Positions 1 to 64,000 of a DNA stretch of 64,000 nucleotides are shown piece after piece; within the stretch, counting starts at the first letter, position 1; each line of letters begins with the position of its first letter. The notes under the pieces were generated by a model that made no database searches, was not told where the DNA came from, and worked only from the letters and a program-made list of their open reading frames with translations. Origin of the DNA: Rufibacter hautae (GTDB lineage: Bacteria > Bacteroidota > Bacteroidia > Cytophagales > Hymenobacteraceae); the NCBI RefSeq assembly GCF_008271695.1, contig NZ_VKKY01000002.1, positions 1,240,001 to 1,304,000 on the forward strand, in the 5' to 3' direction. The position numbers and the translations under genes were made by a program.

Positions 1-561
1 GACCCGCGGTTCAGCAAAGTAGTGGTGCTGGGCCACAGCGAGGGTTCTCTTATTGGCATGGTCGCTGCCCGCCAAGCGCAAGCCGATGCCTTCATCTCTG
101 TTTCCGGCGCCGGCCAATCCGCCGATAAGGTCCTCCGGCATCAATTGCAGGGTCAGCCACCCATGGTGAAGGAAGCCGCTTTCCCTATCCTGGACCAACT
201 GGCGCAGGGCAAAGCCGTGCCGGAAGTTACCCCCATGCTGGCCTCGCTGTTTCGGCCCAGCGTGCAGCCGTATCTTATCTCATGGTTCAAGTTTGATCCG
301 CAGGTAGAGCTGGCCAAATTAAAGATTCCAGTGTTGGTGGTACAAGGAACGGCAGATCTGCAGGTGAGTGTGCAGGACGCCCATTATCTTATGGGTGCAG
401 CAGGCAAAGGCCAACTCGTTCTCCTTGACAACATGAACCATGTGCTCAAGGAAACCACCTCTGACCGCAACGCCAACCTCAGCACCTACTCCAATCCTTC
501 TTTGCCGCTGGCCGCTGGCCTCACGCCCGCACTGGTGACGTTTGTGAAGGCTGTTAAGTAG
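1..561 (+). CDS. alpha/beta hydrolase, 5' end cut by the window
   Basis: Reading frame 1 is open from the first base, so the N-terminal half lies outside the window. The visible 187 codons hold the nucleophile elbow G-H-S-E-G at the start, a later strand ending in VVQGTADLQV that supplies the acidic residue, and NMNHVLKE near the end that supplies the catalytic His, in the order expected of a serine alpha/beta hydrolase. The substrate cannot be told; esterase or peptidase-like members of the family fit equally well. The stop is followed only 13 bases later by a small membrane protein in the same direction, so the two may share a transcript. A GTG at 22 would be an artificial start caused by the cut. 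Confidence 0.85.
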   Translation, partial: DPRFSKVVVLGHSEGSLIGMVAARQAQADAFISVSGAGQSADKVLRHQLQGQPPMVKEAAFPILDQLAQGKAVPEVTPMLASLFRPSVQPYLISWFKFDPQVELAKLKIPVLVVQGTADLQVSVQDAHYLMGAAGKGQLVLLDNMNHVLKETTSDRNANLSTYSNPSLPLAAGLTPALVTFVKAVK

Positions 562-574
562 AGGAAATCAGGCA

Positions 575-1096
575 GTGAGAAGACTATTCAGAACTTACCA
601 CAGGCAATTCACCTTCGAGTTTCACCAACCGAGGAAACTGATTCGAGAGTATATCTTACACCAAAAGCACCGAAACAAAAGCTTACTAGACGCGCTCACC
701 GCCTTTCCGCTCGTCTACAGCCAGGTCACCATTACCGGAGACAACCTATTGGAGATCAGTATTCCTCAAAAAGGGAGGATTGTGATTTCCCTAATCAGCA
801 ACCAAGATAAGTTGAGCACTCGAATGGATTGCGAGATCATTCCCTACTTTAACGGGAACATCTATGGGTTTTACTTCTTTAATATCTTTCTCACCCTACT
901 ATCAGCCATCGGTCTTCTCCTACAAACCAACTGGTTTATGGTGACTGGGCTTATATGCACTTGGGGTTTACCCTTTATAATCTTCCACTTGACGAGAAAA
1001 TGGAACATAGACCAACTAAGGGAGGAGTTGGAGGGCTTTGTAAAAGATATTAGCCTGCAGACAAGCAAAAAGAAATCTAGCTACAGGTCCTCCTGA
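575..1096 (+). CDS. hypothetical membrane protein, two predicted helices
   Basis: I do not recognise the family. The 173-residue product starts with GTG, 13 bases after the hydrolase stop, with AGGAAA about nine bases upstream. The first 100 residues are basic and hydrophilic with alternating strands (VTITGDNLLEISIPQKGRIVI). Residues around 100-145 form two adjacent hydrophobic stretches rich in Phe, Leu and Ile separated by a short Asn-Trp turn, suggesting a helical hairpin in the inner membrane, followed by a charged tail ending in KKKSS. Base composition is more AT-rich than the neighbours, consistent with a fast-evolving or recently acquired gene. It is probably real because it is compact, follows closely on the hydrolase and has a plausible topology. 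Confidence 0.6.
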   Translation: MRRLFRTYHRQFTFEFHQPRKLIREYILHQKHRNKSLLDALTAFPLVYSQVTITGDNLLEISIPQKGRIVISLISNQDKLSTRMDCEIIPYFNGNIYGFYFFNIFLTLLSAIGLLLQTNWFMVTGLICTWGLPFIIFHLTRKWNIDQLREELEGFVKDISLQTSKKKSSYRSS

Positions 1097-1162
1097 AAAG
1101 ATCTTGTGGGCTAACGTTTATTGCTTTTCTCCAGGTCTTCTGAATTCAGCGCCACCGTTTTA

Positions 1163-1222
1163 ACAAGTCTGCCCGATTAGGGGCTGTTTAATTGAAAACA
1201 GCCCCTAATCGGGCAGACTTGT
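1163..1222. terminator. 27-bp perfect inverted repeat, likely bidirectional terminator
   Basis: Two perfect 27-nt arms (1163-1189 and 1196-1222) surround a six-base loop AATTGA. It lies between a plus-strand gene ending at 1096 and a minus-strand gene ending at 1335, the position of a shared terminator. There is no long T-run directly after the stem, so the structure may also belong to the dispersed palindrome family; its inner part is GGGGCTGTTT with its complement. Confidence 0.6.
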
Positions 1223-1334
1223 GTTTGGGGCAACGTTTAGCTAAAGCACACTTAATTCGCCCTCACGATCCTTTCAGGATGACAAAAATCAGGGAACACC
1301 TATAAATAGTAGGTAACCAGATTAGGAGGACTAT

Positions 1335-2072
1335 CTACCAGCCGCTGGTCAACACATCAGCGATGTGGAGGACTTTGATGGGCTTGCCTTGTTTGCGGCT
1401 GTAGGCGTCCAGGTGCATGAGGCAGCTGGTATCGGTAGAGACAATGTACTCGGCGCCGGTGCTGAGGGCGTTCTCTACCTTCTGTTCTCCCATGGCCACG
1501 GAGATGGATTCAAACTTCGTGGCGAAAGTGCCCCCGAAGCCACAGCAGGTCTCGGTGTCTCGCATTTCGGTCAGTTCCAGGCCTTGCACCATGCCCAAAA
1601 GTCGGCGCGGACCTTCTTTGATGCTGCACTCGCGCAGGGCGCTGCAGGAATCATGGTAGGTGACTTTGGCATCCAGGCGGGCACCGGGGATTTCCTGCAC
1701 TTGCAGCACATCGGTGAGGAACTCGGTTAACTCCAAGACTTTGCGCTCCATGGCGCGGTACCGCACGAAGTTGGAAGAGGTCATGAAGATGTTGGAGTAG
1801 GCGTTCCGGATCATGCCCACGCAGGAGGCCGAGGGCGCCACAATGTAGTCGCTGTCCTCTGAGGAGAAGTCTTCCAGGAACTTGTCTGCCACCTGGCGGC
1901 ACTCTTTTTGGTAACCGGCGTTGTAAGCGGGCTGTCCGCAGCAGGTCTGGTTAGTGTTGTAGCGCACGGTGCAACCCAAAGACTCTAACAGTTTCACCAT
2001 GTTCCAGGCCGTCTGCGGAAACAGCTGGTCTATGAAACAGGGAATAAATATATCAACTACCGGCTGTGCCAT
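1335..2072 (-). CDS. lutA: (Fe-S)-binding CCG-domain protein, LutA/LldE family
   Basis: The 245-residue protein has two cysteine-rich CCG domains: TCCGQPAYN near residue 44 and TCCGFGG near residue 180, preceded by IPCFIDQLFP and a D-S-C-S-A-L-R-E segment. This is the arrangement of LutA, a subunit of the LutABC complex that oxidises L-lactate to pyruvate, and of the related GlcF/HdrD domains, where the cysteines bind an iron-sulfur cluster. LutB and LutC are not next to it in this window. It starts five bases after the stop of the HMG-CoA lyase-like gene and so is probably co-transcribed with it. The family assignment is firm; lactate as substrate is inferred from family only. Confidence 0.85.
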   Translation of the reverse strand: MAQPVVDIFIPCFIDQLFPQTAWNMVKLLESLGCTVRYNTNQTCCGQPAYNAGYQKECRQVADKFLEDFSSEDSDYIVAPSASCVGMIRNAYSNIFMTSSNFVRYRAMERKVLELTEFLTDVLQVQEIPGARLDAKVTYHDSCSALRECSIKEGPRRLLGMVQGLELTEMRDTETCCGFGGTFATKFESISVAMGEQKVENALSTGAEYIVSTDTSCLMHLDAYSRKQGKPIKVLHIADVLTSGW

Positions 2073-2077
2073 CTGGT

Positions 2078-2929
2078 TTAATGCAAGTGGAATACATGGG
2101 ATGCCTGGGCCAGGGACCGGCCAAGCGCCGCTTGGTTCAGGTTCAAAGGTACGCCTTTCTCCTGTAAATAAGAGAGCATTTTCTCGGTGGGCATGTTGCC
2201 TACCAGATCGTCTTTGGCCATGGGGCAGCCGCCATATCCCAGCAAAGCGCCGTCCATGCGCCGGCAGCCGCTTACGTAGGCAGCCTCCACCTTCTCGCGC
2301 CAGGTATTGGGTTTGGTATGCAGGTGCGCCCCGAACTCAATCTGCGGGAAAGCCGGAATCAGCGTAGAAAACAAATCCTGGATTGTGCCCGGATCAGAGA
2401 CCCCAATCGTATCTGACAGCGAGATGATCCTGATGTCCAGGGCCGCCAGTTTTTGGGTCATCTCCCCCGCTAAGGCAGGCTCCCAGGGTTCCCCATAAGG
2501 ATTCCCGAAACCCATGGACAGGTACAACACCAGTTCTTTGCCATGTTTTAAGCACAGCTCCTGCATCTGGGCCACTTCGTCCAACGCCTCAGCGATGCTC
2601 TTGTTGGTGTTGCGCCGCTGGAACTCCTCGGACAAAGACAAGGGAAACCCGATGTACCGGATTTGGGGCTGCTCCACTGCCTGTTGGGCCCCGCGAAGGT
2701 TAGCTACAATGGCCAGAAGTTTGGTTTGCGATACGGAAGTAACAAGTTGGGCCAGCACCTCGGCGGTATCCGCCATCTGCGGAATCGCCTTAGGTGAGAC
2801 AAAAGACCCGAAATCAAGGGAATCGAACCCAACCTCCAGCAGGGTTTGCAGGTACTTCACTTTTTCCTGGGTAGGCACAAATTGGGACAAGCCTTGCATG
2901 GCATCGCGGGGACACTCAATTATTTTCAT
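2078..2929 (-). CDS. mvaB: hydroxymethylglutaryl-CoA lyase
   Basis: The 283-residue protein begins MKIIECPRDAMQG, the first strand of the HMGL/DRE-TIM barrel with the substrate-binding Arg-Asp pair. Near residue 220 it has C-R-R-M-D-G-A-L-L-G-Y-G-G-C-P, matching the active-site GxGGCP loop of HMG-CoA lyase, and AHLHTKPN provides the metal-binding His-x-His. The enzyme splits HMG-CoA into acetyl-CoA and acetoacetate at the end of leucine breakdown. At 283 residues the length suits the bacterial family. It is the first gene of a likely two-gene unit with the LutA-like protein five bases downstream. A related aldolase of the same superfamily is the main alternative. Confidence 0.85.
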   Translation of the reverse strand: MKIIECPRDAMQGLSQFVPTQEKVKYLQTLLEVGFDSLDFGSFVSPKAIPQMADTAEVLAQLVTSVSQTKLLAIVANLRGAQQAVEQPQIRYIGFPLSLSEEFQRRNTNKSIAEALDEVAQMQELCLKHGKELVLYLSMGFGNPYGEPWEPALAGEMTQKLAALDIRIISLSDTIGVSDPGTIQDLFSTLIPAFPQIEFGAHLHTKPNTWREKVEAAYVSGCRRMDGALLGYGGCPMAKDDLVGNMPTEKMLSYLQEKGVPLNLNQAALGRSLAQASHVFHLH

Positions 2930-3016
2930 AGGACAAGTTTAGTCATTGTGGCGCGCTTTGGCGCCAGCTTTCGGCTAGAATATTTGCCCTAGCATACGGA
3001 TTACCCGGCACAACGC

Positions 3017-3024
3017 TTATTTTG
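3017..3024 (+). promoter_or_regulatory. candidate -7 element TTATTTTG
   Basis: Matches the Bacteroidota -7 consensus TAnnTTTG at seven of eight positions and lies 15-22 bases before the AlkA-like start. No clear TTG was found at the -33 spacing. Confidence 0.35.
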
Positions 3025-3038
3025 CAGAGGCGGTGCCG

Positions 3039-3704
3039 ATGACCGTCCGCCTAAAACCTACCTCCAGCACCATGGCCAACGCGCACGCCTCCCTTTTCCG
3101 GCAAGATCCTATCCTGTACCAACTGGTATTGCAGGCATCAGAGATTAAAATATCTGATGCTTCGCGGCCCATTTACGAGGCGCTGTTCAGTTCGGTCATC
3201 TCGCAGCAACTATCGGTGAAGGCGGCGGCCACCATCAAGGCGCGGTTTCTGGCCTTGTTTCCGGAAAACTATCCAGATCCGGGTTTGGTCCTTTCCCTCT
3301 CGGTGGAGCAGATGCGGGCGGTGGGGCTGTCGCGCCAGAAAATAGGCTACCTGCAGAACATCGCGGAACACAAAGCCGCCGGCAAACTGGAAGACGACCA
3401 ACTGGCGCACCTCCCAGATGAGGAACTCATCACGCAGTTAATAGAGATAAAAGGAATCGGCCGCTGGACGGCAGAGATGATTCTGATGTTCGCGTTGCAC
3501 CGCCCCGATGTCATGCCAGTGGATGACCTGGGTATTTACAACGCCATGAAACGCCTGTACAGCCTAGAGGACGCCCACAAAAAAGCCCGGGCCAATATGA
3601 TGAAACTTTCAGAGCCGTGGCGCCCCCATCGGACACTGGCCTGCCGTTACCTGTGGCAGTCCTTGAACAATGTGCCGGAGGTGAGTTCTGAGATTAAAGA
3701 ATAA
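3039..3704 (+). CDS. DNA-3-methyladenine glycosylase, AlkA-like (HhH-GPD)
   Basis: A base-excision repair glycosylase that removes alkylated purines. Residues about 40-200 form the HhH-GPD fold: VISQQLSVKAA is the conserved first helix pair, IEIKGIGRWTAEMIL is the helix-hairpin-helix, and PVDDLGI carries the catalytic Asp. The length, about 220 residues, matches short bacterial AlkA enzymes lacking the N-terminal beta domain. I placed the start at ATG 3039 with GAGG nine bases upstream; ATG 3072 (MANAHASLFRQDP) is equally possible and would sit better behind the candidate promoter. It stands alone, between divergent mvaB and the convergent DUF58 gene. The Fpg/Nei-like glycosylase lies 2 kb away but is not linked to it. 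Confidence 0.85.
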   Translation: MTVRLKPTSSTMANAHASLFRQDPILYQLVLQASEIKISDASRPIYEALFSSVISQQLSVKAAATIKARFLALFPENYPDPGLVLSLSVEQMRAVGLSRQKIGYLQNIAEHKAAGKLEDDQLAHLPDEELITQLIEIKGIGRWTAEMILMFALHRPDVMPVDDLGIYNAMKRLYSLEDAHKKARANMMKLSEPWRPHRTLACRYLWQSLNNVPEVSSEIKE

Positions 3705-3771
3705 AGTCCTGAGTCTTGCGTTCTGAGTCCTGAGTTATTTAGGGGCTGTTTTTAAGAAATCGGCCATAAAT
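3705..3771 (+). repeat. short-word spacer plus dispersed palindrome
   Basis: Bases 3707-3736 repeat the word TCCTGAGT with variations (GTCCTGAGTCTTGCG, then TTCTGAGTCCTGAG). Bases 3737-3771 are one copy of the dispersed palindrome: ATTTAGGGGCTGTTTTT, AA, then GAAATCGGCCATAAAT. It ends six bases before the stop of the convergent DUF58 gene. Confidence 0.6.
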
Positions 3772-3776
3772 CAGGT

Positions 3777-4694
3777 TTACCGCACTTTCTGGCGTTTGAC
3801 AAGGTAGGCTTGCAGGACTTTGTCGATGGGCTCCTTGAGGTCCACGGAAACCAGGTCAATGCGGTACTGGCCGCAGCGCAGTTTCAGTTCGTTCTTGAAT
3901 TGCTGCATGGCCTTCACATAGGCGTCCCTGATTTCGGCAGGCTGCACTTTTATTTTCTCGCCGTTCTCCAAGCCATGGAACATGAAAGGCTTATCGGGGA
4001 AATGGAATTCTTCCTCCGTCTCTGCGTGGGTGATGTGGAACAGAAGCACCTCGTGCTGTTGGTGCCGCAGGTGTTGCAGGGCTAGGAATATCTCATCTAA
4101 CTGCTCGTATTGGCTAAGTAGATCACTGAATAAGATCACCAGCGAGCGCTTGGGCAACTGTTGGGCCACGTGGTGCAGCATGGAAGCCACCCGGGTTTCC
4201 TTCTGCGGCGGAGCGGGTTTCTGCAATTGCTGTTGCAGGGCCAGCAAGAGCGTATGCAAATGCGCACCGGTAGATTTGATGGGCGTCTGGAACTCAATAC
4301 CGTCGGCGAAGGTGGTGAGTCCTACGGCATCGCGCTGCCTCTGCAGCAGGGTGGCCAATGCGGCGGCGCTCAGCACCGCGTAAGAAAGCTTCCCGTAATT
4401 ATTAATGGGGTAATACATGGACCCAGACACGTCTAAAAGAAGCTGGCAGCGCAGGTTGGTCTCCTCCTCGTAGCGTTTCACGAAGAGCTTTTCGGTACGG
4501 GCGAAGACTTTCCAGTCCATGTGCCGGGTACTCTCGCCGGAATTGTAGAGCCGGTGCTCAGAGAACTCCACCGAGAAGCCGTGGTACGGCGATTTATGCA
4601 GGCCCGTGATAAACCCTTCCACCAACCGCTTGGCCAGAAACTCCAGGTTCTGGATGTTCCGGACACTGTTTAAATCAACGTCTATTCTACTCAT
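3777..4694 (-). CDS. DUF58 domain-containing protein
   Basis: The 305-residue protein has the DUF58 signature SGESTRHMDWKVFART near residue 55, followed by a von Willebrand A-like domain with the metal-site motif L-D-V-S-G-S-M near residue 90 and a later ILFSDLL strand. DUF58 proteins usually work with a MoxR AAA+ ATPase and other vWA proteins in chaperone-like complexes; no moxR gene is next to it here. There is no signal peptide or membrane segment, so it is cytoplasmic. The gene is convergent with the AlkA-like gene and is preceded upstream by an rlpA-like pseudogene. The family call is firm; the exact job is unknown. Confidence 0.85.
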   Translation of the reverse strand: MSRIDVDLNSVRNIQNLEFLAKRLVEGFITGLHKSPYHGFSVEFSEHRLYNSGESTRHMDWKVFARTEKLFVKRYEEETNLRCQLLLDVSGSMYYPINNYGKLSYAVLSAAALATLLQRQRDAVGLTTFADGIEFQTPIKSTGAHLHTLLLALQQQLQKPAPPQKETRVASMLHHVAQQLPKRSLVILFSDLLSQYEQLDEIFLALQHLRHQQHEVLLFHITHAETEEEFHFPDKPFMFHGLENGEKIKVQPAEIRDAYVKAMQQFKNELKLRCGQYRIDLVSVDLKEPIDKVLQAYLVKRQKVR

Positions 4695-4774
4695 GCGTCT
4701 TTGTTTACTTTTTGGCTTGGGCCAAGGTGGTTTTCTTGTTTATTGTATTGAGCTTCACCTTCCCATATATTCCC

Positions 4775-5084
4775 CTATGATGCCCTGATGTTGGCGGCTT
4801 TGCGGGAAACATTCATCACGTCACCAGATTTGCGGCTCATGCGGTCCTTGATCCCTCCCACAACGCGGCAGCCGTTCTCCAGATTATACCCCTGTACGCA
4901 GGAAATTAGAGGCAAGGTGCCGTGAGCGGCAGTGAGTTCTGCAGGTGGAAGGTTCTCCGCTGTAGGTGTTGTGCTCGGGATGAGAGGCAGCAAAGAAGGT
5001 GGCCTCCCCTACTTTCAGCTTGGTCTCGGCGAAGCTTGTCCAAGGCAGCATGCTGAGAGATAGCCAGAATTGCTTTATTCTCAT
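4775..5084 (-). pseudogene. RlpA-like (double-psi barrel) pseudogene, frameshifted and truncated
   Basis: Two overlapping minus-strand frames together read as a decayed RlpA. The first frame (start at 5084) gives a signal-peptide-like MRIKQFWLSLSMLPWTSF and then GEATFFAASHPEHNTYSGE. The second frame continues with NLPPAELTAAHGTLP, GYNLENG and IKDRMSRKSGDVMNVSRKAA, which match the RlpA core (TASGE, LTAAHxTLPFG, NLxNG, INDR, IDLSxAAA) before a stop at 4775. The join needs a one-base shift near 4951-4958. The rest of the barrel and any SPOR domain are missing and several core residues have drifted. RlpA is a septal-ring lipoprotein, in some species a peptidoglycan transglycosylase. Confidence 0.65.
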
Positions 5085-5210
5085 GTAGTTTTGTTCATTA
5101 CAAACATTAGTACATTCGAATTTACCTATTAAAATTAATCTTAAAAATTTTTAGATGTGAATCTGTTGCTTTAAATTGGCTACTTCAAATAAATAAGGAA
5201 CCTTCAAGTT

Positions 5211-5546
5211 ATGGTGGAAGAGAACAACGACAAAGCAGAAATCTACTCGCAGAGAGTAAGGGCAGGAAAGCGCACCTATTTCTTTGATGTGAAATCAACC
5301 CGCTCCAATGATTACTATCTCACAATCACTGAGAGCAAAAGAAAATTCAAGGACGACAACTACTCTTACGAGAAGCACAAGATTTTCTTGTACAAAGAAG
5401 ACTTTGCCAAGTTCATGGAAGCGTTGCAGGATACCGTTAACCATGTAAAAGGTGAGTTATTGTCTGAAGAGGCACTGGCGGAACTTGAGCGTTTAGACCA
5501 TGCTCAATCTGAAGCTGCGGTGGATGAAGAACTAAAGTGGGAATAG
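5211..5546 (+). CDS. DUF3276 / PUR-family nucleic acid-binding protein
   Basis: A 111-residue protein of the DUF3276 family, a bacterial single-domain relative of the eukaryotic PUR-alpha repeat that binds single-stranded DNA and RNA. The family pattern is clear: IYSQRVRAGKRTYFFDVKST, then YYLTITESKRKF and HKIFLYKEDFAKFMEAL, giving the four-strand plus helix PUR unit. The C-terminal tail from residue 85 is acidic. It stands alone with its own terminator just downstream. Start at ATG 5211, preceded by AAGGAACC. The biological role in Bacteroidota is not established. Confidence 0.9.
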   Translation: MVEENNDKAEIYSQRVRAGKRTYFFDVKSTRSNDYYLTITESKRKFKDDNYSYEKHKIFLYKEDFAKFMEALQDTVNHVKGELLSEEALAELERLDHAQSEAAVDEELKWE

Positions 5547-5565
5547 TTTCCCCTTGATTCTCCTC

Positions 5566-5593
5566 AAGCTCATGCCTCGCGTGAGCTTTTTTT
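5566..5593 (+). terminator. Rho-independent terminator after the PUR-family gene
   Basis: A ten-base-pair stem (5566-5575 with 5579-5588, one G-T pair) with a three-base loop is followed by seven T's ending at 5593, 19 bases after the stop codon. Confidence 0.85.
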
Positions 5594-5605
5594 ATGCTTT
5601 CCTGC

Positions 5606-5640
5606 GTTCTTAAGCCGTTTTTACCAAAACAGCCTTAAAA
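5606..5640. repeat. dispersed intergenic palindrome copy
   Basis: GTTCTTAAGCCGTTTTT, loop ACC, then AAAACAGCCTTAAAAT. It is separate from the preceding terminator and lies between two convergent genes. The remaining bases up to 5774 hold nothing I recognise. Confidence 0.55.
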
Positions 5641-5774
5641 TCTCCGTCCTGTTACCTAGCCGAAGGTTCCTCCTCCAAACTAAAAGCAGCTAGGTATATA
5701 ACAGAAGGAGGTTGGTTTGGTATGTCCGAAAAAGACTTCTTTGGTCCTTTGTTTCTTGGTTTCCTAAAGGCCAC

Positions 5775-6521
5775 TTAGCCTGTTACGGGATGAAACAAGA
5801 CCTGGCACTTCTCACAGAAGTACCCGGACCTCTGCCCCTTCCCTATTTTTTCTTTGCGTAAGGGAAGGTGGTCTCGGGGACATTCTTTCTGTTGGTACAC
5901 CAGCCAGTGTTCTTTTACGGTGCCTTCTCGTTTGCTGTCCAGGTACCGGAAGCTTTGCGTCACGCATTCCTGGATGATGCTTCTGAGGATGGCTTCTGGG
6001 ATATGGTCTACCTGACTCTCGGGGTGCAGCCGGGCCCTGAACAGCACTTCGTTCTTGATACCGTTCCCCACCCCCGCCAGGATGTTCTGGTCCAATAGCG
6101 CGTCACAGATAAGTTGGGTAGGCTGGCGCATTAATTTCTGTAAGGCTTTCTCCTGGTCAAAAGATTCACTCAGCACGTCCGTACTCCAGTCATACATTCT
6201 TTCTAATGGCTCTTGCAAGTACCGGCAATCACAAGCGTAGAAGTTGAGGTCACCGTCTTCAAAGGAAAGCCCTAGCTCCAGCGGCCTGTTGACCTCTCCG
6301 TTTATGGCGTACTTTCCGAAAAACATCAGGTGAACGCGCACCACGTTCTCCTGAAAGCAAAACAGGATTTCCTTGCCAAAGGTCTTGATCTGGGTAAGTT
6401 CCTGCCCTTTCACAAGATCAAACGGGATGTTCCTGGTTTTACCTTTTACCTCCAGTACAACCTGACCGATGAACTGCTCGGTTTGTTCTTTCACGAAAAC
6501 CATTTGAGGACCTTCGGGCAT
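5775..6521 (-). CDS. Fpg/Nei-family DNA glycosylase/AP lyase
   Basis: The protein starts MPEGP, so after Met removal Pro2 is the Schiff-base nucleophile and Glu3 the general acid, as in Fpg (MutM) and endonuclease VIII (Nei). Residues 10-110 form the beta-sandwich with the conserved lysine segment FGKEILFCF. Residues 130-200 form the helix-two-turn-helix (LLDQNILAGVGNGIKNEVLF). The C-terminal zinc finger reads C-P-R-D-H and then F-C-E-K-C-Q, so the ligands look like Cys-His-Cys-Cys rather than four Cys. It removes oxidised bases from DNA. It follows the aldo/keto reductase gene but is separated from it by a strong terminator. Whether it prefers 8-oxoguanine or oxidised pyrimidines cannot be decided. 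Confidence 0.88.
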   Translation of the reverse strand: MPEGPQMVFVKEQTEQFIGQVVLEVKGKTRNIPFDLVKGQELTQIKTFGKEILFCFQENVVRVHLMFFGKYAINGEVNRPLELGLSFEDGDLNFYACDCRYLQEPLERMYDWSTDVLSESFDQEKALQKLMRQPTQLICDALLDQNILAGVGNGIKNEVLFRARLHPESQVDHIPEAILRSIIQECVTQSFRYLDSKREGTVKEHWLVYQQKECPRDHLPLRKEKIGKGQRSGYFCEKCQVLFHPVTG

Positions 6522-6531
6522 AGGCTACTTT

Positions 6532-6579
6532 AAAAAAAATCCCTGCTGCACTGCCCACCTCGGCAGAACAGCAGGGATT
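6532..6579 (-). terminator. Rho-independent terminator of the aldo/keto reductase gene
   Basis: On the minus strand an 11-bp outer stem (6579-6569 with 6548-6538) encloses a five-bp inner stem and is followed by eight T's. It isolates the reductase from the glycosylase gene downstream. Confidence 0.85.
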
Positions 6580-6593
6580 CTGGTGGAATGATC

Positions 6594-7580
6594 TTACACG
6601 TTTAAGTTGCCCATCTGCGGGGCGGCATAGCGCTGTCCGGCGGCTACGCCTTTGGGTGCGATGAACTCAATTTCTTCCAGCTCCTCCAGGGATAACGAAA
6701 CCTGCAACGCACCCACGTTCTCTTCCAGGTACTTTCTTCTCTTAGTACCGGGAATGGGAACAATGTCCTCGCCCTGTGCTAAAAGCCACGCCAAAGCCAA
6801 TTGACTAGCCGTACAGCCTTTTTTAATGGCCATCTCCTCTATCTTCTGCACCAGATCCAGGTTCTTCTGGAAGTTCTCTCCCTGGAATCGGGGTGAATGC
6901 CTGCGGTAGTCATCTTCCGGAATGTCTTCCAGAGTTTTGAATTGACCTGTCAGGAAACCACGTCCTAACGGACTGTACGGCACAAACCCGATTCCCAGTT
7001 CCCGGCAGGCGGGCAGAATCTCATCTTCCACGTCGCGGCTCCAGAGCGAATATTCAGTTTGTAGGGCACTGATGGGGTGCACACTGTTGGCTTTGGCGAG
7101 CGTAGCGGCTGAGGCTTCGGACAAACCTAAGTACCGCACCTTGCCTTCTTTCACCAGCTCGGCCATGGCGCCCACGGTTTCTTCAATGGGTGTCTGTTTA
7201 TCTACCCGGTGCTGGTAATACAGATCAATGTGGTCTACGCCTAACCTTCTCAAACTGGCCTCGCAGGCTTTCCGCACATAGTCCGGGGTCCCGTTGATGC
7301 CCATGAAATTGCCTTGCGCATCACGCACGTTCCCGAACTTGGTGGCCAATACCACTTGGTCGCGCCTATCTCTGATGGCTTTACCCACCAGTTCCTCGTT
7401 GGCTCCTACCCCATACATATCGGCGGTGTCCAGGAAGTCAATGCCCAGGTCCAGCGCGTGGTGAAGGGTGGCAATGGATTCCTGGTCATCACGGTTGCTG
7501 TAGAAGTCAGACATGCCCATGCAGCCCAACCCTAACGCCGACACGGTTAACCCCTGGGTACCTAATTTTCTTTTTTCCAT
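6594..7580 (-). CDS. aldo/keto reductase
   Basis: A 328-residue NADPH-dependent oxidoreductase of the AKR superfamily (YakC/AKR13-like). [19 protein letters not shown] is the typical first strand. The catalytic tetrad is visible as DTADMYG (Asp and Tyr), LATKFG (Lys) and DLYYQHRVD (His). [16 protein letters not shown] near the C-terminus is the cofactor phosphate-binding segment. I chose ATG 7580 rather than an upstream TTG because the family begins at this Met. It reduces carbonyl compounds; the substrate is unknown. It is a single-gene unit with a terminator at its end. Confidence 0.9.
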
Positions 7581-7639
7581 AGGTGTATTCACTTGATTGA
7601 ACAAACGCAGAGTAATCTTTTCTTTACGAGTCCTTCTTA

Positions 7640-7674
7640 TTTGTGGCTGTTTTTGACAAAACAGGCGCTAAACG
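7640..7674. repeat. dispersed intergenic palindrome copy
   Basis: TTTGTGGCTGTTTTT, loop GAC, then AAAACAGGCGCTAAACG, in the divergent region between the reductase and the tricorn-type protease. Confidence 0.5.
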
Positions 7675-7801
7675 CCAGGGGTGATTGGGCCTGCTTTCCC
7701 TCATAGGTCCTTATTTCATTTAAGGGTTTTATTTAGGCTATGAGTTACCTAAGTCTTGGCAAAGTATTTCTATATTCAAGAAATCTACTAAACCCCTTTC
7801 T

Positions 7802-10800
7802 ATGGTGATAAAGAGACTCTTACAAATGACGGTGTTGGGCAGCGCGTTGTGTGCTTTACCGGCTACAGGCCAGGCACAAGGCACGCGGCTCCTGCGCCAG
7901 CCCACCCTTAGCGCGAACCATATCGCCTTTGTCTATGCCAATGACATTTGGGTAGCCGAACGCCAGGGCAACAACATCAATCTGGGCTTCGCCCGAAGGC
8001 TTACCTCAGATGAAGGCGCTGAAACGAACCCGCATTTTTCACCGGATGGGAAGTGGCTGGCCTTTACCGGCCAGTATGACGGCAATTCTGATGTGTATTT
8101 GGTTCCGGTAGAAGGTGGCCAACCCAAGCGCCTGACCTGGCACCCGGGCAGTGATGAGGTCACCGGCTGGACCCCAGACGGCAATTCGGTGCTGTTTGTC
8201 TCGGAGCGAGATGGGTACCCAACAGCTGATTCAAAGTTCTTCACCGTGTCCATAAATCAGGGCATGCCCGAGGCGTTGAAAATACCGCAGGCTTACAACG
8301 GAGAGTTGTCAGAAGACGGGCGGTTTGCGGCTTTCCAACCCATAGAGTTCTGGGACCCGGAATGGCGAAATTACCGCGGTGGCCAAGCCCAACCCATCTG
8401 GATTGTAGACCTGAAAAACTATGCGTTGCAGCAAACGCCCCAGGCCAATAAAGAGCGGCACACCAGCCCAGTGTGGCTTGACGGCATCGTCTACTTCTTG
8501 TCTGAACGGGATTATGCGAACAACATCTGGTCTTATAACCCGCAGACCAAAGAAGTAAAACAGCATACCTTTCATAAGCAGTTTGACACCAAGAACCTGG
8601 ATGCCGCCGCGGGCATGCTGGTCTACGAACAGGCGGGTTACCTGCATCTGCTCAACCCCAAGACCAACGAGACCAAGCAGCTCACCATTGAAGTCCGCGG
8701 CGACTTTGACTGGGCCCGTCCCAGGTGGGCAGATATTTTGCCTACGAAGTTAATCAATGCCTCTTTAAGCCCCGGCGGAAAGCGCGCTTTGTTTGAATCA
8801 AGGGGCGAGGTGTTCACTGTTCCCAAAGAAGAAGGCGATTGGCGGAACATCTCCCACTCTCCGGGGGCTGCGGACCGCTATCCTACCTGGTCCCCAGACG
8901 GTACCAAGATTGCCTGGTTCTCTGATGCCACCGGCGAATACCAGCTCATGATCGGGGACCAGGAAGGGCTTTCCAAGCCCCGCAGCATCGCCATTCCGAA
9001 TCCCACGTTCTTCTTCAAGCCGGAGTGGTCGCCTAACAACCAGTATGTAGCCTTCACCGATACCGATTACAACCTGTGGTACGTGGAAGTGGCCTCGGGC
9101 AAAGTGAAGAAAGCAGATACCGAAGGCTACGCCCACCCAGACAGAACCTTGAACCCGGTTTGGTCGCCCGACAGCAAGTGGCTGGCCTACACCCGCCTGC
9201 TGCAAAATCAGTTCAAGGTGGTGAAGGTGCACAACGTAGAAACAAACCAGAACTACCAACTCACCGATAAGATGGCCGATGCCCTTTCTCCGGTGTGGGA
9301 CGAGAGCGGCAAGTACCTGTATTTCCTGGCCAGCACCAACTACGGCCTGAACACCGGCTGGCTGGACATGAGCAGCTATGACCGTCCGGTTACCCGCAGC
9401 TTGTACATGATCGTGCTCTCTAAAGACACGCCTTCGCCGCTGCTGCCCCGCAGCGATGAAGAGGTAGCCCAGGCAGAGGAAACCCCACCTCAGAAACCTA
9501 CCACCGGCTTGCAGGATACGCCACCCCAAAACAGAAAAGCAGAACCTAGAACCAGAAGCGGGCAGAAAGGCGAAGCAAAGGTGGTGAAACCTACGGTGCA
9601 GGTGAAGATTGACATGGAGGGTCTGAGTCAGCGCATTATCCCCATCCAGGTACCGGAGCGCAATTACACTGCCCTCCTCGCAGGGCCTGAAGGCCAGGTC
9701 TTCTACCTGGAAACCGTGCCCAACCAGGAAGGAGAAAACCTGCATAAGTACAGCCTCAAAGAGGTGAAGTCCACTGAGTTCCTGACGAAGATCACAGACG
9801 CTTCCATTTCCTTTGATAGGAAGAATCTGCTGTACCGCAGCGGCAGTTTCTGGAGCATTGTGTCTACGGCGGCCGTTCCCAAAGCTGGCGAGGGCAAGTT
9901 GAAACTCACCGACCTCAAAGTGAAAGTAGACCCTGCCGCGGAATGGAAACAGATCTTTCGGGAAGGCTGGCGCTACCAGCGCGATTTCCTGTACGTGAAC
10001 AACGTGCACGGAGCACCCTGGAATAAAATCTATGAATGGTATAGCCCCTGGCTGGAGCACGTACGCCACCGCTCAGAGCTGCATTACTTAATAGATATTT
10101 TGGGCGGCGAAGTTTCCGTAGGTCACTCCTACACCTCAGGCGGCGACTTCCCCGAGGTGAAACGCGTACCCGTGGGCTTGTTAGGTGCCGACTATGAAGT
10201 AGACAAAGGGTTCTACCGCATCGGCAAGATCTACAATGGCGAAGCCTGGAACCCAGACATGCGGGCTCCGCTTCGGGCACCGGGCCTCAACATTAAGCAA
10301 GGCGACTATATTCTGGAAGTGAATGGCGTGCCGGTAAAAGCCCCCGAGAACCTCTACAAATTCTTTGAAGCTACCGCAGACCGCCAAACCGTGCTGCGCA
10401 TCAACAGCAAACCAACCTTGGAGGGGTCTCGCCTGGTGACCGTGGTGCCTGTTCCCAGCGAAGCCAACCTCCGCCGGATTGCCTGGGTTGAAGGAAACCG
10501 CCGCAAAGTAGACGAACTCTCGGGCGGCAAACTGGCCTATGTGTATGTGCCTAATACCGGGCAGGGCGGCTACACTTCCTTTAACCGGTACTACTTCGGG
10601 CAGCAGGACAAACAAGGTGCCATCATTGATGAACGCAACAACGGCGGAGGCTCCGCCGCCGACTACATGGTAGACATCATGGGCCGCGAGCTGCACGGCT
10701 ATTTCAACAGCAAAGTAGGTGACCACCGGCCTTTCACCACGCCTATGTCTGGCATCTGGGGACCAAAGGTGATGATTGTGAATGAAATGGCGGGTTCTGG

Positions 10801-11200
10801 CGGCGACTTGCTTCCGTTTTTGTTCCGGAAAATGCAAATCGGCCCCATTGTAGGCACCCGCACCTGGGGCGGCTTGGTGGGCACTTGGGACACCCCTCCT
10901 TTTATAGACGGCGGCCGCATGGTGGCCCCCCGCGGCGGATTTGTGGATGCTAACGGGAATTGGGCTGTGGAAGGCGAAGGCGTTGCGCCAGACATTGAGG
11001 TCCTGAACAAACCCGCCGACGTGATTGCCGGGAAAGACCCGCAGTTGGAGCGCGCCGTGGCCGAAGCCCTGGAACTTCTAAGAACCAAAGAGATAAAACT
11101 GAAGCCTGAACCAGCCGCCCCAGTTAGGTGGCGCCGACCAGAAGGCTGGGAAAAAGAAGCCGGTTCACTCTCCAAAGAAGTGGGTTCCTCTACTAAATAA
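7802..11200 (+). CDS. tricorn-type S41 peptidase, secreted
   Basis: A 1132-residue homologue of tricorn protease, which trims peptides. Residues 1-25 form a signal peptide ending AQA, so it is exported. Residues about 30-520 hold repeated Trp/Asp beta-propeller blades (FSPDGKWLAFTG, TPDGNSVLF, WSPDGTKIAWFS). Residues 540-605 are a charged Pro/Glu/Lys linker. A PDZ domain (LGADYEVDKGFYRIGKI to LEVNGVP) precedes the S41 core. NEMAGSGGDLLPF carries the probable nucleophile Ser999, and IDERNNGGGS is the neighbouring oxyanion strand. Length and order fit the bacterial tricorn family. It stands alone, with a terminator after it. Confidence 0.9.
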   Translation: MVIKRLLQMTVLGSALCALPATGQAQGTRLLRQPTLSANHIAFVYANDIWVAERQGNNINLGFARRLTSDEGAETNPHFSPDGKWLAFTGQYDGNSDVYLVPVEGGQPKRLTWHPGSDEVTGWTPDGNSVLFVSERDGYPTADSKFFTVSINQGMPEALKIPQAYNGELSEDGRFAAFQPIEFWDPEWRNYRGGQAQPIWIVDLKNYALQQTPQANKERHTSPVWLDGIVYFLSERDYANNIWSYNPQTKEVKQHTFHKQFDTKNLDAAAGMLVYEQAGYLHLLNPKTNETKQLTIEVRGDFDWARPRWADILPTKLINASLSPGGKRALFESRGEVFTVPKEEGDWRNISHSPGAADRYPTWSPDGTKIAWFSDATGEYQLMIGDQEGLSKPRSIAIPNPTFFFKPEWSPNNQYVAFTDTDYNLWYVEVASGKVKKADTEGYAHPDRTLNPVWSPDSKWLAYTRLLQNQFKVVKVHNVETNQNYQLTDKMADALSPVWDESGKYLYFLASTNYGLNTGWLDMSSYDRPVTRSLYMIVLSKDTPSPLLPRSDEEVAQAEETPPQKPTTGLQDTPPQNRKAEPRTRSGQKGEAKVVKPTVQVKIDMEGLSQRIIPIQVPERNYTALLAGPEGQVFYLETVPNQEGENLHKYSLKEVKSTEFLTKITDASISFDRKNLLYRSGSFWSIVSTAAVPKAGEGKLKLTDLKVKVDPAAEWKQIFREGWRYQRDFLYVNNVHGAPWNKIYEWYSPWLEHVRHRSELHYLIDILGGEVSVGHSYTSGGDFPEVKRVPVGLLGADYEVDKGFYRIGKIYNGEAWNPDMRAPLRAPGLNIKQGDYILEVNGVPVKAPENLYKFFEATADRQTVLRINSKPTLEGSRLVTVVPVPSEANLRRIAWVEGNRRKVDELSGGKLAYVYVPNTGQGGYTSFNRYYFGQQDKQGAIIDERNNGGGSAADYMVDIMGRELHGYFNSKVGDHRPFTTPMSGIWGPKVMIVNEMAGSGGDLLPFLFRKMQIGPIVGTRTWGGLVGTWDTPPFIDGGRMVAPRGGFVDANGNWAVEGEGVAPDIEVLNKPADVIAGKDPQLERAVAEALELLRTKEIKLKPEPAAPVRWRRPEGWEKEAGSLSKEVGSSTK

Positions 11201-11214
11201 GAATTGGTAACCAA

Positions 11215-11250
11215 AAAGCGGCTGTTCCTAATCGGGCAGCCGCTTTTGTC
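11215..11250 (+). terminator. Rho-independent terminator after the tricorn-type gene
   Basis: Ten-bp perfect stem (11215-11224 with 11237-11246) followed by TTTTGTCTTTT, 14 bases after the stop codon. The loop contains CCTAATCGGG, also found in the 1163-1222 hairpin. Confidence 0.85.
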
Positions 11251-11265
11251 TTTTCATTATAAGCC

Positions 11266-11300
11266 TTTTCAAGCCCTGATTTTAAAAAACACGTCTAAAG
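11266..11300. repeat. dispersed intergenic palindrome copy, degenerate
   Basis: TTTTCAAGCCCTGATTTT, AA, then AAAACACGTCTAAAG. The pairing is weaker than in other copies. Confidence 0.35.
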
Positions 11301-11377
11301 CAGACCTCAACAAATGGTACTTAAAACCTGCCTCAGAAGCCTTTTACTATTTAGGCGGTGGACCGCTTAGGAATCTG

Positions 11378-11385
11378 TATATTTG
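11378..11385 (+). promoter_or_regulatory. -7 promoter element TATATTTG
   Basis: A perfect match to the Bacteroidota TAnnTTTG element, giving a leader of about 80 bases before ychF. No TTG is visible at the -33 distance. Confidence 0.6.
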
Positions 11386-11471
11386 CACCCGCTTCTAAAA
11401 AATAGTCTTAGGATAGGCCAACAGACCAGAAGCAGATACATCAACCTTGATTTTAGACCAACCTTATCAAT

Positions 11472-12569
11472 ATGGGACTTCGTTGTGGAATAGTGGGTTT
11501 GCCAAACGTAGGTAAATCTACGCTGTTCAATGCCTTGTCAAATGCCAAAGCCGAATCGGCTAACTACCCTTTCTGTACCATTGAACCTAACGTGGGCGTG
11601 ATCACTGTGCCAGATGAGCGGTTAAAGGTGCTGGAAGAACTGGTGCACCCAGAGCGCGTGCTGCCTACCGTGATGGAGTTCGTAGACATTGCCGGTCTGG
11701 TAAAAGGTGCCAGCAAAGGCGAAGGCTTGGGCAACAAGTTCCTGGCCAACATCCGGGAAGTAGATGCCATCATCCACGTGATCCGCTGCTTCGATGATCC
11801 TAACATTGTGCACGTGGCCGGTGGCGTTGACCCTGTGTTTGACAAAGACGTGATTGACACCGAGCTTCAGCTGAAAGACCTGGAGTCTATTGACAAGAAG
11901 ATTGCCAAGGTAGAACGCACCGCCAAGTCTGGTGATGCCAAAGCCAAGAAAGAGTTTGCCAGCCTGCAGCGTTTCAAAGACCATCTGGAAAGTGGCAAGA
12001 ACGCCCGCTCTTTAGATTACTCTGAAGAAGACCTGGAAGCAATTGAAGATTTGCAATTGCTGACCATTAAGCCGGTAATCTATGTTGCCAACGTAGACGA
12101 GGAGTCTATCCAGACCGGGAACAAATTCCTGGATGCCTTGAAGGAGCACGTGAAGGATGAGAACGCCCAGGTGGTGGTCATTTCCGCGGCCATTGAAGAG
12201 CAGATTGCAGACTTCACCGAGCCAGAGGAAAAAGAGATGTTCCTGGCTGAGTACGGCTTAACCGAGTCTGGTCTGAACCAATTGATCAGAGCCTCTTACT
12301 CCTTGCTGGACCTGATCACCTACTTCACGGCTGGGCCCAAAGAAGTACGCGCCTGGACCATCCGCAAAGGCTGGAAGGCTCCGCAGGCGGCTGGTGTCAT
12401 CCACACAGACTTTGAGAAAGGCTTTATCCGGGCCGAGGTCATCAAACTGAAGGATTATGTAGAATATAAAACCGAAGGCAAGATCAAAGAGGCCGGTAAA
12501 ATGGCGCTGGAAGGAAAAGACTACGTGGTGCAAGACGGCGATATCATGCACTTTAGATTCAATGTGTAA
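11472..12569 (+). CDS. ychF: redox-regulated ATPase YchF
   Basis: A 365-residue Obg-family P-loop protein that binds the ribosome. GLPNVGKSTLFNAL (residues 8-21) is the P-loop and DIAGLVKGASKGEGLGNKF is the switch II region. In place of the NKxD guanine-recognition motif it has YVANVDEES, so NxxE, which explains why this family prefers ATP over GTP. A coiled-coil insertion (residues 130-180) and a C-terminal TGS domain (from about residue 280) complete the standard order. Length is exactly that of the family. It is transcribed alone between its own promoter and terminator. Confidence 0.97.
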   Translation: MGLRCGIVGLPNVGKSTLFNALSNAKAESANYPFCTIEPNVGVITVPDERLKVLEELVHPERVLPTVMEFVDIAGLVKGASKGEGLGNKFLANIREVDAIIHVIRCFDDPNIVHVAGGVDPVFDKDVIDTELQLKDLESIDKKIAKVERTAKSGDAKAKKEFASLQRFKDHLESGKNARSLDYSEEDLEAIEDLQLLTIKPVIYVANVDEESIQTGNKFLDALKEHVKDENAQVVVISAAIEEQIADFTEPEEKEMFLAEYGLTESGLNQLIRASYSLLDLITYFTAGPKEVRAWTIRKGWKAPQAAGVIHTDFEKGFIRAEVIKLKDYVEYKTEGKIKEAGKMALEGKDYVVQDGDIMHFRFNV

Positions 12570-12590
12570 TTGATTACTAGTACTTTATAG

Positions 12591-12619
12591 AAAAAGGGGA
12601 GCCGATGGCTCCCCTTTTT
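12591..12619 (+). terminator. Rho-independent terminator after ychF
   Basis: A perfect 13-bp stem (12591-12603 with 12607-12619), loop GAT, with the T-run formed by the 3' arm itself. Confidence 0.9.
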
Positions 12620-12846
12620 CATTTTACCGATTTGTATAAACCTACCCTCTTGGAAAGGCTCTCCTCAACGAAAGAAGCCTAATTTTTAGTATTGGAAGTA
12701 GAATAAAAATAACTTTTACAAAAATTAATCGTCTCATTATATGGGACTTACTAAATATTAGAATTCCTTTTTATTGATAAAAGGAAACATTTTGCCGTAA
12801 AACCTGTAAATATGTGCAGATTACTATATTACAACTCTCTAAAACT

Positions 12847-14340
12847 ATGAAAAAAACCTTACTTAAAGCTTCTGTACTCGGCGCGATGCTGCTGTCTATG
12901 GTTGCTCCATCGGAAACAATAGCGCAGTCTGCCGACAGACCTTGGGGCTTATCGCTCTACGGTAGCGCCAACCAGGCCCGGACAAACATGAGAAATGATA
13001 TCTGGGATATGAGCAATTCTTCATGGGGTGGTGGTTTAGGCATTAACCGGTACTTGTCGCCTTCTTTCGATGTGGCCTTGCAGTTGAACTATTTCAACCT
13101 GAAGCAAGATGCCAACAACGTAACCTACAACGTAACTGGTTTCGGGCCGGGCCGTTTTGACGACGAAGTTGGAACCGCTAACCTGGGTCTTAAACTGAAG
13201 TTGAACAACGGCAAGATCCTGAGCGAAACTGCTTTCCTGCAGCCTTACCTGATTGCCGGTATTGGTGCCCAGTACGCCAGCGTAGAAGCCTACCTGCCGG
13301 TAGCCAGACCAGGCGGAACCAATGAGTTCAAGTACGATGAAGGCATGCTGCGCATGAACTACATGGGTGGTGCCGGTATCGGTTTCAAAATCACCGAGGG
13401 TATCAGCATTTTTGCCCAGTCTACCCTCAACTACCCAAGCACTAACCTGCTGGACGGTATCTCTCCTGCTGGGTCAGATGAGCTGAACGACCGTTACCTG
13501 CAGCACCAATTCGGTCTTACCTTCGGTTTAGGCAAAGCCACTGATACAGACGGTGACGGTGTTTCTGACCGCCGCGACAAATGCCCAGACACTCCGGCTG
13601 GCGTGCAGGTAGACAAAACCGGTTGCCCGCTTGATGGCGATGGTGACGGTGTTCCAGATTACCAAGACAAATGTCCTACTGAAGCCGGTACTGCTGCTTT
13701 GGAAGGCTGCCCAGACAAAGACGGCGACGGTGTGCGTGACTCAGAAGATGAGTGCCCAGACCAAGCTGGTCCTGCTGCTACAAGAGGTTGCCCAGATGCA
13801 GACGGTGACGGTGTAGCTGACAAAAACGACACTTGCCCTAACACTCCTGCCGGAACTCGCGTTGACGCCAGCGGATGTCCAGTAGTAGTTGACCGTGACA
13901 ATGATGGTGTAAACGATGATGTTGACCGTTGCCCAGATGTTGCCGGTTCTGCCGCTAACATGGGTTGCCCAGGCTTAGATGTGGAAGACAGCACCTACAT
14001 GGCCCGCGTTCCTAAGATTGAGTTTGAGTTCAACAGAGCCGTTCTGAAGAGAACTTCTTACCCAACTCTGGACAGAATGTCAACCATGTTGTCTAAATAT
14101 CCGCACTACAACCTGCGTATCTCTGGCCACGCTGACCACATTGGTTCTAACGAGTACAACCAAGAGCTTTCTGTTCGCAGAGCAGACGCCGCTAAGTCTT
14201 ACTTGACAAACCAAAAAGGAGTAGCTTCTGACCGTATCATCACCGAAGGATTCGGCGAAGAGCGTCCGGTTGCCCCTAACACCACCAACGCCGGCCGTGC
14301 TAGAAACCGCCGCGCTGAGTTCCGCCTCTTCATCCAGTAA
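12847..14340 (+). CDS. OmpA-family protein with thrombospondin type 3 repeats
   Basis: A 497-residue outer-membrane protein. The start at ATG 12847 gives a signal peptide MKKTLLKASVLGAMLLS ending near AQS; an upstream in-frame start at 12814 is unlikely. Residues about 30-235 form an eight-strand-type beta-barrel. Residues about 238-395 hold six to seven calcium-binding thrombospondin type 3 repeats (DTDGDGVSDRRDKCPD, DGDGDGVPDYQDKCP and so on) forming a rigid spacer. The C-terminal OmpA domain (residues 400-497) carries GHADHIGSNEYNQELSVRRA, with the Asp and Arg that bind peptidoglycan diaminopimelate. It links outer membrane and cell wall. An AT-rich inverted repeat at 12764-12786 lies in the upstream region. 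Confidence 0.93.
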   Translation: MKKTLLKASVLGAMLLSMVAPSETIAQSADRPWGLSLYGSANQARTNMRNDIWDMSNSSWGGGLGINRYLSPSFDVALQLNYFNLKQDANNVTYNVTGFGPGRFDDEVGTANLGLKLKLNNGKILSETAFLQPYLIAGIGAQYASVEAYLPVARPGGTNEFKYDEGMLRMNYMGGAGIGFKITEGISIFAQSTLNYPSTNLLDGISPAGSDELNDRYLQHQFGLTFGLGKATDTDGDGVSDRRDKCPDTPAGVQVDKTGCPLDGDGDGVPDYQDKCPTEAGTAALEGCPDKDGDGVRDSEDECPDQAGPAATRGCPDADGDGVADKNDTCPNTPAGTRVDASGCPVVVDRDNDGVNDDVDRCPDVAGSAANMGCPGLDVEDSTYMARVPKIEFEFNRAVLKRTSYPTLDRMSTMLSKYPHYNLRISGHADHIGSNEYNQELSVRRADAAKSYLTNQKGVASDRIITEGFGEERPVAPNTTNAGRARNRRAEFRLFIQ

Positions 14341-14367
14341 TGGAAGAGTGGCTTGATTGAAAGCTAG

Positions 14368-14398
14368 AAAATGCCCAGCCGTTTGGCTGGGCATTTTT
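14368..14398 (+). terminator. Rho-independent terminator after the OmpA-family gene
   Basis: A 13-bp perfect stem (14368-14380 with 14385-14397), loop GTTT, ending in five T's. Confidence 0.9.
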
Positions 14399-14424
14399 AT
14401 TTTAGGCCTGATTTTTTGAAAACG

Positions 14425-14949
14425 ATGGAAAAAGAACAGAAACCAGAAGTCTGGCTGCGCGGTCCTCTTCCAGATGTACCCGCGCCGCTGCAACCAGTGG
14501 CCCATGCCCTGCTCCAGGCCCGGGAAGAAGTGCAGAGATACCTGGCCGGGTTCCCCGATCACCTGCTTTGGGAAATACCCGCAGGGGTGGCTTCGGTGGG
14601 CTTTCACCTGCAGCACCTTGCGGGAGTACTGGACCGTCTCTGCACCTATGCCCGCGGAGAGACCTTATCTGAGGCGGCCCTCGCTTACCTGAAATCAGAA
14701 GGAACTCCTCCACCAAACGGCACCACTACAGAAGATTTAAGGCTGATTTTCGATAAACAGGTAGAAAACACCTTGCAGCAACTGAAGCAAACAGGTCCTG
14801 AGACGCTAACCCAGTTCAGAGGCGTAGGTAGGGCGCAGCTACCGTCTACGGTAGGCGGGCTGCTCTTCCATGCCGCGGAGCACACGCAGCGCCACGTAGG
14901 CCAACTGCTGGTCACCACCAGAATCCTGCTGGCCGATGTGCTCCAATGA
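14425..14949 (+). CDS. DinB-like four-helix metalloprotein
   Basis: A 174-residue protein of the DinB/YfiT-like superfamily. The His triad that usually binds a divalent metal is present: GFHLQHLAGVLDRL near residue 55 and HAAEHTQRHVGQLL near residue 150. Four amphipathic helices are predicted. These proteins are often thiol-dependent transferases, but the function here is not known. I chose ATG 14425 because an earlier in-frame ATG lies inside the terminator hairpin of the gene before. The start is preceded directly by half of a dispersed palindrome (TTTTAGGCCTGATTTTTT). It is convergent with the DPP III gene and shares its terminator. Confidence 0.85.
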   Translation: MEKEQKPEVWLRGPLPDVPAPLQPVAHALLQAREEVQRYLAGFPDHLLWEIPAGVASVGFHLQHLAGVLDRLCTYARGETLSEAALAYLKSEGTPPPNGTTTEDLRLIFDKQVENTLQQLKQTGPETLTQFRGVGRAQLPSTVGGLLFHAAEHTQRHVGQLLVTTRILLADVLQ

Positions 14950-14983
14950 AAAAAAAGCTATTCATCCCGTTACCTAAGTCTAG

Positions 14984-15023
14984 AAACAGAAAATGCCTGA
15001 ACTGAGTCAGGCATTTTCTGTTT
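14984..15023. terminator. bidirectional terminator between convergent genes
   Basis: A perfect 17-bp stem (14984-15000 with 15007-15023), loop ACTGAG, with A/T-rich flanks on both sides that serve the DinB-like gene and the convergent peptidase gene. Confidence 0.9.
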
Positions 15024-15055
15024 ACGGGCCGTTTTGCTAAAACAAGGCCAAAACG
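15021..15055. repeat. dispersed intergenic palindrome copy
   Basis: TTTACGGGCCGTTTTG, CTA, then AAACAAGGCCAAAACGC, abutting the preceding terminator and ending five bases before the peptidase stop codon. Confidence 0.5.
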
Positions 15056-15059
15056 CAGG

Positions 15060-17210
15060 TTAGTTGTAGTGAGGCAGGACGTTGTATACCTCGCCGTACT
15101 CCAGCATTTGCTGCGTGAAGTTTTCTGGGTAAACCAGCAGCACGTCTACCACCTTTCCGTCTTTCACCACCGGGGTAAGTTTTGGCTGGATGAATCCTTG
15201 GTACGGGGCAATATTCAGTTTGCTGTACCGCTGCAGCACCTCTTGGTGCAGGGCTTTGTCTACGTTCACTCCGTAGGTCTCCACCAGGTTCTGGGCAGCT
15301 TTATAATCGCCTTCTGAGGTGATGCGCTGGGTCTCGCGCAGCAACTGCCCAAAAAGGTCCCGCAGCTTGGCGTAGTCGTTGATCTTGAAATAGGTTTTGC
15401 CCTGGCGGCTCACGCGCTCAATCACCTTGTCTTTCTTGCCTTTCTCGTACGCCCAGGCGGCCACCATTTGGCGGTTGCGCATATGGTCTTCCTCAATCTT
15501 CTCACCGGGCGCTAGGCGCGATAACTGCGTCATAAGCCCGTTGCGGATGTAGGCATCATACTCGGCTTTGCCCACCTCCAGAGAAGGCATCACGCCAATC
15601 TGCACCAGTTTGGGATCTAGCACATAATACAGGGCCACCAGATCGGCACGGCCTTCTTCCATGGTGCTGGCGTAGTTCTTCAGGGTCTGCTTGGGCGTTC
15701 CCACCCCGGGATTGATCTGCCCGGAGGCGTGGCCTATCACCTCGTGCATGTCGGTATGGAGGTCGCCGGCAAGCGAGGCGAACTTCTTGCCGCGATCGAT
15801 CTCTTCCTGGTTGAAGGCGAACTCGCTCAGGGCGCTGCCGCCCGTGTTGGCCGACTCAGTGTACGCGTGCACGATGTTGCCCAGGTTCACCGACTTGGAG
15901 CCGTGCTCTTTCCTGATCCAATTGGCGTTGGGCAGGTTGATCCCGATAGGCGTTGCTGGGGCCGCATCGCCGCTTTCTACCACCGTAGTGATAACTTTGG
16001 CCGTGATGCCTACCACGTTCTTTTTCTTGTGCTGCGGCAAGAGCGGCGAGTTGTCTTCAAACCACTGGGCCTGGTCGCCTATGGCTTTGATGCGTTTGGT
16101 CGCCTCCACGTCCTTGAAAGACACCACCGATTCAAAGGAGCCCTTAATCCCTAAAGGATCGTCGTAGACCTCAATAAACCCGTTCACCACGTCAATCTGC
16201 GAATCCACGTCCTTGACCCAGGCAATGTTGTACTCGTCAAACACCTTCAGGTCGCCGGTGCGGTAGAACTCGGCCAGTTTCTGCAAGGCCAGACGCTGCT
16301 GATCGTTCTCAGCTACGGTGACGGCTTTGTCCAGCCAGAACACAATGCGCTCAATGGCCGGCCCGTACATGCCGCCCACTTTCCAAGATTTCTCCACCAC
16401 CTGGCCGTTCTCTTTCACCACCTTGGAGTTGAGGCCGTGTGAAACTGGGCGCGGATCGTTCTTGTTGTCTTTTTTGGCGTAGAACGCCTCCACTTCTTTC
16501 TGGGTGAGGCCCTCGTAGAAATTTACCGCCGAGGTTTTGATCAGGTCCTGCCCGGCGGATTTGTTTACCTGCTTGGCATCCAGGTTTGGGTCGAACAAGA
16601 TGGGCGTGATCCATTTGATGAAGGTTTCCACGTTCTCGCCGGGCTGCAGGGGCAATTGATTTGCCGGCACCTTCCGGATTGAGGCGGCCAGGAACTCCTG
16701 GCTGAACTCAGGCATGATCTTGTTGGCCGAGTAATGGTGGTGGATGCCGTTGGAGAACCACACACGCTTGGTATACTCCATGAACTTCTGCCAATCCACG
16801 GACGTGGAGCGGTCGCGCTTGTTCTGCACCAGGGCGTCCAGCGTGCGCCTGATGCGCAGATTGTGCTTGTAGTTCTGGTCATAGATGATGTCGCGGCCAG
16901 AGAGGGCGGCTTCATAGAGGTAATACAGCAACTCCTTCTGTTTGGCGGTCAGGTTCTCAAAACCTGGCACGCGATAGCGCAGGATACGCAGATCAGCAAA
17001 CTGCTCAGAAACGTAATTGAAGGCAGTATCCTCCACTATGACCTGGGGCGGGGAAGTGCGGGAGATGGGACCGATTTCCTGGTTTTTGACGATGCTGGAT
17101 TCACCGGGCATCATGGCCGGAGAGGAAGCTGCCGTGGTTTTCTTGCCGCAACTACCGGCCAGCAAAGAGGCCAGCAGCAGCGCCGATGCGGCTATGGGGG
17201 TTTTCTTCAT
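15060..17210 (-). CDS. dipeptidyl-peptidase III family lipoprotein (M49)
   Basis: A 716-residue zinc peptidase that removes dipeptides from peptide N-termini. MKKTPIAASALLLASLLAGSC is a lipoprotein signal with the lipobox Cys at about 21, so it is membrane anchored and faces the periplasm or outside. The M49 zinc motif is HEVIGH (His489 to His494), a variant of HELLGH, followed by EEGRAD with the third ligand Glu. The central region WIRKEHGSKSVNLGNI is typical of the bacterial branch. Length is normal for the family. Single gene, convergent with the DinB-like gene; the 240 bases upstream hold nothing clear apart from possible promoter sequence. Confidence 0.9.
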   Translation of the reverse strand: MKKTPIAASALLLASLLAGSCGKKTTAASSPAMMPGESSIVKNQEIGPISRTSPPQVIVEDTAFNYVSEQFADLRILRYRVPGFENLTAKQKELLYYLYEAALSGRDIIYDQNYKHNLRIRRTLDALVQNKRDRSTSVDWQKFMEYTKRVWFSNGIHHHYSANKIMPEFSQEFLAASIRKVPANQLPLQPGENVETFIKWITPILFDPNLDAKQVNKSAGQDLIKTSAVNFYEGLTQKEVEAFYAKKDNKNDPRPVSHGLNSKVVKENGQVVEKSWKVGGMYGPAIERIVFWLDKAVTVAENDQQRLALQKLAEFYRTGDLKVFDEYNIAWVKDVDSQIDVVNGFIEVYDDPLGIKGSFESVVSFKDVEATKRIKAIGDQAQWFEDNSPLLPQHKKKNVVGITAKVITTVVESGDAAPATPIGINLPNANWIRKEHGSKSVNLGNIVHAYTESANTGGSALSEFAFNQEEIDRGKKFASLAGDLHTDMHEVIGHASGQINPGVGTPKQTLKNYASTMEEGRADLVALYYVLDPKLVQIGVMPSLEVGKAEYDAYIRNGLMTQLSRLAPGEKIEEDHMRNRQMVAAWAYEKGKKDKVIERVSRQGKTYFKINDYAKLRDLFGQLLRETQRITSEGDYKAAQNLVETYGVNVDKALHQEVLQRYSKLNIAPYQGFIQPKLTPVVKDGKVVDVLLVYPENFTQQMLEYGEVYNVLPHYN

Positions 17211-17450
17211 GTTATTTTCTAAGGTTTGATCCTTTAAAAGTAAGGAATTAGGAACTGGCAGGCAAAAACCGGTCCGGCTGGGCTATTTTCTTGACTCTTT
17301 CTAAGTTTTAGATCCACTTTTGAGAAATCCATCTCAAAACGTCAGCCTTAAGTTCCTTTGCGCAGAAAATGCTCCAAAAATCGAGAGAATGAAATACCTT
17401 TAAAAGCAAAAGAAACTGGCGGGAGCAATGACGACTGCCACACCCTCTAC

Positions 17451-18950
17451 ATGGAGCCTCGGACCACCCTTTCCCTGAACAGCCGTATTCTTCCTTTCTT
17501 CTTGATTGTGGCCTTGTTCCTGGTATATGCGTTGCTTCCTACCCAAAACTCCACCTCAGACGCTTATGATTACGCCGCCAGCGTAAAGTGGCAAGTAGAT
17601 CTTTGGCGCCCCCACCACCTGTTTTACAATATCACCGGCCTGGGATTTCACAACTTCTGCCAGGCCCTGGGATGGAGGGCGCAACCGCTAGAAGTACTCA
17701 AATTGATGAACAGCTTGGCAGCCGGAGGATGTCTGCTGGTGCTCTGGCGCATTCTGGCCCAGCTACAGTCAACTGCCAACATACAGACCGGATTGCTGTT
17801 GGTGGCAGGTGCCTCTTTTGGTACCATGCGCTACGCCACCGAGAATGAGACCTACCTCCTGCCCATCTTCTTCTCGCTGCTTGGCTCCTATTTTATGCTA
17901 CGCCAACAAAGGCAAGGCAAATGGATGGATGTTGTTTGGAGTAGTTTCTGGGCGGCTTTTGCCTGCCTGTACCACCAGGTGCATTTCTTCTGGTGGCTGG
18001 GTTTAGGCCTAGGTTTTCTGGTTTCGGGTCAAAAACGGGGTAAACTGACTATGGCGTTTCTGCTGCCGGCTGTCCTCGTACCGCTGGCTTATGCCTTGGT
18101 AATGCATCTGCAGGAGTATCCCTTTTCCCAATTCCAGCGGTTCGTTTTCCAGGACTTTTATAAAAACAGCGTGGAAACGACCGTATCAGCCCAAAACTTT
18201 CTGCTCACCTTCATCTCATTTATAAGAACGTTTTTTGAGGTGCACGGCCGAATGTACTTCTTATTGAAGCAGCATTTAGTTTACATAATTCCTGCAATAG
18301 TCACTTTCATCATTGCATTGGCCTTGATCAGTAAGATGTTTCTTTATCGGACTAAGCCAGTTCTATTACAGAAGTTATTTTTCCAGGTTCACCTGATCAT
18401 CTTAGGCTTGCACATGCTGTTTGCCTGGTATGCGGTGGGCAACGCCGAGTTCATGGTCATAGTACCTTTTCTGGTGGCTATTCTGGCGGGTTGTTTTAGA
18501 TGGAAGAACCATGCCTCCTTTTGGTTGGTGGGCGCCGCTTTATTCCTTTGGAACATGGCCTATGCTGTGGTACCGAACCACTTGTACACCTACACGAACC
18601 AAGCCTGCGTTTACCAGGTGGTGCAGCAAAAACCTGGGGCCTTGCTCCTGCTGCAAGACAAGAATGCGTTTGAAGCTTACCACTTTTACCAATCCGGTAA
18701 GTACTATCCCAACGCTTATGAAAGCTGGGCATCAACTGAAGTTTTGACCTCTGCCTTCACCCAGGCCCAGCTAAGGAGACAACTTATTTACACGGATTAC
18801 TCTCCAGCAGATTCGGTGCTCAACCGCGCCTGGTTCATGCGACACAGGCCACCTTCCTCCTTTTTCCAACAGTTCCGGTTAGAACCTGTTACCTCCTGCC
18901 CCACCCTTTTCGGCGACAAAGGTTTAAAGCAGATTTTTGAAAAGCCATAA
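17451..18950 (+). CDS. multi-pass membrane protein, glycosyltransferase (GT-C)-like
   Basis: A 499-residue protein with about ten hydrophobic helices. The layout, an N-terminal helix then a periplasmic loop with acidic residues (TSDAYDYAASVKW) and a short C-terminal soluble region, resembles GT-C/GT39-type mannosyl- or arabinosyltransferases that use lipid-linked sugars. I cannot point to a decisive motif, so the enzyme call is tentative. I chose ATG 17451 (MEPRTTLSLNSRILPFF), because the longer frame from 17358 starts inside the likely promoter (TTCCTTTG near 17350) and adds a hydrophilic stretch without family character. It is a single gene. Confidence 0.7.
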   Translation: MEPRTTLSLNSRILPFFLIVALFLVYALLPTQNSTSDAYDYAASVKWQVDLWRPHHLFYNITGLGFHNFCQALGWRAQPLEVLKLMNSLAAGGCLLVLWRILAQLQSTANIQTGLLLVAGASFGTMRYATENETYLLPIFFSLLGSYFMLRQQRQGKWMDVVWSSFWAAFACLYHQVHFFWWLGLGLGFLVSGQKRGKLTMAFLLPAVLVPLAYALVMHLQEYPFSQFQRFVFQDFYKNSVETTVSAQNFLLTFISFIRTFFEVHGRMYFLLKQHLVYIIPAIVTFIIALALISKMFLYRTKPVLLQKLFFQVHLIILGLHMLFAWYAVGNAEFMVIVPFLVAILAGCFRWKNHASFWLVGAALFLWNMAYAVVPNHLYTYTNQACVYQVVQQKPGALLLLQDKNAFEAYHFYQSGKYYPNAYESWASTEVLTSAFTQAQLRRQLIYTDYSPADSVLNRAWFMRHRPPSSFFQQFRLEPVTSCPTLFGDKGLKQIFEKP

Positions 18951-19099
18951 ACGGCACATTAGAAGTTTATTAACATTTAAGATTTTACATCGCCTGAAAA
19001 CACCAAAAGACTTTTATAGCTGTTGAGTAACAGGAATTTAGGGCTGTAAAAACGCTTTACTTCCTTCAATGGATTTTGTACATTGAAGCAAAAAGCACT

Positions 19100-19570
19100 A
19101 TGGCTGCCATCCACCAACTGCTTGACGAGTATGCCGAGAGCCACCGCAACGGCACGAACAAACTCATCCATTGGATCTGCGTCCCGGCCATCATGATCAG
19201 CCTGTTGGGTTTGATCTGGGCCATCCCTGTGCCCGATTTCCTGGAGAACCTGCCTTTTCTCTTCAATTGGGGCATATTGTTCGTCCTCCTTTGTATGGTG
19301 TACTACTTCCTGCTCTCGCCCAGTTTGGCCTTGGGCATGGTGCTGGTCACCTCGTTCTTCCTCTGGATTGTGTACCAACTGGACCAGGTGCAAAGGCTAC
19401 CGCTCTGGGCCTTATGCCTTATCATCTTCGCGGTGGCTTGGGTGGGACAGTTCATCGGGCATAAAATTGAAGGGAAAAAGCCCTCTTTCCTGAAAGATGT
19501 CCAGTTCCTGCTCATCGGGCCGGTGTGGCTCCTGAGCTTTATTTATCAGAAAATAGGTCTAAAATACTAA
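19100..19570 (+). CDS. Mpo1-like protein (DUF962)
   Basis: A 156-residue inner-membrane protein of the DUF962/Mpo1 family. The pattern HRNGTNKLIHWICVP at residues 20-34, four hydrophobic helices, and FIGHKIEGKKPS near residue 125 are diagnostic; the conserved His residues are thought to bind iron. Yeast Mpo1 is a dioxygenase in alpha-oxidation of 2-hydroxy fatty acids; the bacterial role is not established. Start at ATG 19100 (MAAIHQLLDEYAESH), matching the family N-terminus; an in-frame TTG at 19076 is less likely. Confidence 0.85.
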   Translation: MAAIHQLLDEYAESHRNGTNKLIHWICVPAIMISLLGLIWAIPVPDFLENLPFLFNWGILFVLLCMVYYFLLSPSLALGMVLVTSFFLWIVYQLDQVQRLPLWALCLIIFAVAWVGQFIGHKIEGKKPSFLKDVQFLLIGPVWLLSFIYQKIGLKY

Positions 19571-19632
19571 ACGCCTACCCTCCTCAGGTCCAGCTTTTCC
19601 GTGCATTGATTACTTTTCAACTAGCGAGTTAG

Positions 19633-19669
19633 GTTTTGAGCCTGTTTTAATGAAACCAGCCAAAAAACC
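19633..19669. repeat. dispersed intergenic palindrome copy
   Basis: GTTTTGAGCCTGTTTT, AATG, then AAACCAGCCAAAAAACC, between the Mpo1-like gene and the promoter of the Cys-motif protein. Confidence 0.5.
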
Positions 19670-19742
19670 AATTTTACCAAAGACAAGGCCACCCTTCGGT
19701 TATTAAGGCCGTCTTGGTTCCAGAAGTTTAAAGATGCTTCTT

Positions 19743-19750
19743 TACCTTTG
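19743..19750 (+). promoter_or_regulatory. -7 promoter element TACCTTTG
   Basis: Exact match to TAnnTTTG, 17-24 bases before the TTG start proposed for the downstream gene; the same octamer precedes rnpB. It supports moving the start downstream of the ATG at 19734. Confidence 0.55.
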
Positions 19751-19766
19751 CGCTGATTCAGACCCC

Positions 19767-20144
19767 TTGAAAAACCTTGCCACCATACTGCTTCTGTCGG
19801 TGATGCTAACCCAGGCATTCAGCAAATTTTTCATTGTCCTGGACTACGAGGCCAACAAAGACTTCATCTCCAAGGTCCTATGCATTAACCGCGAAAAGCC
19901 CCAGCTGCACTGTAACGGGAAATGCTACCTCATGAAAAAACTCAAGAAGGCCGAGCAGACGCAAAACCCTGGCAGAGACAAAACCCAGAAGCAAAAGCAG
20001 GAAATCACGCTGTATTATCAGCCTTTCATTGCCACCATTCCTTGCCTCATCAAGACACCTACGGGTTCCCTAGCACCCGTTATGGAAGGAAGACCGGTTG
20101 GAGTCCATATTTCCGTCTTCCACCCACCCAAGTTGACAGCCTGA
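19767..20144 (+). CDS. small secreted protein with C-x4-C motif, possible metal handling
   Basis: About 125 residues. The first 28 (LKNLATILLLSVMLTQAFSK) form a signal sequence or anchor. The core has LCINREKPQLHCNGKCYLMK, a HCNGKC motif that recurs in short Bacteroidota proteins encoded beside TonB receptors, then a highly charged Lys/Gln linker and a C-terminal FHPPK. I place the start at TTG 19767, since the ATG at 19734 lies upstream of the promoter element. A TonB receptor follows 101 bases later and a lipoprotein with a CQCC motif after that. Cysteine pairs plus this context suggest a periplasmic metal-binding role, perhaps copper, but this is inference. Confidence 0.65.
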   Translation: MKNLATILLLSVMLTQAFSKFFIVLDYEANKDFISKVLCINREKPQLHCNGKCYLMKKLKKAEQTQNPGRDKTQKQKQEITLYYQPFIATIPCLIKTPTGSLAPVMEGRPVGVHISVFHPPKLTA

Positions 20145-20245
20145 AAAATATTACTTCGGTTTTCCTGAGCCGAAGCGGATACCCGTACCCGGATTTTCCC
20201 CGGTGTTGCTGCTATCGCTGTTTTTCTTACTGTAAATAACTTTTC

Positions 20246-22540
20246 ATGCAAAAAAGACTTTTTGCCGGCATCTGTACGCTCCTGATGCTGGCACACTATG
20301 CCCATGCCCAATTCACGGTAAAGGGCCGGGTGCTGGATGCCTATACCAAAGAGGCCTTGGTGGGCGCCTCCGTCCAACTGGGCCAAAACACCACCGGAAC
20401 CATCACCGGTTCTGATGGGTCCTTCGCCCTCCAAACCATGCAGAAGCCCACTTCTTTACTAGTTTCTTACCTGGGCTACAACCCAAGACAAGTTCCTTAT
20501 CAAGAGCAATTTACGCTGGTTTCCTTAACGCCCACCTCTAACCAACTAAACCAGGTCATAGTCTCGGCTAGCCGGCAGGCCCAGAGCAGAACCGAGGCGC
20601 CGGTAGCCATCAGTATCCTCTCCAGCCAGGTGTTGCAGGAGACCAAGGCCACCACCCTGGATCAGGTTTTGAACAAGGTGAATGGCGTGTACATGGTGAA
20701 CCTGGGGAACGAGCAGCATACCATGGCCATTAGGCAGCCCATTGGCTACAGCAGCCTTTTCCTGTACCTGGAAGACGGCATCCCCATTCGCACCGCCGGT
20801 GATTTCAACCACAATGCGCTCATTGAGATCAACATGGCGGCCCTGAAGAACATTGAGGTGATCAGAGGACCCGCTTCCTCGCTGTACGGGAGCGAGGCCA
20901 TTGGTGGGGCCGTCAACTTCATAACCCAAGCCCCGGCTCCGGTGCCTATGGCCAAAGTACAGGTAGAAGGCAGCAACCAGGGCTACAGAAGAACCGATTT
21001 CAGCGTGTCCAACACCTTTGGGAAGGTGGGCATCTTTGCCGGGGGCTATTACGCCGCGCAGCGGGACGGCATCATCAGCCACAGCGATTTTGACAAACTG
21101 GCGTTCACCCTGCGGGCCGATTACCGCATCAAACCCAGAACCAAGCTCACCACCTCCGCCAGCCTGGTAGACTACAAAACCGACCAGACCGGCGGCCTGG
21201 ACAGCACCCGATTTTATAAGAAGGAATACAGCAGCCTGCACACCTTCACTTACCGCAAGGTCAACGCCCTGCGCCTCAGAAGCACCCTGGAACACGCTTG
21301 GAACGATCAAAACCAAACCCAGGCCACGCTGTTCTTCCGGAACAACGCCATCGGGCAGAACCCGTTTTACGCCATCGGGAACGTACAGGGAAACGCCCGC
21401 AAAGCCAAAGGCGAGATCAACGAAGACGCTTTCTCTAGCTACGGCCTCATTGCGCAGCACCGCAAAATCTTTTCGTTTCTGAACGCGAGCCTGATTGCCG
21501 GCCTGAGCGCCGATTACAGCCCCGCCACCTACACCGCGCGGTACATTGCCATTGACCGGGACGAAAATGGCCTGTACACAGGCTATACCCCTTCAGATTC
21601 GCTCCTCACCCACTACTCCGTGGACTTGCTGAACACAGCCGTTTACGCCCAAGCCGAGCTCTCTCCGCTGGAGCGCCTGAAACTAGTGGCTGCCCTGCGG
21701 TACGATCGGCTGGACTATACCTTCGACAACTACCTGCCGTCTTCCTCCTTCACCGGCGCACCCGATGAGGAGAACGGCTACCGGCAATTTTCGCCCAAGC
21801 TGGGCCTGACCTATGATTTCGGGAAAAGCAACGGGGTGTACGCCAACTACAGCCTGGGCTTCGCGCCGCCGCAGATCACGGAGCTGTACCGCGGCGTGAA
21901 AGTACCCACCCTGCAACCCTCTGATTTCCGGAGCTACGAAGTGGGCGGCTGGTGGAGTTTCCTGCAGCACAAAGCCTATCTGGAGGTGAGCCTGTACCAG
22001 ATGGACGGCAAAGACGAGATCATCTCGGTGCGGCTGGACGACGGCTCTTACCAAAACCAGAACGCCGGCCGTACCCGCCACCGAGGCCTTGAATACACCC
22101 TGAACTACGCTCCCTCCGAGGCGCTTTCCATTAGGGTGAGCGGCACCAATGCCCGGCACTGGTTTCTGGATTACGTAGAGCGCGGCGCAGATTATTCCGG
22201 CAACGAAATGGCCACCGCCCCGCAGTTCATCGGCAATGCCGAGGTCACCTACCGTCCGGTTTTCCTGAAAGGGATGCGTTTTGGTGTGGAGTGGCAACGG
22301 GTGGGCAAATACTACATGGACCCTCTAAACTCTGAGACCTACGGCGGCTACCATCTTTTCAACGCCCGGGTGGGGTACGCCTTCAAAGGCTTTGAGGCCT
22401 GGATCAATGCCATTAATCTAACCGATAAACTCTACGCTACTACGGTAGATAAATACTCCTACGGCAAGAGTTACCGGCAAGGCGTGCCTCGCACCTTCAA
22501 CGTGGGCGTGGGGTACCAATTTATCGGAAAAGGTGGTTGA
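20246..22540 (+). CDS. TonB-dependent receptor
   Basis: A 764-residue outer-membrane transporter. A signal peptide ending AHAQ is followed by a carboxypeptidase-regulatory-like domain (VKGRVLDAYTKEALVGASV, residues 27-100), a plug domain (TLDQVLNKVNGVYM to VIRGPASSLYGSEAIGGAVNFIT, residues 130-240) and a 22-strand-type barrel ending in VGVGYQF. It takes up a large or scarce substrate using TonB energy. The length and lack of a SusD partner argue for a metal or cofactor rather than a glycan. It lies between the HCNGKC protein and the Asp-box lipoprotein, all in the same direction, and the three probably act together. Confidence 0.92.
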   Translation: MQKRLFAGICTLLMLAHYAHAQFTVKGRVLDAYTKEALVGASVQLGQNTTGTITGSDGSFALQTMQKPTSLLVSYLGYNPRQVPYQEQFTLVSLTPTSNQLNQVIVSASRQAQSRTEAPVAISILSSQVLQETKATTLDQVLNKVNGVYMVNLGNEQHTMAIRQPIGYSSLFLYLEDGIPIRTAGDFNHNALIEINMAALKNIEVIRGPASSLYGSEAIGGAVNFITQAPAPVPMAKVQVEGSNQGYRRTDFSVSNTFGKVGIFAGGYYAAQRDGIISHSDFDKLAFTLRADYRIKPRTKLTTSASLVDYKTDQTGGLDSTRFYKKEYSSLHTFTYRKVNALRLRSTLEHAWNDQNQTQATLFFRNNAIGQNPFYAIGNVQGNARKAKGEINEDAFSSYGLIAQHRKIFSFLNASLIAGLSADYSPATYTARYIAIDRDENGLYTGYTPSDSLLTHYSVDLLNTAVYAQAELSPLERLKLVAALRYDRLDYTFDNYLPSSSFTGAPDEENGYRQFSPKLGLTYDFGKSNGVYANYSLGFAPPQITELYRGVKVPTLQPSDFRSYEVGGWWSFLQHKAYLEVSLYQMDGKDEIISVRLDDGSYQNQNAGRTRHRGLEYTLNYAPSEALSIRVSGTNARHWFLDYVERGADYSGNEMATAPQFIGNAEVTYRPVFLKGMRFGVEWQRVGKYYMDPLNSETYGGYHLFNARVGYAFKGFEAWINAINLTDKLYATTVDKYSYGKSYRQGVPRTFNVGVGYQFIGKGG

Positions 22541-22658
22541 TAACTTACCACACCCACTTACCTTTTTAGTTGAACAGGATTGTGTTTTGTAGCTGATTTA
22601 CAAAAAGTAACCTAGAAACAAGATCATTCCATTTTATACATTTTCTCTAACGGATTCT

Positions 22659-23912
22659 ATGCATTTCCCATATCGCCTTTCCATCCTTTTGTTCTACTTC
22701 TGTCTCCTATCAATTGTAGGTTGTCAGTCCAAAGCTGGGCAAGATTTACCGCAGGAAAGCAGGATTTCTCAGGCAAACCTGAAAGCCTCTTGCCCTTACC
22801 TCACCAAGGACCACCAAGGCAATCCGGTGCTGTGCTGGGTGCAGGCGCAGGACACCACGGGCAATTACCTGCTCATGTACGCCCGTTCTCTGGATGGAGG
22901 CAACACCTTTGAAAAACCTGTGGCAGTGCCAACTTCTCAGGGCGTGTACCCGCACGATGAGAACCTGTCCAAGATCCTTTTCAAGAAGAACGGCGACATC
23001 CTGGCCATGTTCGCCGTGCAGAATCCCAACCCAGACAACAGCTACGCCGGGCTGGTGAAGTACACCCAATCGTTTGACGCCGGGAAAACCTGGACCCAAC
23101 CCAGGCAACTGGCGCAAGACGCAGAGAACAGCATAGATGAGCGGTACTTTGACATCACCTTATTGCCCACCGGCGAGATTGCCGCCATTTGGCTCGATTC
23201 GCGCAAAAACACGCCCAAAGAAGGTTCCAGTCTCTACTTCTCCAGCACCACCAACCGGGATGGGTTTACCTACGAGAAAGTCATTGACCAACAGCTCTGC
23301 CAATGCTGCCGCACCGATCTGTTTGTAGACGGGAAAGGCCAACTACACGCTGCTTATCGGGCTATCCTGAACGACAGTATCCGGGATATGATGCACCTGG
23401 TTTCCGCGGACAACGGGCAGACTTTCGCTCCCCGCGAGCGCATCAGCGTAGACAATTGGGCCATTAAAGGATGTCCGCATACCGGGCCTACGCTGGCCTG
23501 GAACCAGAGCGGTCTGCACGCCGCCTGGTACACCATGGGCGGAGGCAGTGGCGTGTTTTACAGCCACAAATCAGCAGCAGACGCCTTTGCCCCGAGAGAA
23601 GCCGTGAGCCAGCTCCCTTCGGCCAAACATCCGCAGCTCACCTGTTTCGGGGAAAACCAACTAGCCTTGGTGTGGGATGAGCAGATTCCCAGTTCAAAGC
23701 AATTCAACAGCCGCATTGGCCTACAGATCAGGAATGCCACCGGAAAACCCGTGCAGCAAACGTACCTTACCGCAGACTCCTCCAGCGCCACCCATCCCGT
23801 GGTACTTGGGCTAAGCGCGTCAAAAATCCTTGTAGCATACACCCAAAAGCAGGGCGAGAAAAGCGAGGTATGGTACAAAGTGGTAGAAACAACCCCGAAA
23901 AAGGAGCTGTAA
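22659..23912 (+). CDS. Asp-box (sialidase-like) beta-propeller lipoprotein with CQCC motif
   Basis: A 417-residue lipoprotein: MHFPYRLSILLFYFCLLSIVG ends at the lipobox Cys22. The rest is a beta-propeller with BNR/Asp-box turns (SLDGGNTFEKP, SFDAGKTWTQP, SADNGQTFAPR). It would be annotated as an exo-alpha-sialidase-like protein, but catalytic sialidase residues are not evident. Three cysteine features stand out: ASCPYL near residue 45, QLCQCCRTDL near residue 210 and KGCPHTGP near residue 270. Clustered cysteines in an exported propeller beside a TonB receptor suggest metal binding. It is 118 bases downstream of the receptor gene. Confidence 0.8.
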   Translation: MHFPYRLSILLFYFCLLSIVGCQSKAGQDLPQESRISQANLKASCPYLTKDHQGNPVLCWVQAQDTTGNYLLMYARSLDGGNTFEKPVAVPTSQGVYPHDENLSKILFKKNGDILAMFAVQNPNPDNSYAGLVKYTQSFDAGKTWTQPRQLAQDAENSIDERYFDITLLPTGEIAAIWLDSRKNTPKEGSSLYFSSTTNRDGFTYEKVIDQQLCQCCRTDLFVDGKGQLHAAYRAILNDSIRDMMHLVSADNGQTFAPRERISVDNWAIKGCPHTGPTLAWNQSGLHAAWYTMGGGSGVFYSHKSAADAFAPREAVSQLPSAKHPQLTCFGENQLALVWDEQIPSSKQFNSRIGLQIRNATGKPVQQTYLTADSSSATHPVVLGLSASKILVAYTQKQGEKSEVWYKVVETTPKKEL

Positions 23913-23943
23913 TCCTCCTTCTTAAGAAATGGACAGGCTAATA

Positions 23944-23980
23944 ATTTTGGGGCTATTTTTAAGAAAATAGGCTCTAAACA
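23944..23980. repeat. dispersed intergenic palindrome copy
   Basis: TTTTGGGGCTATTTTT, AAG, then AAAATAGGCTCTAAA. Eight-base central arms are perfect. Confidence 0.55.
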
Positions 23981-24048
23981 GGGAAATGTGGGTATCGTGA
24001 AGTTCTAGTTACCTTGGAAAGTCGAAACAGTATATCACATGTCAAAAA

Positions 24049-24086
24049 CGAATCGGGGCTACTTTTTAAAAAGTAGCCCCGATTCG
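24049..24086. terminator. 38-base perfect palindrome, bidirectional terminator
   Basis: Two perfect 19-nt halves (24049-24067 and 24068-24086) without a spacer. It lies between the convergent lipoprotein and ABC permease genes, 16 bases before the permease stop. The outer part CGAATCGGGGCT is like the 1163-1222 hairpin. Confidence 0.8.
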
Positions 24087-24101
24087 CTTTTGAATAAATT
24101 C

Positions 24102-26639
24102 TTAACCTTCTGCCCTTAGCACCTCCAGCGGCGATTGATTCACCACGGCCCGGCTGTTGAACAGCCCAATGACCACGGTAAGCGAGGAAATGATGATAAA
24201 CAAGACCAATACCGGCAAAAGCTCAGGGTTGAACGTGGTCTCAAAGGAGTATTTGGCCAGCGCCCAGCTTCCCGCCAGCGACAGCACAATGCCGGTGCCG
24301 GCAGCCAAAGCGCCCAAGAAAAAGTATTCCAGGGCCGTGATGGCGAAGATCTGCTTCCGGTTAGCGCCAAGTGTCCTCAGCAGCACGCTTTCCTGCATGC
24401 GCTGGTACTTGCTGATGAGCACCGAGGAAATGAGCACCACCAACCCCGTAATGATGCTGAAGGCCGCCATGAACCTGATCACAAACCCTATCTTGTCCAG
24501 CAGTTCGTCCATCACGCTCAAGATCAGTTCCAGGTCAATGATGGAGATGTTGGGGAACTGCCGTACCACCGCCTGCTGGAATCTGGCCGAGGTCTGGGGG
24601 GTACCCACCCTGGTGAGGAGCACATGGAACTGCGGCGCCGCCTCCAACACCCCTTCCGGAAAGACCACCCTGAAGTTTGTCTGGATGCGGTTCCAGTCTA
24701 CTTCGCGGAGACTGCCCACCACCGTAGGGATGAGCGCACCCTGCACGTTGAACACGATCTCATCTCCAACCTTTACTTTAATCCACTCGGCATAACGATC
24801 ATCGAGTGAAACATATATCGTATCATTGGGAGAAGCGACTTTCTTTTGCCAGGCCCCTTCAATGATCTTTTCTGAGTCTGACAATGCGCTCCGGAAAGTA
24901 GACCTGATCTCCCGCTGGAACGCCCGCGGTGAAACGCCCAAGGTGCTGTCTTCCTTGACATCCTCGGCGGTACGGCCGTTGATTTCCTCTATGCGCATGG
25001 TCACAATGGGCACCTGCTGGATCACGGGAAGGCCCTGCTGTTTGGTGAGTTGAGCCACCGCCTGACGCTGCCCTTCCTGTATATCAAACAACACCATGTT
25101 GGGCTGGTTCTCGCTCGCCGACAAGGTCACCTGGTTCAGCAGGATGTTCTGCACAAAGTACAACGTGGAAATAAAAGCCGTGCCCAGCCCGATGGAGATG
25201 ATGAGGATGAGCGTCTGGTTATTGGGCCGGAACAGGTTCGCCAATCCTTGCCGCCAGATGTAGCCCAGTCTCTCAGGGAAGAACCGCCGCACGGCCCACA
25301 TCAGGGTCCAGGCGATGCCGGCCAGCACCAGAAACCCTACCAAAACGCCTAAGGTGAAATAAACCGCCTCTTTCCATTTCTCGGTCTGCAGGTAGGTAAA
25401 CCCGAAGATGAACAACAGGATTAGCGCGTACACGGCCCATTTCAGCGGATCTCTGAACAAACTAGTGCTCTCTAGGGAGATGCGTAAGGTGTTCAGCGGC
25501 GAGACATTCCGGATGCTTACCAGCGGCAGAAGCGCGAACAACAGAGAAATGATCAGCCCTAACCCAATCCCCTGAAAGATGGCCAGCCACGAGATGCCCA
25601 CGGTGATCTCCACGGGCAGCAAATCCTGCAACACCTGCGGCAGCAACTGCTGTACCACCGTGCCCAGCACCGCCCCAATGATAGAACCAAGCAACCCGAT
25701 GCCCAGAATCTGAATCACGTAAATGAGAAAGGCCTGCGTGGCGCTCACGCCCAGGCAGCGCAGAATGGCAATGGAACGCAGTTTCTCCCGGATGTACACG
25801 TGAATGGCACTGGCCACGCCAATGCTGCCCAGCAACAGCGCAATAAAGCCCACCAACGCCAAGAAGCTGGTCAGGTCCTTGAACGAACGGCCCATGTCCT
25901 CCCGCTGCGTCTCAATGGTCTCAGTGTTTAGGGCTTCTTTTTCCAAACGAGGCTCTAAACGCTCCACCAGCTTTTTGACATCGGTTTTCTGGTCAAACTT
26001 GTAGTAGAAGAGATAATTGATGCGGCTGCCTTTTTGCTCTAAACCGGTTTGGGGCAAAAACCGGAGCGGAATGTACACCGCCGGTGCCACCGTGGCCGAG
26101 ATACCCGTCTGCCCCGGGGCCTTATTCAAGATACCCACAATCTGGAAAGTAACCTCCCCTACTTTGATAGAATCACCTACCCGGGCATCGAACTGCAGCA
26201 TGAGCGTCTTGTCTACCAGTGCCTGCTGACCTTCCCTAAACCCCTGTGCTGCCGCTTTGGGTACCGTCTCCAAGGCTCCATAATAAGGAAATTGCCCTTC
26301 CAGCGCCCTGATCTGCACCAGCCGGGTACCCTGGCTTTTGGGGAACAGGATCATAGAAGCAAAACTCCGCTCCTTAGATCGTCTATTTCCCAGAGAATCC
26401 AACAGGGGCAGCATCTTAGGATCTACCGGTCGGTTACTAGTAATCACCAGATCAGCCCCGATCAATTCCATGGCCTGGCTGTCAATGTCCTGCCGCAGGT
26501 TGTACCCGAAAGAGAAGATTGCCACCAGTGCCGCAATGCCCAGGATGATGGAGGAAATAAACAGAAACAACCGCGAGCGGTTCCGGCGGCTGTCTCGCCA
26601 GGCCATCTGCACCAACCACGGGAAATTAAGTTTATCCAT
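24102..26639 (-). CDS. ABC transporter permease, YbbP/FtsX type
   Basis: An 845-residue membrane protein with a helix near the N-terminus (LFLFISSIILGIAALVAIFSF), a large periplasmic domain, and two FtsX-type blocks of three to four helices (around residues 255-390 and 720-840), plus a helix pair between them. Repeated FtsX signatures are AIHVYIREKLRSIAILRCLG and ISKYQRMQESVLLRTLGAN. This is the layout of YbbP, a putative exporter or lipoprotein-release-like permease. Its ATPase partner is encoded upstream on the same strand, and a TesA-like esterase is divergent, the same neighbourhood as ybbP-ybbA-tesA in E. coli. Substrate unknown. Confidence 0.92.
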   Translation of the reverse strand: MDKLNFPWLVQMAWRDSRRNRSRLFLFISSIILGIAALVAIFSFGYNLRQDIDSQAMELIGADLVITSNRPVDPKMLPLLDSLGNRRSKERSFASMILFPKSQGTRLVQIRALEGQFPYYGALETVPKAAAQGFREGQQALVDKTLMLQFDARVGDSIKVGEVTFQIVGILNKAPGQTGISATVAPAVYIPLRFLPQTGLEQKGSRINYLFYYKFDQKTDVKKLVERLEPRLEKEALNTETIETQREDMGRSFKDLTSFLALVGFIALLLGSIGVASAIHVYIREKLRSIAILRCLGVSATQAFLIYVIQILGIGLLGSIIGAVLGTVVQQLLPQVLQDLLPVEITVGISWLAIFQGIGLGLIISLLFALLPLVSIRNVSPLNTLRISLESTSLFRDPLKWAVYALILLFIFGFTYLQTEKWKEAVYFTLGVLVGFLVLAGIAWTLMWAVRRFFPERLGYIWRQGLANLFRPNNQTLILIISIGLGTAFISTLYFVQNILLNQVTLSASENQPNMVLFDIQEGQRQAVAQLTKQQGLPVIQQVPIVTMRIEEINGRTAEDVKEDSTLGVSPRAFQREIRSTFRSALSDSEKIIEGAWQKKVASPNDTIYVSLDDRYAEWIKVKVGDEIVFNVQGALIPTVVGSLREVDWNRIQTNFRVVFPEGVLEAAPQFHVLLTRVGTPQTSARFQQAVVRQFPNISIIDLELILSVMDELLDKIGFVIRFMAAFSIITGLVVLISSVLISKYQRMQESVLLRTLGANRKQIFAITALEYFFLGALAAGTGIVLSLAGSWALAKYSFETTFNPELLPVLVLFIIISSLTVVIGLFNSRAVVNQSPLEVLRAEG

Positions 26640-26642
26640 TCT

Positions 26643-26742
26643 TTAATGTGCCGATTATAATGTGCTAGTTAAATAATGTGCTGATGTGCTAATTGATGGT
26701 GTGCTAATGGTTTGATGTGTTGCTGTGCTAATTGGTTGATGT
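26643..26742. repeat. short-word degenerate tandem spacer
   Basis: The gap between permease and ATPase genes repeats the word ATGTGCTAATTG with variation about six times (AATGTGCCGATTAT, AATGTGCTAGTT, GATGTGCTAATTG and more). Just after it, GTTTAAGGCTCAGTTTTG at 26741 looks like half of a dispersed palindrome. No gene is present in the 217-base gap. Confidence 0.6.
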
Positions 26743-26856
26743 TTAAGGCTCAGTTTTGAAAAAAGAAGCAGGAAACAGCAAAGGTTGACGCTGCTTTAAG
26801 CCTTAGTACTACAGCCCCAATTTTAAAAAGCTTTAGCACATCCGCGCAATAAAAAA

Positions 26857-27540
26857 TTAGCCCATTATATCATCTCCTATGATTTTGCCGCCTTTCATCC
26901 TGATGATGCGCTGGGTCTTGGCGGCCAGTTCGGCATCGTGGGTGACCAAAACCAAGGTGGTGCCTGCCTCCCGGTTCAGGTCGAAGATCAGTTTGACTAC
27001 TTTTTCGCTGGTCTCGGCGTCCAGGTTACCGGTGGGTTCATCGGCGAACAGAATTTTGGGACGGTTGGAAAAGGCCCGTGCCAAGGACACGCGCTGCTGC
27101 TCTCCCCCTGATAATTGCGTGGGGTAATGGTGCGACCGGTCGGCGAGGCCAACTTTGTCCAGCAGTTCCAGGGCCTGTTGCCGGATGTGCTTCTCACCCC
27201 GCAGTTCCAGGGGCACCATCACGTTCTCCAGCGCCGTAAGCGTAGGCAGCAATTGGAAGTTTTGGAAGATGAAGCCCACGTACTGGTTTCTGACCTGCGC
27301 GCGCGCATCTTCGTTCAATGAATCTAGCCTGATGCCGTTCAACTCCACCATGCCGGAACTAGAGCGGTCCAGGCCGGCGCAAAGACCCAGCAGCGTGGTT
27401 TTCCCGCTTCCCGAGGGACCGATGATGGCATTGGTGGAGCCCTCCTCCAGAGAGAAGTTGATGTTGTCCAGCACGGTAAGCGTTTGGCCGGTACTTTGGT
27501 AGGTTTTGGTAAGATCCTGGATGTTCAGAATTGGTGTCAA
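26857..27540 (-). CDS. ABC transporter ATP-binding protein, YbbA type
   Basis: A 227-residue ATPase of the LolD/MacB/YbbA subfamily. Walker A is GPSGSGKTTLL (residues 42-52), the Q-loop is FIFQNFQLLP, the signature motif is LSGGEQQRV and Walker B is ILFADEPTGNLD, followed by VTHD. All catalytic elements are intact. It powers the FtsX-type permease encoded 217 bases downstream on the same strand. The esterase gene starts divergently 152 bases away. The exported substrate is unknown. Confidence 0.93.
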   Translation of the reverse strand: MTPILNIQDLTKTYQSTGQTLTVLDNINFSLEEGSTNAIIGPSGSGKTTLLGLCAGLDRSSSGMVELNGIRLDSLNEDARAQVRNQYVGFIFQNFQLLPTLTALENVMVPLELRGEKHIRQQALELLDKVGLADRSHHYPTQLSGGEQQRVSLARAFSNRPKILFADEPTGNLDAETSEKVVKLIFDLNREAGTTLVLVTHDAELAAKTQRIIRMKGGKIIGDDIMG

Positions 27541-27692
27541 GGCGCTTGGTTAGATAAGGAGGATTTGGTTCTGGTGCCGAATAAGCAAACGGTAAATTAC
27601 AGAACAGGATTTAAATTCCATTGTTTAAACCCCAAACGCCCTAAACAAGGTATAAGTACTTTCTTTGCAGGTGAAAAAGAAAACGACCCCGT

Positions 27693-28370
27693 ATGCATAA
27701 ACATTCATTCATTTACCTGTTGCTCTTTGTCTGGCTGGTTTCCGGCTGCTCCGGAAACGGCGGAAAGGACGAGGCCACTCCCGGAAAAGACAAAGAAGCA
27801 GCTAACAAGGCGCCCCAACCTATGAAAAACATTCTCTTTTTTGGCAACAGCCTCACCGCCGGCTATGGCCTCAATCCCTCAGAGTCATTCCCGGCGCTTA
27901 TTCAGAAAAAGATAGATTCCCTGGATCTTTCCTATAAGGCCATCAATGCGGGCCTGAGCGGAGAAACCTCCGCCGGAGGCAAAAACCGGATTGACTGGCT
28001 TCTGCGCCAACCGGTAGACATCTTTGTCCTGGAACTGGGCGCCAATGACGGACTCCGGGGCATTCCGCCAAGCGAGACGAAGAAAAACCTACAGGCCATT
28101 GTAGACAAGGTGAAAGCCAAATACCCCGATGCCAAACTGGTGATGGCGGGCATGGAGGTGCCCCCCAACATGGGCGGCAAATACGCGAGTGAGTTCCGGG
28201 TGATTTTCAGGCAGTTGGCCGAGGAGAACAACATGGCCCTAGTGCCTTTCCTGCTGGAGGGCGTTGGAGGGGTCCGCTCCCTTAACCAAGCCGATGGCGT
28301 GCACCCTACCGCCGCCGGTCAGAAAATATTGGCTAATAACGTGTGGGAAGTTCTGGAAGGCTTGCTGTAA
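27693..28370 (+). CDS. SGNH/GDSL arylesterase lipoprotein, TesA-like
   Basis: A 225-residue esterase or lysophospholipase of the SGNH family. It begins with a lipoprotein signal (MHKHSFIYLLLFVWLVSGCS, Cys19). Block I is FFGNSLTAGYGL, with GNSL in place of GDSL; block III is ELGANDGLRG, with the Asn; block V is DGVHPTAAG, with the catalytic Asp and His. The position divergent from an ABC ybbA-ybbP pair mirrors tesA in proteobacteria and supports the assignment. It is anchored to a membrane rather than free in the periplasm. Confidence 0.9.
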   Translation: MHKHSFIYLLLFVWLVSGCSGNGGKDEATPGKDKEAANKAPQPMKNILFFGNSLTAGYGLNPSESFPALIQKKIDSLDLSYKAINAGLSGETSAGGKNRIDWLLRQPVDIFVLELGANDGLRGIPPSETKKNLQAIVDKVKAKYPDAKLVMAGMEVPPNMGGKYASEFRVIFRQLAEENNMALVPFLLEGVGGVRSLNQADGVHPTAAGQKILANNVWEVLEGLL

Positions 28371-28392
28371 CCCAGCTCTCCTATATAGATAA

Positions 28393-28440
28393 GCTCTCGT
28401 TTCAGGCATGTTTTTCAGAAAACTTCCCTGAAACGAGAGC
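28393..28440 (+). terminator. terminator containing a dispersed palindrome
   Basis: Fourteen-bp perfect arms (28393-28406 with 28427-28440) enclose CATGTTTTTCAGAAAACTTC. The inner part has the dispersed-palindrome form, while the outer GCTCTCG/CGAGAGC adds a GC clamp. It lies 22 bases after the esterase stop. Confidence 0.65.
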
Positions 28441-28619
28441 CTGTCTTTTATATGCCTGTCGTCTTTTAACTTCGGCACAAGGTTCTTTCTGCTGGCTTTT
28501 ACTCGCGCACCCAAGTTCTACAAACTTTGACCTGCAGGACTGTCCACCACTTAAGTCTTCTTCTACCTGACTTGTTTATAAACATAAAAGCTCCAGAGCA
28601 TCATGCATACAGAGAGGAA

Positions 28620-28892
28620 ATGCTTTGCCTGAAGTTGAATCCGCCCAGGCCAAGTTTCGCGATGGACATGAATGTAGAGGAAAGGCAAGTGATGCAGGCG
28701 CATGTTGCGTATTAGCAGCCTTTGGTACAAGAGGGCACTGCCCTGATCTTGGGGCCAGTGCTGGACCTTGAAGGCGAATACGGTGCCGGAGTAGTGCGGG
28801 TAGACAAGGAAGAAGAGGTAATCACTCTCATCCAAAATGACCCGGCCAATGGGCTGAACACTTATGAATATCACCCTGCTGGCGGTAACTAA
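28620..28892 (+). pseudogene. YciI-family gene interrupted by one in-frame stop
   Basis: The frame from ATG 28620 reads LKLNPPRPSFAMDMNVEER, then MQAHVAY, a TAG stop at 28713-28715, and continues in the same frame with QPLVQEGTALILGPVLD, GAGVVRVDKEEEV and NDPANGLNTYEYHPAG to TAA at 28890-28892. The two halves together are one complete YciI-like protein of about 90 residues. Family members have a Trp right after the HVAY-like segment, so TGG to TAG explains the break. No frameshift is needed, so the lesion is recent, or the stop is read through, or the sequence has an error. The YciI role is unclear. Confidence 0.75.
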
Positions 28893-28954
28893 GTTTTAAC
28901 TGCTGCTAAGCTAAGAGGATTTTTTACCCACCCCCGCCCCTCCAAGTAGGGGAA

Positions 28955-29008
28955 TAAAAATGCCTGCCAGGTGAATTGCGTTCTTCACGCATAAATCATC
29001 TGACAGGC
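28955..29008 (-). terminator. probable terminator of the hydroxylase-like gene
   Basis: On the minus strand GCCTGTCAG (29008-29000) pairs with CTGGCAGGC (28970-28962, one G-T pair) around an inner TGCGT/ACGCA stem, followed by ATTTTTATT. Confidence 0.5.
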
Positions 29009-29118
29009 TTGGGTTTTCATGATAAGGAAACTATACAGCACTCAGCGAGTCCACCCTCCTGTTAGGAAACAACAAAAGAATACTGCACAGTTTGTCTAAA
29101 TCTTTTCAAATCATCACC

Positions 29119-29874
29119 TTACCCCACCAGCAATTGCCATTGGGCCGGGATCTCTACTACTGGCAAGCCTTCTTTCTCCAATTGCTCCGCTAATTGGGTC
29201 AGGTCTGAGAGACTTTCCAGCACGAAGTAAGCCTCTGGAGCCTCACCTGCTTTGTAAGGCTGACCCAGAATTTCCTCCAGCGCAATGGGGTGCCAGGCAT
29301 TCTCACGCTTCAGGGCTAGCTCAGCTTCTGGAGCATTGGAAATCAAGTTCGCCCCAAACAAGGTGATGTTTCCCTGGGCATCGCGCATGAGGCCGTTGCC
29401 CAGCACGTGCTGCACCAAGCGCCACAACAGATCAGTAGCAGCCGGGTCTTTGTGCTGGAGCGACAGTTTTCCCAACTGTTCCATGAAATCGGCTACTTCA
29501 GGCTGGAGCAACCACGGCAGTTGGCTGAACACATCCTGGAACAGGTCTTTGTCGCCCTGCAAACGCAGGTCGCTGTCTGGGTGCAGGCGTAGAGACGTCA
29601 CCGCCGGAAACTTCCGTTTCGCCCACTTGGCCAATACCTGGCGAGGACGCAGCGGCTCTTCTACTGCTACCAATTCCCAGTCCGTGAGGCTCTTCAAATG
29701 GAAGTTCACCTTCTGGAAATCGGGAATAAAATAAGCCTTCAGATCAAGGGCGTTGATTCCTTGCCAGAAAGGCAGGGAAACCACGGCAGAAAGTGCTTCT
29801 GCCCGCTTCGTGTACAAGATGTTCCAGGTCTGTTGTTGCCTGATGCTGTACTGATGATACTGTTGCTGATACAT
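29119..29874 (-). CDS. aromatic amino acid hydroxylase-like protein lacking the iron ligands
   Basis: The 251-residue protein aligns with the catalytic domain of phenylalanine 4-hydroxylase: QQTWNILYTKRAE at the start, WAKRKFPAVTSLR (cf. AxRxFPxTxxIR), DLFQDVFSQLPWLL (cf. DxxHDVFGHxPLL), ITLFGANLISNAPEAELAL (cf. YGAGLLSS) and AYFVLESLSDL (cf. YYVAESF). The two His of the iron site are Gln113 and Gln118 here, and the Glu ligand about 40 residues later falls on Gln155. The facial triad is therefore lost and the usual iron and pterin chemistry is unlikely. The fold may still bind an aromatic amino acid. It lies downstream of the trp operon on the same strand, 24 bases behind a terminator-like hairpin. 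Confidence 0.75.
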   Translation of the reverse strand: MYQQQYHQYSIRQQQTWNILYTKRAEALSAVVSLPFWQGINALDLKAYFIPDFQKVNFHLKSLTDWELVAVEEPLRPRQVLAKWAKRKFPAVTSLRLHPDSDLRLQGDKDLFQDVFSQLPWLLQPEVADFMEQLGKLSLQHKDPAATDLLWRLVQHVLGNGLMRDAQGNITLFGANLISNAPEAELALKRENAWHPIALEEILGQPYKAGEAPEAYFVLESLSDLTQLAEQLEKEGLPVVEIPAQWQLLVG

Positions 29875-29897
29875 GGCTTTGGTATGAATAAATAAAA

Positions 29898-29992
29898 AAA
29901 GCCTGGTTCCGTTACCGGAGCCAGGCTTTATATTGGGTTTTTAACTTCTAAACTGGTTAGTTAACTATTGCCCATACTGTCCTGGCTCCGGT
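29898..29992 (-). promoter_or_regulatory. candidate attenuator before the hydroxylase-like gene
   Basis: On the minus strand a terminator (29929-29916 with 29911-29898, then seven T's) lies 24 bases before the start codon. Its 5' arm plus loop (29925-29914) is perfectly complementary over 12 nt to an upstream segment at 29992-29981, which could form an antiterminator. An ORF of 30 codons (30049-29957) spans the upstream segment but is not clearly enriched in one amino acid. The hairpin could instead end the trp-aroF transcript, though that would be about 485 bases past the aroF stop. Confidence 0.5.
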
Positions 29993-30195
29993 TTGCATCG
30001 CAAACGGTTTGCAGTTGACAATAATGAGTGACTGGGCAAATGTTTTCATAACTGAAACTAATATAAAGGGCCTGACTCAGAAAACCAAGAACTTCATATA
30101 TTTTAACGCTTAAATCAAATCTGCCTTGGGCGATAATTCCTTCCTGGTTCACGAGCAATTATACGGCCCTCTTTCTAAAAAGATTCCTCTGTAGC

Positions 30196-30339
30196 CGTTT
30201 CAAGCCGCTTTTTAGTAAAACACCGTAGAAACAACAACCCTTATCAGGAGCATCAAAAAGAATTTCAGCTGGCCTGCTTTTTACAACCTTTTGCTTCTAA
30301 GGGTTTTAAGCTTGGTTTCTCAAAAACGGCCTCAAAACA
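30196..30339. repeat. two dispersed palindrome copies in a geneless gap
   Basis: Copy one (about 30196-30232, weak): GTTTCAAGCCGCTTTTT, AGT, then AAAACACCGTAGAAAC. Copy two (30303-30339): GTTTTAAGCTTGGTTTC, TC, then AAAAACGGCCTCAAAAC. The gap 29930-30413 holds these and the candidate attenuator; I find no gene in it. Confidence 0.45.
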
Positions 30340-30413
30340 CCATCTCCTGAAAAATTTTCTCCCCACCCAAGAAGTTTCACAAAGGCAGGAACAGGGTAGC
30401 AACTGACGTCTTC

Positions 30414-31427
30414 TTACGCCAGCTCTTTCCGTAGCTCGAAGGTTTTCTGCATCTTCCTGATCAGGCGCTCCGACTCCGAGAAGCTCAGGGTCTGGGCTCC
30501 GTCTGAGGCGGCTTCCTCGGGTTTCTCGTGCGTCTCGTAGATGATACCATCGGCACCAGCCATGATCGCGGCCAAAGCCATAGGCTCCACGTACTCCCGG
30601 ATGCCGATGCCGTGAGACGGATCCACAATCACCGGTAAGTGCGTTTTCTCTTTCAGGATGGGAATGGCGTTCAGGTCAAGGGTATTGCGGCTGGCTGTTT
30701 CGTAGGTTCTGATGCCGCGCTCGCAGAGCATCAGTTTCTCGTTCCCGCCGGAGAAGATGTATTCCGCGGAGTACAGCAATTCGTCAATGGTGCCGGAGAT
30801 ACCGCGCTTGAGCAAAACCGGTTTGTCTACTTTACCCAGTTCATCTAGCAGGTTGAAGTTCTGGGTGTTGCGGGCGCCTACCTGGAACACATCGGTGTAG
30901 GGCTCCATGGGCGCAATCTGCGATACCTGCATCACCTCGGTCACAATCTTGATGCCGTGGGCGCGGCACATGTCATAGAACAGCTTCAGGCCTTCCAGAC
31001 CCAAGCCGCGGAAAGAGTACGGCGAGGAACGGGGCTTGAACACGCCGCCGCGCATGAACCGCACATTGTTGGCTACCAGGTGCTGAATGGTTTTCTCAAT
31101 CTGGTCTTCGTTCTCAATAGAGCAAGGACCGGCCATAATGGTCAGGTCTCCCTCCTGCACGGTTAGGCCGTCACCAAAATCAATGACGGTGGGGTTTACC
31201 TTCCATTTTCTGGAAACCAGCCGGTAATCATCAGAGACAATGTGAATGTCCTTGATGCCGGGCAGATGCCCGATGGCGCGCACGTCAAAATCGGCTTTGC
31301 CGGTGCCCACCAGGTAATGGCCTGCCTGGGTCACCACCTCCGTGGTTTTGTATTTCAACTCCTTGGCCTTGTTTTCAATGGCCGCTTTGTCCTCAGGACG
31401 TATATCTTGTTGTAGCTGAATAAGCAT
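30414..31427 (-). CDS. aroF: 3-deoxy-7-phosphoheptulonate (DAHP) synthase, type I-beta
   Basis: A 337-residue enzyme condensing phosphoenolpyruvate and erythrose 4-phosphate, the first step of the shikimate pathway. Residues 1-75 form a ferredoxin-like (FL) regulatory domain; the barrel begins at LTIMAGPCSIENEDQI. RGGVFKPRSSPYSFRG and VIVDPSHGIG hold substrate and metal ligands. Start at ATG 31427 (MLIQLQQDIRPEDK); the upstream frame is only low-complexity spacer. It is the last gene of the trp operon, so precursor supply is tied to Trp control. A second DAHP synthase fused to chorismate mutase lies in the pheA operon. Confidence 0.93.
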   Translation of the reverse strand: MLIQLQQDIRPEDKAAIENKAKELKYKTTEVVTQAGHYLVGTGKADFDVRAIGHLPGIKDIHIVSDDYRLVSRKWKVNPTVIDFGDGLTVQEGDLTIMAGPCSIENEDQIEKTIQHLVANNVRFMRGGVFKPRSSPYSFRGLGLEGLKLFYDMCRAHGIKIVTEVMQVSQIAPMEPYTDVFQVGARNTQNFNLLDELGKVDKPVLLKRGISGTIDELLYSAEYIFSGGNEKLMLCERGIRTYETASRNTLDLNAIPILKEKTHLPVIVDPSHGIGIREYVEPMALAAIMAGADGIIYETHEKPEEAASDGAQTLSFSESERLIRKMQKTFELRKELA

Positions 31428-31452
31428 GATTTTCTGGATTTGGAGATGGGGT

Positions 31453-31540
31453 AATTTGGAAATTTGAAGATGTACAAATTTAGAAATGAGGAGATTCATT
31501 CTCCATTTTTCAAATCTCCTCATCTTCAAATCTCCAAATT
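31453..31540 (-). repeat. nested inverted repeat between trpA and aroF
   Basis: Outer arms of 20 nt with one mismatch (31453-31472 with 31521-31540) enclose a nine-bp inner stem (31488-31496 with 31513-31521). The words AATTTGGAGATTTGAAGATG repeat in variation. The outer arm overlaps the trpA stop codon. No T-run follows, so it is not a normal terminator. Confidence 0.6.
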
Positions 31541-32315
31541 AGCGAAGTGTTTGTAGGAACGATCTTACGTTTTCGCGGACTTCCTGAGGTTTCTGCAGGG
31601 CTTTGATGAAGGCACTGCCAATAATGGCACCGTGTGCTGACAAACAGGCCATTTCAAACGAAGGCTTGTCGCTGATCCCGAAACCGATGAGCAAAGGATT
31701 CTTCAGGCCTAGGCCTTTCACTTTGGAGAAATATGCCTTCTGGGAATCTGAGGTTTGCACCTGGCTTCCGGTGGTGCTGGCGCTGGACACCATGTAGATA
31801 AAGGAGTTGGTGAGCTTGTCTATCTGCCGGATGCGGTCTTCGGAGGTCTGCGGCGTGATCAGGAAGATAAGGCTGAGACCGTGTTTCTCCAGGACGGGCT
31901 TGTATTCTTCCTCGTACTCAGCAAAAGGCAGGTCGGGCAAAATCAAGCCGTCTACCCCTACCCTGGCGGCATCTTCGCAGAAACGCTCAAAGCCGTACTG
32001 CATCACTGGGTTCAGGTAGCCCATGAGAATGATAGGCACCGTTACCCGCTCCCGCACTCCTTCTAGTTGCTGAAGCAGAGTCTTAATGGACATGCCGTTT
32101 TCCAGGGCCACCATGTTACTGGCCTGGATGGTGGGGCCATCGGCGAGGGGATCAGAGAAAGGCATGCCAATCTCCACCAGGTCTGCGCCGGCGGCTTCCA
32201 GTTCCTCCAGAATGGTGACGGTGTCTTCCAGTTTCGGGTAACCGGCGGTAAAGTAAATGTTGAGTAGATTTCCGCTTTTCTCCTGAAACAGGCGCGATAG
32301 TCTATTTTGGGCCAT
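31539..32315 (-). CDS. trpA: tryptophan synthase alpha subunit
   Basis: A 258-residue TIM barrel that splits indole-3-glycerol phosphate into indole and glyceraldehyde 3-phosphate. [19 protein letters not shown] contains the catalytic Glu, and [13 protein letters not shown] contains the catalytic Asp. [10 protein letters not shown] binds the phosphate. I chose ATG 32315 ([10 protein letters not shown]), overlapping the trpB stop by 14 bases; a TTG at 32327 is possible. Partner of TrpB in the alpha-beta complex. Confidence 0.95.
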
Positions 32316-33498
32316 CTTGTTGTTCAAAATAAGTAAGAATGGTGTTAAGGTCTTTGTCGCCGCGGCCGGAAAGGTTCAGCACCACCACCTCCTCAGGACC
32401 GGCTTTAATCTCTTTCAGGGCTGCCAGGGCGTGCGAAGTCTCAATGGCTGGGATAATGCCTTCCAGACGGCTCAACTCACGAAGGGCTTCCATGGCATCG
32501 GCATCGGTGATGGCGATGAAGCGGGCCCGGCCGGTCTGGGCCAAGTGCGCATGCAGCGGGCCAACGCCCGGGTAATCAAGCCCCGCCGAGATAGAGTAAG
32601 GCTCGGTGATCTGGCCATCCTCGGTTTGCATGAGCAGGGTTTTGCTGCCATGGATGATCCCGGTTTTGCCTAGCACCGAGGTTGCCGCCGAGTGGCCGGA
32701 ATCCACGCCCAGGCCTGCAGCCTCTACGGCAATCAGGTTTACGCTAGGCTCATCCAGGAAATGGTAGAAAGCGCCGGCCGCGTTAGAGCCGCCGCCCACA
32801 CAGGCCACCACGTAGTCTGGCAACTCCCGTCCCTCTTTCTCCAGGAGCTGTTTTCTAATCTCTTCTGAAATAACGGACTGAAAACGGGCCACCATATCAG
32901 GGTACGGGTGCGGCCCCACCACCGAGCCGATGATGTAGTGCGTGTCCTCGGGGTGGTTGATCCAGTCGCGGATGGCTTCATTGGTTGCGTCTTTCAGGGT
33001 TTGGGAACCGGAGGTGGCCGGCACCACGGTGGCGCCCAGCAGACGCATTTTTTCCACGTTGGGACGCTGCCGCTCTATGTCAACGGTACCCATGTACACA
33101 ATACACTCCAGGCCTGCCAATGCGCAAACAGTAGCCGTCGCCACGCCGTGCTGCCCCGCTCCTGTCTCTGCGATGATGCGCTTTTTGCCCAGCCGTTTGG
33201 CCAACAAAATCTGTCCCACGGTGTTGTTGATTTTGTGGGCACCGGTATGGTTCAGATCTTCCCGCTTGAGGTAGATTTTGGTGTTATACAGCGCTGATAG
33301 GCGTTTGGCATGGTACAGCGGCGTGGGCCTTCCCACGTAGTCATGGAGCAGTTCCTGCAACTCCTGCTGAAACTCTGGTTCTGCCATGATGGACAGATAT
33401 TTCTCCCGCAGTTCCTCAACGTTAGGGTACAACATTTCCGGGATGAAAGCCCCTCCAAATTGGCCATAATAGCCGCGTTCGTTTACTCCGTATTCCAT
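32302..33498 (-). CDS. trpB: tryptophan synthase beta subunit
   Basis: A 398-residue PLP enzyme joining indole and serine to make tryptophan. [11 protein letters not shown] holds the Schiff-base Lys, [15 protein letters not shown] is the GAGQHG substrate loop and [10 protein letters not shown] binds the PLP phosphate. [21 protein letters not shown] is the typical TrpB1 N-terminus. Follows trpF after 69 bases and overlaps trpA. Confidence 0.97.
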
Positions 33499-33567
33499 TC
33501 CTGTAGGGTATAATTCAGGAAGCTCAACACATGATCTTCGCTCCCTTAACTTCTTGTTAATTAATAA

Positions 33568-34203
33568 TTATGCTTTCACTTCTTGAATAAACTGTTTCAA
33601 CCGGTTGATATCCTTCAAGCCCGGCTGAATCTCGAATTTGCTGTTCAGGTCCAGACCGTGCAGGTTGGACAATTGCAGAGCTTTAATCTCCTCAATGTGC
33701 TCCAGGTCAATGCCGCCGCTCAGGAAAAAAGGAACATCCAAATGGTAGTTCTGCAGCAGATCCCAGTTGAACCGCACCCCGTTGCCACCGGGGCTGGCGC
33801 CGCTGGCGTCGAAGAGGAAATAGTCGCAGGTACCGGCGTAGGGCTCCAGTTGCCCGAAGTCAAAGTCCGCGCCCACCCTGAAGGCCTTCATCACGATCAA
33901 TCCGGCAGACTTGAGTTCAGCGCACACCTGCGGTGATTCATGCCCGTGCAGTTGCACCATCTCCAAACCCAGCTCAGTTACTTTCTGCAGAATGGCACTA
34001 GGGTCCTCATCTACAAACACGCCCACCTTTTTGGTCTCTTTCGGGAAAACCGACGAGAAAACGGCCCACTGGGTATTGAAGTAACGCGGCGACTTCTCAT
34101 AGAAGATAAACCCCACGTAATCTGGCTGGAGCACCATGAGTTCCTGGATGTTCTCACTGTACTTCATGCCGCAGACTTTTATCTTCAGGTGGTGCTCTGC
34201 CAT
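33568..34203 (-). CDS. trpF: phosphoribosylanthranilate isomerase
   Basis: A 211-residue TIM barrel catalysing the Amadori rearrangement in tryptophan synthesis. IKVCGMKYSENI carries the catalytic Cys, and YFLFDASG contains the catalytic Asp strand. FFLSGGIDLEHI binds phosphate. It is separate from TrpC, not fused. A dispersed palindrome lies in the 142-base gap to trpC. Confidence 0.94.
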   Translation of the reverse strand: MAEHHLKIKVCGMKYSENIQELMVLQPDYVGFIFYEKSPRYFNTQWAVFSSVFPKETKKVGVFVDEDPSAILQKVTELGLEMVQLHGHESPQVCAELKSAGLIVMKAFRVGADFDFGQLEPYAGTCDYFLFDASGASPGGNGVRFNWDLLQNYHLDVPFFLSGGIDLEHIEEIKALQLSNLHGLDLNSKFEIQPGLKDINRLKQFIQEVKA

Positions 34204-34271
34204 GTTGGTTCGTTTTGTTTGTCTTTGGGGCTGTGCTTCTGGAAAGGTTCTTAAATCTTTCCACCTCTAAA

Positions 34272-34311
34272 CCGTTTCAGGTTTGTTTTCCAAAAATCAA
34301 GGCTAAAACGG
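34272..34311. repeat. dispersed palindrome copy inside the trp operon
   Basis: CCGTTTCAGGTTTGTTTTC, CA, then AAAATCAAGGCTAAAACGG between trpC and trpF. Its location within the operon argues against strong terminator activity. Confidence 0.55.
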
Positions 34312-34345
34312 TTATCAAACCAAGCCCAGATTTTTCATAACTAAT

Positions 34346-35173
34346 TTACCCGTTGAAGCTTAGCTGGCTTACTACGTGCAGTTTCTTTAACTCCTCCACA
34401 AAGGCGGCGCAGGCTTTCTCAGGGCGGCTCTGGCGCATGAAAGTCTCTCCCATCAGAAAGCCCTCGTAGCCGTATTGCCGAAGCTCCATCACACTGCTGG
34501 CCTCACTCAAGCCACTCTCTGATACTTTCACAAACTCGTTGGGAATGTGCTGGGCCAGGTCAAAGGAAGTCTGCAGGCTCACGGAGAAATCATGCAGGTT
34601 GCGGTTGTTCACGCCCACCAGGTCCACGTGCGGAGTGATGGTGCGCTCCAGTTCCTCGCGGTTATGTACCTCCAGCAACACCTCCAACCCAAGTGAATGG
34701 GCGAACTGCGCCAGTTGGCTTACCTCCTCTTTGGTCAGCACCGCCGCGATGAGCAAAATAGCATCGGCCCCGATGGATTTGGCCTCTAAAATCTGGTACT
34801 CCTCCACCACGAAATCTTTGCGCAGAATGGGGCAAAAATTGAATTTGCGGGCGGTGGTGAGGTCCTCGTTTTTGCCCCCGAAGAAGTTGGTATCGGTGAG
34901 GATGGACAAGGCCGAGGCGCCCGCCTGCATGTACCCGATGGAGGTGCGCTCCACCGGCGCGTAGGCGTTGATAATTCCTTTGGAGGGCGATTTGCGCTTG
35001 AACTCGGCAATGATCCCACTCAGGTCCGGGCGCTGCACGTACTTGCGCAGCGACACCGGCTGTGAGCCGAAATAAATGCTGCGTTCCAGCAGCGCCGTAG
35101 GCACCAGGCTTTTCCGGTCGGCTACTTCCTGCCGCTTATGGGCGATGATGTTGTCAAGGATGGTCAAAGACAT
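34346..35173 (-). CDS. trpC: indole-3-glycerol-phosphate synthase
   Basis: A 275-residue TIM barrel closing the indole ring. IIAEFKRKSPSKG contains the catalytic Lys and the SPS loop. ILRKDFVVEEYQILEA and VGVNNRNLHDFSV are the other family blocks, with the catalytic Glu/Asn residues. Starts eight bases after the trpD stop, so translation is likely coupled. Confidence 0.95.
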   Translation of the reverse strand: MSLTILDNIIAHKRQEVADRKSLVPTALLERSIYFGSQPVSLRKYVQRPDLSGIIAEFKRKSPSKGIINAYAPVERTSIGYMQAGASALSILTDTNFFGGKNEDLTTARKFNFCPILRKDFVVEEYQILEAKSIGADAILLIAAVLTKEEVSQLAQFAHSLGLEVLLEVHNREELERTITPHVDLVGVNNRNLHDFSVSLQTSFDLAQHIPNEFVKVSESGLSEASSVMELRQYGYEGFLMGETFMRQSRPEKACAAFVEELKKLHVVSQLSFNG

Positions 35174-35181
35174 ATAAGGTG

Positions 35182-36168
35182 TTAAGCTAAAAGCGTCTGT
35201 AATGTTTTAAGGGCCTGCCCATTGTCCAAGGACTGACGGGCCTTCTGGATGGATTCCTGCAGCGTCAAGCGCACATCAGAGCAGAAAATCCCCAGTCCGG
35301 CGTTGGCCACCACGGCGTCTTGCTGGGCCTGAGTGCCGCGGCCTTCCAGCACGTTCATAAAGATCTCCGCGGAGGCCTCAATTGTGCTGCCGCCCGCCAG
35401 ATCGCTTTCCTGGTAAGTAGGAAGCCCTAAATCGGAAGGCTGAAGGATCTGCTCGCCTTTAGGCGTCACCATCTTGAATGGCCCCGTGAGCGAAACTTCA
35501 TCATACCCGTCCAAGGCGTGCAGCAACACAAAGCGTTTGCCGGTCTGCTGGTAAAGGTACGTGTAGAGGCGCAACAATTCCAGGCTGAACACCCCTACCA
35601 TCTGGAAATGCGGCTTGGCCGGATTGATCATGGGCCCCAGCATGTTGAAGAACGTCTTCACGCCTAGTTCTTTTCTAATAGGAGCTACTTCCTTCATGGC
35701 TGGATGGAAAAGCGGCGCGTGAAGAAAGCAGATGTTGGCCGCCTCCAGTTTGGTGCGCAGCGCGGTGCTGTCATTGGTGAAGTTGTAGCCCAGGTGCGCC
35801 ATCACGTTGGAGGAGCCACAGATAGACGAAACCCCGGTATTGCCGTGTTTGGCGACCTTGTATCCCGCCCCGGCCACCACAAAGGAAGCCAAGGTAGAGA
35901 TGTTGAACGTGTCTTTGCCGTCGCCGCCGGTGCCGCAGAGGTCAATGACCTGATCGGTGCCCAGCTCAGGGAGCAAGCAGAGTTCCAGCATGGCCTCTCT
36001 AAATCCCTCCAACTCGTGCACGGTGATGTTGCGCATGAGGTACACGGTCATGAAGGCGGCCATCTGGCTGCTGTTGTACTGGCCCCGCCCAATGTTGAGC
36101 AGAACCTGTTTCGCGGTTTCCTTAGAGAGCGCTTTGTGGTCAATCAGTTGCTGCAGTACCTGTTTCAT
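35182..36168 (-). CDS. trpD: anthranilate phosphoribosyltransferase
   Basis: A 328-residue enzyme joining anthranilate to PRPP. LCGTGGDGKDTFNIST is the PRPP-binding glycine loop, and KHGNTGVSSICGS the second conserved loop. I chose ATG 36168 (MKQVLQQLIDHK), whose A-T-G-A overlaps the trpG stop by four bases; the longer frame is not typical. Separate from the glutamine amidotransferase, which is encoded just upstream. Confidence 0.95.
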   Translation of the reverse strand: MKQVLQQLIDHKALSKETAKQVLLNIGRGQYNSSQMAAFMTVYLMRNITVHELEGFREAMLELCLLPELGTDQVIDLCGTGGDGKDTFNISTLASFVVAGAGYKVAKHGNTGVSSICGSSNVMAHLGYNFTNDSTALRTKLEAANICFLHAPLFHPAMKEVAPIRKELGVKTFFNMLGPMINPAKPHFQMVGVFSLELLRLYTYLYQQTGKRFVLLHALDGYDEVSLTGPFKMVTPKGEQILQPSDLGLPTYQESDLAGGSTIEASAEIFMNVLEGRGTQAQQDAVVANAGLGIFCSDVRLTLQESIQKARQSLDNGQALKTLQTLLA

Positions 36169-36788
36169 AGGGCAAGGGAGGCAGCAAAGGTCGTCCATTG
36201 GTTTACGCGCTTGGTGGGGTTCTGCAACCAGTTCTGCAGCATCTCCCGGCCATAATCCGTCAGGATGGATTCAGGGTGGAACTGCACGCCGCACACATCA
36301 TACTTGCTGTGGCGCAAGGCCAGCACCTCGCCGGTCTCGTCCACGGCGGTGATTTTCAGTTCTGTGGGCACAGACTCGGGCACCACGGTCCAGGAATGGT
36401 AGCGGGCCACGTTGAAGGTAGAAGGCAACTCTTTGAACATGGGCTCATTGTTGTTCACCACCCGCAAGGTGGAAGACACGCCATGAAACACTTCCTTGAG
36501 GTTAGACAACTCCGCCCCGAAAGCCTCGGCAATGGCCTGGTGGCCCAGGCACACGCCCATTATGCGTTTGGTGGGTGCGTATTTCTTGAGCAAAGCCGGC
36601 ATGATGCCCGCCTCGTTCGGCACACCCGGACCCGGCGAGAGCAGGATCACATCGTATTTTTCTACCTCTTCCAGGCTGATCTGGTCGTTGCGGTGCACTT
36701 CCAGTTTGTCTCCGTAACCCAACTCGCGCAGCAGCTGCACCAGGTTGTAGGTAAAGGAATCGTAGTTATCTAAGACAAGGATTTTCAT
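36165..36788 (-). CDS. trpG: anthranilate synthase glutamine amidotransferase subunit
   Basis: A 207-residue class I glutamine amidotransferase that gives ammonia to TrpE. LDNYDSFTYNL is the N-terminal signature, SPGPGVPNEAG the oxyanion loop and GVCLGHQAI the catalytic Cys strand; His and Glu follow in GVQFHPESIL. Overlaps trpD by ATGA. It may also serve folate synthesis if no other pabA exists. Confidence 0.95.
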   Translation of the reverse strand: MKILVLDNYDSFTYNLVQLLRELGYGDKLEVHRNDQISLEEVEKYDVILLSPGPGVPNEAGIMPALLKKYAPTKRIMGVCLGHQAIAEAFGAELSNLKEVFHGVSSTLRVVNNNEPMFKELPSTFNVARYHSWTVVPESVPTELKITAVDETGEVLALRHSKYDVCGVQFHPESILTDYGREMLQNWLQNPTKRVNQWTTFAASLAL

Positions 36789-36831
36789 GGTACTAAAGGG
36801 TATTCGTCTGCTGGTATGATTCTGCTTCTCT

Positions 36832-36871
36832 GCGTTTTAGGGTCCTTTTATTAAATAGAGCCTTAAATCGC
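36832..36871. repeat. dispersed palindrome copy between trpE and trpG
   Basis: GCGTTTTAGGGTCCTTTTA, TT, then AAATAGAGCCTTAAATCGC fills most of the 96-base gap inside the operon. Confidence 0.55.
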
Positions 36872-36884
36872 TTCTTCTTTTATT

Positions 36885-38297
36885 CTATATGCTGGCGGCT
36901 TTCTCCAGGGCCTTGCGCAAGGCGGCCAATTTGTGGTGCACCTCATTAAGTTCGCTGCGGGTATCCGACTTGGCCACCACCCCGGCACCCGCCTGGAAAT
37001 GCAGTTTGTTCTCCACGCTCAGGAAAGACCGGATCATGATAGCATGGTTGAAATCACCCCCAAAACCCAGGTACCCGATGCATCCGCCGTAATAACCCCG
37101 GCCGGTGGGCTCAAGTTCATCAATCAAGGTTAAAGCGCGGTGTTTGGGCGCCCCGGACAAGGTCCCGGCCGGGAATGTATCGGCTACCATCTGCACCGAG
37201 CCGTGCACCTGCGGCAGGTTGGCGGTCACTTTGGACACCAGGTGAATCACGTGCGAGTAATACTGAACCTCTTTGAAAACCTCCACCTGCACGTTGTCGC
37301 CGTGGCGACTGAGGTCGTTGCGGGCCAGATCCACCAGCATCACGTGCTCTGAGTTCTCCTTGGGGTCATCGTAGAGTTTCTGGGCCAGCTCGGCATCGGC
37401 GGCATCGTTGCCGGTGCGCTTGAACGTTCCCGCGATGGGGTAAATGGTGGCCACGTCGTTTTTAATGGTGAGCTGCGCCTCGGGCGAAGATCCGAAGATC
37501 TTGAAGTTGCCGTAATCAAAGTAGAACAGGTACGGAGAGGGGTTAATGGAGCGCAGGGCGCGGTACACGTTGAACTCATCTCCCTGGAAAGACTGGGAGA
37601 ACCTTCTGGAAAGCACAATCTGGAACACGTTGCCCAGGTGGCAGTGGCGCTTGCCCTCCTCAATCACGTGCAGAAACTCCTCATCGGTTTGGTTCGTGCT
37701 TTCCTCGCCGGAGAGCGAAAAGTGGAACATAGGGAAGTTCTTGTTCCGGATGTGGGTCTCCAACTCGTCCAGTCCGTCGTTTTGAGGCTCGTTTCCGAAA
37801 AAGTGCTCAAAAATGTACAGCTCGTTTTTGAAATGGTCAATGGCGATGACAAACCGAAAGGCCTGGTACAGAATCTCGGGCAACTCGGGGTGGGCGGTCT
37901 CTTTCTGACGCAGGTTCAGGGTTTCATAGTACTGCACCGCCTCAAATGACATGTACCCGAACAACCCGTTTTGGATAAACCCGAAAGGACTGGCCTCCGT
38001 CTTGAACGACTCACAATAGGTCTGCAGCAATCCTACGGCATCGCGCTTGTTGGTAAGTACCTCCTCCTCTACTGTGCCGTCTGGGTACGAGCGGCGGAGC
38101 ACGCTGTCTTTCAGTTTGAACTCCGCGATGGGCTCGCAGCAGATGTAGGTGAAGCTGTTCTCGTGCCCGTGGTAGTCAGAGCTTTCCAGCAAAAGGCAGT
38201 TCCGGTACTTGTCGCGCAGTTGCAGGTAAATGCCCACCGGCGTCACAGTGTCGGCGAGGAGTTGGCGGTATTGCGTTTGTAGGGTGTACGTCTTCAT
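36885..38297 (-). CDS. trpE: anthranilate synthase component I
   Basis: A 470-residue chorismate-utilising enzyme, first committed step to tryptophan. The feedback motif LLES is present at residues 36-39 (NCLLLESSDYHG), so Trp inhibition is likely. Catalytic blocks are IAGTFKRTGNDAADAE, LVDLARNDLSRHG and FPAGTLSGAPKHRA. I chose ATG 38297 (MKTYTLQTQYRQLL), because the longer frame from 38339 would start within the attenuator hairpin. Expression is probably set by two attenuators directly upstream as well as by feedback inhibition. Confidence 0.96.
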   Translation of the reverse strand: MKTYTLQTQYRQLLADTVTPVGIYLQLRDKYRNCLLLESSDYHGHENSFTYICCEPIAEFKLKDSVLRRSYPDGTVEEEVLTNKRDAVGLLQTYCESFKTEASPFGFIQNGLFGYMSFEAVQYYETLNLRQKETAHPELPEILYQAFRFVIAIDHFKNELYIFEHFFGNEPQNDGLDELETHIRNKNFPMFHFSLSGEESTNQTDEEFLHVIEEGKRHCHLGNVFQIVLSRRFSQSFQGDEFNVYRALRSINPSPYLFYFDYGNFKIFGSSPEAQLTIKNDVATIYPIAGTFKRTGNDAADAELAQKLYDDPKENSEHVMLVDLARNDLSRHGDNVQVEVFKEVQYYSHVIHLVSKVTANLPQVHGSVQMVADTFPAGTLSGAPKHRALTLIDELEPTGRGYYGGCIGYLGFGGDFNHAIMIRSFLSVENKLHFQAGAGVVAKSDTRSELNEVHHKLAALRKALEKAASI

Positions 38298-38306
38298 AAA
38301 AAGTAT

Positions 38307-38388
38307 AAAAAAAGGCTTGCCGTTTGGGATGAACAGCAAGCCTTTTATAGTATGGGCTAGTTTAGTTTAGGCAATAACCTGCTGTTCA
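38307..38388 (-). promoter_or_regulatory. trp attenuator 2: terminator and antiterminator strand
   Basis: On the minus strand an 11-bp stem (38346-38336 with 38320-38310) is followed by seven T's and ends about ten bases before the trpE ATG. The segment TGAACAGCA at 38388-38380, inside the end of the leader ORF, is perfectly complementary to TGCTGTTCA at 38338-38330, part of the terminator 5' arm and loop. A ribosome stalled at the three Trp codons (38414-38406) would leave this segment free to form the antiterminator; one reaching the stop codon at 38369-38367 would cover it. Confidence 0.85.
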
Positions 38389-38444
38389 CAAATTTCTCGA
38401 TTGTGCCACCACCAAATCATTTCGCTAAACATCACTTTTTTCAT
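38367..38444 (-). CDS. trpL: trp leader peptide 2 (25 residues, three consecutive Trp)
   Basis: A short ORF with ATG at 38444-38442, two Lys codons after Met, the central part IWWWHNRE, and TAA at 38369-38367. Three TGG codons in a row are very unlikely by chance in such a short frame placed just before a terminator and trpE. It acts as a sensor of charged tRNA-Trp, not as a functional protein. The motif WW-H-x-R is shared with leader 1 upstream, suggesting duplication. Confidence 0.85.
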   Translation of the reverse strand: MKKVMFSEMIWWWHNREICEQQVIA

Positions 38445-38483
38445 TTCTGCTCTTTCTTATTTTCTGAACGGTTATAAAACACC

Positions 38484-38545
38484 AAAGGCCCGGGTGAATC
38501 CGAGCCTTTCATTAGTTGCATTTCTGCACAGCAAGCGGTTCACCC
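38484..38545 (-). promoter_or_regulatory. trp attenuator 1: upstream hairpin and antiterminator strand
   Basis: On the minus strand a ten-bp stem (38509-38500 with 38493-38484, one G-T pair) is followed by GGTGTTTTAT, a weak T-run. The segment GGGTGAACCG at 38545-38536, immediately after leader 1, pairs with CGGATTCACCC at 38502-38492 with one bulged base. The layout repeats that of attenuator 2, with a poorer terminator. Confidence 0.65.
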
Positions 38546-38546
38546 A

Positions 38547-38600
38547 TCAGTCTTGACGTGTGTGCCACCAGGCTTTGTGAGAGAATTGCGTCTTGTTCAT
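38547..38600 (-). CDS. trp leader peptide 1 (17 residues, two consecutive Trp)
   Basis: A short ORF MNKTQFSHKAWWHTRQD with ATG at 38600-38598 and TGA at 38549-38547. It follows a perfect promoter element by only four bases, so its mRNA is probably leaderless or nearly so. The TGGTGGCACA stretch is identical in leader 2. It is likely translated to sense Trp-tRNA at the first of two attenuators. Confidence 0.75.
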   Translation of the reverse strand: MNKTQFSHKAWWHTRQD

Positions 38601-38604
38601 GATG

Positions 38605-38634
38605 CAAATGTAGGGGCCAGAAAATCATTTGCAA
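38605..38634 (-). promoter_or_regulatory. trp operon promoter, Bacteroidota type
   Basis: On the minus strand TTG (38634-38632), 19 bases, then TACATTTG (38612-38605): both the -33 and -7 elements and their spacing match the Bacteroidota consensus. The leader 1 ATG begins four bases later. Confidence 0.8.
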
Positions 38635-38705
38635 GAAAACAGGTAAAAAAAGATGCAATTTTCATGAGAGCGGCAAAATGAGCGTGGTTTACGTACTTTT
38701 AACCC

Positions 38706-39647
38706 GTGCTAACCAGATTTTCCCACTACCCTTTCTTCTTCCTTGTGCTTCTTGCCTGGCTGAGTTTTTCTCCTTCCGTTGCGGGCGCGCAGTCTACCTA
38801 CACCTTTGAAACCGGGGAACCGCAGGACACCGTCAACCAGTTCAGCCGCCGCTTGCCCTGGCTCGCCGCCGGCGGCGCCACCCTGTACGTGGGCGGGCTG
38901 GCATTGCTCAACCAAGCCTGGTACAGTGAAAAAGAGCGGACCTCCTTCCACTGGTTCAACGATGCCCACGAATGGAAACAGCTAGACAAAGCCGGCCATC
39001 TTTGGGGCGCCTTCCATGAAAGCCGCGTGTTGGTGGATTTGCTGCGAAAAGCGGCCGTGCCCGAGAAAAAAGCCATCTGGTACGGCGGCGCCCTGGGCTT
39101 CGTGCTGCAGACCCCCATTGAGTACTTTGACGGCCGCTCACCGGAGTACGGCGCCTCCCTATCTGATATCGCGGCCAATGCCGCCGGCTCCCTGCTAGTC
39201 ATAAGCCAGCAACTGGCCTGGGGCGAGAACCGAATCACACCCAAATATTCTTTTCACCGCACCCGCTACGCCGCTCTGCGCCCCAATGTGCTGGGTAAAG
39301 GCCTTTCCGAGGAATTCCTGAAAGACTACAATGGGCATACGTATTGGTTAAGCGTAGACCTTACTAAATTCTTGCCCAAGGAAAGCCGTTTTCCCAAATG
39401 GCTCAACCCTGCCGTAGGCCTGGGCGCTGAGGAAATGGTCTATAATGATGCGGAAGCTAACCGCGCCATCGGGTTGGAAGCGTACCGGCAATATTACCTG
39501 AGTGTGGACCTTAACTGGAAAGCCATCCCCACCCACAGCAAGTTTTTAAGAAGCGCTTTCTATGTGCTTTCCATCTTCAAGTTCCCGACTCCGGCGCTGG
39601 AGTACAACAGAAGAAAAGGCTTTAAAGCGCATGCCCTCTACTTTTAA
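38706..39647 (+). CDS. DUF2279 family protein
   Basis: A 313-residue exported protein of the DUF2279 (YfiM-like) family. The signal peptide (FFFLVLLAWLSFSPSVAGAQS) ends near residue 29. The family core contains FNDAHEWKQLDKAGHLWGAF, then a hydrophobic segment YGGALGFVLQTPIEYFDGRSPEYGASLSDIAAN. The start is GTG 38706. The function is unknown; an outer-membrane or periplasmic position is likely. It is divergent from the trp operon with about 100 bases between. A dispersed palindrome overlaps its stop codon. Confidence 0.8.
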   Translation: MLTRFSHYPFFFLVLLAWLSFSPSVAGAQSTYTFETGEPQDTVNQFSRRLPWLAAGGATLYVGGLALLNQAWYSEKERTSFHWFNDAHEWKQLDKAGHLWGAFHESRVLVDLLRKAAVPEKKAIWYGGALGFVLQTPIEYFDGRSPEYGASLSDIAANAAGSLLVISQQLAWGENRITPKYSFHRTRYAALRPNVLGKGLSEEFLKDYNGHTYWLSVDLTKFLPKESRFPKWLNPAVGLGAEEMVYNDAEANRAIGLEAYRQYYLSVDLNWKAIPTHSKFLRSAFYVLSIFKFPTPALEYNRRKGFKAHALYF

Positions 39648-39674
39648 GGTGTTTTCTAGAAAAGACCTCTAAAA
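39642..39674. repeat. dispersed palindrome copy overlapping a stop codon
   Basis: TTTTAAGGTGTTTTC, TAG, then AAAAGACCTCTAAAA; the left arm contains the TAA of the DUF2279 gene. Confidence 0.45.
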
Positions 39675-39690
39675 CACCTCTCCTATGTCG

Positions 39691-39811
39691 CTACCGCAAG
39701 TTTGAACGCAGTGGTAACTTGTGGTACATATCAAGGCAAGTTTTCAACTTGCGCCAGTTGCAAACTGGCACCAAGGCAACCACAAGTTACGCTTTGTTAA
39801 ACTTGCGGTAG
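39691..39811. repeat. 121-nt four-stem inverted-repeat element
   Basis: Stem 1: 13-bp perfect (39691-39703 with 39799-39811). Stem 2: 12-bp perfect (39714-39725 with 39779-39790). Inside are two adjacent hairpins: 39736-39742 with 39746-39752, and 39753-39759 with 39763-39769, seven bp each with three-base loops. The whole lies between the convergent DUF2279 and ADC-family genes and ends one base before the latter's stop codon. It could be a REP/MITE-like element or a complex bidirectional terminator. Confidence 0.75.
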
Positions 39812-39812
39812 A

Positions 39813-40472
39813 TTAACTAATTACCTCCGGCACCGGAAAAGACATCAGGAAATCACTTAACCTTACCGTAGCCAAAGGCTTTAACAAGTGAATGGGCGGG
39901 AAGAAACGAGCATCGCTGTTGAGTTTGACGGTAGAGGCAAACCGGGCGTACCCGTGGGTTTCTGGTTTGGTAAGCAGTAGCTGGTTTTGGTGTTTCTGCA
40001 CAATCCGGTTCCAAGGGAAAAGCTTAGTGGTGAACGGAAACTTGGGACCCCAGGGCTTCACCTGCGCTAAAAAGAACGTTTGGCTATCGGCGCTTACCTC
40101 CACGGTTCTGGTGCCTTCCTTGAAGTTGAGGAAACTGAAATCTGCCACTTCCTTGGGGATGCCCCAGTTCGCGCGGCCGCTGAGGGCACTGGCCTGGGTA
40201 GACACGAAGATTTTGGAGACGGAAAAAGTAAGCTTCCCGCCCAACTTGAAAATGGCCGGCAGATAGAGCAACTCCTGGTAAGGCCCCACGTCCGAAGTCA
40301 TGTAGTCCATCAGCATTACAGCCCCCAAGCGTCCGTGATAGCCTTCTTTCTGGTAATCGGCTAGGAAACCATGCTGCAGGTTGAAGTCTTTGGGAATGGA
40401 ATACAGCCAGACCACGCCGTTGCCGGTTAATTCCCAAGGAGCAGGAACAAGGTTGTAAGGTGGCTGCATCAT
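39813..40472 (-). CDS. acetoacetate decarboxylase family protein
   Basis: A 219-residue soluble protein of the ADC superfamily. Visible features are PAPWELTGNGVVWLY at the start, VGPYQELLYLPAIF, and ANWGIPKEVADFSF around residue 105, matching the NWGIPK-like block that contains the active-site Lys in true acetoacetate decarboxylases. Many members act on other keto acids, so the substrate is open. Acetoacetate produced by the HMG-CoA lyase at 2 kb would be a possible link, but the two genes are far apart. Confidence 0.8.
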   Translation of the reverse strand: MMQPPYNLVPAPWELTGNGVVWLYSIPKDFNLQHGFLADYQKEGYHGRLGAVMLMDYMTSDVGPYQELLYLPAIFKLGGKLTFSVSKIFVSTQASALSGRANWGIPKEVADFSFLNFKEGTRTVEVSADSQTFFLAQVKPWGPKFPFTTKLFPWNRIVQKHQNQLLLTKPETHGYARFASTVKLNSDARFFPPIHLLKPLATVRLSDFLMSFPVPEVIS

Positions 40473-40630
40473 TTAGTTAGAAGTTCTCCATTTTCAACGA
40501 TTTACCTTCACCACTGTTGCCCAAGTCTTAAAAGCAGTCAATACGACCACTTACCTTTCCATAGAAGTCAAATCAAAAGGCCTGGTGCCGCTTGGTAGAA
40601 CTCTTCCTGCCATGCCCGGTTCCTTTTGCG

Positions 40631-40638
40631 TATCTTTG
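40631..40638 (+). promoter_or_regulatory. -7 promoter element TATCTTTG
   Basis: Exact TAnnTTTG match 52 bases before the DUF2027-Smr start; a dispersed palindrome lies between it and the ATG. Confidence 0.6.
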
Positions 40639-40648
40639 CGAATGGCCC

Positions 40649-40687
40649 GTGTTTTAGGCCTACTTTCCAGAAAACAGACCATAAACG
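40649..40687 (+). repeat. dispersed palindrome copy in a 5' leader
   Basis: GTGTTTTAGGCCTACTTTC, CAG, then AAAACAGACCATAAACG; it ends three bases before the ATG at 40691, and so would be transcribed and could hide the start codon region. Confidence 0.6.
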
Positions 40688-40690
40688 AAC

Positions 40691-41650
40691 ATGAATATAG
40701 GAGACCGCGTGCGCCTCATGCACGGCAAAGAACAAGGTGTGATTACCCGCTTCCTGGACAACAACCTAGTGGAGGTGGCCATCGACAATGATTTCACCAT
40801 TCCCGTGATGCGCCGCGAGGTAGTGGTGATTGCCCCCGAGGAAGACCAGATGTTCCGGAACGCCCCGGCGCCCGAGCCTCCTAAAAAGAAGGAAGCCCCA
40901 GTGGTGCCTTTCACCGCGGTGGCGGGTATCTACGTGGCCTTGGTGCACCAAACCCCTGAGCTTTTGGCAGTGCACATCGTGAACAACTCTGAATTTGACC
41001 TGCTCTTCACCTACGGCGAGGAAACCGAAAAAGGCTACCGCGCCCAAAACAACGACAAACTCCCGCCCAAGAAAACCAAGCCGGTGGCACACCTGCACCT
41101 CAACGATTTTGAGCGCTGGCCCGATCTGGTGGTGCAGTACCTGCAACATAAAACCGGGGCCAACACTTTGCTGGAACCCGTCACCCGCAAGCTCAAGTTC
41201 AAGGCCTCTTCTTTCTACAAGAGCAAGAAAACCGCTCCAGTGCTGCAAAAAGAAGGCTATGTGTTCCAACTAGATTCCAAGCCAGCGCTCATCAACCCAG
41301 ACCAAATCCAGGAGCAGCTGATTGAGTCGGCGGCCGGGCAAGAGAACAACAAGGTAGCAGTGCCCAACCACGAGGTGGACCTGCACATTGAGAAACTGCT
41401 GCCCAACCAGGACCCCAAACAGATGAGCAACTCTGAGATCCTGCGCCACCAGATATCCGTTTTCCAGGACAACCTGGACCGGGCCCTTGCCGCCAACATG
41501 CACGAGATCATCTTCATCCACGGCACCGGCAATGGCGTGCTCAAAAAGGAAATCCAGAAGGTCCTGAGCCGCAACCCGCACATAAAGTTCTACGAAGACG
41601 CCCGCAAGGAGAAGTTCGGGTACGGTGCCACCAGGGTGCAGTTGAAATAA
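40691..41650 (+). CDS. DUF2027 and Smr domain protein
   Basis: A 319-residue protein. Residues 1-60 (MNIGDRVRLMHGKEQGVITR) form a small barrel, followed by a Pro/Lys linker and the DUF2027 domain to about 215. Residues 235-319 are an Smr (MutS2 C-terminal) domain: VDLHIEKL, then IIFIHGTGNGVLKKEIQKVL, which carries the DLH and HGxG motifs of Smr endonucleases. It probably nicks nucleic acids in repair, recombination or ribosome rescue; the actual target is not known. Single gene with its own promoter and terminator. Confidence 0.9.
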   Translation: MNIGDRVRLMHGKEQGVITRFLDNNLVEVAIDNDFTIPVMRREVVVIAPEEDQMFRNAPAPEPPKKKEAPVVPFTAVAGIYVALVHQTPELLAVHIVNNSEFDLLFTYGEETEKGYRAQNNDKLPPKKTKPVAHLHLNDFERWPDLVVQYLQHKTGANTLLEPVTRKLKFKASSFYKSKKTAPVLQKEGYVFQLDSKPALINPDQIQEQLIESAAGQENNKVAVPNHEVDLHIEKLLPNQDPKQMSNSEILRHQISVFQDNLDRALAANMHEIIFIHGTGNGVLKKEIQKVLSRNPHIKFYEDARKEKFGYGATRVQLK

Positions 41651-41691
41651 GTTTTTCAATAGCCAGAAAATCCTTCTGACAATACTTGGAG

Positions 41692-41748
41692 AGCCGGTGT
41701 TTTAAGCTTCCTTTTGGAAAAAAGGGCTTGAAACACCGGCTTTTGTTT
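41692..41748 (+). terminator. terminator built around a dispersed palindrome
   Basis: A 16-bp stem (41692-41707 with 41726-41741, one G-T pair) followed by TTTGTTT. The core GTGTTTTAAGC/GCTTGAAACAC is of the dispersed type; it lies between convergent genes. Confidence 0.75.
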
Positions 41749-41757
41749 GGCTAAAAT

Positions 41758-43611
41758 CTAAGATTTGGCCGGATGGTCAATTTCTGAGACGTGCAGGTGA
41801 CGCAGCAAGGCGAACTTCTTGTATTGGTGCTCCTGCATCCGCTTGAGGATATCGTCCAGCACGGCCACAGATTTGAGGATGAACGGACCTTTGTTGAGCA
41901 TGACGCAATCGGCGCGCTGGGCCATGGCGGCATCGGTGATCTCGGCGCGGGAGGGCCGACCCTTCTTGGTGAGTTTCTCCAGCACTTGCGTGGCCCAGAC
42001 CACGGGCAAGTGAGCGGCTTCGGTGATCCAGAGGATTTCTTCCTGCACCTCGGCCAGGCGCTTCCAGCCCATTTCCACCGCCAGGTCGCCCCGGGCAATC
42101 ATGATGCCCGCCGGATGTTTCTGCATTAAGGTGAGCAGCAGCAGGGGCAGGTTCTTAAAAGCAGCCTTGGTTTCGATCTTGACCATGATCCCGATGTGGG
42201 TGGCCTCCAGCCGCTGAAGTTCCTGCTGCAGTTCCTCTACCATGGCAGGTTTGCTCACAAAGGAAAGGTTGACCACATCGGCATGTTTGACCACAAACGC
42301 CAGGTCCTCGCGGTCTTTCTCGGTGAGTTTGTGCAGTTGCAAGTCGCTTTCGGGTAGGTTGATGCCTTTGTCGGGCCGAAGTTTGCTGCCTTCTGCATCG
42401 GCGGCGGTGATCTCCACCCACAATTCATCGGGGGTGACTTTTCTGATAATGCCCTCAATTTCCCCGTCATCGAACAGAATAGGCTCGCCTTCTTTCACCC
42501 GGCTGAACACCTCGGGCAAGGTGCAGGAGATGTGCGCCGGCGCAGTCTGGTGACCGTCTTTGTCATAGCGGGCCGGCTCACCGGGGATGCTCTCGCGGTG
42601 CAGCACCAACTCCTGCCCTACTTTCAGGTTCAGCGGGAAAACCACCGGCGGTAAGGTACTCAGCTTTTCGTTGAGCTCCTCCCCGTTTTCCTGCACCAGC
42701 TTCAGCTCCGTGCCCTGGCTCAGGTACGCCGACCTCCGAAGATGCACCAGGGCACCGCCGCCTTTTACCTCCACCACGGCCAAGGTGCGTTTCCGCCGGC
42801 GGGTGTCTTGAAAGGTGATCTTATCTCCGGCTTTCAGGTGTGCGAACCATTCTTCCGAGACCCGCAGGGTTTTGTCTGCCCCGCCGGGGGCCGGTACTCC
42901 CTGGGGCGCCAACCACACCGTTGCAGAAGCGGATATCTGGCCCAGTTCATCTATTTTGGGGTGAATGCCTACTACTTTGGGGCCGGGTTTCAAAGCGCCG
43001 GTGCGCAGTTTGGGTCCCATGAGGTCAAAGAGGATGATGCAGCGGCGGCCTACTTCCTGCTCGGCTTTCCTGATTTGCCCTACCATTTTCTCCCAGACGG
43101 TGTTGTCATCATGGGCACAATTGATGCGGGCGCAGTTCATGCCGGCCTTGAGCAAGTCACGCACCATCTGGTAATCATCCGCCATGTCGGCGGAGAAGGT
43201 GATCATGATGCGGCTTTCCCTGCCGGGCGAGGGTTCTCCCAGTAAGTCAGTGATGTGCGAGGGCAGTTCTGAGGGGATGGAGGAAAAAGGCACCACCTCC
43301 GGCGCGGTGTGGGTAAGATGCGCCTCCAGCAAGCGCAATTGGTTCCTGACGGCCAAGAGCGTGGCTTTGACGTGGCTTTCGGCGCGGCCCAGCGAGGACA
43401 GTCCCATGCTGGACAACTGCCCCTGCAGTTCCCGTATATCATGTTTGCGCAAAGCCAGGTAGTGCAGGAGGTTCTTGCTGCTTTCTATGTACGCCGGGTG
43501 CACTTTCTTTATCATCGGCCCGAACTCCTCCTCCAGCGCTGCCGCCTCCTGCAACAGATCCTCCAGCTTCTGCAGTAAATCTTTGATCTTTTGTTCCGAA
43601 ACGTTTTCCAT
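41758..43611 (-). CDS. pyruvate kinase-like protein, N-terminally extended
   Basis: A 617-residue protein. Residues 1-130 are a helical extension not present in classical pyruvate kinase. The barrel starts at RIMITFSADMADDYQMV, where classical enzymes have KIVCTIGPAS. Conserved blocks remain: MNCARINCAHDD, LMGPKLRTG, VKIETKAAF, MIARGDLAVEMGW and PVVWATQVLEKL. The MLSGETA loop is MLNKGPFI instead, and the C-terminal allosteric domain is missing. It belongs to an alternative pyruvate kinase branch; phosphotransfer from PEP to ADP is plausible but not certain. A classical pyruvate kinase may be elsewhere. Confidence 0.8.
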   Translation of the reverse strand: MENVSEQKIKDLLQKLEDLLQEAAALEEEFGPMIKKVHPAYIESSKNLLHYLALRKHDIRELQGQLSSMGLSSLGRAESHVKATLLAVRNQLRLLEAHLTHTAPEVVPFSSIPSELPSHITDLLGEPSPGRESRIMITFSADMADDYQMVRDLLKAGMNCARINCAHDDNTVWEKMVGQIRKAEQEVGRRCIILFDLMGPKLRTGALKPGPKVVGIHPKIDELGQISASATVWLAPQGVPAPGGADKTLRVSEEWFAHLKAGDKITFQDTRRRKRTLAVVEVKGGGALVHLRRSAYLSQGTELKLVQENGEELNEKLSTLPPVVFPLNLKVGQELVLHRESIPGEPARYDKDGHQTAPAHISCTLPEVFSRVKEGEPILFDDGEIEGIIRKVTPDELWVEITAADAEGSKLRPDKGINLPESDLQLHKLTEKDREDLAFVVKHADVVNLSFVSKPAMVEELQQELQRLEATHIGIMVKIETKAAFKNLPLLLLTLMQKHPAGIMIARGDLAVEMGWKRLAEVQEEILWITEAAHLPVVWATQVLEKLTKKGRPSRAEITDAAMAQRADCVMLNKGPFILKSVAVLDDILKRMQEHQYKKFALLRHLHVSEIDHPAKS

Positions 43612-43708
43612 GGCAGCTTAGCCTTTATCCTTCCTCCCTTTACGTTTGGCGCAGGAGGTCAAGCAATACCAATGCTGTATTTTTTGTTTGATGCTCCCAG
43701 ATGAAGGT

Positions 43709-43838
43709 GGTTTTAGGTCTGTTTTGATAATTTCCGGTTGAAAACGGATGATCCAACCTTGCCTCCAACTAAGCATTAATGGCAGGAATCCAGTTTGGAG
43801 CATTTTAAAGCCGATTATTAGAAAACAGCCTTCAAACA
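43709..43838. repeat. two dispersed palindrome copies upstream of rnpB
   Basis: Copy one (43709-43746): GGTTTTAGGTCTGTTTTG, AT, then AATTTCCGGTTGAAAACGG. Copy two (43803-43838): TTTTAAAGCCGATTATT, A, then GAAAACAGCCTTCAAAC. The 280-base gap between the pyruvate kinase-like gene and rnpB holds these and the rnpB promoter. Confidence 0.5.
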
Positions 43839-43874
43839 GAACCTGAGTTTCCGGGCAAATCTGAGGTAAAACCC

Positions 43875-43882
43875 TACCTTTG
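43875..43882 (+). promoter_or_regulatory. rnpB -7 promoter element TACCTTTG
   Basis: Exact TAnnTTTG match whose last base is about ten bases upstream of the first paired base of the RNase P RNA. Confidence 0.75.
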
Positions 43883-43891
43883 TAAAAAATC

Positions 43892-44272
43892 GGTGAGCCG
43901 GCTTATCGCTGCGCCTTCGGGTGGGGAGGAAAGTCCGGGCAACGCAGAGCATCCTGCTTCCTAACGGGAAGGCACCTGGCGGGGAACGGCCAGGTGACAG
44001 CCAGTGCCACAGAAAAGTACCGCCGGCTTGCCGGTAAGGGTGAAAAGGTGCGGTAAGAGCGCACCAGCGGCTAGGCGACTAGTCCGGCTGGGTAAACCTC
44101 AGGAGTTGAAAGACCAAATAGGCTGACAGCGCCATGCCTTAGGGCAAGGCTAAGGGCTGCTCGTCCGATGTCAGCGGGTAGGTTGATGGAGCCCCTCCGT
44201 GAGGGCGGGCCTAGATAAATGATAAGCCATTTGCCTCTGGGCAGAAGACAAAACCCGGCTTACAGGCTCACT
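43892..44272 (+). ncRNA. rnpB: RNase P RNA, bacterial class A
   Basis: The catalytic RNA that matures tRNA 5' ends. The 5' end GTGAGCC (43893-43899) pairs with GGCTCAC (44265-44271) to close helix P1. The universal GAGGAAAGTCCGGGC lies near 43926-43940, AGGGTGAAAAGGTGCGGTAAGAG is broken over 44037-44059, and the 3' conserved segment AGAAGACAAAACCCGGCTTA is near 44243-44262. Length is about 380 nt. A run of T's follows at 44274. It has its own promoter. Confidence 0.96.
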
Positions 44273-44475
44273 GATTTTTTTATTTTTTCCTTTCTCCTGC
44301 CTTCCTTCTTTTGTAGACTATCCTCAATAGGCGCCTTAGTACGCGCAAGGCAGGACAACAACAAGCCAGAAGTTTCGCGTATAAACAATAGTCCGGTAAC
44401 CTTGATTTTGCCAAAAAAGGCGGTGGTTGTGCCCAAGTCCTCCGGCTGCCGCGTAACTTTATATCACTTCTGGGT

Positions 44476-45369
44476 ATGTTATTAGACAAGAGAATTCCCG
44501 TATCCTACATCTACAATAAGATCAAATCTGACTTATTCATCATCATTATCATTGGGGTTTGTGCCCACTTTCTTTCCTCTGCTTTCGTTGACAATATCCC
44601 CTCCATGCCCAGCAACATCCCGGCTTTTTTAGGGACTGCCATTACGGTTTTATTGTCCTTCAAAATAAGCCAGTCGTATGATCGATGGTGGGAAGCCCGC
44701 AAAGTTTGGGGCGCCATTGTAAATGATTCCAGGAGCTTTGTCATTCAGCTCCAATCATTCCTTCCCAACCCTAATTCGCCGGTGATTACCACGTTAGCTT
44801 ACCGCCAAATTGCCTGGTGTTATTCCCTGGGTCAGTCGCTCAGGGGCCTTGACCCGCTGGAAGGAACCGGTGCATTCCTGTCTAAAAATGATGTAAGCCA
44901 TTTAGCCCAGCACAAGAACAAACCCTTGGCTTTAATTCAGCTAAATGCCTTGGATATCAAACAACTATACACCTATAACGAAATTGATACTTTCAAACAC
45001 ACGCAGCTTGATTCTACGTTGGTACGGTTGGTAGATTCCATGGGAAAAGCCGAGAGAATCAACAGCACAGTATTTCCTAAAACCTACCGGTTATTCTTGC
45101 ATTTAGCTATTTACCTTTTTGTGATCACCCTGTCTATTTCGTTGAAGGAAATAGCGCTGATTTATGAGCTTCCATTGCTGGTAATTCTTTCCTCTATTTT
45201 CCTTTTGCTGGAAAAATCTGCGTACCATTTGCAAGACCCTTTCCGCAATAGACCAAGTGACACCTCGGTAACTGCCATTGCCAGAACCATTGAAATTAAC
45301 ATCCGCCAATTGCTGGGCGAAAAAGACATTCCTGATCCTTTATCCCCACAAGGATTTTACCTTTTGTAA
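44476..45369 (+). CDS. bestrophin family anion channel
   Basis: A 297-residue inner-membrane protein of the bestrophin/UPF0187 (YneE) family. Typical blocks are KIKSDLFIIIIIGVC (helix 1), VLLSFKISQSYDRWWEARKVWG at residues 55-76, with the RWWEAR signature, and DPFRNRPSDTSV near the C-terminus. Two helices near residues 205-245 complete the pore. It conducts small anions. TAACTTTA at about 44453 is a near match to the promoter -7 element. Single gene. Confidence 0.92.
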   Translation: MLLDKRIPVSYIYNKIKSDLFIIIIIGVCAHFLSSAFVDNIPSMPSNIPAFLGTAITVLLSFKISQSYDRWWEARKVWGAIVNDSRSFVIQLQSFLPNPNSPVITTLAYRQIAWCYSLGQSLRGLDPLEGTGAFLSKNDVSHLAQHKNKPLALIQLNALDIKQLYTYNEIDTFKHTQLDSTLVRLVDSMGKAERINSTVFPKTYRLFLHLAIYLFVITLSISLKEIALIYELPLLVILSSIFLLLEKSAYHLQDPFRNRPSDTSVTAIARTIEINIRQLLGEKDIPDPLSPQGFYLL

Positions 45370-45525
45370 TTCTGATAAATATCAGCGCTCCGCGTCTTAT
45401 CAATGCTTGGTCATGAGAATTATAAATGTTTTTGTAGGAGGCCGAGTACATAATGCGAAATTGACTTTAATATTCTCTTTTTAGAAGTAAAACCAAAAAA
45501 CAGCCTCAAAACCGATTGGCTGTCA

Positions 45526-45533
45526 TAATTTTG
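45526..45533 (+). promoter_or_regulatory. -7 promoter element TAATTTTG
   Basis: Exact TAnnTTTG match 84-91 bases before the START-domain gene. No TTG at the usual upstream spacing. Confidence 0.45.
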
Positions 45534-45616
45534 CCTTTGGAACGTTGACCTTAAGTAACCAGGCATACCGCGGCATTGCTTTTGCTGAAGACTTGGGAGA
45601 GTGAAGCGCTTAATAG

Positions 45617-46246
45617 ATGAAGAATTCAATTATAACCTTGGGGCTTATGTGGGCGCTGCTGAGCGGCACTTCCCTTTGGGCCCAAAGCAAGTGGGAACTG
45701 CAGAAAAACGAGGACGGCATTGAGGTGTACACCCGCCAGGGAGCGGATAACAACTTCAAAGAGATAAGAGTAGTGTGTGAGTTGCCGGGCACTGCAAGCC
45801 AGTTGGTGGATTTGCTCAAAGACGTGGCGCACCATTCAGATTGGGTGTACCTGAACAAGAAAACCGAGCTGCTGAAACGCAAAAGCGAAAACCGGCTCAT
45901 TTATTATACCCTAGCCGATATGCCCTGGCCCCTCACCGACCGCGACATGGTGGTAGAGGCCGCCTTCTCCCCCATTAAGAACAACCAGGCGCACGTAGAG
46001 GTGAAAAGCATCCAAAATTTCCTGCCGCAAAAGAAAGAATTCATCCGGATTCCTTCTTCCCTTGCTGTGTGGGAGATTACCCCGGCCAGCGGCGGCAACA
46101 TTAAGGTAGACTATACCTTTAAGGTAAACCCCGGCGGGTCTGTGCCGGCCTGGCTTGTGAATACCACGGTAGCCATCGGGCCGCTTAAAACCTTCCAGAG
46201 ACTCAGAAAGACCCTTGTCCAGCGGGCCTTGGCGCAGCGTAACTAG
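45617..46246 (+). CDS. START domain-containing exported protein
   Basis: A 209-residue protein with a signal peptide (MKNSIITLGLMWALLSGTSL, cleavage after WAQ) and a START/SRPBCC lipid-binding fold: WELQKNEDGIEVYTRQ, YTLADMPWPLTDRDMVVE and WEITPASGGNIKVDYTFKVNPGG are the family blocks. It likely binds a hydrophobic ligand in the periplasm; the ligand is unknown. It precedes the phe attenuator but is separated from it by 160 bases and a promoter. Confidence 0.88.
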   Translation: MKNSIITLGLMWALLSGTSLWAQSKWELQKNEDGIEVYTRQGADNNFKEIRVVCELPGTASQLVDLLKDVAHHSDWVYLNKKTELLKRKSENRLIYYTLADMPWPLTDRDMVVEAAFSPIKNNQAHVEVKSIQNFLPQKKEFIRIPSSLAVWEITPASGGNIKVDYTFKVNPGGSVPAWLVNTTVAIGPLKTFQRLRKTLVQRALAQRN

Positions 46247-46405
46247 GGTGCTGATGAGTTTAAGCCTTTTCGGGTATGTTTTTATAAAACGAGGATTAAA
46301 TCAAAATAAGGCTAATAAACTACTAACGACTGTTTGCTTATACCGCTAATTTCTCAAACTAACAAGTGTTTTTATGAAAGTTTCTAAACTTTTTTAGCAA
46401 AAGAT

Positions 46406-46436
46406 TTGGAAGTGAGTAGAGGAGGGCGTATGTTTG
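46406..46436 (+). promoter_or_regulatory. pheA operon promoter, Bacteroidota type
   Basis: TTG at 46406-46408, 20 bases, then TATGTTTG at 46429-46436: both elements and the spacing match the Bacteroidota consensus, 20 bases before the leader ORF. Confidence 0.75.
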
Positions 46437-46456
46437 AGCATCCTTAAGACAAGACA

Positions 46457-46525
46457 ATGATTCAGCGCAATTCTTACTTTTACGGTTTTTACTTTTTTGG
46501 ACCTCAGCCGGGGCTCAACAGGTAA
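46457..46525 (+). CDS. pheL: phe leader peptide (22 residues, Phe/Tyr-rich)
   Basis: A short ORF, ATG 46457 to TAA 46523-46525, with the central part SYFYGFYFFG: four Phe and three Tyr within ten codons. It lies 64 bases upstream of the pheA ATG and is followed by a terminator. It probably senses Phe-tRNA and Tyr-tRNA charging. The last third of the ORF holds the antiterminator strand. Confidence 0.85.
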   Translation: MIQRNSYFYGFYFFGPQPGLNR

Positions 46526-46585
46526 GACTTTGCGTTAAGAAACAATAAGAAAACCTCAGAGCCCCGCCTAAAGCGGGGCTTTTTT
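46509..46585 (+). promoter_or_regulatory. phe attenuator: terminator and antiterminator strand
   Basis: An eight-bp GC-rich stem (46560-46567 with 46573-46580, loop CTAAA) is followed by a T-run to 46585, four bases before the pheA ATG. CGGGGCTC at 46509-46516, near the end of the leader ORF, is perfectly complementary to GAGCCCCG at 46559-46566. A ribosome stalled in the Phe/Tyr codons (46475-46498) would let the antiterminator form. Confidence 0.83.
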
Positions 46586-46589
46586 CGTT

Positions 46590-47480
46590 ATGAACAGAGC
46601 CTTAAATATCGCCATCCAGGGAGGCCCCGCCTCTTTCCACGAAACCGCCGCCAAGCAGCTTTTCCCGGCGGCCCACCTCCAAATGGTTTCCTGCGCCTCC
46701 TTCCCGGAGCTGTGCGAAGCCCTGGAGTCGGGTCTGGTGGATTTCGCCGTGATGGCCGTACAGAATTCTTTGGCAGGTCCGCTGTTGCCTAACTACGGCA
46801 TGATGGACCAACACGGACTTTCTGTGCTGGCGGAACGCTGGCTCTTGTTAGACCAAACCTTGATGGCGTTGCCGGGCCAAAAACTGGAAGACATCAAAGA
46901 GATCTGGTCCCACCCCATCGCCCTGCTGCAGTGCTGCGACTACATCAATAAACAGGCCGGCGTGACCACCAAAGAAACCTCTGACACCGCCGATACTGCC
47001 CGTATTCTGCAGGAAGGCCAGATTACCGGGGTTGCTGCCATCGCCAGCCGCAAAGCCGCAGAACTTTACGGACTGGAGGTGCTGCACCACAACGTAGCCA
47101 ATGACGTGGAGAACTACACCCGCTTTGTGGTTCTGTCCCGCGAGAAATCTACGACCGAAGGAAACAAAGCCACGGTTATCCTGTCCGCTGCCGAGGTAAA
47201 GGATTCCATGGAAACCATCCTGGAGAGAGTGGAGAACGGCCTGGAATTGACCATGCTGCAGCCGCTTCCTCTGGAGAACCCAGGCCAACCAGAGCATTGG
47301 GTGCTGGAACTGGAGGGCGATCTGGCCGGCGAAATCGCTCAGGCTTTGGAAGCGCTTTCTGTAGTGGCTCCTAACCTGAACGTGATCGGCCGGTATCCGA
47401 AGGCTGAGGCGCCGCTTCCGCAGGACCGCCTGGCCGGCTGCCTGTCTCCTATTGTGAAGGCTCAAATTGAATTGGTATGA
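46590..47480 (+). CDS. pheA: prephenate dehydratase
   Basis: A 296-residue enzyme converting prephenate to phenylpyruvate in phenylalanine synthesis. IQGGPASFHETAA is the first substrate-binding block (GxxGSxxxxAA-like), DFAVMAVQNSLAG the second, and NYTRFVVLSRE the catalytic TRF block. A C-terminal ACT-like region follows from about residue 195, but the ESRP motif that binds feedback Phe reads LQPLP here, so allosteric control may be changed. There is no fused chorismate mutase; that activity is on the third gene of the operon. Overlaps the next gene by ATGA. Confidence 0.93.
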   Translation: MNRALNIAIQGGPASFHETAAKQLFPAAHLQMVSCASFPELCEALESGLVDFAVMAVQNSLAGPLLPNYGMMDQHGLSVLAERWLLLDQTLMALPGQKLEDIKEIWSHPIALLQCCDYINKQAGVTTKETSDTADTARILQEGQITGVAAIASRKAAELYGLEVLHHNVANDVENYTRFVVLSREKSTTEGNKATVILSAAEVKDSMETILERVENGLELTMLQPLPLENPGQPEHWVLELEGDLAGEIAQALEALSVVAPNLNVIGRYPKAEAPLPQDRLAGCLSPIVKAQIELV

Positions 47481-48670
47481 TCATCTCCAGCGCCAACCGA
47501 CTACAACACGTGCAGGAGTATTACTTCTCGCGCAAACTGGCCGAAGTACGAGCCCTCAACGCCCAGGGCCGCAACATCATCAACCTGGGCATCGGCGACC
47601 CAGACATGGCTCCCTCAGAGGAAACCATCAATGCCTTGGTAGGCACCAGCCGCAAGCCCGGCGTGCATGGTTATCAACCTTACAACTCCATTGCCCCCCT
47701 TCGGCAGGCCATTGCGGGCTGGTACCAACGCACCTATTCCGTAGACCTGGACTCAGAGACAGAAGTGTTGCCGCTCATGGGCTCCAAGGAAGGCATCTTC
47801 CACGTGTCCATGGCTTTCCTGAACCCCGGCGACAAAGTGCTGGTACCCAATCCGGGGTATCCCGCCTATGCCGCGGCCGCGAAGCTGGTGGGCGCTGAAC
47901 CGGTCTTCTATTCTTTAAAGGAAGAGAATGGCTGGCTCCCAGAGGAACAGGAACTGGAGCAGTTGCTGGCCGGAGGAGATGTGAAACTTATGTGGGTGAA
48001 CTACCCGCACATGCCCACCGGGGCTGAGGCTACCGCGGAGGTCCTGGAGAAATTGGTGCAACTGGCCCTCAAACACAGATTTTTGCTGGCCAACGATAAT
48101 CCATATAGCCTGGTGCTGCCTAATGAAAAACCGCTGAGCCTGCTGTCTCTGCCCAACGCCAAAGAGTGCTGCCTGGAGTTCAACTCATTGAGCAAATCGC
48201 ATAACATGGCCGGATGGCGCGTGGGCATGGTGCTGGGCCGCCAGGATTACCTCCAGTGCGTGCTGCGGGTGAAAAGCAACCTGGACTCTGGTATGTTCTT
48301 GCCGGTGCAGCACGCCGCCATTCAGGCCTTGTCTAACCCAGATGCCTGGCACGAGGCCCGCAACGCGGTGTATGCCCAACGCCGGCAGAAAGTATATGAA
48401 CTGTTAGACCTCCTGGGGTGTTCCTACGAGAAAAACGCGGTAGGCATGTTTGTCTGGGCGCGGGTGCCCGATCAGGTGACCGACGTAGAGGCTTATCTAG
48501 ACGAAATACTGTACGAAGCCGGGGTGTTTCTTACCCCTGGCAAAATATTCGGAACGCAGGGCGAGCGCTATCTCAGAATCTCCCTTTGCCTCCCCGAAAC
48601 CAAGATTGAAGAAGCAACAAACAGAATCTCAAAACACTTAACCTCGGCCAAAACCGAAATCTCCTTATGA
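47477..48670 (+). CDS. class I/II aminotransferase (aromatic/aspartate type)
   Basis: A 397-residue PLP enzyme. NLGIGDPDM and HGYQPYNSIAPLRQAI are N-terminal blocks; NYPHMPTGAEA, then NDNPYSLV bind the cofactor ring; FNSLSKSHNMAGWRVG holds the Schiff-base Lys. Its place between pheA and the DAHP synthase/chorismate mutase suggests transamination of phenylpyruvate, hydroxyphenylpyruvate or prephenate. Relatives act on aspartate or LL-diaminopimelate. Overlaps both neighbours by ATGA, so translation is tightly coupled. Confidence 0.9.
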   Translation: MIISSANRLQHVQEYYFSRKLAEVRALNAQGRNIINLGIGDPDMAPSEETINALVGTSRKPGVHGYQPYNSIAPLRQAIAGWYQRTYSVDLDSETEVLPLMGSKEGIFHVSMAFLNPGDKVLVPNPGYPAYAAAAKLVGAEPVFYSLKEENGWLPEEQELEQLLAGGDVKLMWVNYPHMPTGAEATAEVLEKLVQLALKHRFLLANDNPYSLVLPNEKPLSLLSLPNAKECCLEFNSLSKSHNMAGWRVGMVLGRQDYLQCVLRVKSNLDSGMFLPVQHAAIQALSNPDAWHEARNAVYAQRRQKVYELLDLLGCSYEKNAVGMFVWARVPDQVTDVEAYLDEILYEAGVFLTPGKIFGTQGERYLRISLCLPETKIEEATNRISKHLTSAKTEISL

Positions 48671-49770
48671 GTACGAAGCACCTAAACCTGTCGCCTAAAA
48701 CCATCTTCAAACGGGCCGATGGACAACCCTTGATTATTGCCGGTCCTTGCAGCGCCGAGAGCGAAGAGCAGATGTTGGCCACCGCCCGCGGTTTGCAGGC
48801 CGTGCCGGAAGTAACCATTTTCCGTGCCGGTATCTGGAAACCACGTACCCGCCCAGGCGCTTTTGAGGGAATTGGCAAAGTAGGTTTGAAATGGCTGAAG
48901 ACCGTGAAGGAAGAGACCGGCCTTTTGACCGCCTGCGAAGTAGCCACCGCGGAGCACGTGAACGATGCCCTGAAACAAGGCGTGGATGTGCTGTGGGTGG
49001 GCGCCCGCACCACGGTAAACCCTTTCTCGGTACAGGAGATTGCCGATGCGCTGGAAGGCGTGGACGTGCCGGTACTGGTTAAAAACCCGGTAAACCCAGA
49101 CCTGCAGCTTTGGCTGGGAGCGCTGGAGCGCCTGAACCGCGCCGGCATCACCGATCTGGCCGCCATTCACCGGGGCTTCTCGGCCTTCGATAGCCGTCCG
49201 TACCGGAACCACCCTAAGTGGAACATGGCCTACGAGTTCAAGAAACTGTTGCCGGAGATTCCGTTGATCTGTGACCCTAGCCACATCGCCGGTAAGCGCT
49301 CTTTGCTGCAACAAATCAGCCAGGAAGCCCTGAACCTGCAGGTAGACGGCCTCATGATTGAAACCCACTGCAACCCAGACGTAGCCCTGAGCGACGCCGC
49401 CCAGCAGGTAACGCCAGAAGGCCTCAAAGACCTGTTGGCTTCCCTGGTAGTGGAGCGCGTGGTTGCCTCTGTCACCCAGAACGAGGAAGAACTGAGCGAG
49501 CTCCGGAACCTCATTGACTACCTGGACAACGAGCTGATCAACGTGTTGGCCCGCCGCTCTGCGGTTGCCAAGCAGATTGGTCTCCTCAAAAAGGAAAACA
49601 AGATGAACCTGCTACAAACCGGCCGTTGGGAACAAGTAATGGAGCATCGCCTTAAGGCCGCTGCCCGCGAAGGTTTGGAGGAGGTATTTGTAAAAGCCAT
49701 CTTCCAAGAAATCCACCAGCATTCCTTGCACGTGCAGGCTGCCACAGAGCCAACCAAAGTAGTTTTGTAA
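48667..49770 (+). CDS. bifunctional DAHP synthase/chorismate mutase type II
   Basis: A 367-residue fusion. Residues 1-265 are a type I-beta DAHP synthase (LIIAGPCSAESEEQM, FRAGIWKPRTRPGAFEGIG, LICDPSHIAGKR). Residues 275-360 are an AroQ chorismate mutase (LRNLIDYLDNELINVLARR, AVAKQIGLLKKEN). It thus catalyses the first shikimate-pathway step and the branch step to prephenate. The fused mutase can serve as the Phe/Tyr-sensing regulatory domain of the synthase, as in known AroG-AroQ fusions. No tyrA follows; a terminator ends the operon. Confidence 0.95.
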   Translation: MSTKHLNLSPKTIFKRADGQPLIIAGPCSAESEEQMLATARGLQAVPEVTIFRAGIWKPRTRPGAFEGIGKVGLKWLKTVKEETGLLTACEVATAEHVNDALKQGVDVLWVGARTTVNPFSVQEIADALEGVDVPVLVKNPVNPDLQLWLGALERLNRAGITDLAAIHRGFSAFDSRPYRNHPKWNMAYEFKKLLPEIPLICDPSHIAGKRSLLQQISQEALNLQVDGLMIETHCNPDVALSDAAQQVTPEGLKDLLASLVVERVVASVTQNEEELSELRNLIDYLDNELINVLARRSAVAKQIGLLKKENKMNLLQTGRWEQVMEHRLKAAAREGLEEVFVKAIFQEIHQHSLHVQAATEPTKVVL

Positions 49771-49814
49771 ATTCGTTTTTGAGCCGTTTTACCTAAATCG
49801 GTCTAAAAACGAAT
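49771..49814 (+). repeat. dispersed palindrome copy after the phe operon
   Basis: ATTCGTTTTTGAGCCG, 12 bases, then CGGTCTAAAAACGAAT: ten outer and three inner base pairs are perfect. It begins at the base after the stop codon. Confidence 0.65.
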
Positions 49815-49817
49815 CAC

Positions 49818-49850
49818 GGAAACCCCGGTCTGAAAAGGCAGGGGTTTTCT
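49818..49850 (+). terminator. terminator of the phe operon
   Basis: Nine-bp stem (49818-49826 with 49841-49849, one G-T pair), directly after the palindrome and followed by TGTTTTT. Confidence 0.65.
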
Positions 49851-49991
49851 GTTTTTAGGCGTAAAACATAATCGAGAACGGCCAATTTTGAATGAGCCAC
49901 TATCCAACAGTTGAGAAATTAATCTTTGGATTATTTACCCGCCCATCCCAATCCGGAAACCTAAACGCCTTGATTTTGAAACAAGAAATAC

Positions 49992-50046
49992 CTTGATGTA
50001 GAATTGTTGTAGTAGTCTCCTAAACCCTGATGTAGTATTGTAGTAG
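49992..50046. repeat. direct repeat pair upstream of the GH16 gene
   Basis: CTTGATGTAGAATTGTTGTAGTAG (broken here as positions 49992-50015) recurs as 50027-50046 with one substitution and a three-base deletion; shared words are TGATGTAG, ATTG and TAGTAG. The gap 49851-50145 has no gene. Confidence 0.45.
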
Positions 50047-50145
50047 GTTAAATAGAGCCTGGAACTACGGAGAAGAGTACATTTGACAGTAAAGCTGTGC
50101 TTTCATAGCTAGCATCATTCCCCCAAAAATTTACAAAACCACTGT

Positions 50146-51810
50146 ATGATCAACCATTACTATAAACACCCTTTCAAAAGAAAAACCCTTAAGAAAACCT
50201 TCGGGTCCCTGGGGTTGCTTTTAGCCCTTGCCCCTTTGAGCCAAGCCCAAACGGTGGTGTGGGAGGAGAACTTCAACGGACCCAACATCAATACGAACAA
50301 CTGGACTTTTGAAGTAGGCGACGGCTGTAACCGCAACCTCTGCGGATGGGGTAACGCCGAACTGCAGTATTACACAGACCGCCCCGAAAACGCGCGCATA
50401 GAAGACGGGAACCTGATCATCGAAGCCCGCCGCGAGGCTTTCCAAACGCGCCAATTCACCTCGGCTCGCCTGAAGACCGAGGGCAAAGTGCAGTTCAAGT
50501 ACGGCACTGTGGAAGCCCGGATCAAAGTCCCCGACCTGCAGAACGGTTTATGGCCGGCCCTTTGGACCTTGGGCACCGTAGGCGGCGTGTGGCCCAGAAA
50601 TGGGGAGATTGATATCCTGGAGATGGGCATCAGAGAAGCGATTCAGGCGGGATTGACCAACAGGCGCGTAGGCGCCGCCGTGCACTGGGAGCACAACAAC
50701 AACCAGGCAGACTACGGCACCCACTATGACACCCCGGCCAACCTAAACAACGATTACCACACCTACAAAATGGTCTGGACGGCTCAGTCCATCAAAATTT
50801 TCGTGGACAACCATGAGTTCTTCACCTTCAACACCGCCGGGGCCGCCGGCAGTGACCTGGAGGAGTTCCATAACCCGCATTTCCTGGTGCTGAACCTGGC
50901 TGTGGGCGGCAACTACCCGGGCATCAATAATCCATCGGGCGTTACGGCTCCCCTGCCGGCCAAGATGTATGTAGATTACATCAAGCTGTACCAGAACGAC
51001 GGGGATGGTCTCTCCACTGGGCAGCCAATCCCGGCCGCGGGCAACTACGGTATCTACACCGAGACTACCCCTACCACCGCCAAGCTCAGCTATACCAATG
51101 ACGCCCAGCTTTACCTGTGGGAAGGAACGCTCTCCCCTATCACTACTCCCGCCCCCGTTTCCTTTGAAGGAACCGAGGTCATTGCCGTGAAAGAAACCGG
51201 CAGCAAAGGCTGGTACGGATTCGGGATCGCGAACGGGGCCAAAAACCTGTCGGCCTTTGCTGCCACCGGCTCCTTGAGATTCCACATGAAAACCACTGCC
51301 ACCGGAACCATCAAGGTAGGCATCAAAAGCGGCGAGATAGAAAGCTGGGTGAACATCCCGGAGACCGGCGACCAATTCGGGTTGGTGCGGGACGGAAACT
51401 GGCACCAGGTGTCCATTCCTTTCTCCCGGTTCATGACCGTAACGGGCTTCAACCTCAACAACGTGACCCAATCGTTCATGGTGGCCTCTGTGACGGCTCC
51501 GCCTGCCGGCGCCGAATTATACTTTGACAACATCTACTACAGCCCGGGGCCTTTGGGGGTGAAAGAAGACGCCGAACTGAAAGCCAGCGTGCGCCTCTAC
51601 CCTAACCCAACCTCCGGAGAGCTTTACTTCTCGGCTCCTAAAAGCCTGGAAGGTAGCACGGTGACGGTCATGGATCTGGCCGGCCGTGAGGTAATGAAGA
51701 CCAAAGTAAAAGGAAGCAAAGTAAACGTGCAGTCTTTGGCCGCTGGCCTGTACACGCTCACCCTGGAGCAGAACGGCAAAGTGACCTACAAGAGATTTAT
51801 CAAAAATTAA
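50146..51810 (+). CDS. GH16 glycoside hydrolase with type IX secretion sorting domain
   Basis: A 554-residue secreted glycanase, probably a beta-1,3-glucanase (laminarinase). The signal peptide ends near SQAQ (residue 35). Residues 38-285 are the GH16 jelly roll; the catalytic line is GEIDILEMG with Glu154, Asp156 and Glu159. Residues 300-470 resemble a carbohydrate-binding jelly roll (YFDNIYYSPG at its end). Residues 480-554 are a type A sorting domain (LYPNPTSGELYF, then VMDLAGREVM, AAGLYTLTLEQNGK), which targets the protein to the type IX system and the cell surface. Single gene with a terminator. Confidence 0.93.
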   Translation: MINHYYKHPFKRKTLKKTFGSLGLLLALAPLSQAQTVVWEENFNGPNINTNNWTFEVGDGCNRNLCGWGNAELQYYTDRPENARIEDGNLIIEARREAFQTRQFTSARLKTEGKVQFKYGTVEARIKVPDLQNGLWPALWTLGTVGGVWPRNGEIDILEMGIREAIQAGLTNRRVGAAVHWEHNNNQADYGTHYDTPANLNNDYHTYKMVWTAQSIKIFVDNHEFFTFNTAGAAGSDLEEFHNPHFLVLNLAVGGNYPGINNPSGVTAPLPAKMYVDYIKLYQNDGDGLSTGQPIPAAGNYGIYTETTPTTAKLSYTNDAQLYLWEGTLSPITTPAPVSFEGTEVIAVKETGSKGWYGFGIANGAKNLSAFAATGSLRFHMKTTATGTIKVGIKSGEIESWVNIPETGDQFGLVRDGNWHQVSIPFSRFMTVTGFNLNNVTQSFMVASVTAPPAGAELYFDNIYYSPGPLGVKEDAELKASVRLYPNPTSGELYFSAPKSLEGSTVTVMDLAGREVMKTKVKGSKVNVQSLAAGLYTLTLEQNGKVTYKRFIKN

Positions 51811-51856
51811 ATGCCCGAGGTATAGAACATTGAATTAATAGAAATAGGATTAGGTA

Positions 51857-51890
51857 AAAAGGAGGCTCCCCGTGGGAGTCTTCTTTTTTT
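51857..51890 (+). terminator. terminator after the GH16 gene
   Basis: A 12-bp stem with two G-T pairs, AAGGAGGCTCCC with GGGAGTCTTCTT, followed by seven T's. A degenerate dispersed palindrome may follow at about 51895-51932. Confidence 0.75.
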
Positions 51891-52081
51891 ATGCCCTTTT
51901 GGGCCTGTTTTCTAAAATCAAACTATAAACAGGATCGCCTAAAAAGGTTATATCATCACTCCGGAAATAAAGTCATGGAGGAGAAAATCGAAGTTCCGCT
52001 CTCGAAACAAAACACCTAACGGCTCGTTCTAAATTACTTTACCATGGTTTTCATCAGGTGTGGTTATAAAAGCGGAGAGAT

Positions 52082-52963
52082 ATGAAAAACGGTTGGCAAG
52101 AACATCAGCAGGGTAACACGGTCATATCAAACTGGCAGGAGAGCAAGACGCTTGCCTACGATATAGCCCAAATCATGGGTGGACTTTACGGTGAGGGAAT
52201 CATCGGGTTAAAAGGCGCTTTCAGCCGCGAGTGGGTGCAGCAGTTACACCAGGACGTGCTGGCGCTGTACGAAGATGCCCTGCAAAGGCCCGGCGGCGCG
52301 GTGGGCCGGGGGCCCAAACGGCACTACGTGGAAATACACCCCGAAAACATCAGCGGCTTTATTGACCTGGTTACGCACCCTTGGGTAACCACCGTGTGCG
52401 AGGCCGTGCTGGGACCAGAATACAAGATCGTGGAGATAGGGTTTGACGTGCCCAACCCGGGGGCGGTAAACCAACCCTGGCACCGCGACTTCCCAGCTCC
52501 CGAAGACACCATTGCAGGTCGCCGCCTCAATTCCCTGGCCTTTAACCTCACCACCGTGGATGTGTTTGAAGACATGGGTCCGTTTGAGATAGCGCCCGGC
52601 ACCCAATGGGATTTACCCGATGGCTTTGAGCATGGCATGTTCCCGCCCAAGTCTCTGTACCCCCGCTACGAGGCCCGGGCCCAACGCAAAATGCCCCAGA
52701 TGGGCGACATCTCAGCTAGATCGGCATTGACCATCCACCGGGGTACCACCAACCACTCAGACAAGGCCCGTCCGGCTCTGGTGTTAGGGGTAGACGCGCC
52801 AGGAGGCATCAACGCTGAGCGCCACGACCTACAGGTTACCAGAGCCTTTTTCGAAAAACTCCCCGAAAGCGTCCGCCAGCACCTCACCTACCGGTTGGTT
52901 GATACCTTAGAACCTATTGTGCAGGCCCACACCATTGAAGGGCTTATGATGGGCGAAGCTTAG
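52082..52963 (+). CDS. phytanoyl-CoA dioxygenase family protein
   Basis: A 293-residue Fe(II)/2-oxoglutarate oxygenase of the PhyH family. The iron triad is His134 and Asp136 in PWHRDFPAP, and a distal His in LTIHRGTTNHSDKARPALVLG (His219 or His225), with an Arg that can bind 2-oxoglutarate. It hydroxylates an unknown small molecule. Cytoplasmic, single gene, with a strong terminator downstream. Confidence 0.87.
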   Translation: MKNGWQEHQQGNTVISNWQESKTLAYDIAQIMGGLYGEGIIGLKGAFSREWVQQLHQDVLALYEDALQRPGGAVGRGPKRHYVEIHPENISGFIDLVTHPWVTTVCEAVLGPEYKIVEIGFDVPNPGAVNQPWHRDFPAPEDTIAGRRLNSLAFNLTTVDVFEDMGPFEIAPGTQWDLPDGFEHGMFPPKSLYPRYEARAQRKMPQMGDISARSALTIHRGTTNHSDKARPALVLGVDAPGGINAERHDLQVTRAFFEKLPESVRQHLTYRLVDTLEPIVQAHTIEGLMMGEA

Positions 52964-52994
52964 GCTCAAATGGAAAATGAAATATCCAATGCAT

Positions 52995-53034
52995 AAAGGT
53001 CATTGTTCTTTACTGAAGAGCAATGACCTTTTTA
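52995..53034 (+). terminator. terminator after the PhyH-family gene
   Basis: A 16-bp stem with one G-T pair (52995-53010 with 53016-53031), loop TACTG, five T's. Confidence 0.88.
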
Positions 53035-53063
53035 CTTCCGGGCTAAAATCCTTATATTAAATC

Positions 53064-53822
53064 ATGGTATACCACATCTTAAACGGCGATGCGCTAACTG
53101 ATCGGTTTAAAGCCACGGGTTTAGGCGGGCAGGTGGTAGTGACGCGGGAATGCCTGGTAGATGGAGACTTGTCAGGTGACACCTTACCGGAGTTTTTCCA
53201 GACTCGGGCACGCTATATCAACGCTGCCTTTCAGGCTCCCGAAGAGGAGTACGCGACAGCCGTAGTAGCGGAAATGAACCACCTGCTCACTGCGCCGAAT
53301 AATTCAGAATTCAACCTGTGGTTTGGCTACGATCTTTTCTGCCGGGCCAACATGTGGTTTATCTTGTCCTTGCTGCAGGATCTGCCTGAGCCGAAAGTGG
53401 TCAACCTCGTTTACCCGGCAAATCTGAAAGAGCCAGAGGTTTGGCGCGATTTCGGGGGAGCCACGACAGAGGACCTGCGTTACTGCTACGAGCAAAGAAT
53501 CACATTAAGCGAGGCAGACCTGACTTTGGGCCGGGACCTTTGGTTGGCTTTCAAGCAGAAGGACTTAGAGCGCCTAAAAAAACTGTCTGAACTCTCTTCT
53601 CCTGCTTTTCCCTACCTGCGGGAAGTGTGCCAAGCGCACCTGGACCGATTCCCAACAGACGGAGAAGCACCGAGGCCTGAGCGAGTTATCCGGGAAATCC
53701 TCCAAACCTCAGCCCAGGATTTCCCTTCTGTTTTTAGGGCGTTTTCTAAAAAAGAGGGTATTTACGGGTTTGGGGATGCGCAGTTGAAAAGGATTTACGA
53801 CAAGGTGGTGCAAAGCAACTGA
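53064..53822 (+). CDS. DUF1835 domain-containing protein
   Basis: A 252-residue cytoplasmic protein. MVYHILNGDALTDRF is the DUF1835 N-terminal block, and LWFGYDLFCRANMWFILSLL near residue 85 its second. The C-terminal part holds IYGFGDAQLKRIYD. The function of the family is unknown. It is a single gene 30 bases after a terminator. Confidence 0.87.
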   Translation: MVYHILNGDALTDRFKATGLGGQVVVTRECLVDGDLSGDTLPEFFQTRARYINAAFQAPEEEYATAVVAEMNHLLTAPNNSEFNLWFGYDLFCRANMWFILSLLQDLPEPKVVNLVYPANLKEPEVWRDFGGATTEDLRYCYEQRITLSEADLTLGRDLWLAFKQKDLERLKKLSELSSPAFPYLREVCQAHLDRFPTDGEAPRPERVIREILQTSAQDFPSVFRAFSKKEGIYGFGDAQLKRIYDKVVQSN

Positions 53823-53911
53823 ATCAAGTGTTTTTCTAAACAACCAAATCCTCAACTTCTCCATCAGCCTAAACTCTAGTAATTCACTTCTAAGCAGGGC
53901 GGATTATTTGC

Positions 53912-53952
53912 TTTTTTTGAGTAAATAGTGGCAAACTTTTTACTCAAAAAAA
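53912..53952 (+). repeat. AT-rich inverted repeat just before a start codon
   Basis: Fourteen-bp perfect arms (53912-53925 with 53939-53952) and a 13-base loop, ending eight bases before ATG 53961. It could be an operator, a 5' leader hairpin or an upstream terminator. Confidence 0.55.
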
Positions 53953-53960
53953 CTTCGCCT

Positions 53961-54437
53961 ATGAAGAAAGCATTACTCATCTGTTTTATGTTCCTGGTGT
54001 ATGCTCCGCTATTTGCCCAATCTGCGGCAGACACCATTGAAGTGAAAAAAGGATTCTCCCCAGCGTTTAAGTATAATGGCGAGAACCTCAATTTGAACCA
54101 GCTTCTGGAAATCACGAAATCAAACCCCGAGGCTTACAAAGAAATGAAGATCGCCAAGGGCAAAGCCACTATGGCGAATGTTCTGGGGTATGCCGGTGGC
54201 TTTTTGTTAGGTTACCCCGTAGGAACGGCCATTGGCGGCGGAAAACCAAACTGGGGCTTAGCCGGAGTGGGTGCCGGTATCATTGCACTGGCCCTTCCTT
54301 TCAATGCCTCTTTGACAAAACACGCCCAAAACGCCGCCAGAATCTACAACAACGGACCTACCCAAACCAGCCTGAAACCCGTTGATGTGAAACTTGGCTT
54401 TACCGGCAACGGCTTGGGTTTGAACCTCCTATTCTAA
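53961..54437 (+). CDS. hypothetical exported protein
   Basis: A 158-residue protein I do not recognise. A clear signal peptide (MKKALLICFMFLVYAPLFAQ) is followed by a charged region (NLNQLLEITKSNPEAYKEMK) and two glycine-rich hydrophobic segments (VLGYAGGFLLGYPVGTAIGGG and WGLAGVGAGIIALALPF), and ends in GLGLNLLF, an aromatic outer-membrane-type end. I chose ATG 53961 over a TTG-type start at 53928 that lies within the inverted repeat. Probably an envelope protein. Confidence 0.7.
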   Translation: MKKALLICFMFLVYAPLFAQSAADTIEVKKGFSPAFKYNGENLNLNQLLEITKSNPEAYKEMKIAKGKATMANVLGYAGGFLLGYPVGTAIGGGKPNWGLAGVGAGIIALALPFNASLTKHAQNAARIYNNGPTQTSLKPVDVKLGFTGNGLGLNLLF

Positions 54438-54507
54438 GCATAATCGGTTCTTGCCTGTTTCTTAAAAATTGAGCTTAAAACGGCTTTATCTCAAAAGCTC
54501 TGGAAGT

Positions 54508-54545
54508 TGTTTTAAGCCTATTTTATTGAAAACTGCCTCAAAACA
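54508..54545. repeat. dispersed palindrome copy
   Basis: TGTTTTAAGCCTATTTTA, TT, then GAAAACTGCCTCAAAACA. A second weaker copy (CCTGTTTC, TTA, AAAATTGAGC) lies at about 54450-54480. The 244-base gap holds these and the terminator below. Confidence 0.6.
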
Positions 54546-54615
54546 GAAGTCTGTAGAAACAGCGTCAGTTTCCATGTAATAGAATCCATCTAAAGGAGGC
54601 TTACTTCTAACAACC

Positions 54616-54658
54616 AAAACAAAACGCCCGGTAGCTATCCTGCCGGGCGTTTTGTTTT
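54616..54658. terminator. bidirectional terminator between convergent genes
   Basis: A perfect 16-bp stem (54616-54631 with 54643-54658) flanked by A-run and T-run on both sides; serves the exported-protein gene and the convergent barrel gene. Confidence 0.92.
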
Positions 54659-54681
54659 TATAATGCTTGATGTAATTCTCA

Positions 54682-57450
54682 CTAGCGCACAATTCTTATG
54701 CCGCCCCGGCCGGCCATGGGGTTCAGGTGCTTGTTGAGGCTGTAGGTGAATTGGAGCATAAAGTAGCGGCCCAGGGAATTCAAGGTCTCGGTCTGTACGT
54801 AGTTGGGGCCGATGGTTTGGGTTATGCCCAGGTTCTGGTCCAGCAGGTTTACGGCCGTGAGGCGCAGCTCGCCGCTGTTGTTCTTGAGAAACTGCTTTGC
54901 GATAGAAGCGTTGAGCAATGGGATGTTCTGCCGGAAACCCAGTTGCGGGTTGTGATACACCAGGTACTCCAAGGTAGAAGTCAGGTAGAATTGGTGCGGC
55001 AGGTACACGTTGGTTTCCCCGGAATACGTTTGGTTCACGAAGCGCTGGTTCTGGCTGCCTTCCGCGTTGTAATCCGTGGTTTGCAGGCTCAGCTCGGAGC
55101 GCAGGCTCAGGTCAAATTTCTGGTCCAGCCGGTACTCGTAGCGCAGATTGCCTGAGTACGTGCGGTTGTCCACGGTGGTGGCGATTTCGTCAATGAGGTT
55201 GATGCCCTGCTGCTCCTGAACGCTCGCGCCCACGTTGAGGCGGCTTTTCAGCTTGCGCAGGGGGTAGCCCAGGCTCAGGTTCAGGTTAGACATCCTGCTG
55301 TATTTCACATTCACCGGCTGCGTGGTGCGCACTAGGTTCTGGTCATACCGCACCGAGTTGGTGATGGCATCGGTGGTGTAGTCCAGGAATCCGAAGGCGA
55401 AGAAGCTGATCATGGACGTGGGGTTGAACATGCTGAAATTGACCCGCACCTGGTGCTGGTAGGCGGGTCGTAGCCCAGGGTTGCCCACGTACACGTTCAG
55501 CAGGTTGCTGCTGTCTGGGAGCGGTTGCAGTTGGCGCACGCTGGGCTCCTGGATGGAGGTCTCGTAGTCTACTTCCACCCGTCGGTTGTTGCTGAACTCA
55601 TAGTTGAAGCGGGCGGTGGGCAGCACGTTGGTGAAGGTCTTCCGGACGGGCATGTTCTCTTTCTGGCGCACGTAGCCAACCAATTCTGAACGCTGGAACG
55701 CCGGCCCGATGGCAAAGCTGAAGGCATCACGGTTGATGCGGAAATTGACGCCCGCCCGGTGGTACCGGAAATCGCTGTTGTAACGGTTGCTCTGGCTTTG
55801 GTTTAAGACACGTTCCCCTTCCTGCAAGTCATACACCTGCTGGTCAGATGCATTGTGGTTTTGGTTAAACAGGTAAGTGGCTTCCAGGTAGCGCCGGTTG
55901 CCCAGCGGCTCGGTGGCATTCAGGGTGCCGCTGTAATTATAGGAATTCGTCTCATTTACCCTAAACTGGTTTATTTCTTGTCGGGGCTGGCTCGCGTACT
56001 CGTTCACCCCGGTGAGGCGGTTCTCGTTGTCGTTGTTGTTCAGGCTGGCTTGGGTGGTAAACGAGAGCGTGCGGCCTTTCTTCGGGAATTTGTGCCGCAG
56101 CAGCAAGCTGGCGTCTAGGATCTGGCCCTGGCCGGTGGCGTTGCTTTTACTGTCGCTGCGGTTCTGAAACTGCCCTTCCCCGGTTCTGGTCTCGCTCAGG
56201 GAGTTTCCCAACCCCTCCGTCTGGTTCATGACTAGGGAAGTGGTGAACTTGACGGAATTGGCCGAATCTATTTTATGGTCAATGGCCAGGTTCAGGCGAT
56301 GGTTGGTGTTGGTGTTTTCCTGGCTTCCGCTCTGGGTGTACTCTAGCGGACCGGTGGGGCGCACCTCGTCCCGGTCAATGGTGCTGCGCACGTCGTGGTT
56401 CAGGTGGTTAAAAAAGTAGTTGCCGTTTACCTCGGTGTTCTTGCCCACCGATTGTGCGAAGTTGAGGCCGCCGCCGTAGGTACGCATCAAGCCGTTCGTG
56501 CGGCCGCCGTTGTTCAGCGGGATTCCGGAGTTACCGCCAATCTCAATCCTGAACCGTCCGCCGGAGGCCATCTGCTGCATACCGCCCGAGAAAGCCAGGT
56601 ACTCGTCAATTCCGAAGCCTTGGGTGTTTACGTTGTTGCCCATGCCCAGCACCGAGAACTGCTTTCCTTTCTGGAACCGGTTCAGGTTGAACTTGCTCTG
56701 GAAACGGCTGTTGGTACCGGCGCCGGCCATGGCATTCCCGAACATGCTGTTCTTGCGATCTTCCTTCAATTCCAGATTGATCGTTTTGGTGCGCTGCCCA
56801 TCGTCAATGCCAGAGAAATCGGCCTGGTCTGATTTCTTGTCGTAGACCTGTACCTTGTTCACCGCATCGGCGGGCAGGTTCTTGGTGGCGATTTTAGGGT
56901 CTTTTCCGAAAAACTCTTTCCCGTCTACCGTCACGCGTTTCACCTTCTCGCCCTGCACCGATACGGAGCCATCGGTCTCCACCTGCACCCCGGGCAACTT
57001 CTTCAGCAGTTCCTCCACGGCTGCGTTGGGTTGCGTCTTAAAAGAGCCGGCGTTGAACTCCAGCGTGTCTTTCTTGATGGTCACGGGGTCCTGCTCGCCT
57101 TTTACCAGCACCTCGCCCAAGGCATTGGTAGCCGGCTTCATCCGAATAAGGCCCATTTCAACCGGTCCTGGCATTTCAGGCGTCTCAATGGTCTGGTATA
57201 AAGACCTGTAACTCACGAAGGAGATTTTGAGCAGGTAGGTGCCTTTGTTTATGTTTTTAAGCTCAAAAGCGCCCTGGGCATCTGAGGAGGTAAAGGAAAC
57301 CAGCGTGGAATCTTTGGGGTGCAAGAGCAGCACCGTGGTAGAAGGCAAAGGGCTGTCTTTCTCGTCCAAAACTCTCCCTTTGATGGAAAACTTTTGGGCA
57401 AGGGCTACCTGGCCTACCAAAAGGAAGGCAAAAAGTAAAAGTTTTTTCAT
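54682..57450 (-). CDS. outer membrane beta-barrel protein (TonB receptor-like)
   Basis: A 922-residue protein of the OMP_b-brl_3 type. A signal peptide ends at ALAQ (residue 19). Residues 22-105 are a carboxypeptidase-regulatory-like domain (IKGRVLDEKDSPLPSTTVLLL). A degenerate plug follows (AAVEELLKKLPGVQV, VDGKEFFGKDPKIATKNLPADAV, residues 140-215), then a large barrel. It is preceded 32 bases upstream by a GLPGLI gene, a frequent pairing. The substrate is unknown. A close relative is at 61386. Confidence 0.9.
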   Translation of the reverse strand: MKKLLLFAFLLVGQVALAQKFSIKGRVLDEKDSPLPSTTVLLLHPKDSTLVSFTSSDAQGAFELKNINKGTYLLKISFVSYRSLYQTIETPEMPGPVEMGLIRMKPATNALGEVLVKGEQDPVTIKKDTLEFNAGSFKTQPNAAVEELLKKLPGVQVETDGSVSVQGEKVKRVTVDGKEFFGKDPKIATKNLPADAVNKVQVYDKKSDQADFSGIDDGQRTKTINLELKEDRKNSMFGNAMAGAGTNSRFQSKFNLNRFQKGKQFSVLGMGNNVNTQGFGIDEYLAFSGGMQQMASGGRFRIEIGGNSGIPLNNGGRTNGLMRTYGGGLNFAQSVGKNTEVNGNYFFNHLNHDVRSTIDRDEVRPTGPLEYTQSGSQENTNTNHRLNLAIDHKIDSANSVKFTTSLVMNQTEGLGNSLSETRTGEGQFQNRSDSKSNATGQGQILDASLLLRHKFPKKGRTLSFTTQASLNNNDNENRLTGVNEYASQPRQEINQFRVNETNSYNYSGTLNATEPLGNRRYLEATYLFNQNHNASDQQVYDLQEGERVLNQSQSNRYNSDFRYHRAGVNFRINRDAFSFAIGPAFQRSELVGYVRQKENMPVRKTFTNVLPTARFNYEFSNNRRVEVDYETSIQEPSVRQLQPLPDSSNLLNVYVGNPGLRPAYQHQVRVNFSMFNPTSMISFFAFGFLDYTTDAITNSVRYDQNLVRTTQPVNVKYSRMSNLNLSLGYPLRKLKSRLNVGASVQEQQGINLIDEIATTVDNRTYSGNLRYEYRLDQKFDLSLRSELSLQTTDYNAEGSQNQRFVNQTYSGETNVYLPHQFYLTSTLEYLVYHNPQLGFRQNIPLLNASIAKQFLKNNSGELRLTAVNLLDQNLGITQTIGPNYVQTETLNSLGRYFMLQFTYSLNKHLNPMAGRGGIRIVR

Positions 57451-57482
57451 ACAGAATAAGACTGGGTTGAGTAAGAAGGTGA

Positions 57483-58214
57483 TTAGTTCCGGATGATCAT
57501 ATTTCCGCCGTTCTGGCGCATGCGTTCCATCTGCTCACTTATCATGGCCTGGAATTGCTTCTCGGTGATCTTCTCTCCTTTGGTCGGTTCCACCAGTTCA
57601 CCCTTTTTGAGCGGCCGCAGATCTACTTGTAGGGCTTTTACCACGCGCTCGCCGTTGTTCACGTCAATCTCCAGCACGGCACCCGGCAGAGAGGCATAGG
57701 AATCAGGCCCCAGGAAAGGCCGCAATTTGTCGGTGTACCAGGCCACCACGGTCTGTTTCCGCTTTTCGTCAACGAAAGTGGCTTGTTTGCAGGGATAGCC
57801 GGCCACGGTTTTGGTTTCCTCCCCCATTTTCCAGGGCAGCAGGGTCAGGCTGTCCTGCACCAGGTATTTCTTGCCATTAAAATCGCGGAGCGACACCCTC
57901 TTTGACTCGGCTGGTTTCAGGTACAGTTCACCGTTGGCATTCCGCATCCTGAACACCACCCCGCCTGAGCCGGCGGTGGCCTCCTCTTCTTCGTCTACCA
58001 GGCGCTTGTACAAAGAAGCCTCTGGGCTGAAGTACAGGGCCTGCTTGCTCACGTTGTACTCGGGGATCATGCTCTTCATGCCTTCCCGGTCTTTGCCTAG
58101 GGTACGGTGCATGTTCATTTTCACTTCGTACACAATCACCCCTTCCTGCGCCCAAGCCAGGGAAAAGGTGCAGAAGAACGCTAGTAGGCCGAGGGTGAAT
58201 ATGCAAGTTTTCAT
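57483..58214 (-). CDS. GLPGLI family protein
   Basis: A 243-residue exported protein. The signal peptide (MKTCIFTLGLLAFFCTFSLA, cut after WAQ) is followed by EGVIVYEVKMNMHRTL. The family block appears as DSYASLPGAVLEIDVNNG (SLPGAVLEI in place of GLPGLILEI), preceded by VVAWYTDKL. Such proteins are usually encoded beside TonB-type barrels and are thought to work with them at the outer membrane. The barrel gene starts 32 bases downstream on the same strand. Confidence 0.88.
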   Translation of the reverse strand: MKTCIFTLGLLAFFCTFSLAWAQEGVIVYEVKMNMHRTLGKDREGMKSMIPEYNVSKQALYFSPEASLYKRLVDEEEEATAGSGGVVFRMRNANGELYLKPAESKRVSLRDFNGKKYLVQDSLTLLPWKMGEETKTVAGYPCKQATFVDEKRKQTVVAWYTDKLRPFLGPDSYASLPGAVLEIDVNNGERVVKALQVDLRPLKKGELVEPTKGEKITEKQFQAMISEQMERMRQNGGNMIIRN

Positions 58215-58477
58215 AGGTAGGTTGTTTTTTGGTAAAGATAGCGGGGCGCTCTATGCCAAGGTGTTAAGGCCTGCCTAATGAAAAGTTAAAGTATTGTTAA
58301 AGTACCCGCCTCCTGATTGTTCCCCTTAAAAGTCCTGCCTAGGCTTGGTGTTTTTAGTCTTCTTTCCGAAAATCGGCCCCGAAACGAAGGCCTGAGATCC
58401 GCCAAACCCGGGAAGATAACTTCTCTCCTCACCTGCGTATATACACGTAATTAATACGGACCTATTCTCTTGCTTCC

Positions 58478-59806
58478 ATGAAAATTATACGAATTTCGGC
58501 CGCCTGCTTCCTTTTGGGAGGCCTCCTGTTCGCCTGTAACAAACCAGCCAAAGAAGAAACGGCAAATGGCACCAGCCAGGAAACCACTGCCCAGAACTCG
58601 GCCGCAACGCCGCTCCCCCAGCCTTACGCCACTGAATCGGTGAAGAACTACAGCAAAGTGATTGGCTGGCCCGCCGATAAAACGCCCATCGCACCCGCGG
58701 CTTTTACGGTCACCAAGTTCGCCGATGGCTTGCGCAATCCCCGCTGGATCTACGAGGCGCCTAATGGCGACATCTTTGTCTCTGAGGCCGAAACGGAGAA
58801 AAAAGGTGCTGAGAAAATCGCCGCCAAAGTCACCGGCCAGGCCATGTCCCAGAACATGGGGAAAAGCGCGAACCGGATAACCCTTTTCCGGGACACGAAC
58901 CAGGACGGCGTACCAGAGGCGCGGTACACCTTTCTGCAACGGCAGAACCAGCCCTTCGGGATGCTGGTGCTGGACAACTATTTCTACGTCGCCAACACCG
59001 ATGCGCTGTGGCGCTTCCCCTACCAACCGGGGCAAACCAAGATCGCCGGCAAAGGCGAGAAGATTCTGGAATTACCGGCCGGCGGCTATAACAACCACTG
59101 GACCCGCAACCTGCTGGCCCACCCCAACGGCTCTAAAATCTACGTAGCCGTGGGGTCTGGCAGCAACAACGGCGAGAACGGCATGGAAAACGAGGTACGG
59201 CGCGCCAATATCCTGGAGATAAACCCAGACGGTTCTGGGGAGCGGGTGTTCGCCAGCGGCCTCCGCAACCCCGTAGGCATTGACTGGGTGCCCGGCTCCA
59301 ACACACTTTGGGCCGCCGTGAACGAGCGCGATGAACTAGGCGATGAACTGGTCCCCGATTACCTGACCAGCGTGAAAGAGGGCGGCTTCTACGGCTGGCC
59401 TTACGCTTACTTCGGGCCGAACGAAGATCCCCGCATGAAAGGCCAACGGCCGGATCTGGTGAAGAAAACCCTGGTGCCCGAGGTGCCACTGGGCGCGCAC
59501 ACTGCCTCTTTGGGTTTGGCCTTTTACAAGAAATCTGCCTTCCCGGGCAAATACCGGGGCGGGGCGTTTGTGGCGCAGCACGGCTCCTGGAACCGATCAG
59601 ACTTGGTGGGGTACAAAGTGGTATTCGTACCGTTCCAGAACGGCAAACCCAGTGGTCCGCCCGAGGATTTCCTAACGGGTTTTGTCTCTGATACCGCGAA
59701 AAGCGAGGTGCATGGCCGGCCTGTGGGATTAGCGGTACTTCGGGATGGCTCGCTGCTGGTCGCCGATGATTCCAGCAACACGATCTGGCGGGTAGCGGCC
59801 AAATAA
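58478..59806 (+). CDS. sorbosone dehydrogenase-like lipoprotein (PQQ-type propeller)
   Basis: A 442-residue lipoprotein (MKIIRISAACFLLGGLLFAC, Cys20) with a six-blade propeller of the glucose/sorbosone dehydrogenase superfamily. Diagnostic blocks are LRNPRWIYEAPNGDIFVSE, NNHWTRNLLAHPNGSKIYV, FASGLRNPVGIDWVPG, GGFYGWPYAYFG and HGSWNRSDLVGYKV. Members oxidise sugars with PQQ in the periplasm; the cofactor and substrate are not proven here. The hydrolase gene follows 110 bases later and may share context. Confidence 0.87.
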   Translation: MKIIRISAACFLLGGLLFACNKPAKEETANGTSQETTAQNSAATPLPQPYATESVKNYSKVIGWPADKTPIAPAAFTVTKFADGLRNPRWIYEAPNGDIFVSEAETEKKGAEKIAAKVTGQAMSQNMGKSANRITLFRDTNQDGVPEARYTFLQRQNQPFGMLVLDNYFYVANTDALWRFPYQPGQTKIAGKGEKILELPAGGYNNHWTRNLLAHPNGSKIYVAVGSGSNNGENGMENEVRRANILEINPDGSGERVFASGLRNPVGIDWVPGSNTLWAAVNERDELGDELVPDYLTSVKEGGFYGWPYAYFGPNEDPRMKGQRPDLVKKTLVPEVPLGAHTASLGLAFYKKSAFPGKYRGGAFVAQHGSWNRSDLVGYKVVFVPFQNGKPSGPPEDFLTGFVSDTAKSEVHGRPVGLAVLRDGSLLVADDSSNTIWRVAAK

Positions 59807-59839
59807 GCCTCTTAAATATTTTCTGGCAGGATACCGAGC

Positions 59840-59876
59840 GCGTTTAGGGGCTCTTTCCGTAAAACAATGTTCAAAC
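59840..59876. repeat. dispersed palindrome copy, degenerate right arm
   Basis: GCGTTTAGGGGCTCTTTCC, GT, then AAAACAATGTTCAAACC. Confidence 0.4.
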
Positions 59877-59916
59877 CTGTTTTACGTTTTCCCTGCATTT
59901 AGCACAAGTGTTAAAC

Positions 59917-60912
59917 ATGAAATCTCTCAGAATACTTCTTATTGCCTTCTTCCTGCTGGGTACCTTTTACTCACAGGCACAGTTAAAAGCCTTAGACGCA
60001 GAGCTAACCAACTATACCTACCCTTTTCCGGTGGCGTTTCACCCGGTGAAAGTGCAGCAGCAATCCTTCAAAATGGCCTTTATGGACGTAAAGCCGCAAA
60101 AGCCCAATGGCAAGACGGTGGTGCTGCTGCACGGGAAAAACTTCAACGGCGCCTATTGGGAACAAACCGCCCGTGACCTGTCTAAAAACTGCTACCGGGT
60201 GATCATTCCAGACCAGATCGGGTTTGGGAAATCGTCTAAGCCGCAGAACATCCAGTACTCGTTCCAGATGCTGGCCCAGAACACCAAGGGCTTGCTGGAC
60301 AGCCTGGGGGTAAAGAAAGCCGCGGTGCTGGGCCACTCCATGGGCGGTATGGTGGCTACCCGTTTCGCGCTCATGTTCCCTGATTTCACCGAAAAATTGA
60401 TCTTGGAAAATCCCATCGGGTTAGAAGATTGGAAGCGCTGGGTGCCTTATCAGAGCGTAGAGAAATGGTATGCCGGGGAGCTGAAACAAACCCAGGAAGG
60501 CATCAAGAAATACCAATTGGATAACTACTACGGTGGCCAATGGAAACCCGAGTACGACCAATGGGTGAACCTGCTGGCCGGTTGGACCATCAGCCCAGAC
60601 TACCCCAAGATTGCCTGGAACGCAGCCCTCACCTATGACATGATCTTCACGCAGCCGGTGGTCTATGAGTTTGACCAGTTAAAGATGCCAACCCTGCTGG
60701 TCATCGGGCAGCGCGACCGCACGGCTCTGGGCAAAGCCAACGCGCCGGCTACCGCCCGTGAGAAGTTGGGTAACTATCCTGCGCTGGGAAAAGAAACAGC
60801 GAAGAAAATCCAGAATTCAAAGCTGGTAGAGTTGGACAACGTGGGCCACCTGCCGCATATTGAGGCGTATAACCGGTTCATTCAGCCATTGCTGGCCTTT
60901 TTGAAAGAGTAA
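59917..60912 (+). CDS. exported alpha/beta hydrolase
   Basis: A 331-residue hydrolase with a signal peptide (MKSLRILLIAFFLLGTFYSQ). VVLLHGKNFNGAYW is the oxyanion strand, LGHSMGGMVATRFAL the nucleophile elbow with Ser, IGQRDRTALG the acid, and VELDNVGHLPHIE the catalytic His. The substrate is unknown; epoxide hydrolase or haloalkane dehalogenase relatives are possible. I chose ATG 59917 over GTG 59908, which adds only three residues. A small membrane protein follows 21 bases downstream. Confidence 0.9.
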   Translation: MKSLRILLIAFFLLGTFYSQAQLKALDAELTNYTYPFPVAFHPVKVQQQSFKMAFMDVKPQKPNGKTVVLLHGKNFNGAYWEQTARDLSKNCYRVIIPDQIGFGKSSKPQNIQYSFQMLAQNTKGLLDSLGVKKAAVLGHSMGGMVATRFALMFPDFTEKLILENPIGLEDWKRWVPYQSVEKWYAGELKQTQEGIKKYQLDNYYGGQWKPEYDQWVNLLAGWTISPDYPKIAWNAALTYDMIFTQPVVYEFDQLKMPTLLVIGQRDRTALGKANAPATAREKLGNYPALGKETAKKIQNSKLVELDNVGHLPHIEAYNRFIQPLLAFLKE

Positions 60913-60933
60913 CTCCCTACCTAGTTGCCCCAC

Positions 60934-61185
60934 ATGAAAAGGAGAATGATTCCGGTACTTATACTCATTCTGTTAGGACTTGCCTTCAGGTTATGGCTGG
61001 GCCTGTACCACCACGATGAATTCGCCGAAACGCACTTGTTTTTGAAGCACCGTCCTATTTGGAAGTGGATCTTTTACACACCCTTGGGCCTGAGTGATTT
61101 GACCATGAAAGACCTTTCTCCGGAAGAGCAGGAAGAACAACGGCTGTTTGAGGAGTTTTTCAGTAGCAAAGGATTGAGTAAGTAA
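60934..61185 (+). CDS. small single-pass membrane protein, unknown
   Basis: An 83-residue protein I do not recognise. Residues 3-20 form a hydrophobic helix (MIPVLILILLGLAFRLWLG), followed by YHHDEFAETHLFLKHR and an acidic helix (SPEEQEEQRLFEEFF). It starts 21 bases after the hydrolase stop and so is probably in one transcript with it. ATG 60934 is used instead of an upstream TTG. Confidence 0.65.
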   Translation: MKRRMIPVLILILLGLAFRLWLGLYHHDEFAETHLFLKHRPIWKWIFYTPLGLSDLTMKDLSPEEQEEQRLFEEFFSSKGLSK

Positions 61186-61283
61186 AAGGAAATCCTAAAA
61201 AGAGGCTTCATCTTGAAGAAATGTTAGCAATTTAAGAGCAAACCACCGGCAGATTAGCTACTAAGGCAAAGAACCTCCCCTCA

Positions 61284-61330
61284 CTGTTTAAAGGTTGATT
61301 TTGAGAAAACAGCCTTTAAACAGTTTTTTT
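61284..61330 (+). terminator. terminator made from a dispersed palindrome
   Basis: Eleven-bp perfect arms (61284-61294 with 61313-61323), the inner TTGATTTTGAGAAAACAG of the dispersed type, then eight T's. Confidence 0.75.
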
Positions 61331-61385
61331 TTGCCTGTATTAAACCAAGTCCTTTGGTAATGGTCTAAATCCAAACTATGAGGCA

Positions 61386-64000
61386 ATGAGAAAAATACCT
61401 TTACTCTTTTTATTTCTTTTAATCTCTTATCTAGGGTACAGCCAGACTACCTCCGTGAGAGGACAGGCCGTGGGCGGCGGCTCTCCGCTCATTGGGGCCA
61501 CGGTGGCGCTTTTGAATGCGCAGGACTCCTCGGTCTACAAGGGCGCCGCTACCGATGTGGAAGGTCGCTTTGAAATTGCCGGAATCCAGAACGGCCGTTT
61601 CGTGCTGAAGATCTCTTACCTGGGCTTCGGGACGTTATACCGCTCTGTGACGGCCACGGGTGCTCCCATCCAACTGGGCACGCTTACCCTTACCTCCGGC
61701 GCCACTACGCTGCGCGAGGTAGAGGTAGTAGGTCGGGCCGCTACCGTGATCCAAAAACAAGATACCGCCGAGATGAACTCCGCGGCTTTCAAGGTGAACC
61801 GCGATGCTAATGCCGAGAACCTTATCCAGAAAATGCCGGGCATTACCATCCAGAACGGACAGGTGCAGGCCCAGGGAGAGCGGGTGCAGCGCGTGCTGGT
61901 AGACGGTAAAGAATTCTTCGGGGAAGACCCCAGCGCGGTGCTGAAAAACCTACCCGCCGAGGTGATCTCCAAAATCCAGGTGTTTGACCGCCAGAGCGAT
62001 CAGGCGCAGTTTACCGGCTTTAATGACGGAAACGAGCAGAAAACGATCAACATCGTGACCAAGCCTGAGTTCAGGACCGGCCGTTTCGGGCGCATCAGCG
62101 CGGGTGCCGGTACCGACGGGCGCTACAGAATCAGCGGGAACATCAACCAGTTTGAAGGCGACCGCCGCATCTCTATTGTGGGGTTGAGCAACAACGTGAA
62201 CGAGCAGAACTTCTCTTCAGAAGACCTGGTGGGCGTAGCCAGTGCCTCTAGCCGGGGCGGTGGAAACCGCGGTGGAGGTGGTGGTCCCCGTGGCGGTGGT
62301 GGCGGACCAGGCAGCGGAGGCTGGGGCGGCGGTAACAATACCGGCGATTTCCTGGTGAACTCCAATAACGGAATTGCCCGCACCAACGCCATCGGGTTAA
62401 ACTACTTGGACAAATGGGGCAAGAAAGTAGACGTGCAAGGCAGCTACTTCTTCAATCACTCCAACACCGGGGCCAACTACTCCCTCTTCCGCCAGTACGG
62501 CATTGACGGTTCAGACGAAAGCACCTACGGCCAGAACGGCAACTCTGACACTAGGAACATGAACCACCGCGCCAACCTGCGGTTGACGTACAACATTGAC
62601 TCAGCCAACTCCATCATCATCCGTCCGAGACTTAGCTTCCAGAACAACACCGGCACCAGCTTTGACCGGGGCGCTACCCTGGCAGGATCTCCTTTCACCA
62701 GCCTGCTGAACAACTTCGGGTCTGACCTGGACGGGATGAACTTCAACAACAACATCCTGTACCGCCACAGCTTCCCTAAAAGAGGCCGTACCATCAGTTT
62801 GGACGTGACCACGGGTTACAACCAGAACAAGGGCAATAGCGAGTTGTACTCAGAAACGGTGACCGATGAGGATATCCAGATTCAGGACCAGATCTCGGTG
62901 CTGGACAACAAAGGTCTGAACCTGGGCGCCAACCTGAACTACACCGAGCCACTGACCAAAAACACGCAGTTGCAGCTGACCTATACCACCAACTACAGCA
63001 ACTCAGACGGCGACAAGCGCACCTATGAGCGCGCCGAGAACAGCGAAGTGTATGACAACCTGCTGGCCAGCCAATCCAGCACGGTGGAAAACAGAACCAT
63101 GACCCAGGAGTTTGGCACCGGTTGGCGCTACAACACCAAAGATTTCCAGGTGATGCTGAACGGCCGCTACCAGTTCCTGAACATGCAAACCGATCAGTTG
63201 TACCCTACCCCTATCAACCCGGAGTACAATTACCACAATGTGTTGCCGTTTGCCATGGTGCGTTACAACTTCAACCAGGACCGTAACATCAGGATTTTCT
63301 ACAACGGCCGCTCCCAGACACCTAACGTAGAGCAGCTGCAGAGCGCCATTGACAAGTCTAATTCCTTGATCTGGAACCAGGGTAACCCAGGCTTGGGCCA
63401 GGCTTTTAACCATAACTTCAACATGCGGTACTCGTCTGCCAACCCAGGCCGGTCTTCTTCTTTCTTCTTTGTGCTGGGTGGCTCAAAAGCCCAAAACTAC
63501 ATTGGCAGACAGACCATCACTGCCAGAAGAGGTGAAGTGGTTGTTTCTCCCGGCGATACCCTGAGAGGAAACCAGCAACTGAACAGACCCGTGAACCTGG
63601 ACGGCCAGTACTCTTTGCGGTCCTTCCTGACGTATGGTCTGCCCCTGCCGTTCATCAAGTCTAACCTGAACCTGAACCTAAACGCCACCTATAACCAAAC
63701 TCCGGGTTTGATTGATAACGCGGAAAACAACACCACAACGGCCAACGTGGGTGGCGGCGTGGTCATCAGTTCTAACATCAGTGAAAACTTTGACTTCCTG
63801 ATCTCCACCAACGCTACCTACAACGAGGCCACTTACTCTTTGCGTAAGGAGCAGAACAACAACTACTACAACCAGAGCAGCCAATTCAGACTGAACTGGA
63901 TTCTGTGGAAAGGCCTGACCCTGACTTCTGAGCTGAACCACCAGTACAACGGCGGTCTTTCTGAAGAGATTGACCCTACTTTCTTGCTCTGGAACGGCAG
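61386..64000 (+). CDS. outer membrane beta-barrel protein (TonB receptor-like), 3' end cut
   Basis: The frame from ATG 61386 stays open to the window end, giving 871 codons. The signal peptide (MRKIPLLFLFLLISYLGYSQ) is followed by a carboxypeptidase-regulatory-like domain (VRGQAVGGGSPLIGATVALL), a plug (ENLIQKMPGITIQNG, VDGKEFFGEDPSAVLKNLPAEVI) and barrel strands. It is a relative of the barrel at 54682-57450, sharing VDGKEFFG and LPA blocks. Residues about 288-318 are a glycine-rich insert (RGGGNRGGGGGPRGGGGG), probably a surface loop. No GLPGLI gene is next to it on this side. Confidence 0.9.
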   Translation, partial: MRKIPLLFLFLLISYLGYSQTTSVRGQAVGGGSPLIGATVALLNAQDSSVYKGAATDVEGRFEIAGIQNGRFVLKISYLGFGTLYRSVTATGAPIQLGTLTLTSGATTLREVEVVGRAATVIQKQDTAEMNSAAFKVNRDANAENLIQKMPGITIQNGQVQAQGERVQRVLVDGKEFFGEDPSAVLKNLPAEVISKIQVFDRQSDQAQFTGFNDGNEQKTINIVTKPEFRTGRFGRISAGAGTDGRYRISGNINQFEGDRRISIVGLSNNVNEQNFSSEDLVGVASASSRGGGNRGGGGGPRGGGGGPGSGGWGGGNNTGDFLVNSNNGIARTNAIGLNYLDKWGKKVDVQGSYFFNHSNTGANYSLFRQYGIDGSDESTYGQNGNSDTRNMNHRANLRLTYNIDSANSIIIRPRLSFQNNTGTSFDRGATLAGSPFTSLLNNFGSDLDGMNFNNNILYRHSFPKRGRTISLDVTTGYNQNKGNSELYSETVTDEDIQIQDQISVLDNKGLNLGANLNYTEPLTKNTQLQLTYTTNYSNSDGDKRTYERAENSEVYDNLLASQSSTVENRTMTQEFGTGWRYNTKDFQVMLNGRYQFLNMQTDQLYPTPINPEYNYHNVLPFAMVRYNFNQDRNIRIFYNGRSQTPNVEQLQSAIDKSNSLIWNQGNPGLGQAFNHNFNMRYSSANPGRSSSFFFVLGGSKAQNYIGRQTITARRGEVVVSPGDTLRGNQQLNRPVNLDGQYSLRSFLTYGLPLPFIKSNLNLNLNATYNQTPGLIDNAENNTTTANVGGGVVISSNISENFDFLISTNATYNEATYSLRKEQNNNYYNQSSQFRLNWILWKGLTLTSELNHQYNGGLSEEIDPTFLLWNG

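Follow-up and report, generated by a model that had tools for sequence, protein, structure and literature searches.

In enterobacteria, as exemplified by Escherichia coli, the trp attenuator combines two adjacent Trp codons with the alternative 1:2, 2:3 and 3:4 hairpins and an intrinsic terminator. The trpE leader region of Rufibacter hautae studied here shares adjacent Trp codons, alternative hairpins and, most clearly in its second unit, an intrinsic terminator with this system, but the E. coli attenuator comprises one unit, is not leaderless and is unrelated in sequence. Within Bacteroidota, the Bacteroid-trp leader RNA, represented by Rfam RF01692 (Weinberg 2010, PMC2864571), likewise places a WW(W) leader, a complementary strand and a terminator before trpE; however, that motif comprises one unit, whereas Rufibacter has two. 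The trpL of Sinorhizobium meliloti (PMC7298713) is comparable as a Trp attenuator with a leaderless transcript that begins on the leader AUG, as predicted here for leader 1, although it has one unit and also acts in trans. As for the doubling, the Salmonella mgtCBR leader (PMC3641672) harbors two ribosome-mediated attenuators, but these respond to different signals (ATP and proline) and their hairpins do not resemble intrinsic terminators. The mefA/msrD "double-lock" (PMC10314930) has two ribosome-mediated transcription attenuators in series that respond to one inducer class, the second with an intrinsic terminator, but it senses macrolides and the mefA gene lies between the attenuators. In ermB (PMC8274638) two leader peptides lie upstream of one gene and respond to one inducer, although in this case the attenuation is translational and the inducer an antibiotic. 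The statement in the original prediction that it knew of no described case thus needs narrowing: tandems as such are known from mgtCBR and mefA/msrD, while in the open-licence literature we found no biosynthetic operon described with tandem ribosome-mediated attenuators for a single amino acid.

Two units and a single promoter upstream of trpE

The analyzed window, a stretch of 64,000 nucleotides, bears the trp operon on its minus strand in the order trpE-G-D-C-F-B-A, with both attenuator units upstream of trpE. While trpG, trpD, trpC and trpF were assigned by Pfam and trpA by PF00290, trpB is the ORF in the expected place of the operon and was assigned by position only. On the other side of the leader region a divergent DUF2279 gene is found on the plus strand at 38706, and elsewhere in the window (43890-44278, plus strand) lies the RNase P RNA of bacterial class A (RF00010). 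The closest named relative is Rufibacter sp. SYSU D00344, with a TrpE identity of 97%. The elements of the region are as follows:

38632-38634, minus strand: -33 box TTG of a Bacteroidota-type (sigma-ABfr) promoter, in 15/15 Rufibacter at a distance of exactly 18 nt from the -7 box
38605-38612, minus strand: -7 box TACATTTG (consensus TAnnTTTG), 4 nt before the leader 1 ATG in 15/15 Rufibacter
38547-38600, minus strand: leader ORF 1, 17 codons, MNKTQFSHKAWWHTRQD and stop, the ORF and WW being kept in 15/15 Rufibacter
38554-38573, minus strand: unit 1 strand 1, spanning the Trp codons and serving as 5' arm of the protector hairpin, pairs with 38549-38531
38531-38549, minus strand: unit 1 strand 2, beginning at the stop codon, with the antiterminator core GGGTGAA at 38545-38539
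38484-38509, minus strand: unit 1 terminator hairpin (strands 3 and 4), AAAGGCTCGG-ATTCAC-CCGGGCCTTT
38476-38483, minus strand: interrupted U tract GGTGTTTT after hairpin 1, conserved as GG(T/C)GTTT
38367-38444, minus strand: leader ORF 2, MKKVMFSEMIWWWHNREICEQQVIA and stop, with WWW and a 1-nt deletion compared with most relatives, whose leader 2 ends in CWWHQSEDS and stop
38378-38389, minus strand: unit 2 strand 2 GTGAACAGCAGG, 5' arm of the antiterminator, 14-nt complement to the terminator 5' arm and loop
38310-38346, minus strand: unit 2 terminator hairpin, followed by a long T run
36885-38297, minus strand: trpE (anthranilate synthase component I; Pfam PF00425 and PF04715), first gene of trpEGDCFBA

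The upstream unit proposed in the original prediction is thus real: behind the promoter come the 17-codon WW leader and the complementary strand, and the hairpin occupies exactly 38509-38484. The downstream unit is equally real, its leader running from 38444 to 38367 and its hairpin from 38346 to 38310, which places two units in series before trpE. In the former, GGGTGAACC sits one base 3' of the leader 1 stop codon and the GGGTGAA core is complementary to TTCACCC at 38498-38492, its antiterminator partner inside hairpin 1. In the latter, the T run ends directly before the trpE ATG at 38297. Both hairpins are stronger than shuffled sequences: hairpin 1 folds at -15.9 kcal/mol against a shuffle mean of -7.2 (z -3.9) and hairpin 2 at -19.5 kcal/mol against -6.4 (z -5.9). 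A potential cross-talk pairing of GCTTGCTGT in unit 1 with ACAGCAGGC in unit 2 was discarded, since on inspection by eye it is broken in L016 and weak in L018; it is probably incidental.

The leader 1 ATG occupies 38600-38598 on the minus strand, so that the end of the -7 box falls at -5 relative to the A of the AUG in all 15 Rufibacter loci. In the start-site map of Flavobacterium psychrophilum TAnnTTTG spans -12 to -5 (PMC9723704); given this spacing, and with the -7 to +1 distance being borrowed from Flavobacterium, the predicted +1 is the A of the leader 1 AUG itself (38600). Hence, the original proposal of a leaderless first leader gains support from the constant 4-nt distance and the Flavobacterium map, and leader 1 is likely to be translated from a leaderless 5' end with a predicted start on the AUG. 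An exact -7 box precedes unit 1 in 18/18 tandems of the survey described below, but is found within 45 nt upstream of leader 2 in none of the 18. A second promoter between the units was likewise rejected, since a scan allowing one mismatch recovered no promoter-like site there in any of 15 Rufibacter loci. Both units are therefore served by a single promoter.

Conservation of the tandem across Rufibacter

Our set included 16 Rufibacter genomes, 15 of which have a full TrpE match. Absence of the upstream unit from close relatives would have counted against the original prediction, but both units are present at all 15 Rufibacter trpE loci, and the unit 1 segment yields exactly one BLAST match in each of these genomes and none in the sixteenth. 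That genome (G011) does have trpA; its lack of a full-length TrpE match and of unit 1 could reflect an assembly gap or a loss. In an alignment of the loci the conserved blocks comprise, in the first half, the promoter, ATGAA, GCYTGGTGGCAC, the stop with GGGTGAACCGCTTGCT, and hairpin 1 with its tail, and, in the second half, TTGGTGGCA of leader 2, TGAACAGC and hairpin 2; upstream and between these blocks the sequence has diverged. Consecutive Trp codons occur in both leaders upstream of trpE in 15/15 Rufibacter, and leader 1 always runs for 7 codons from its first Trp to the stop. This frame is maintained despite a 3-nt indel in L016 and L018 (two species), and in L014 the stop has changed from TGA to TAA.

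The pairings are retained as well. Pairs of the protector hairpin are kept in 218/225 cells across 15 species, as against 29-54% in slid versions, those of the unit 1 antiterminator (strands 2 and 3) in 103/105 and those of the terminator in 146/150; taken together, 97-98% of cells keep the protector, antiterminator and terminator pairs, versus 10-73% when slid. As most columns are invariant, with a double change within Rufibacter in one protector cell and in none of the other helices, these counts speak for retention more than for covariation. Anatomy and conservation together lend good support to tandem attenuation, which we consider highly probable.

The WW-H-x-R and the 10-nt word TGGTGGCACA, which the original prediction had noted as common to the two leaders, are indeed so in this strain and its 97%-identical sibling. 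In most others, however, leader 2 reads CWWHQSED and stop, and the word is replaced by TGGTGGCACC or similar. WW-H-x-R thus appears in both leaders of this strain and its sibling because leader 2 has a different end there, owing to a 1-nt deletion. In these two (the sibling being G006, locus L005) the deletion makes the ORF read through strand 2, with the stop about 14 codons after the last Trp pair rather than 8, a natural variant of the attenuator geometry.

The two units differ in their terminators: unit 2 has both a hairpin and a U tract, whereas unit 1 has a strong hairpin with an interrupted U tract. The unit 1 tail reads TTTGG(T/C)GTTT in all 15 Rufibacter, with tail scores of 2.7-3.2 versus 4.4-5.4 for unit 2. 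In about nine species the GG of this tail can lengthen the stem by pairing with the CC or TC before AAAGGC. Since none of the 15 species has an uninterrupted U tract here, termination at unit 1 may be weak or leaky. This suggests that the units are not equal; the main gate may be unit 2, preceded by unit 1 as a leaky filter.

The interrupted U tract could also be taken to mean that an older attenuator is decaying in unit 1 and survives there as a relic, with unit 2 doing all the work, especially as one unit suffices in Adhaeribacter and Hymenobacter. We hold this to be very improbable, because unit 1 is conserved above unit 2 genus-wide (mean identity 84% versus 76%) and its ORF, stop spacing, strands and hairpin are intact in 15/15. 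The same high conservation, which extends to non-stem sequence, would in turn fit a role in trans, in which unit 2 alone regulates trpE while unit 1 yields a short attenuated RNA or leader peptide comparable to rnTrpL/peTrpL of Sinorhizobium meliloti, where a trans-acting product of a leaderless trpL is known (PMC7298713); the atypical terminator tail of unit 1 is compatible with such a role. This too is improbable: unit 1 retains every part of a cis attenuator and sits directly in the trpE transcript, and the N-terminal half of the leader 1 peptide varies freely, with WWH and length alone being kept.

Predicted operation of the two units

Taken as a whole, the locus very probably carries two complete ribosome-mediated attenuators sensing charged tRNA-Trp, in series between one promoter and trpE. 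For each unit we folded the transcript as it stands just before strand 4 emerges, with a ribosome represented by masking either on the second of the Trp codons or on the stop. With the ribosome stalled, 8-15 nt of the terminator 5' arm and loop pair upstream, forming the antiterminator, in both units in 15/15; with the ribosome at the stop, strand 3 mostly has no more than 5 nt paired upstream. The masked folding and the retained pairs concur in that the antiterminator and terminator pairings are mutually exclusive. In full-equilibrium folding the terminator usually prevails even when the ribosome is stalled, implying that the switch has to work kinetically, as classical attenuators do.

We infer that transcription would start at the leader 1 AUG, or within 1-2 nt of it, and that leader 1 would be translated leaderless. 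A ribosome stalling at the WW codons would allow strand 2 to pair with strand 3 and polymerase to read on, while one reaching the stop would cover strand 2 and leave hairpin 3:4 to terminate; if the leader were not translated, the 1:2 protector would also let 3:4 form. Transcripts extending past unit 1 would then meet unit 2, where the leader would be started internally and the decision repeated at a stronger terminator. Read-through to trpE would be the product of both units, which would reduce the leak and widen or steepen the response; the originally proposed steeper or two-step behavior would follow from the series arrangement.

Folding without a ribosome separates the two units. In unit 1 the 1:2 protector (-24 to -32 kcal/mol) occupies strand 2, leaving strand 3 mostly free in 12/15, whereas in unit 2 the protector is weak and the antiterminator mostly still forms. 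A refinement of the tandem model is conceivable on this basis: upon failure of translation unit 1, with its protector, would shut off while unit 2, with little protector, would read through, such that the pair senses translation initiation in addition to Trp. We regard this as doubtful, since its basis is thermodynamic folding of single sequences and since unit 2 of Fulvivirga seems, by eye, to keep a short protector. That a tandem with such opposite defaults has been kept across Rufibacter, with the series arrangement evolving separately in Fulvivirga, is a tentative model.

Distribution and origin of the tandems

To survey trpE upstream regions we used a detector that requires an ATG ORF 10-45 codons long and containing WW or WY, followed by a hairpin that folds at -12 kcal/mol or stronger and has a T-rich tail. 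Of 191 distinct regions, 154 contained one unit, 18 contained two and 19 lacked any, so that 172/191 had at least one; the controls gave 1/191 on the reverse strand, 0/115 in the region 800-1400 nt upstream and 0/191 in dinucleotide shuffles. By these counts single Trp units are the rule in the order and tandems the exception. With controls at 1/191 or fewer and both units at 15/15 loci, the Rufibacter tandem is not a chance occurrence. A WW(W) leader with a terminator before trpE is nearly universal across the approximately 190 loci from Cytophagales and other Bacteroidota. RF01692, at its gathering cut-off of 49 bits, matches four Flavobacteriaceae single-unit loci (L109, L111, L124 and L125); it has no match in the window or in L004, neither Rufibacter unit being recovered even at E<=1, and among the loci tested most WW(W) units are beyond its reach. 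Weak Rfam matches to Thr_leader and mir-980 were dismissed as chance, none being above cut-off.

The 18 tandems comprise the 15 Rufibacter loci and three others, one of the latter being L077, which is named Fulvivirga marina. A single unit is present in each of the Adhaeribacter, Pontibacter-like and Hymenobacter relatives; some of these genus names were inferred from named loci, and the genus of the Pontibacter-like genomes is presumably Pontibacter. In the genus of L077, Fulvivirga, assigned by the match of its loci to L077, tandems lie upstream of trpE in 7 of 13 assessable genomes, a count that leaves out L240 and L241, namely at L228, L230, L232, L236, L237, L238 and L239; in two of these tandems leader 2 starts with GTG. 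Sister species within Fulvivirga carry a single unit. The simplest reading is that the Rufibacter and Fulvivirga tandems have two separate origins.

The original prediction further held that the unit was probably duplicated; a recent duplication within Rufibacter does not find support, because units 1 and 2 of one genome are 62% identical, no higher than the 60-66% seen against single units from other genera (for unit 1, 66% against the Adhaeribacter unit and 64% against the Pontibacter-like one), with the Fulvivirga unit 1/unit 2 figures in this comparison being unreliable as in two loci one unit only was picked up. The second unit may instead stem from an older duplication or a separate gain, the sequence being too short to tell these apart.

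In single units of the surveyed regions the spacing from the -7 box to the leader is most commonly 7-8 nt, suggesting that near-leaderless trp leaders may be general in this group. Leaderless or near-leaderless trp leaders are hence indicated in Bacteroidota, a phylum in which such mRNAs are rare (3.7% with a 5' UTR shorter than 10 nt in B. thetaiotaomicron, PMC7366714; 5.5% leaderless messages in F. psychrophilum, PMC9723704). Given that the tandem is fixed in one genus and present in a distant one, selection seems to favor doubling of the switch. The single-unit Adhaeribacter, Pontibacter-like and Fulvivirga genomes offer natural controls against which a lower leak, a steeper response or noise control could be distinguished as the benefit of the second unit.
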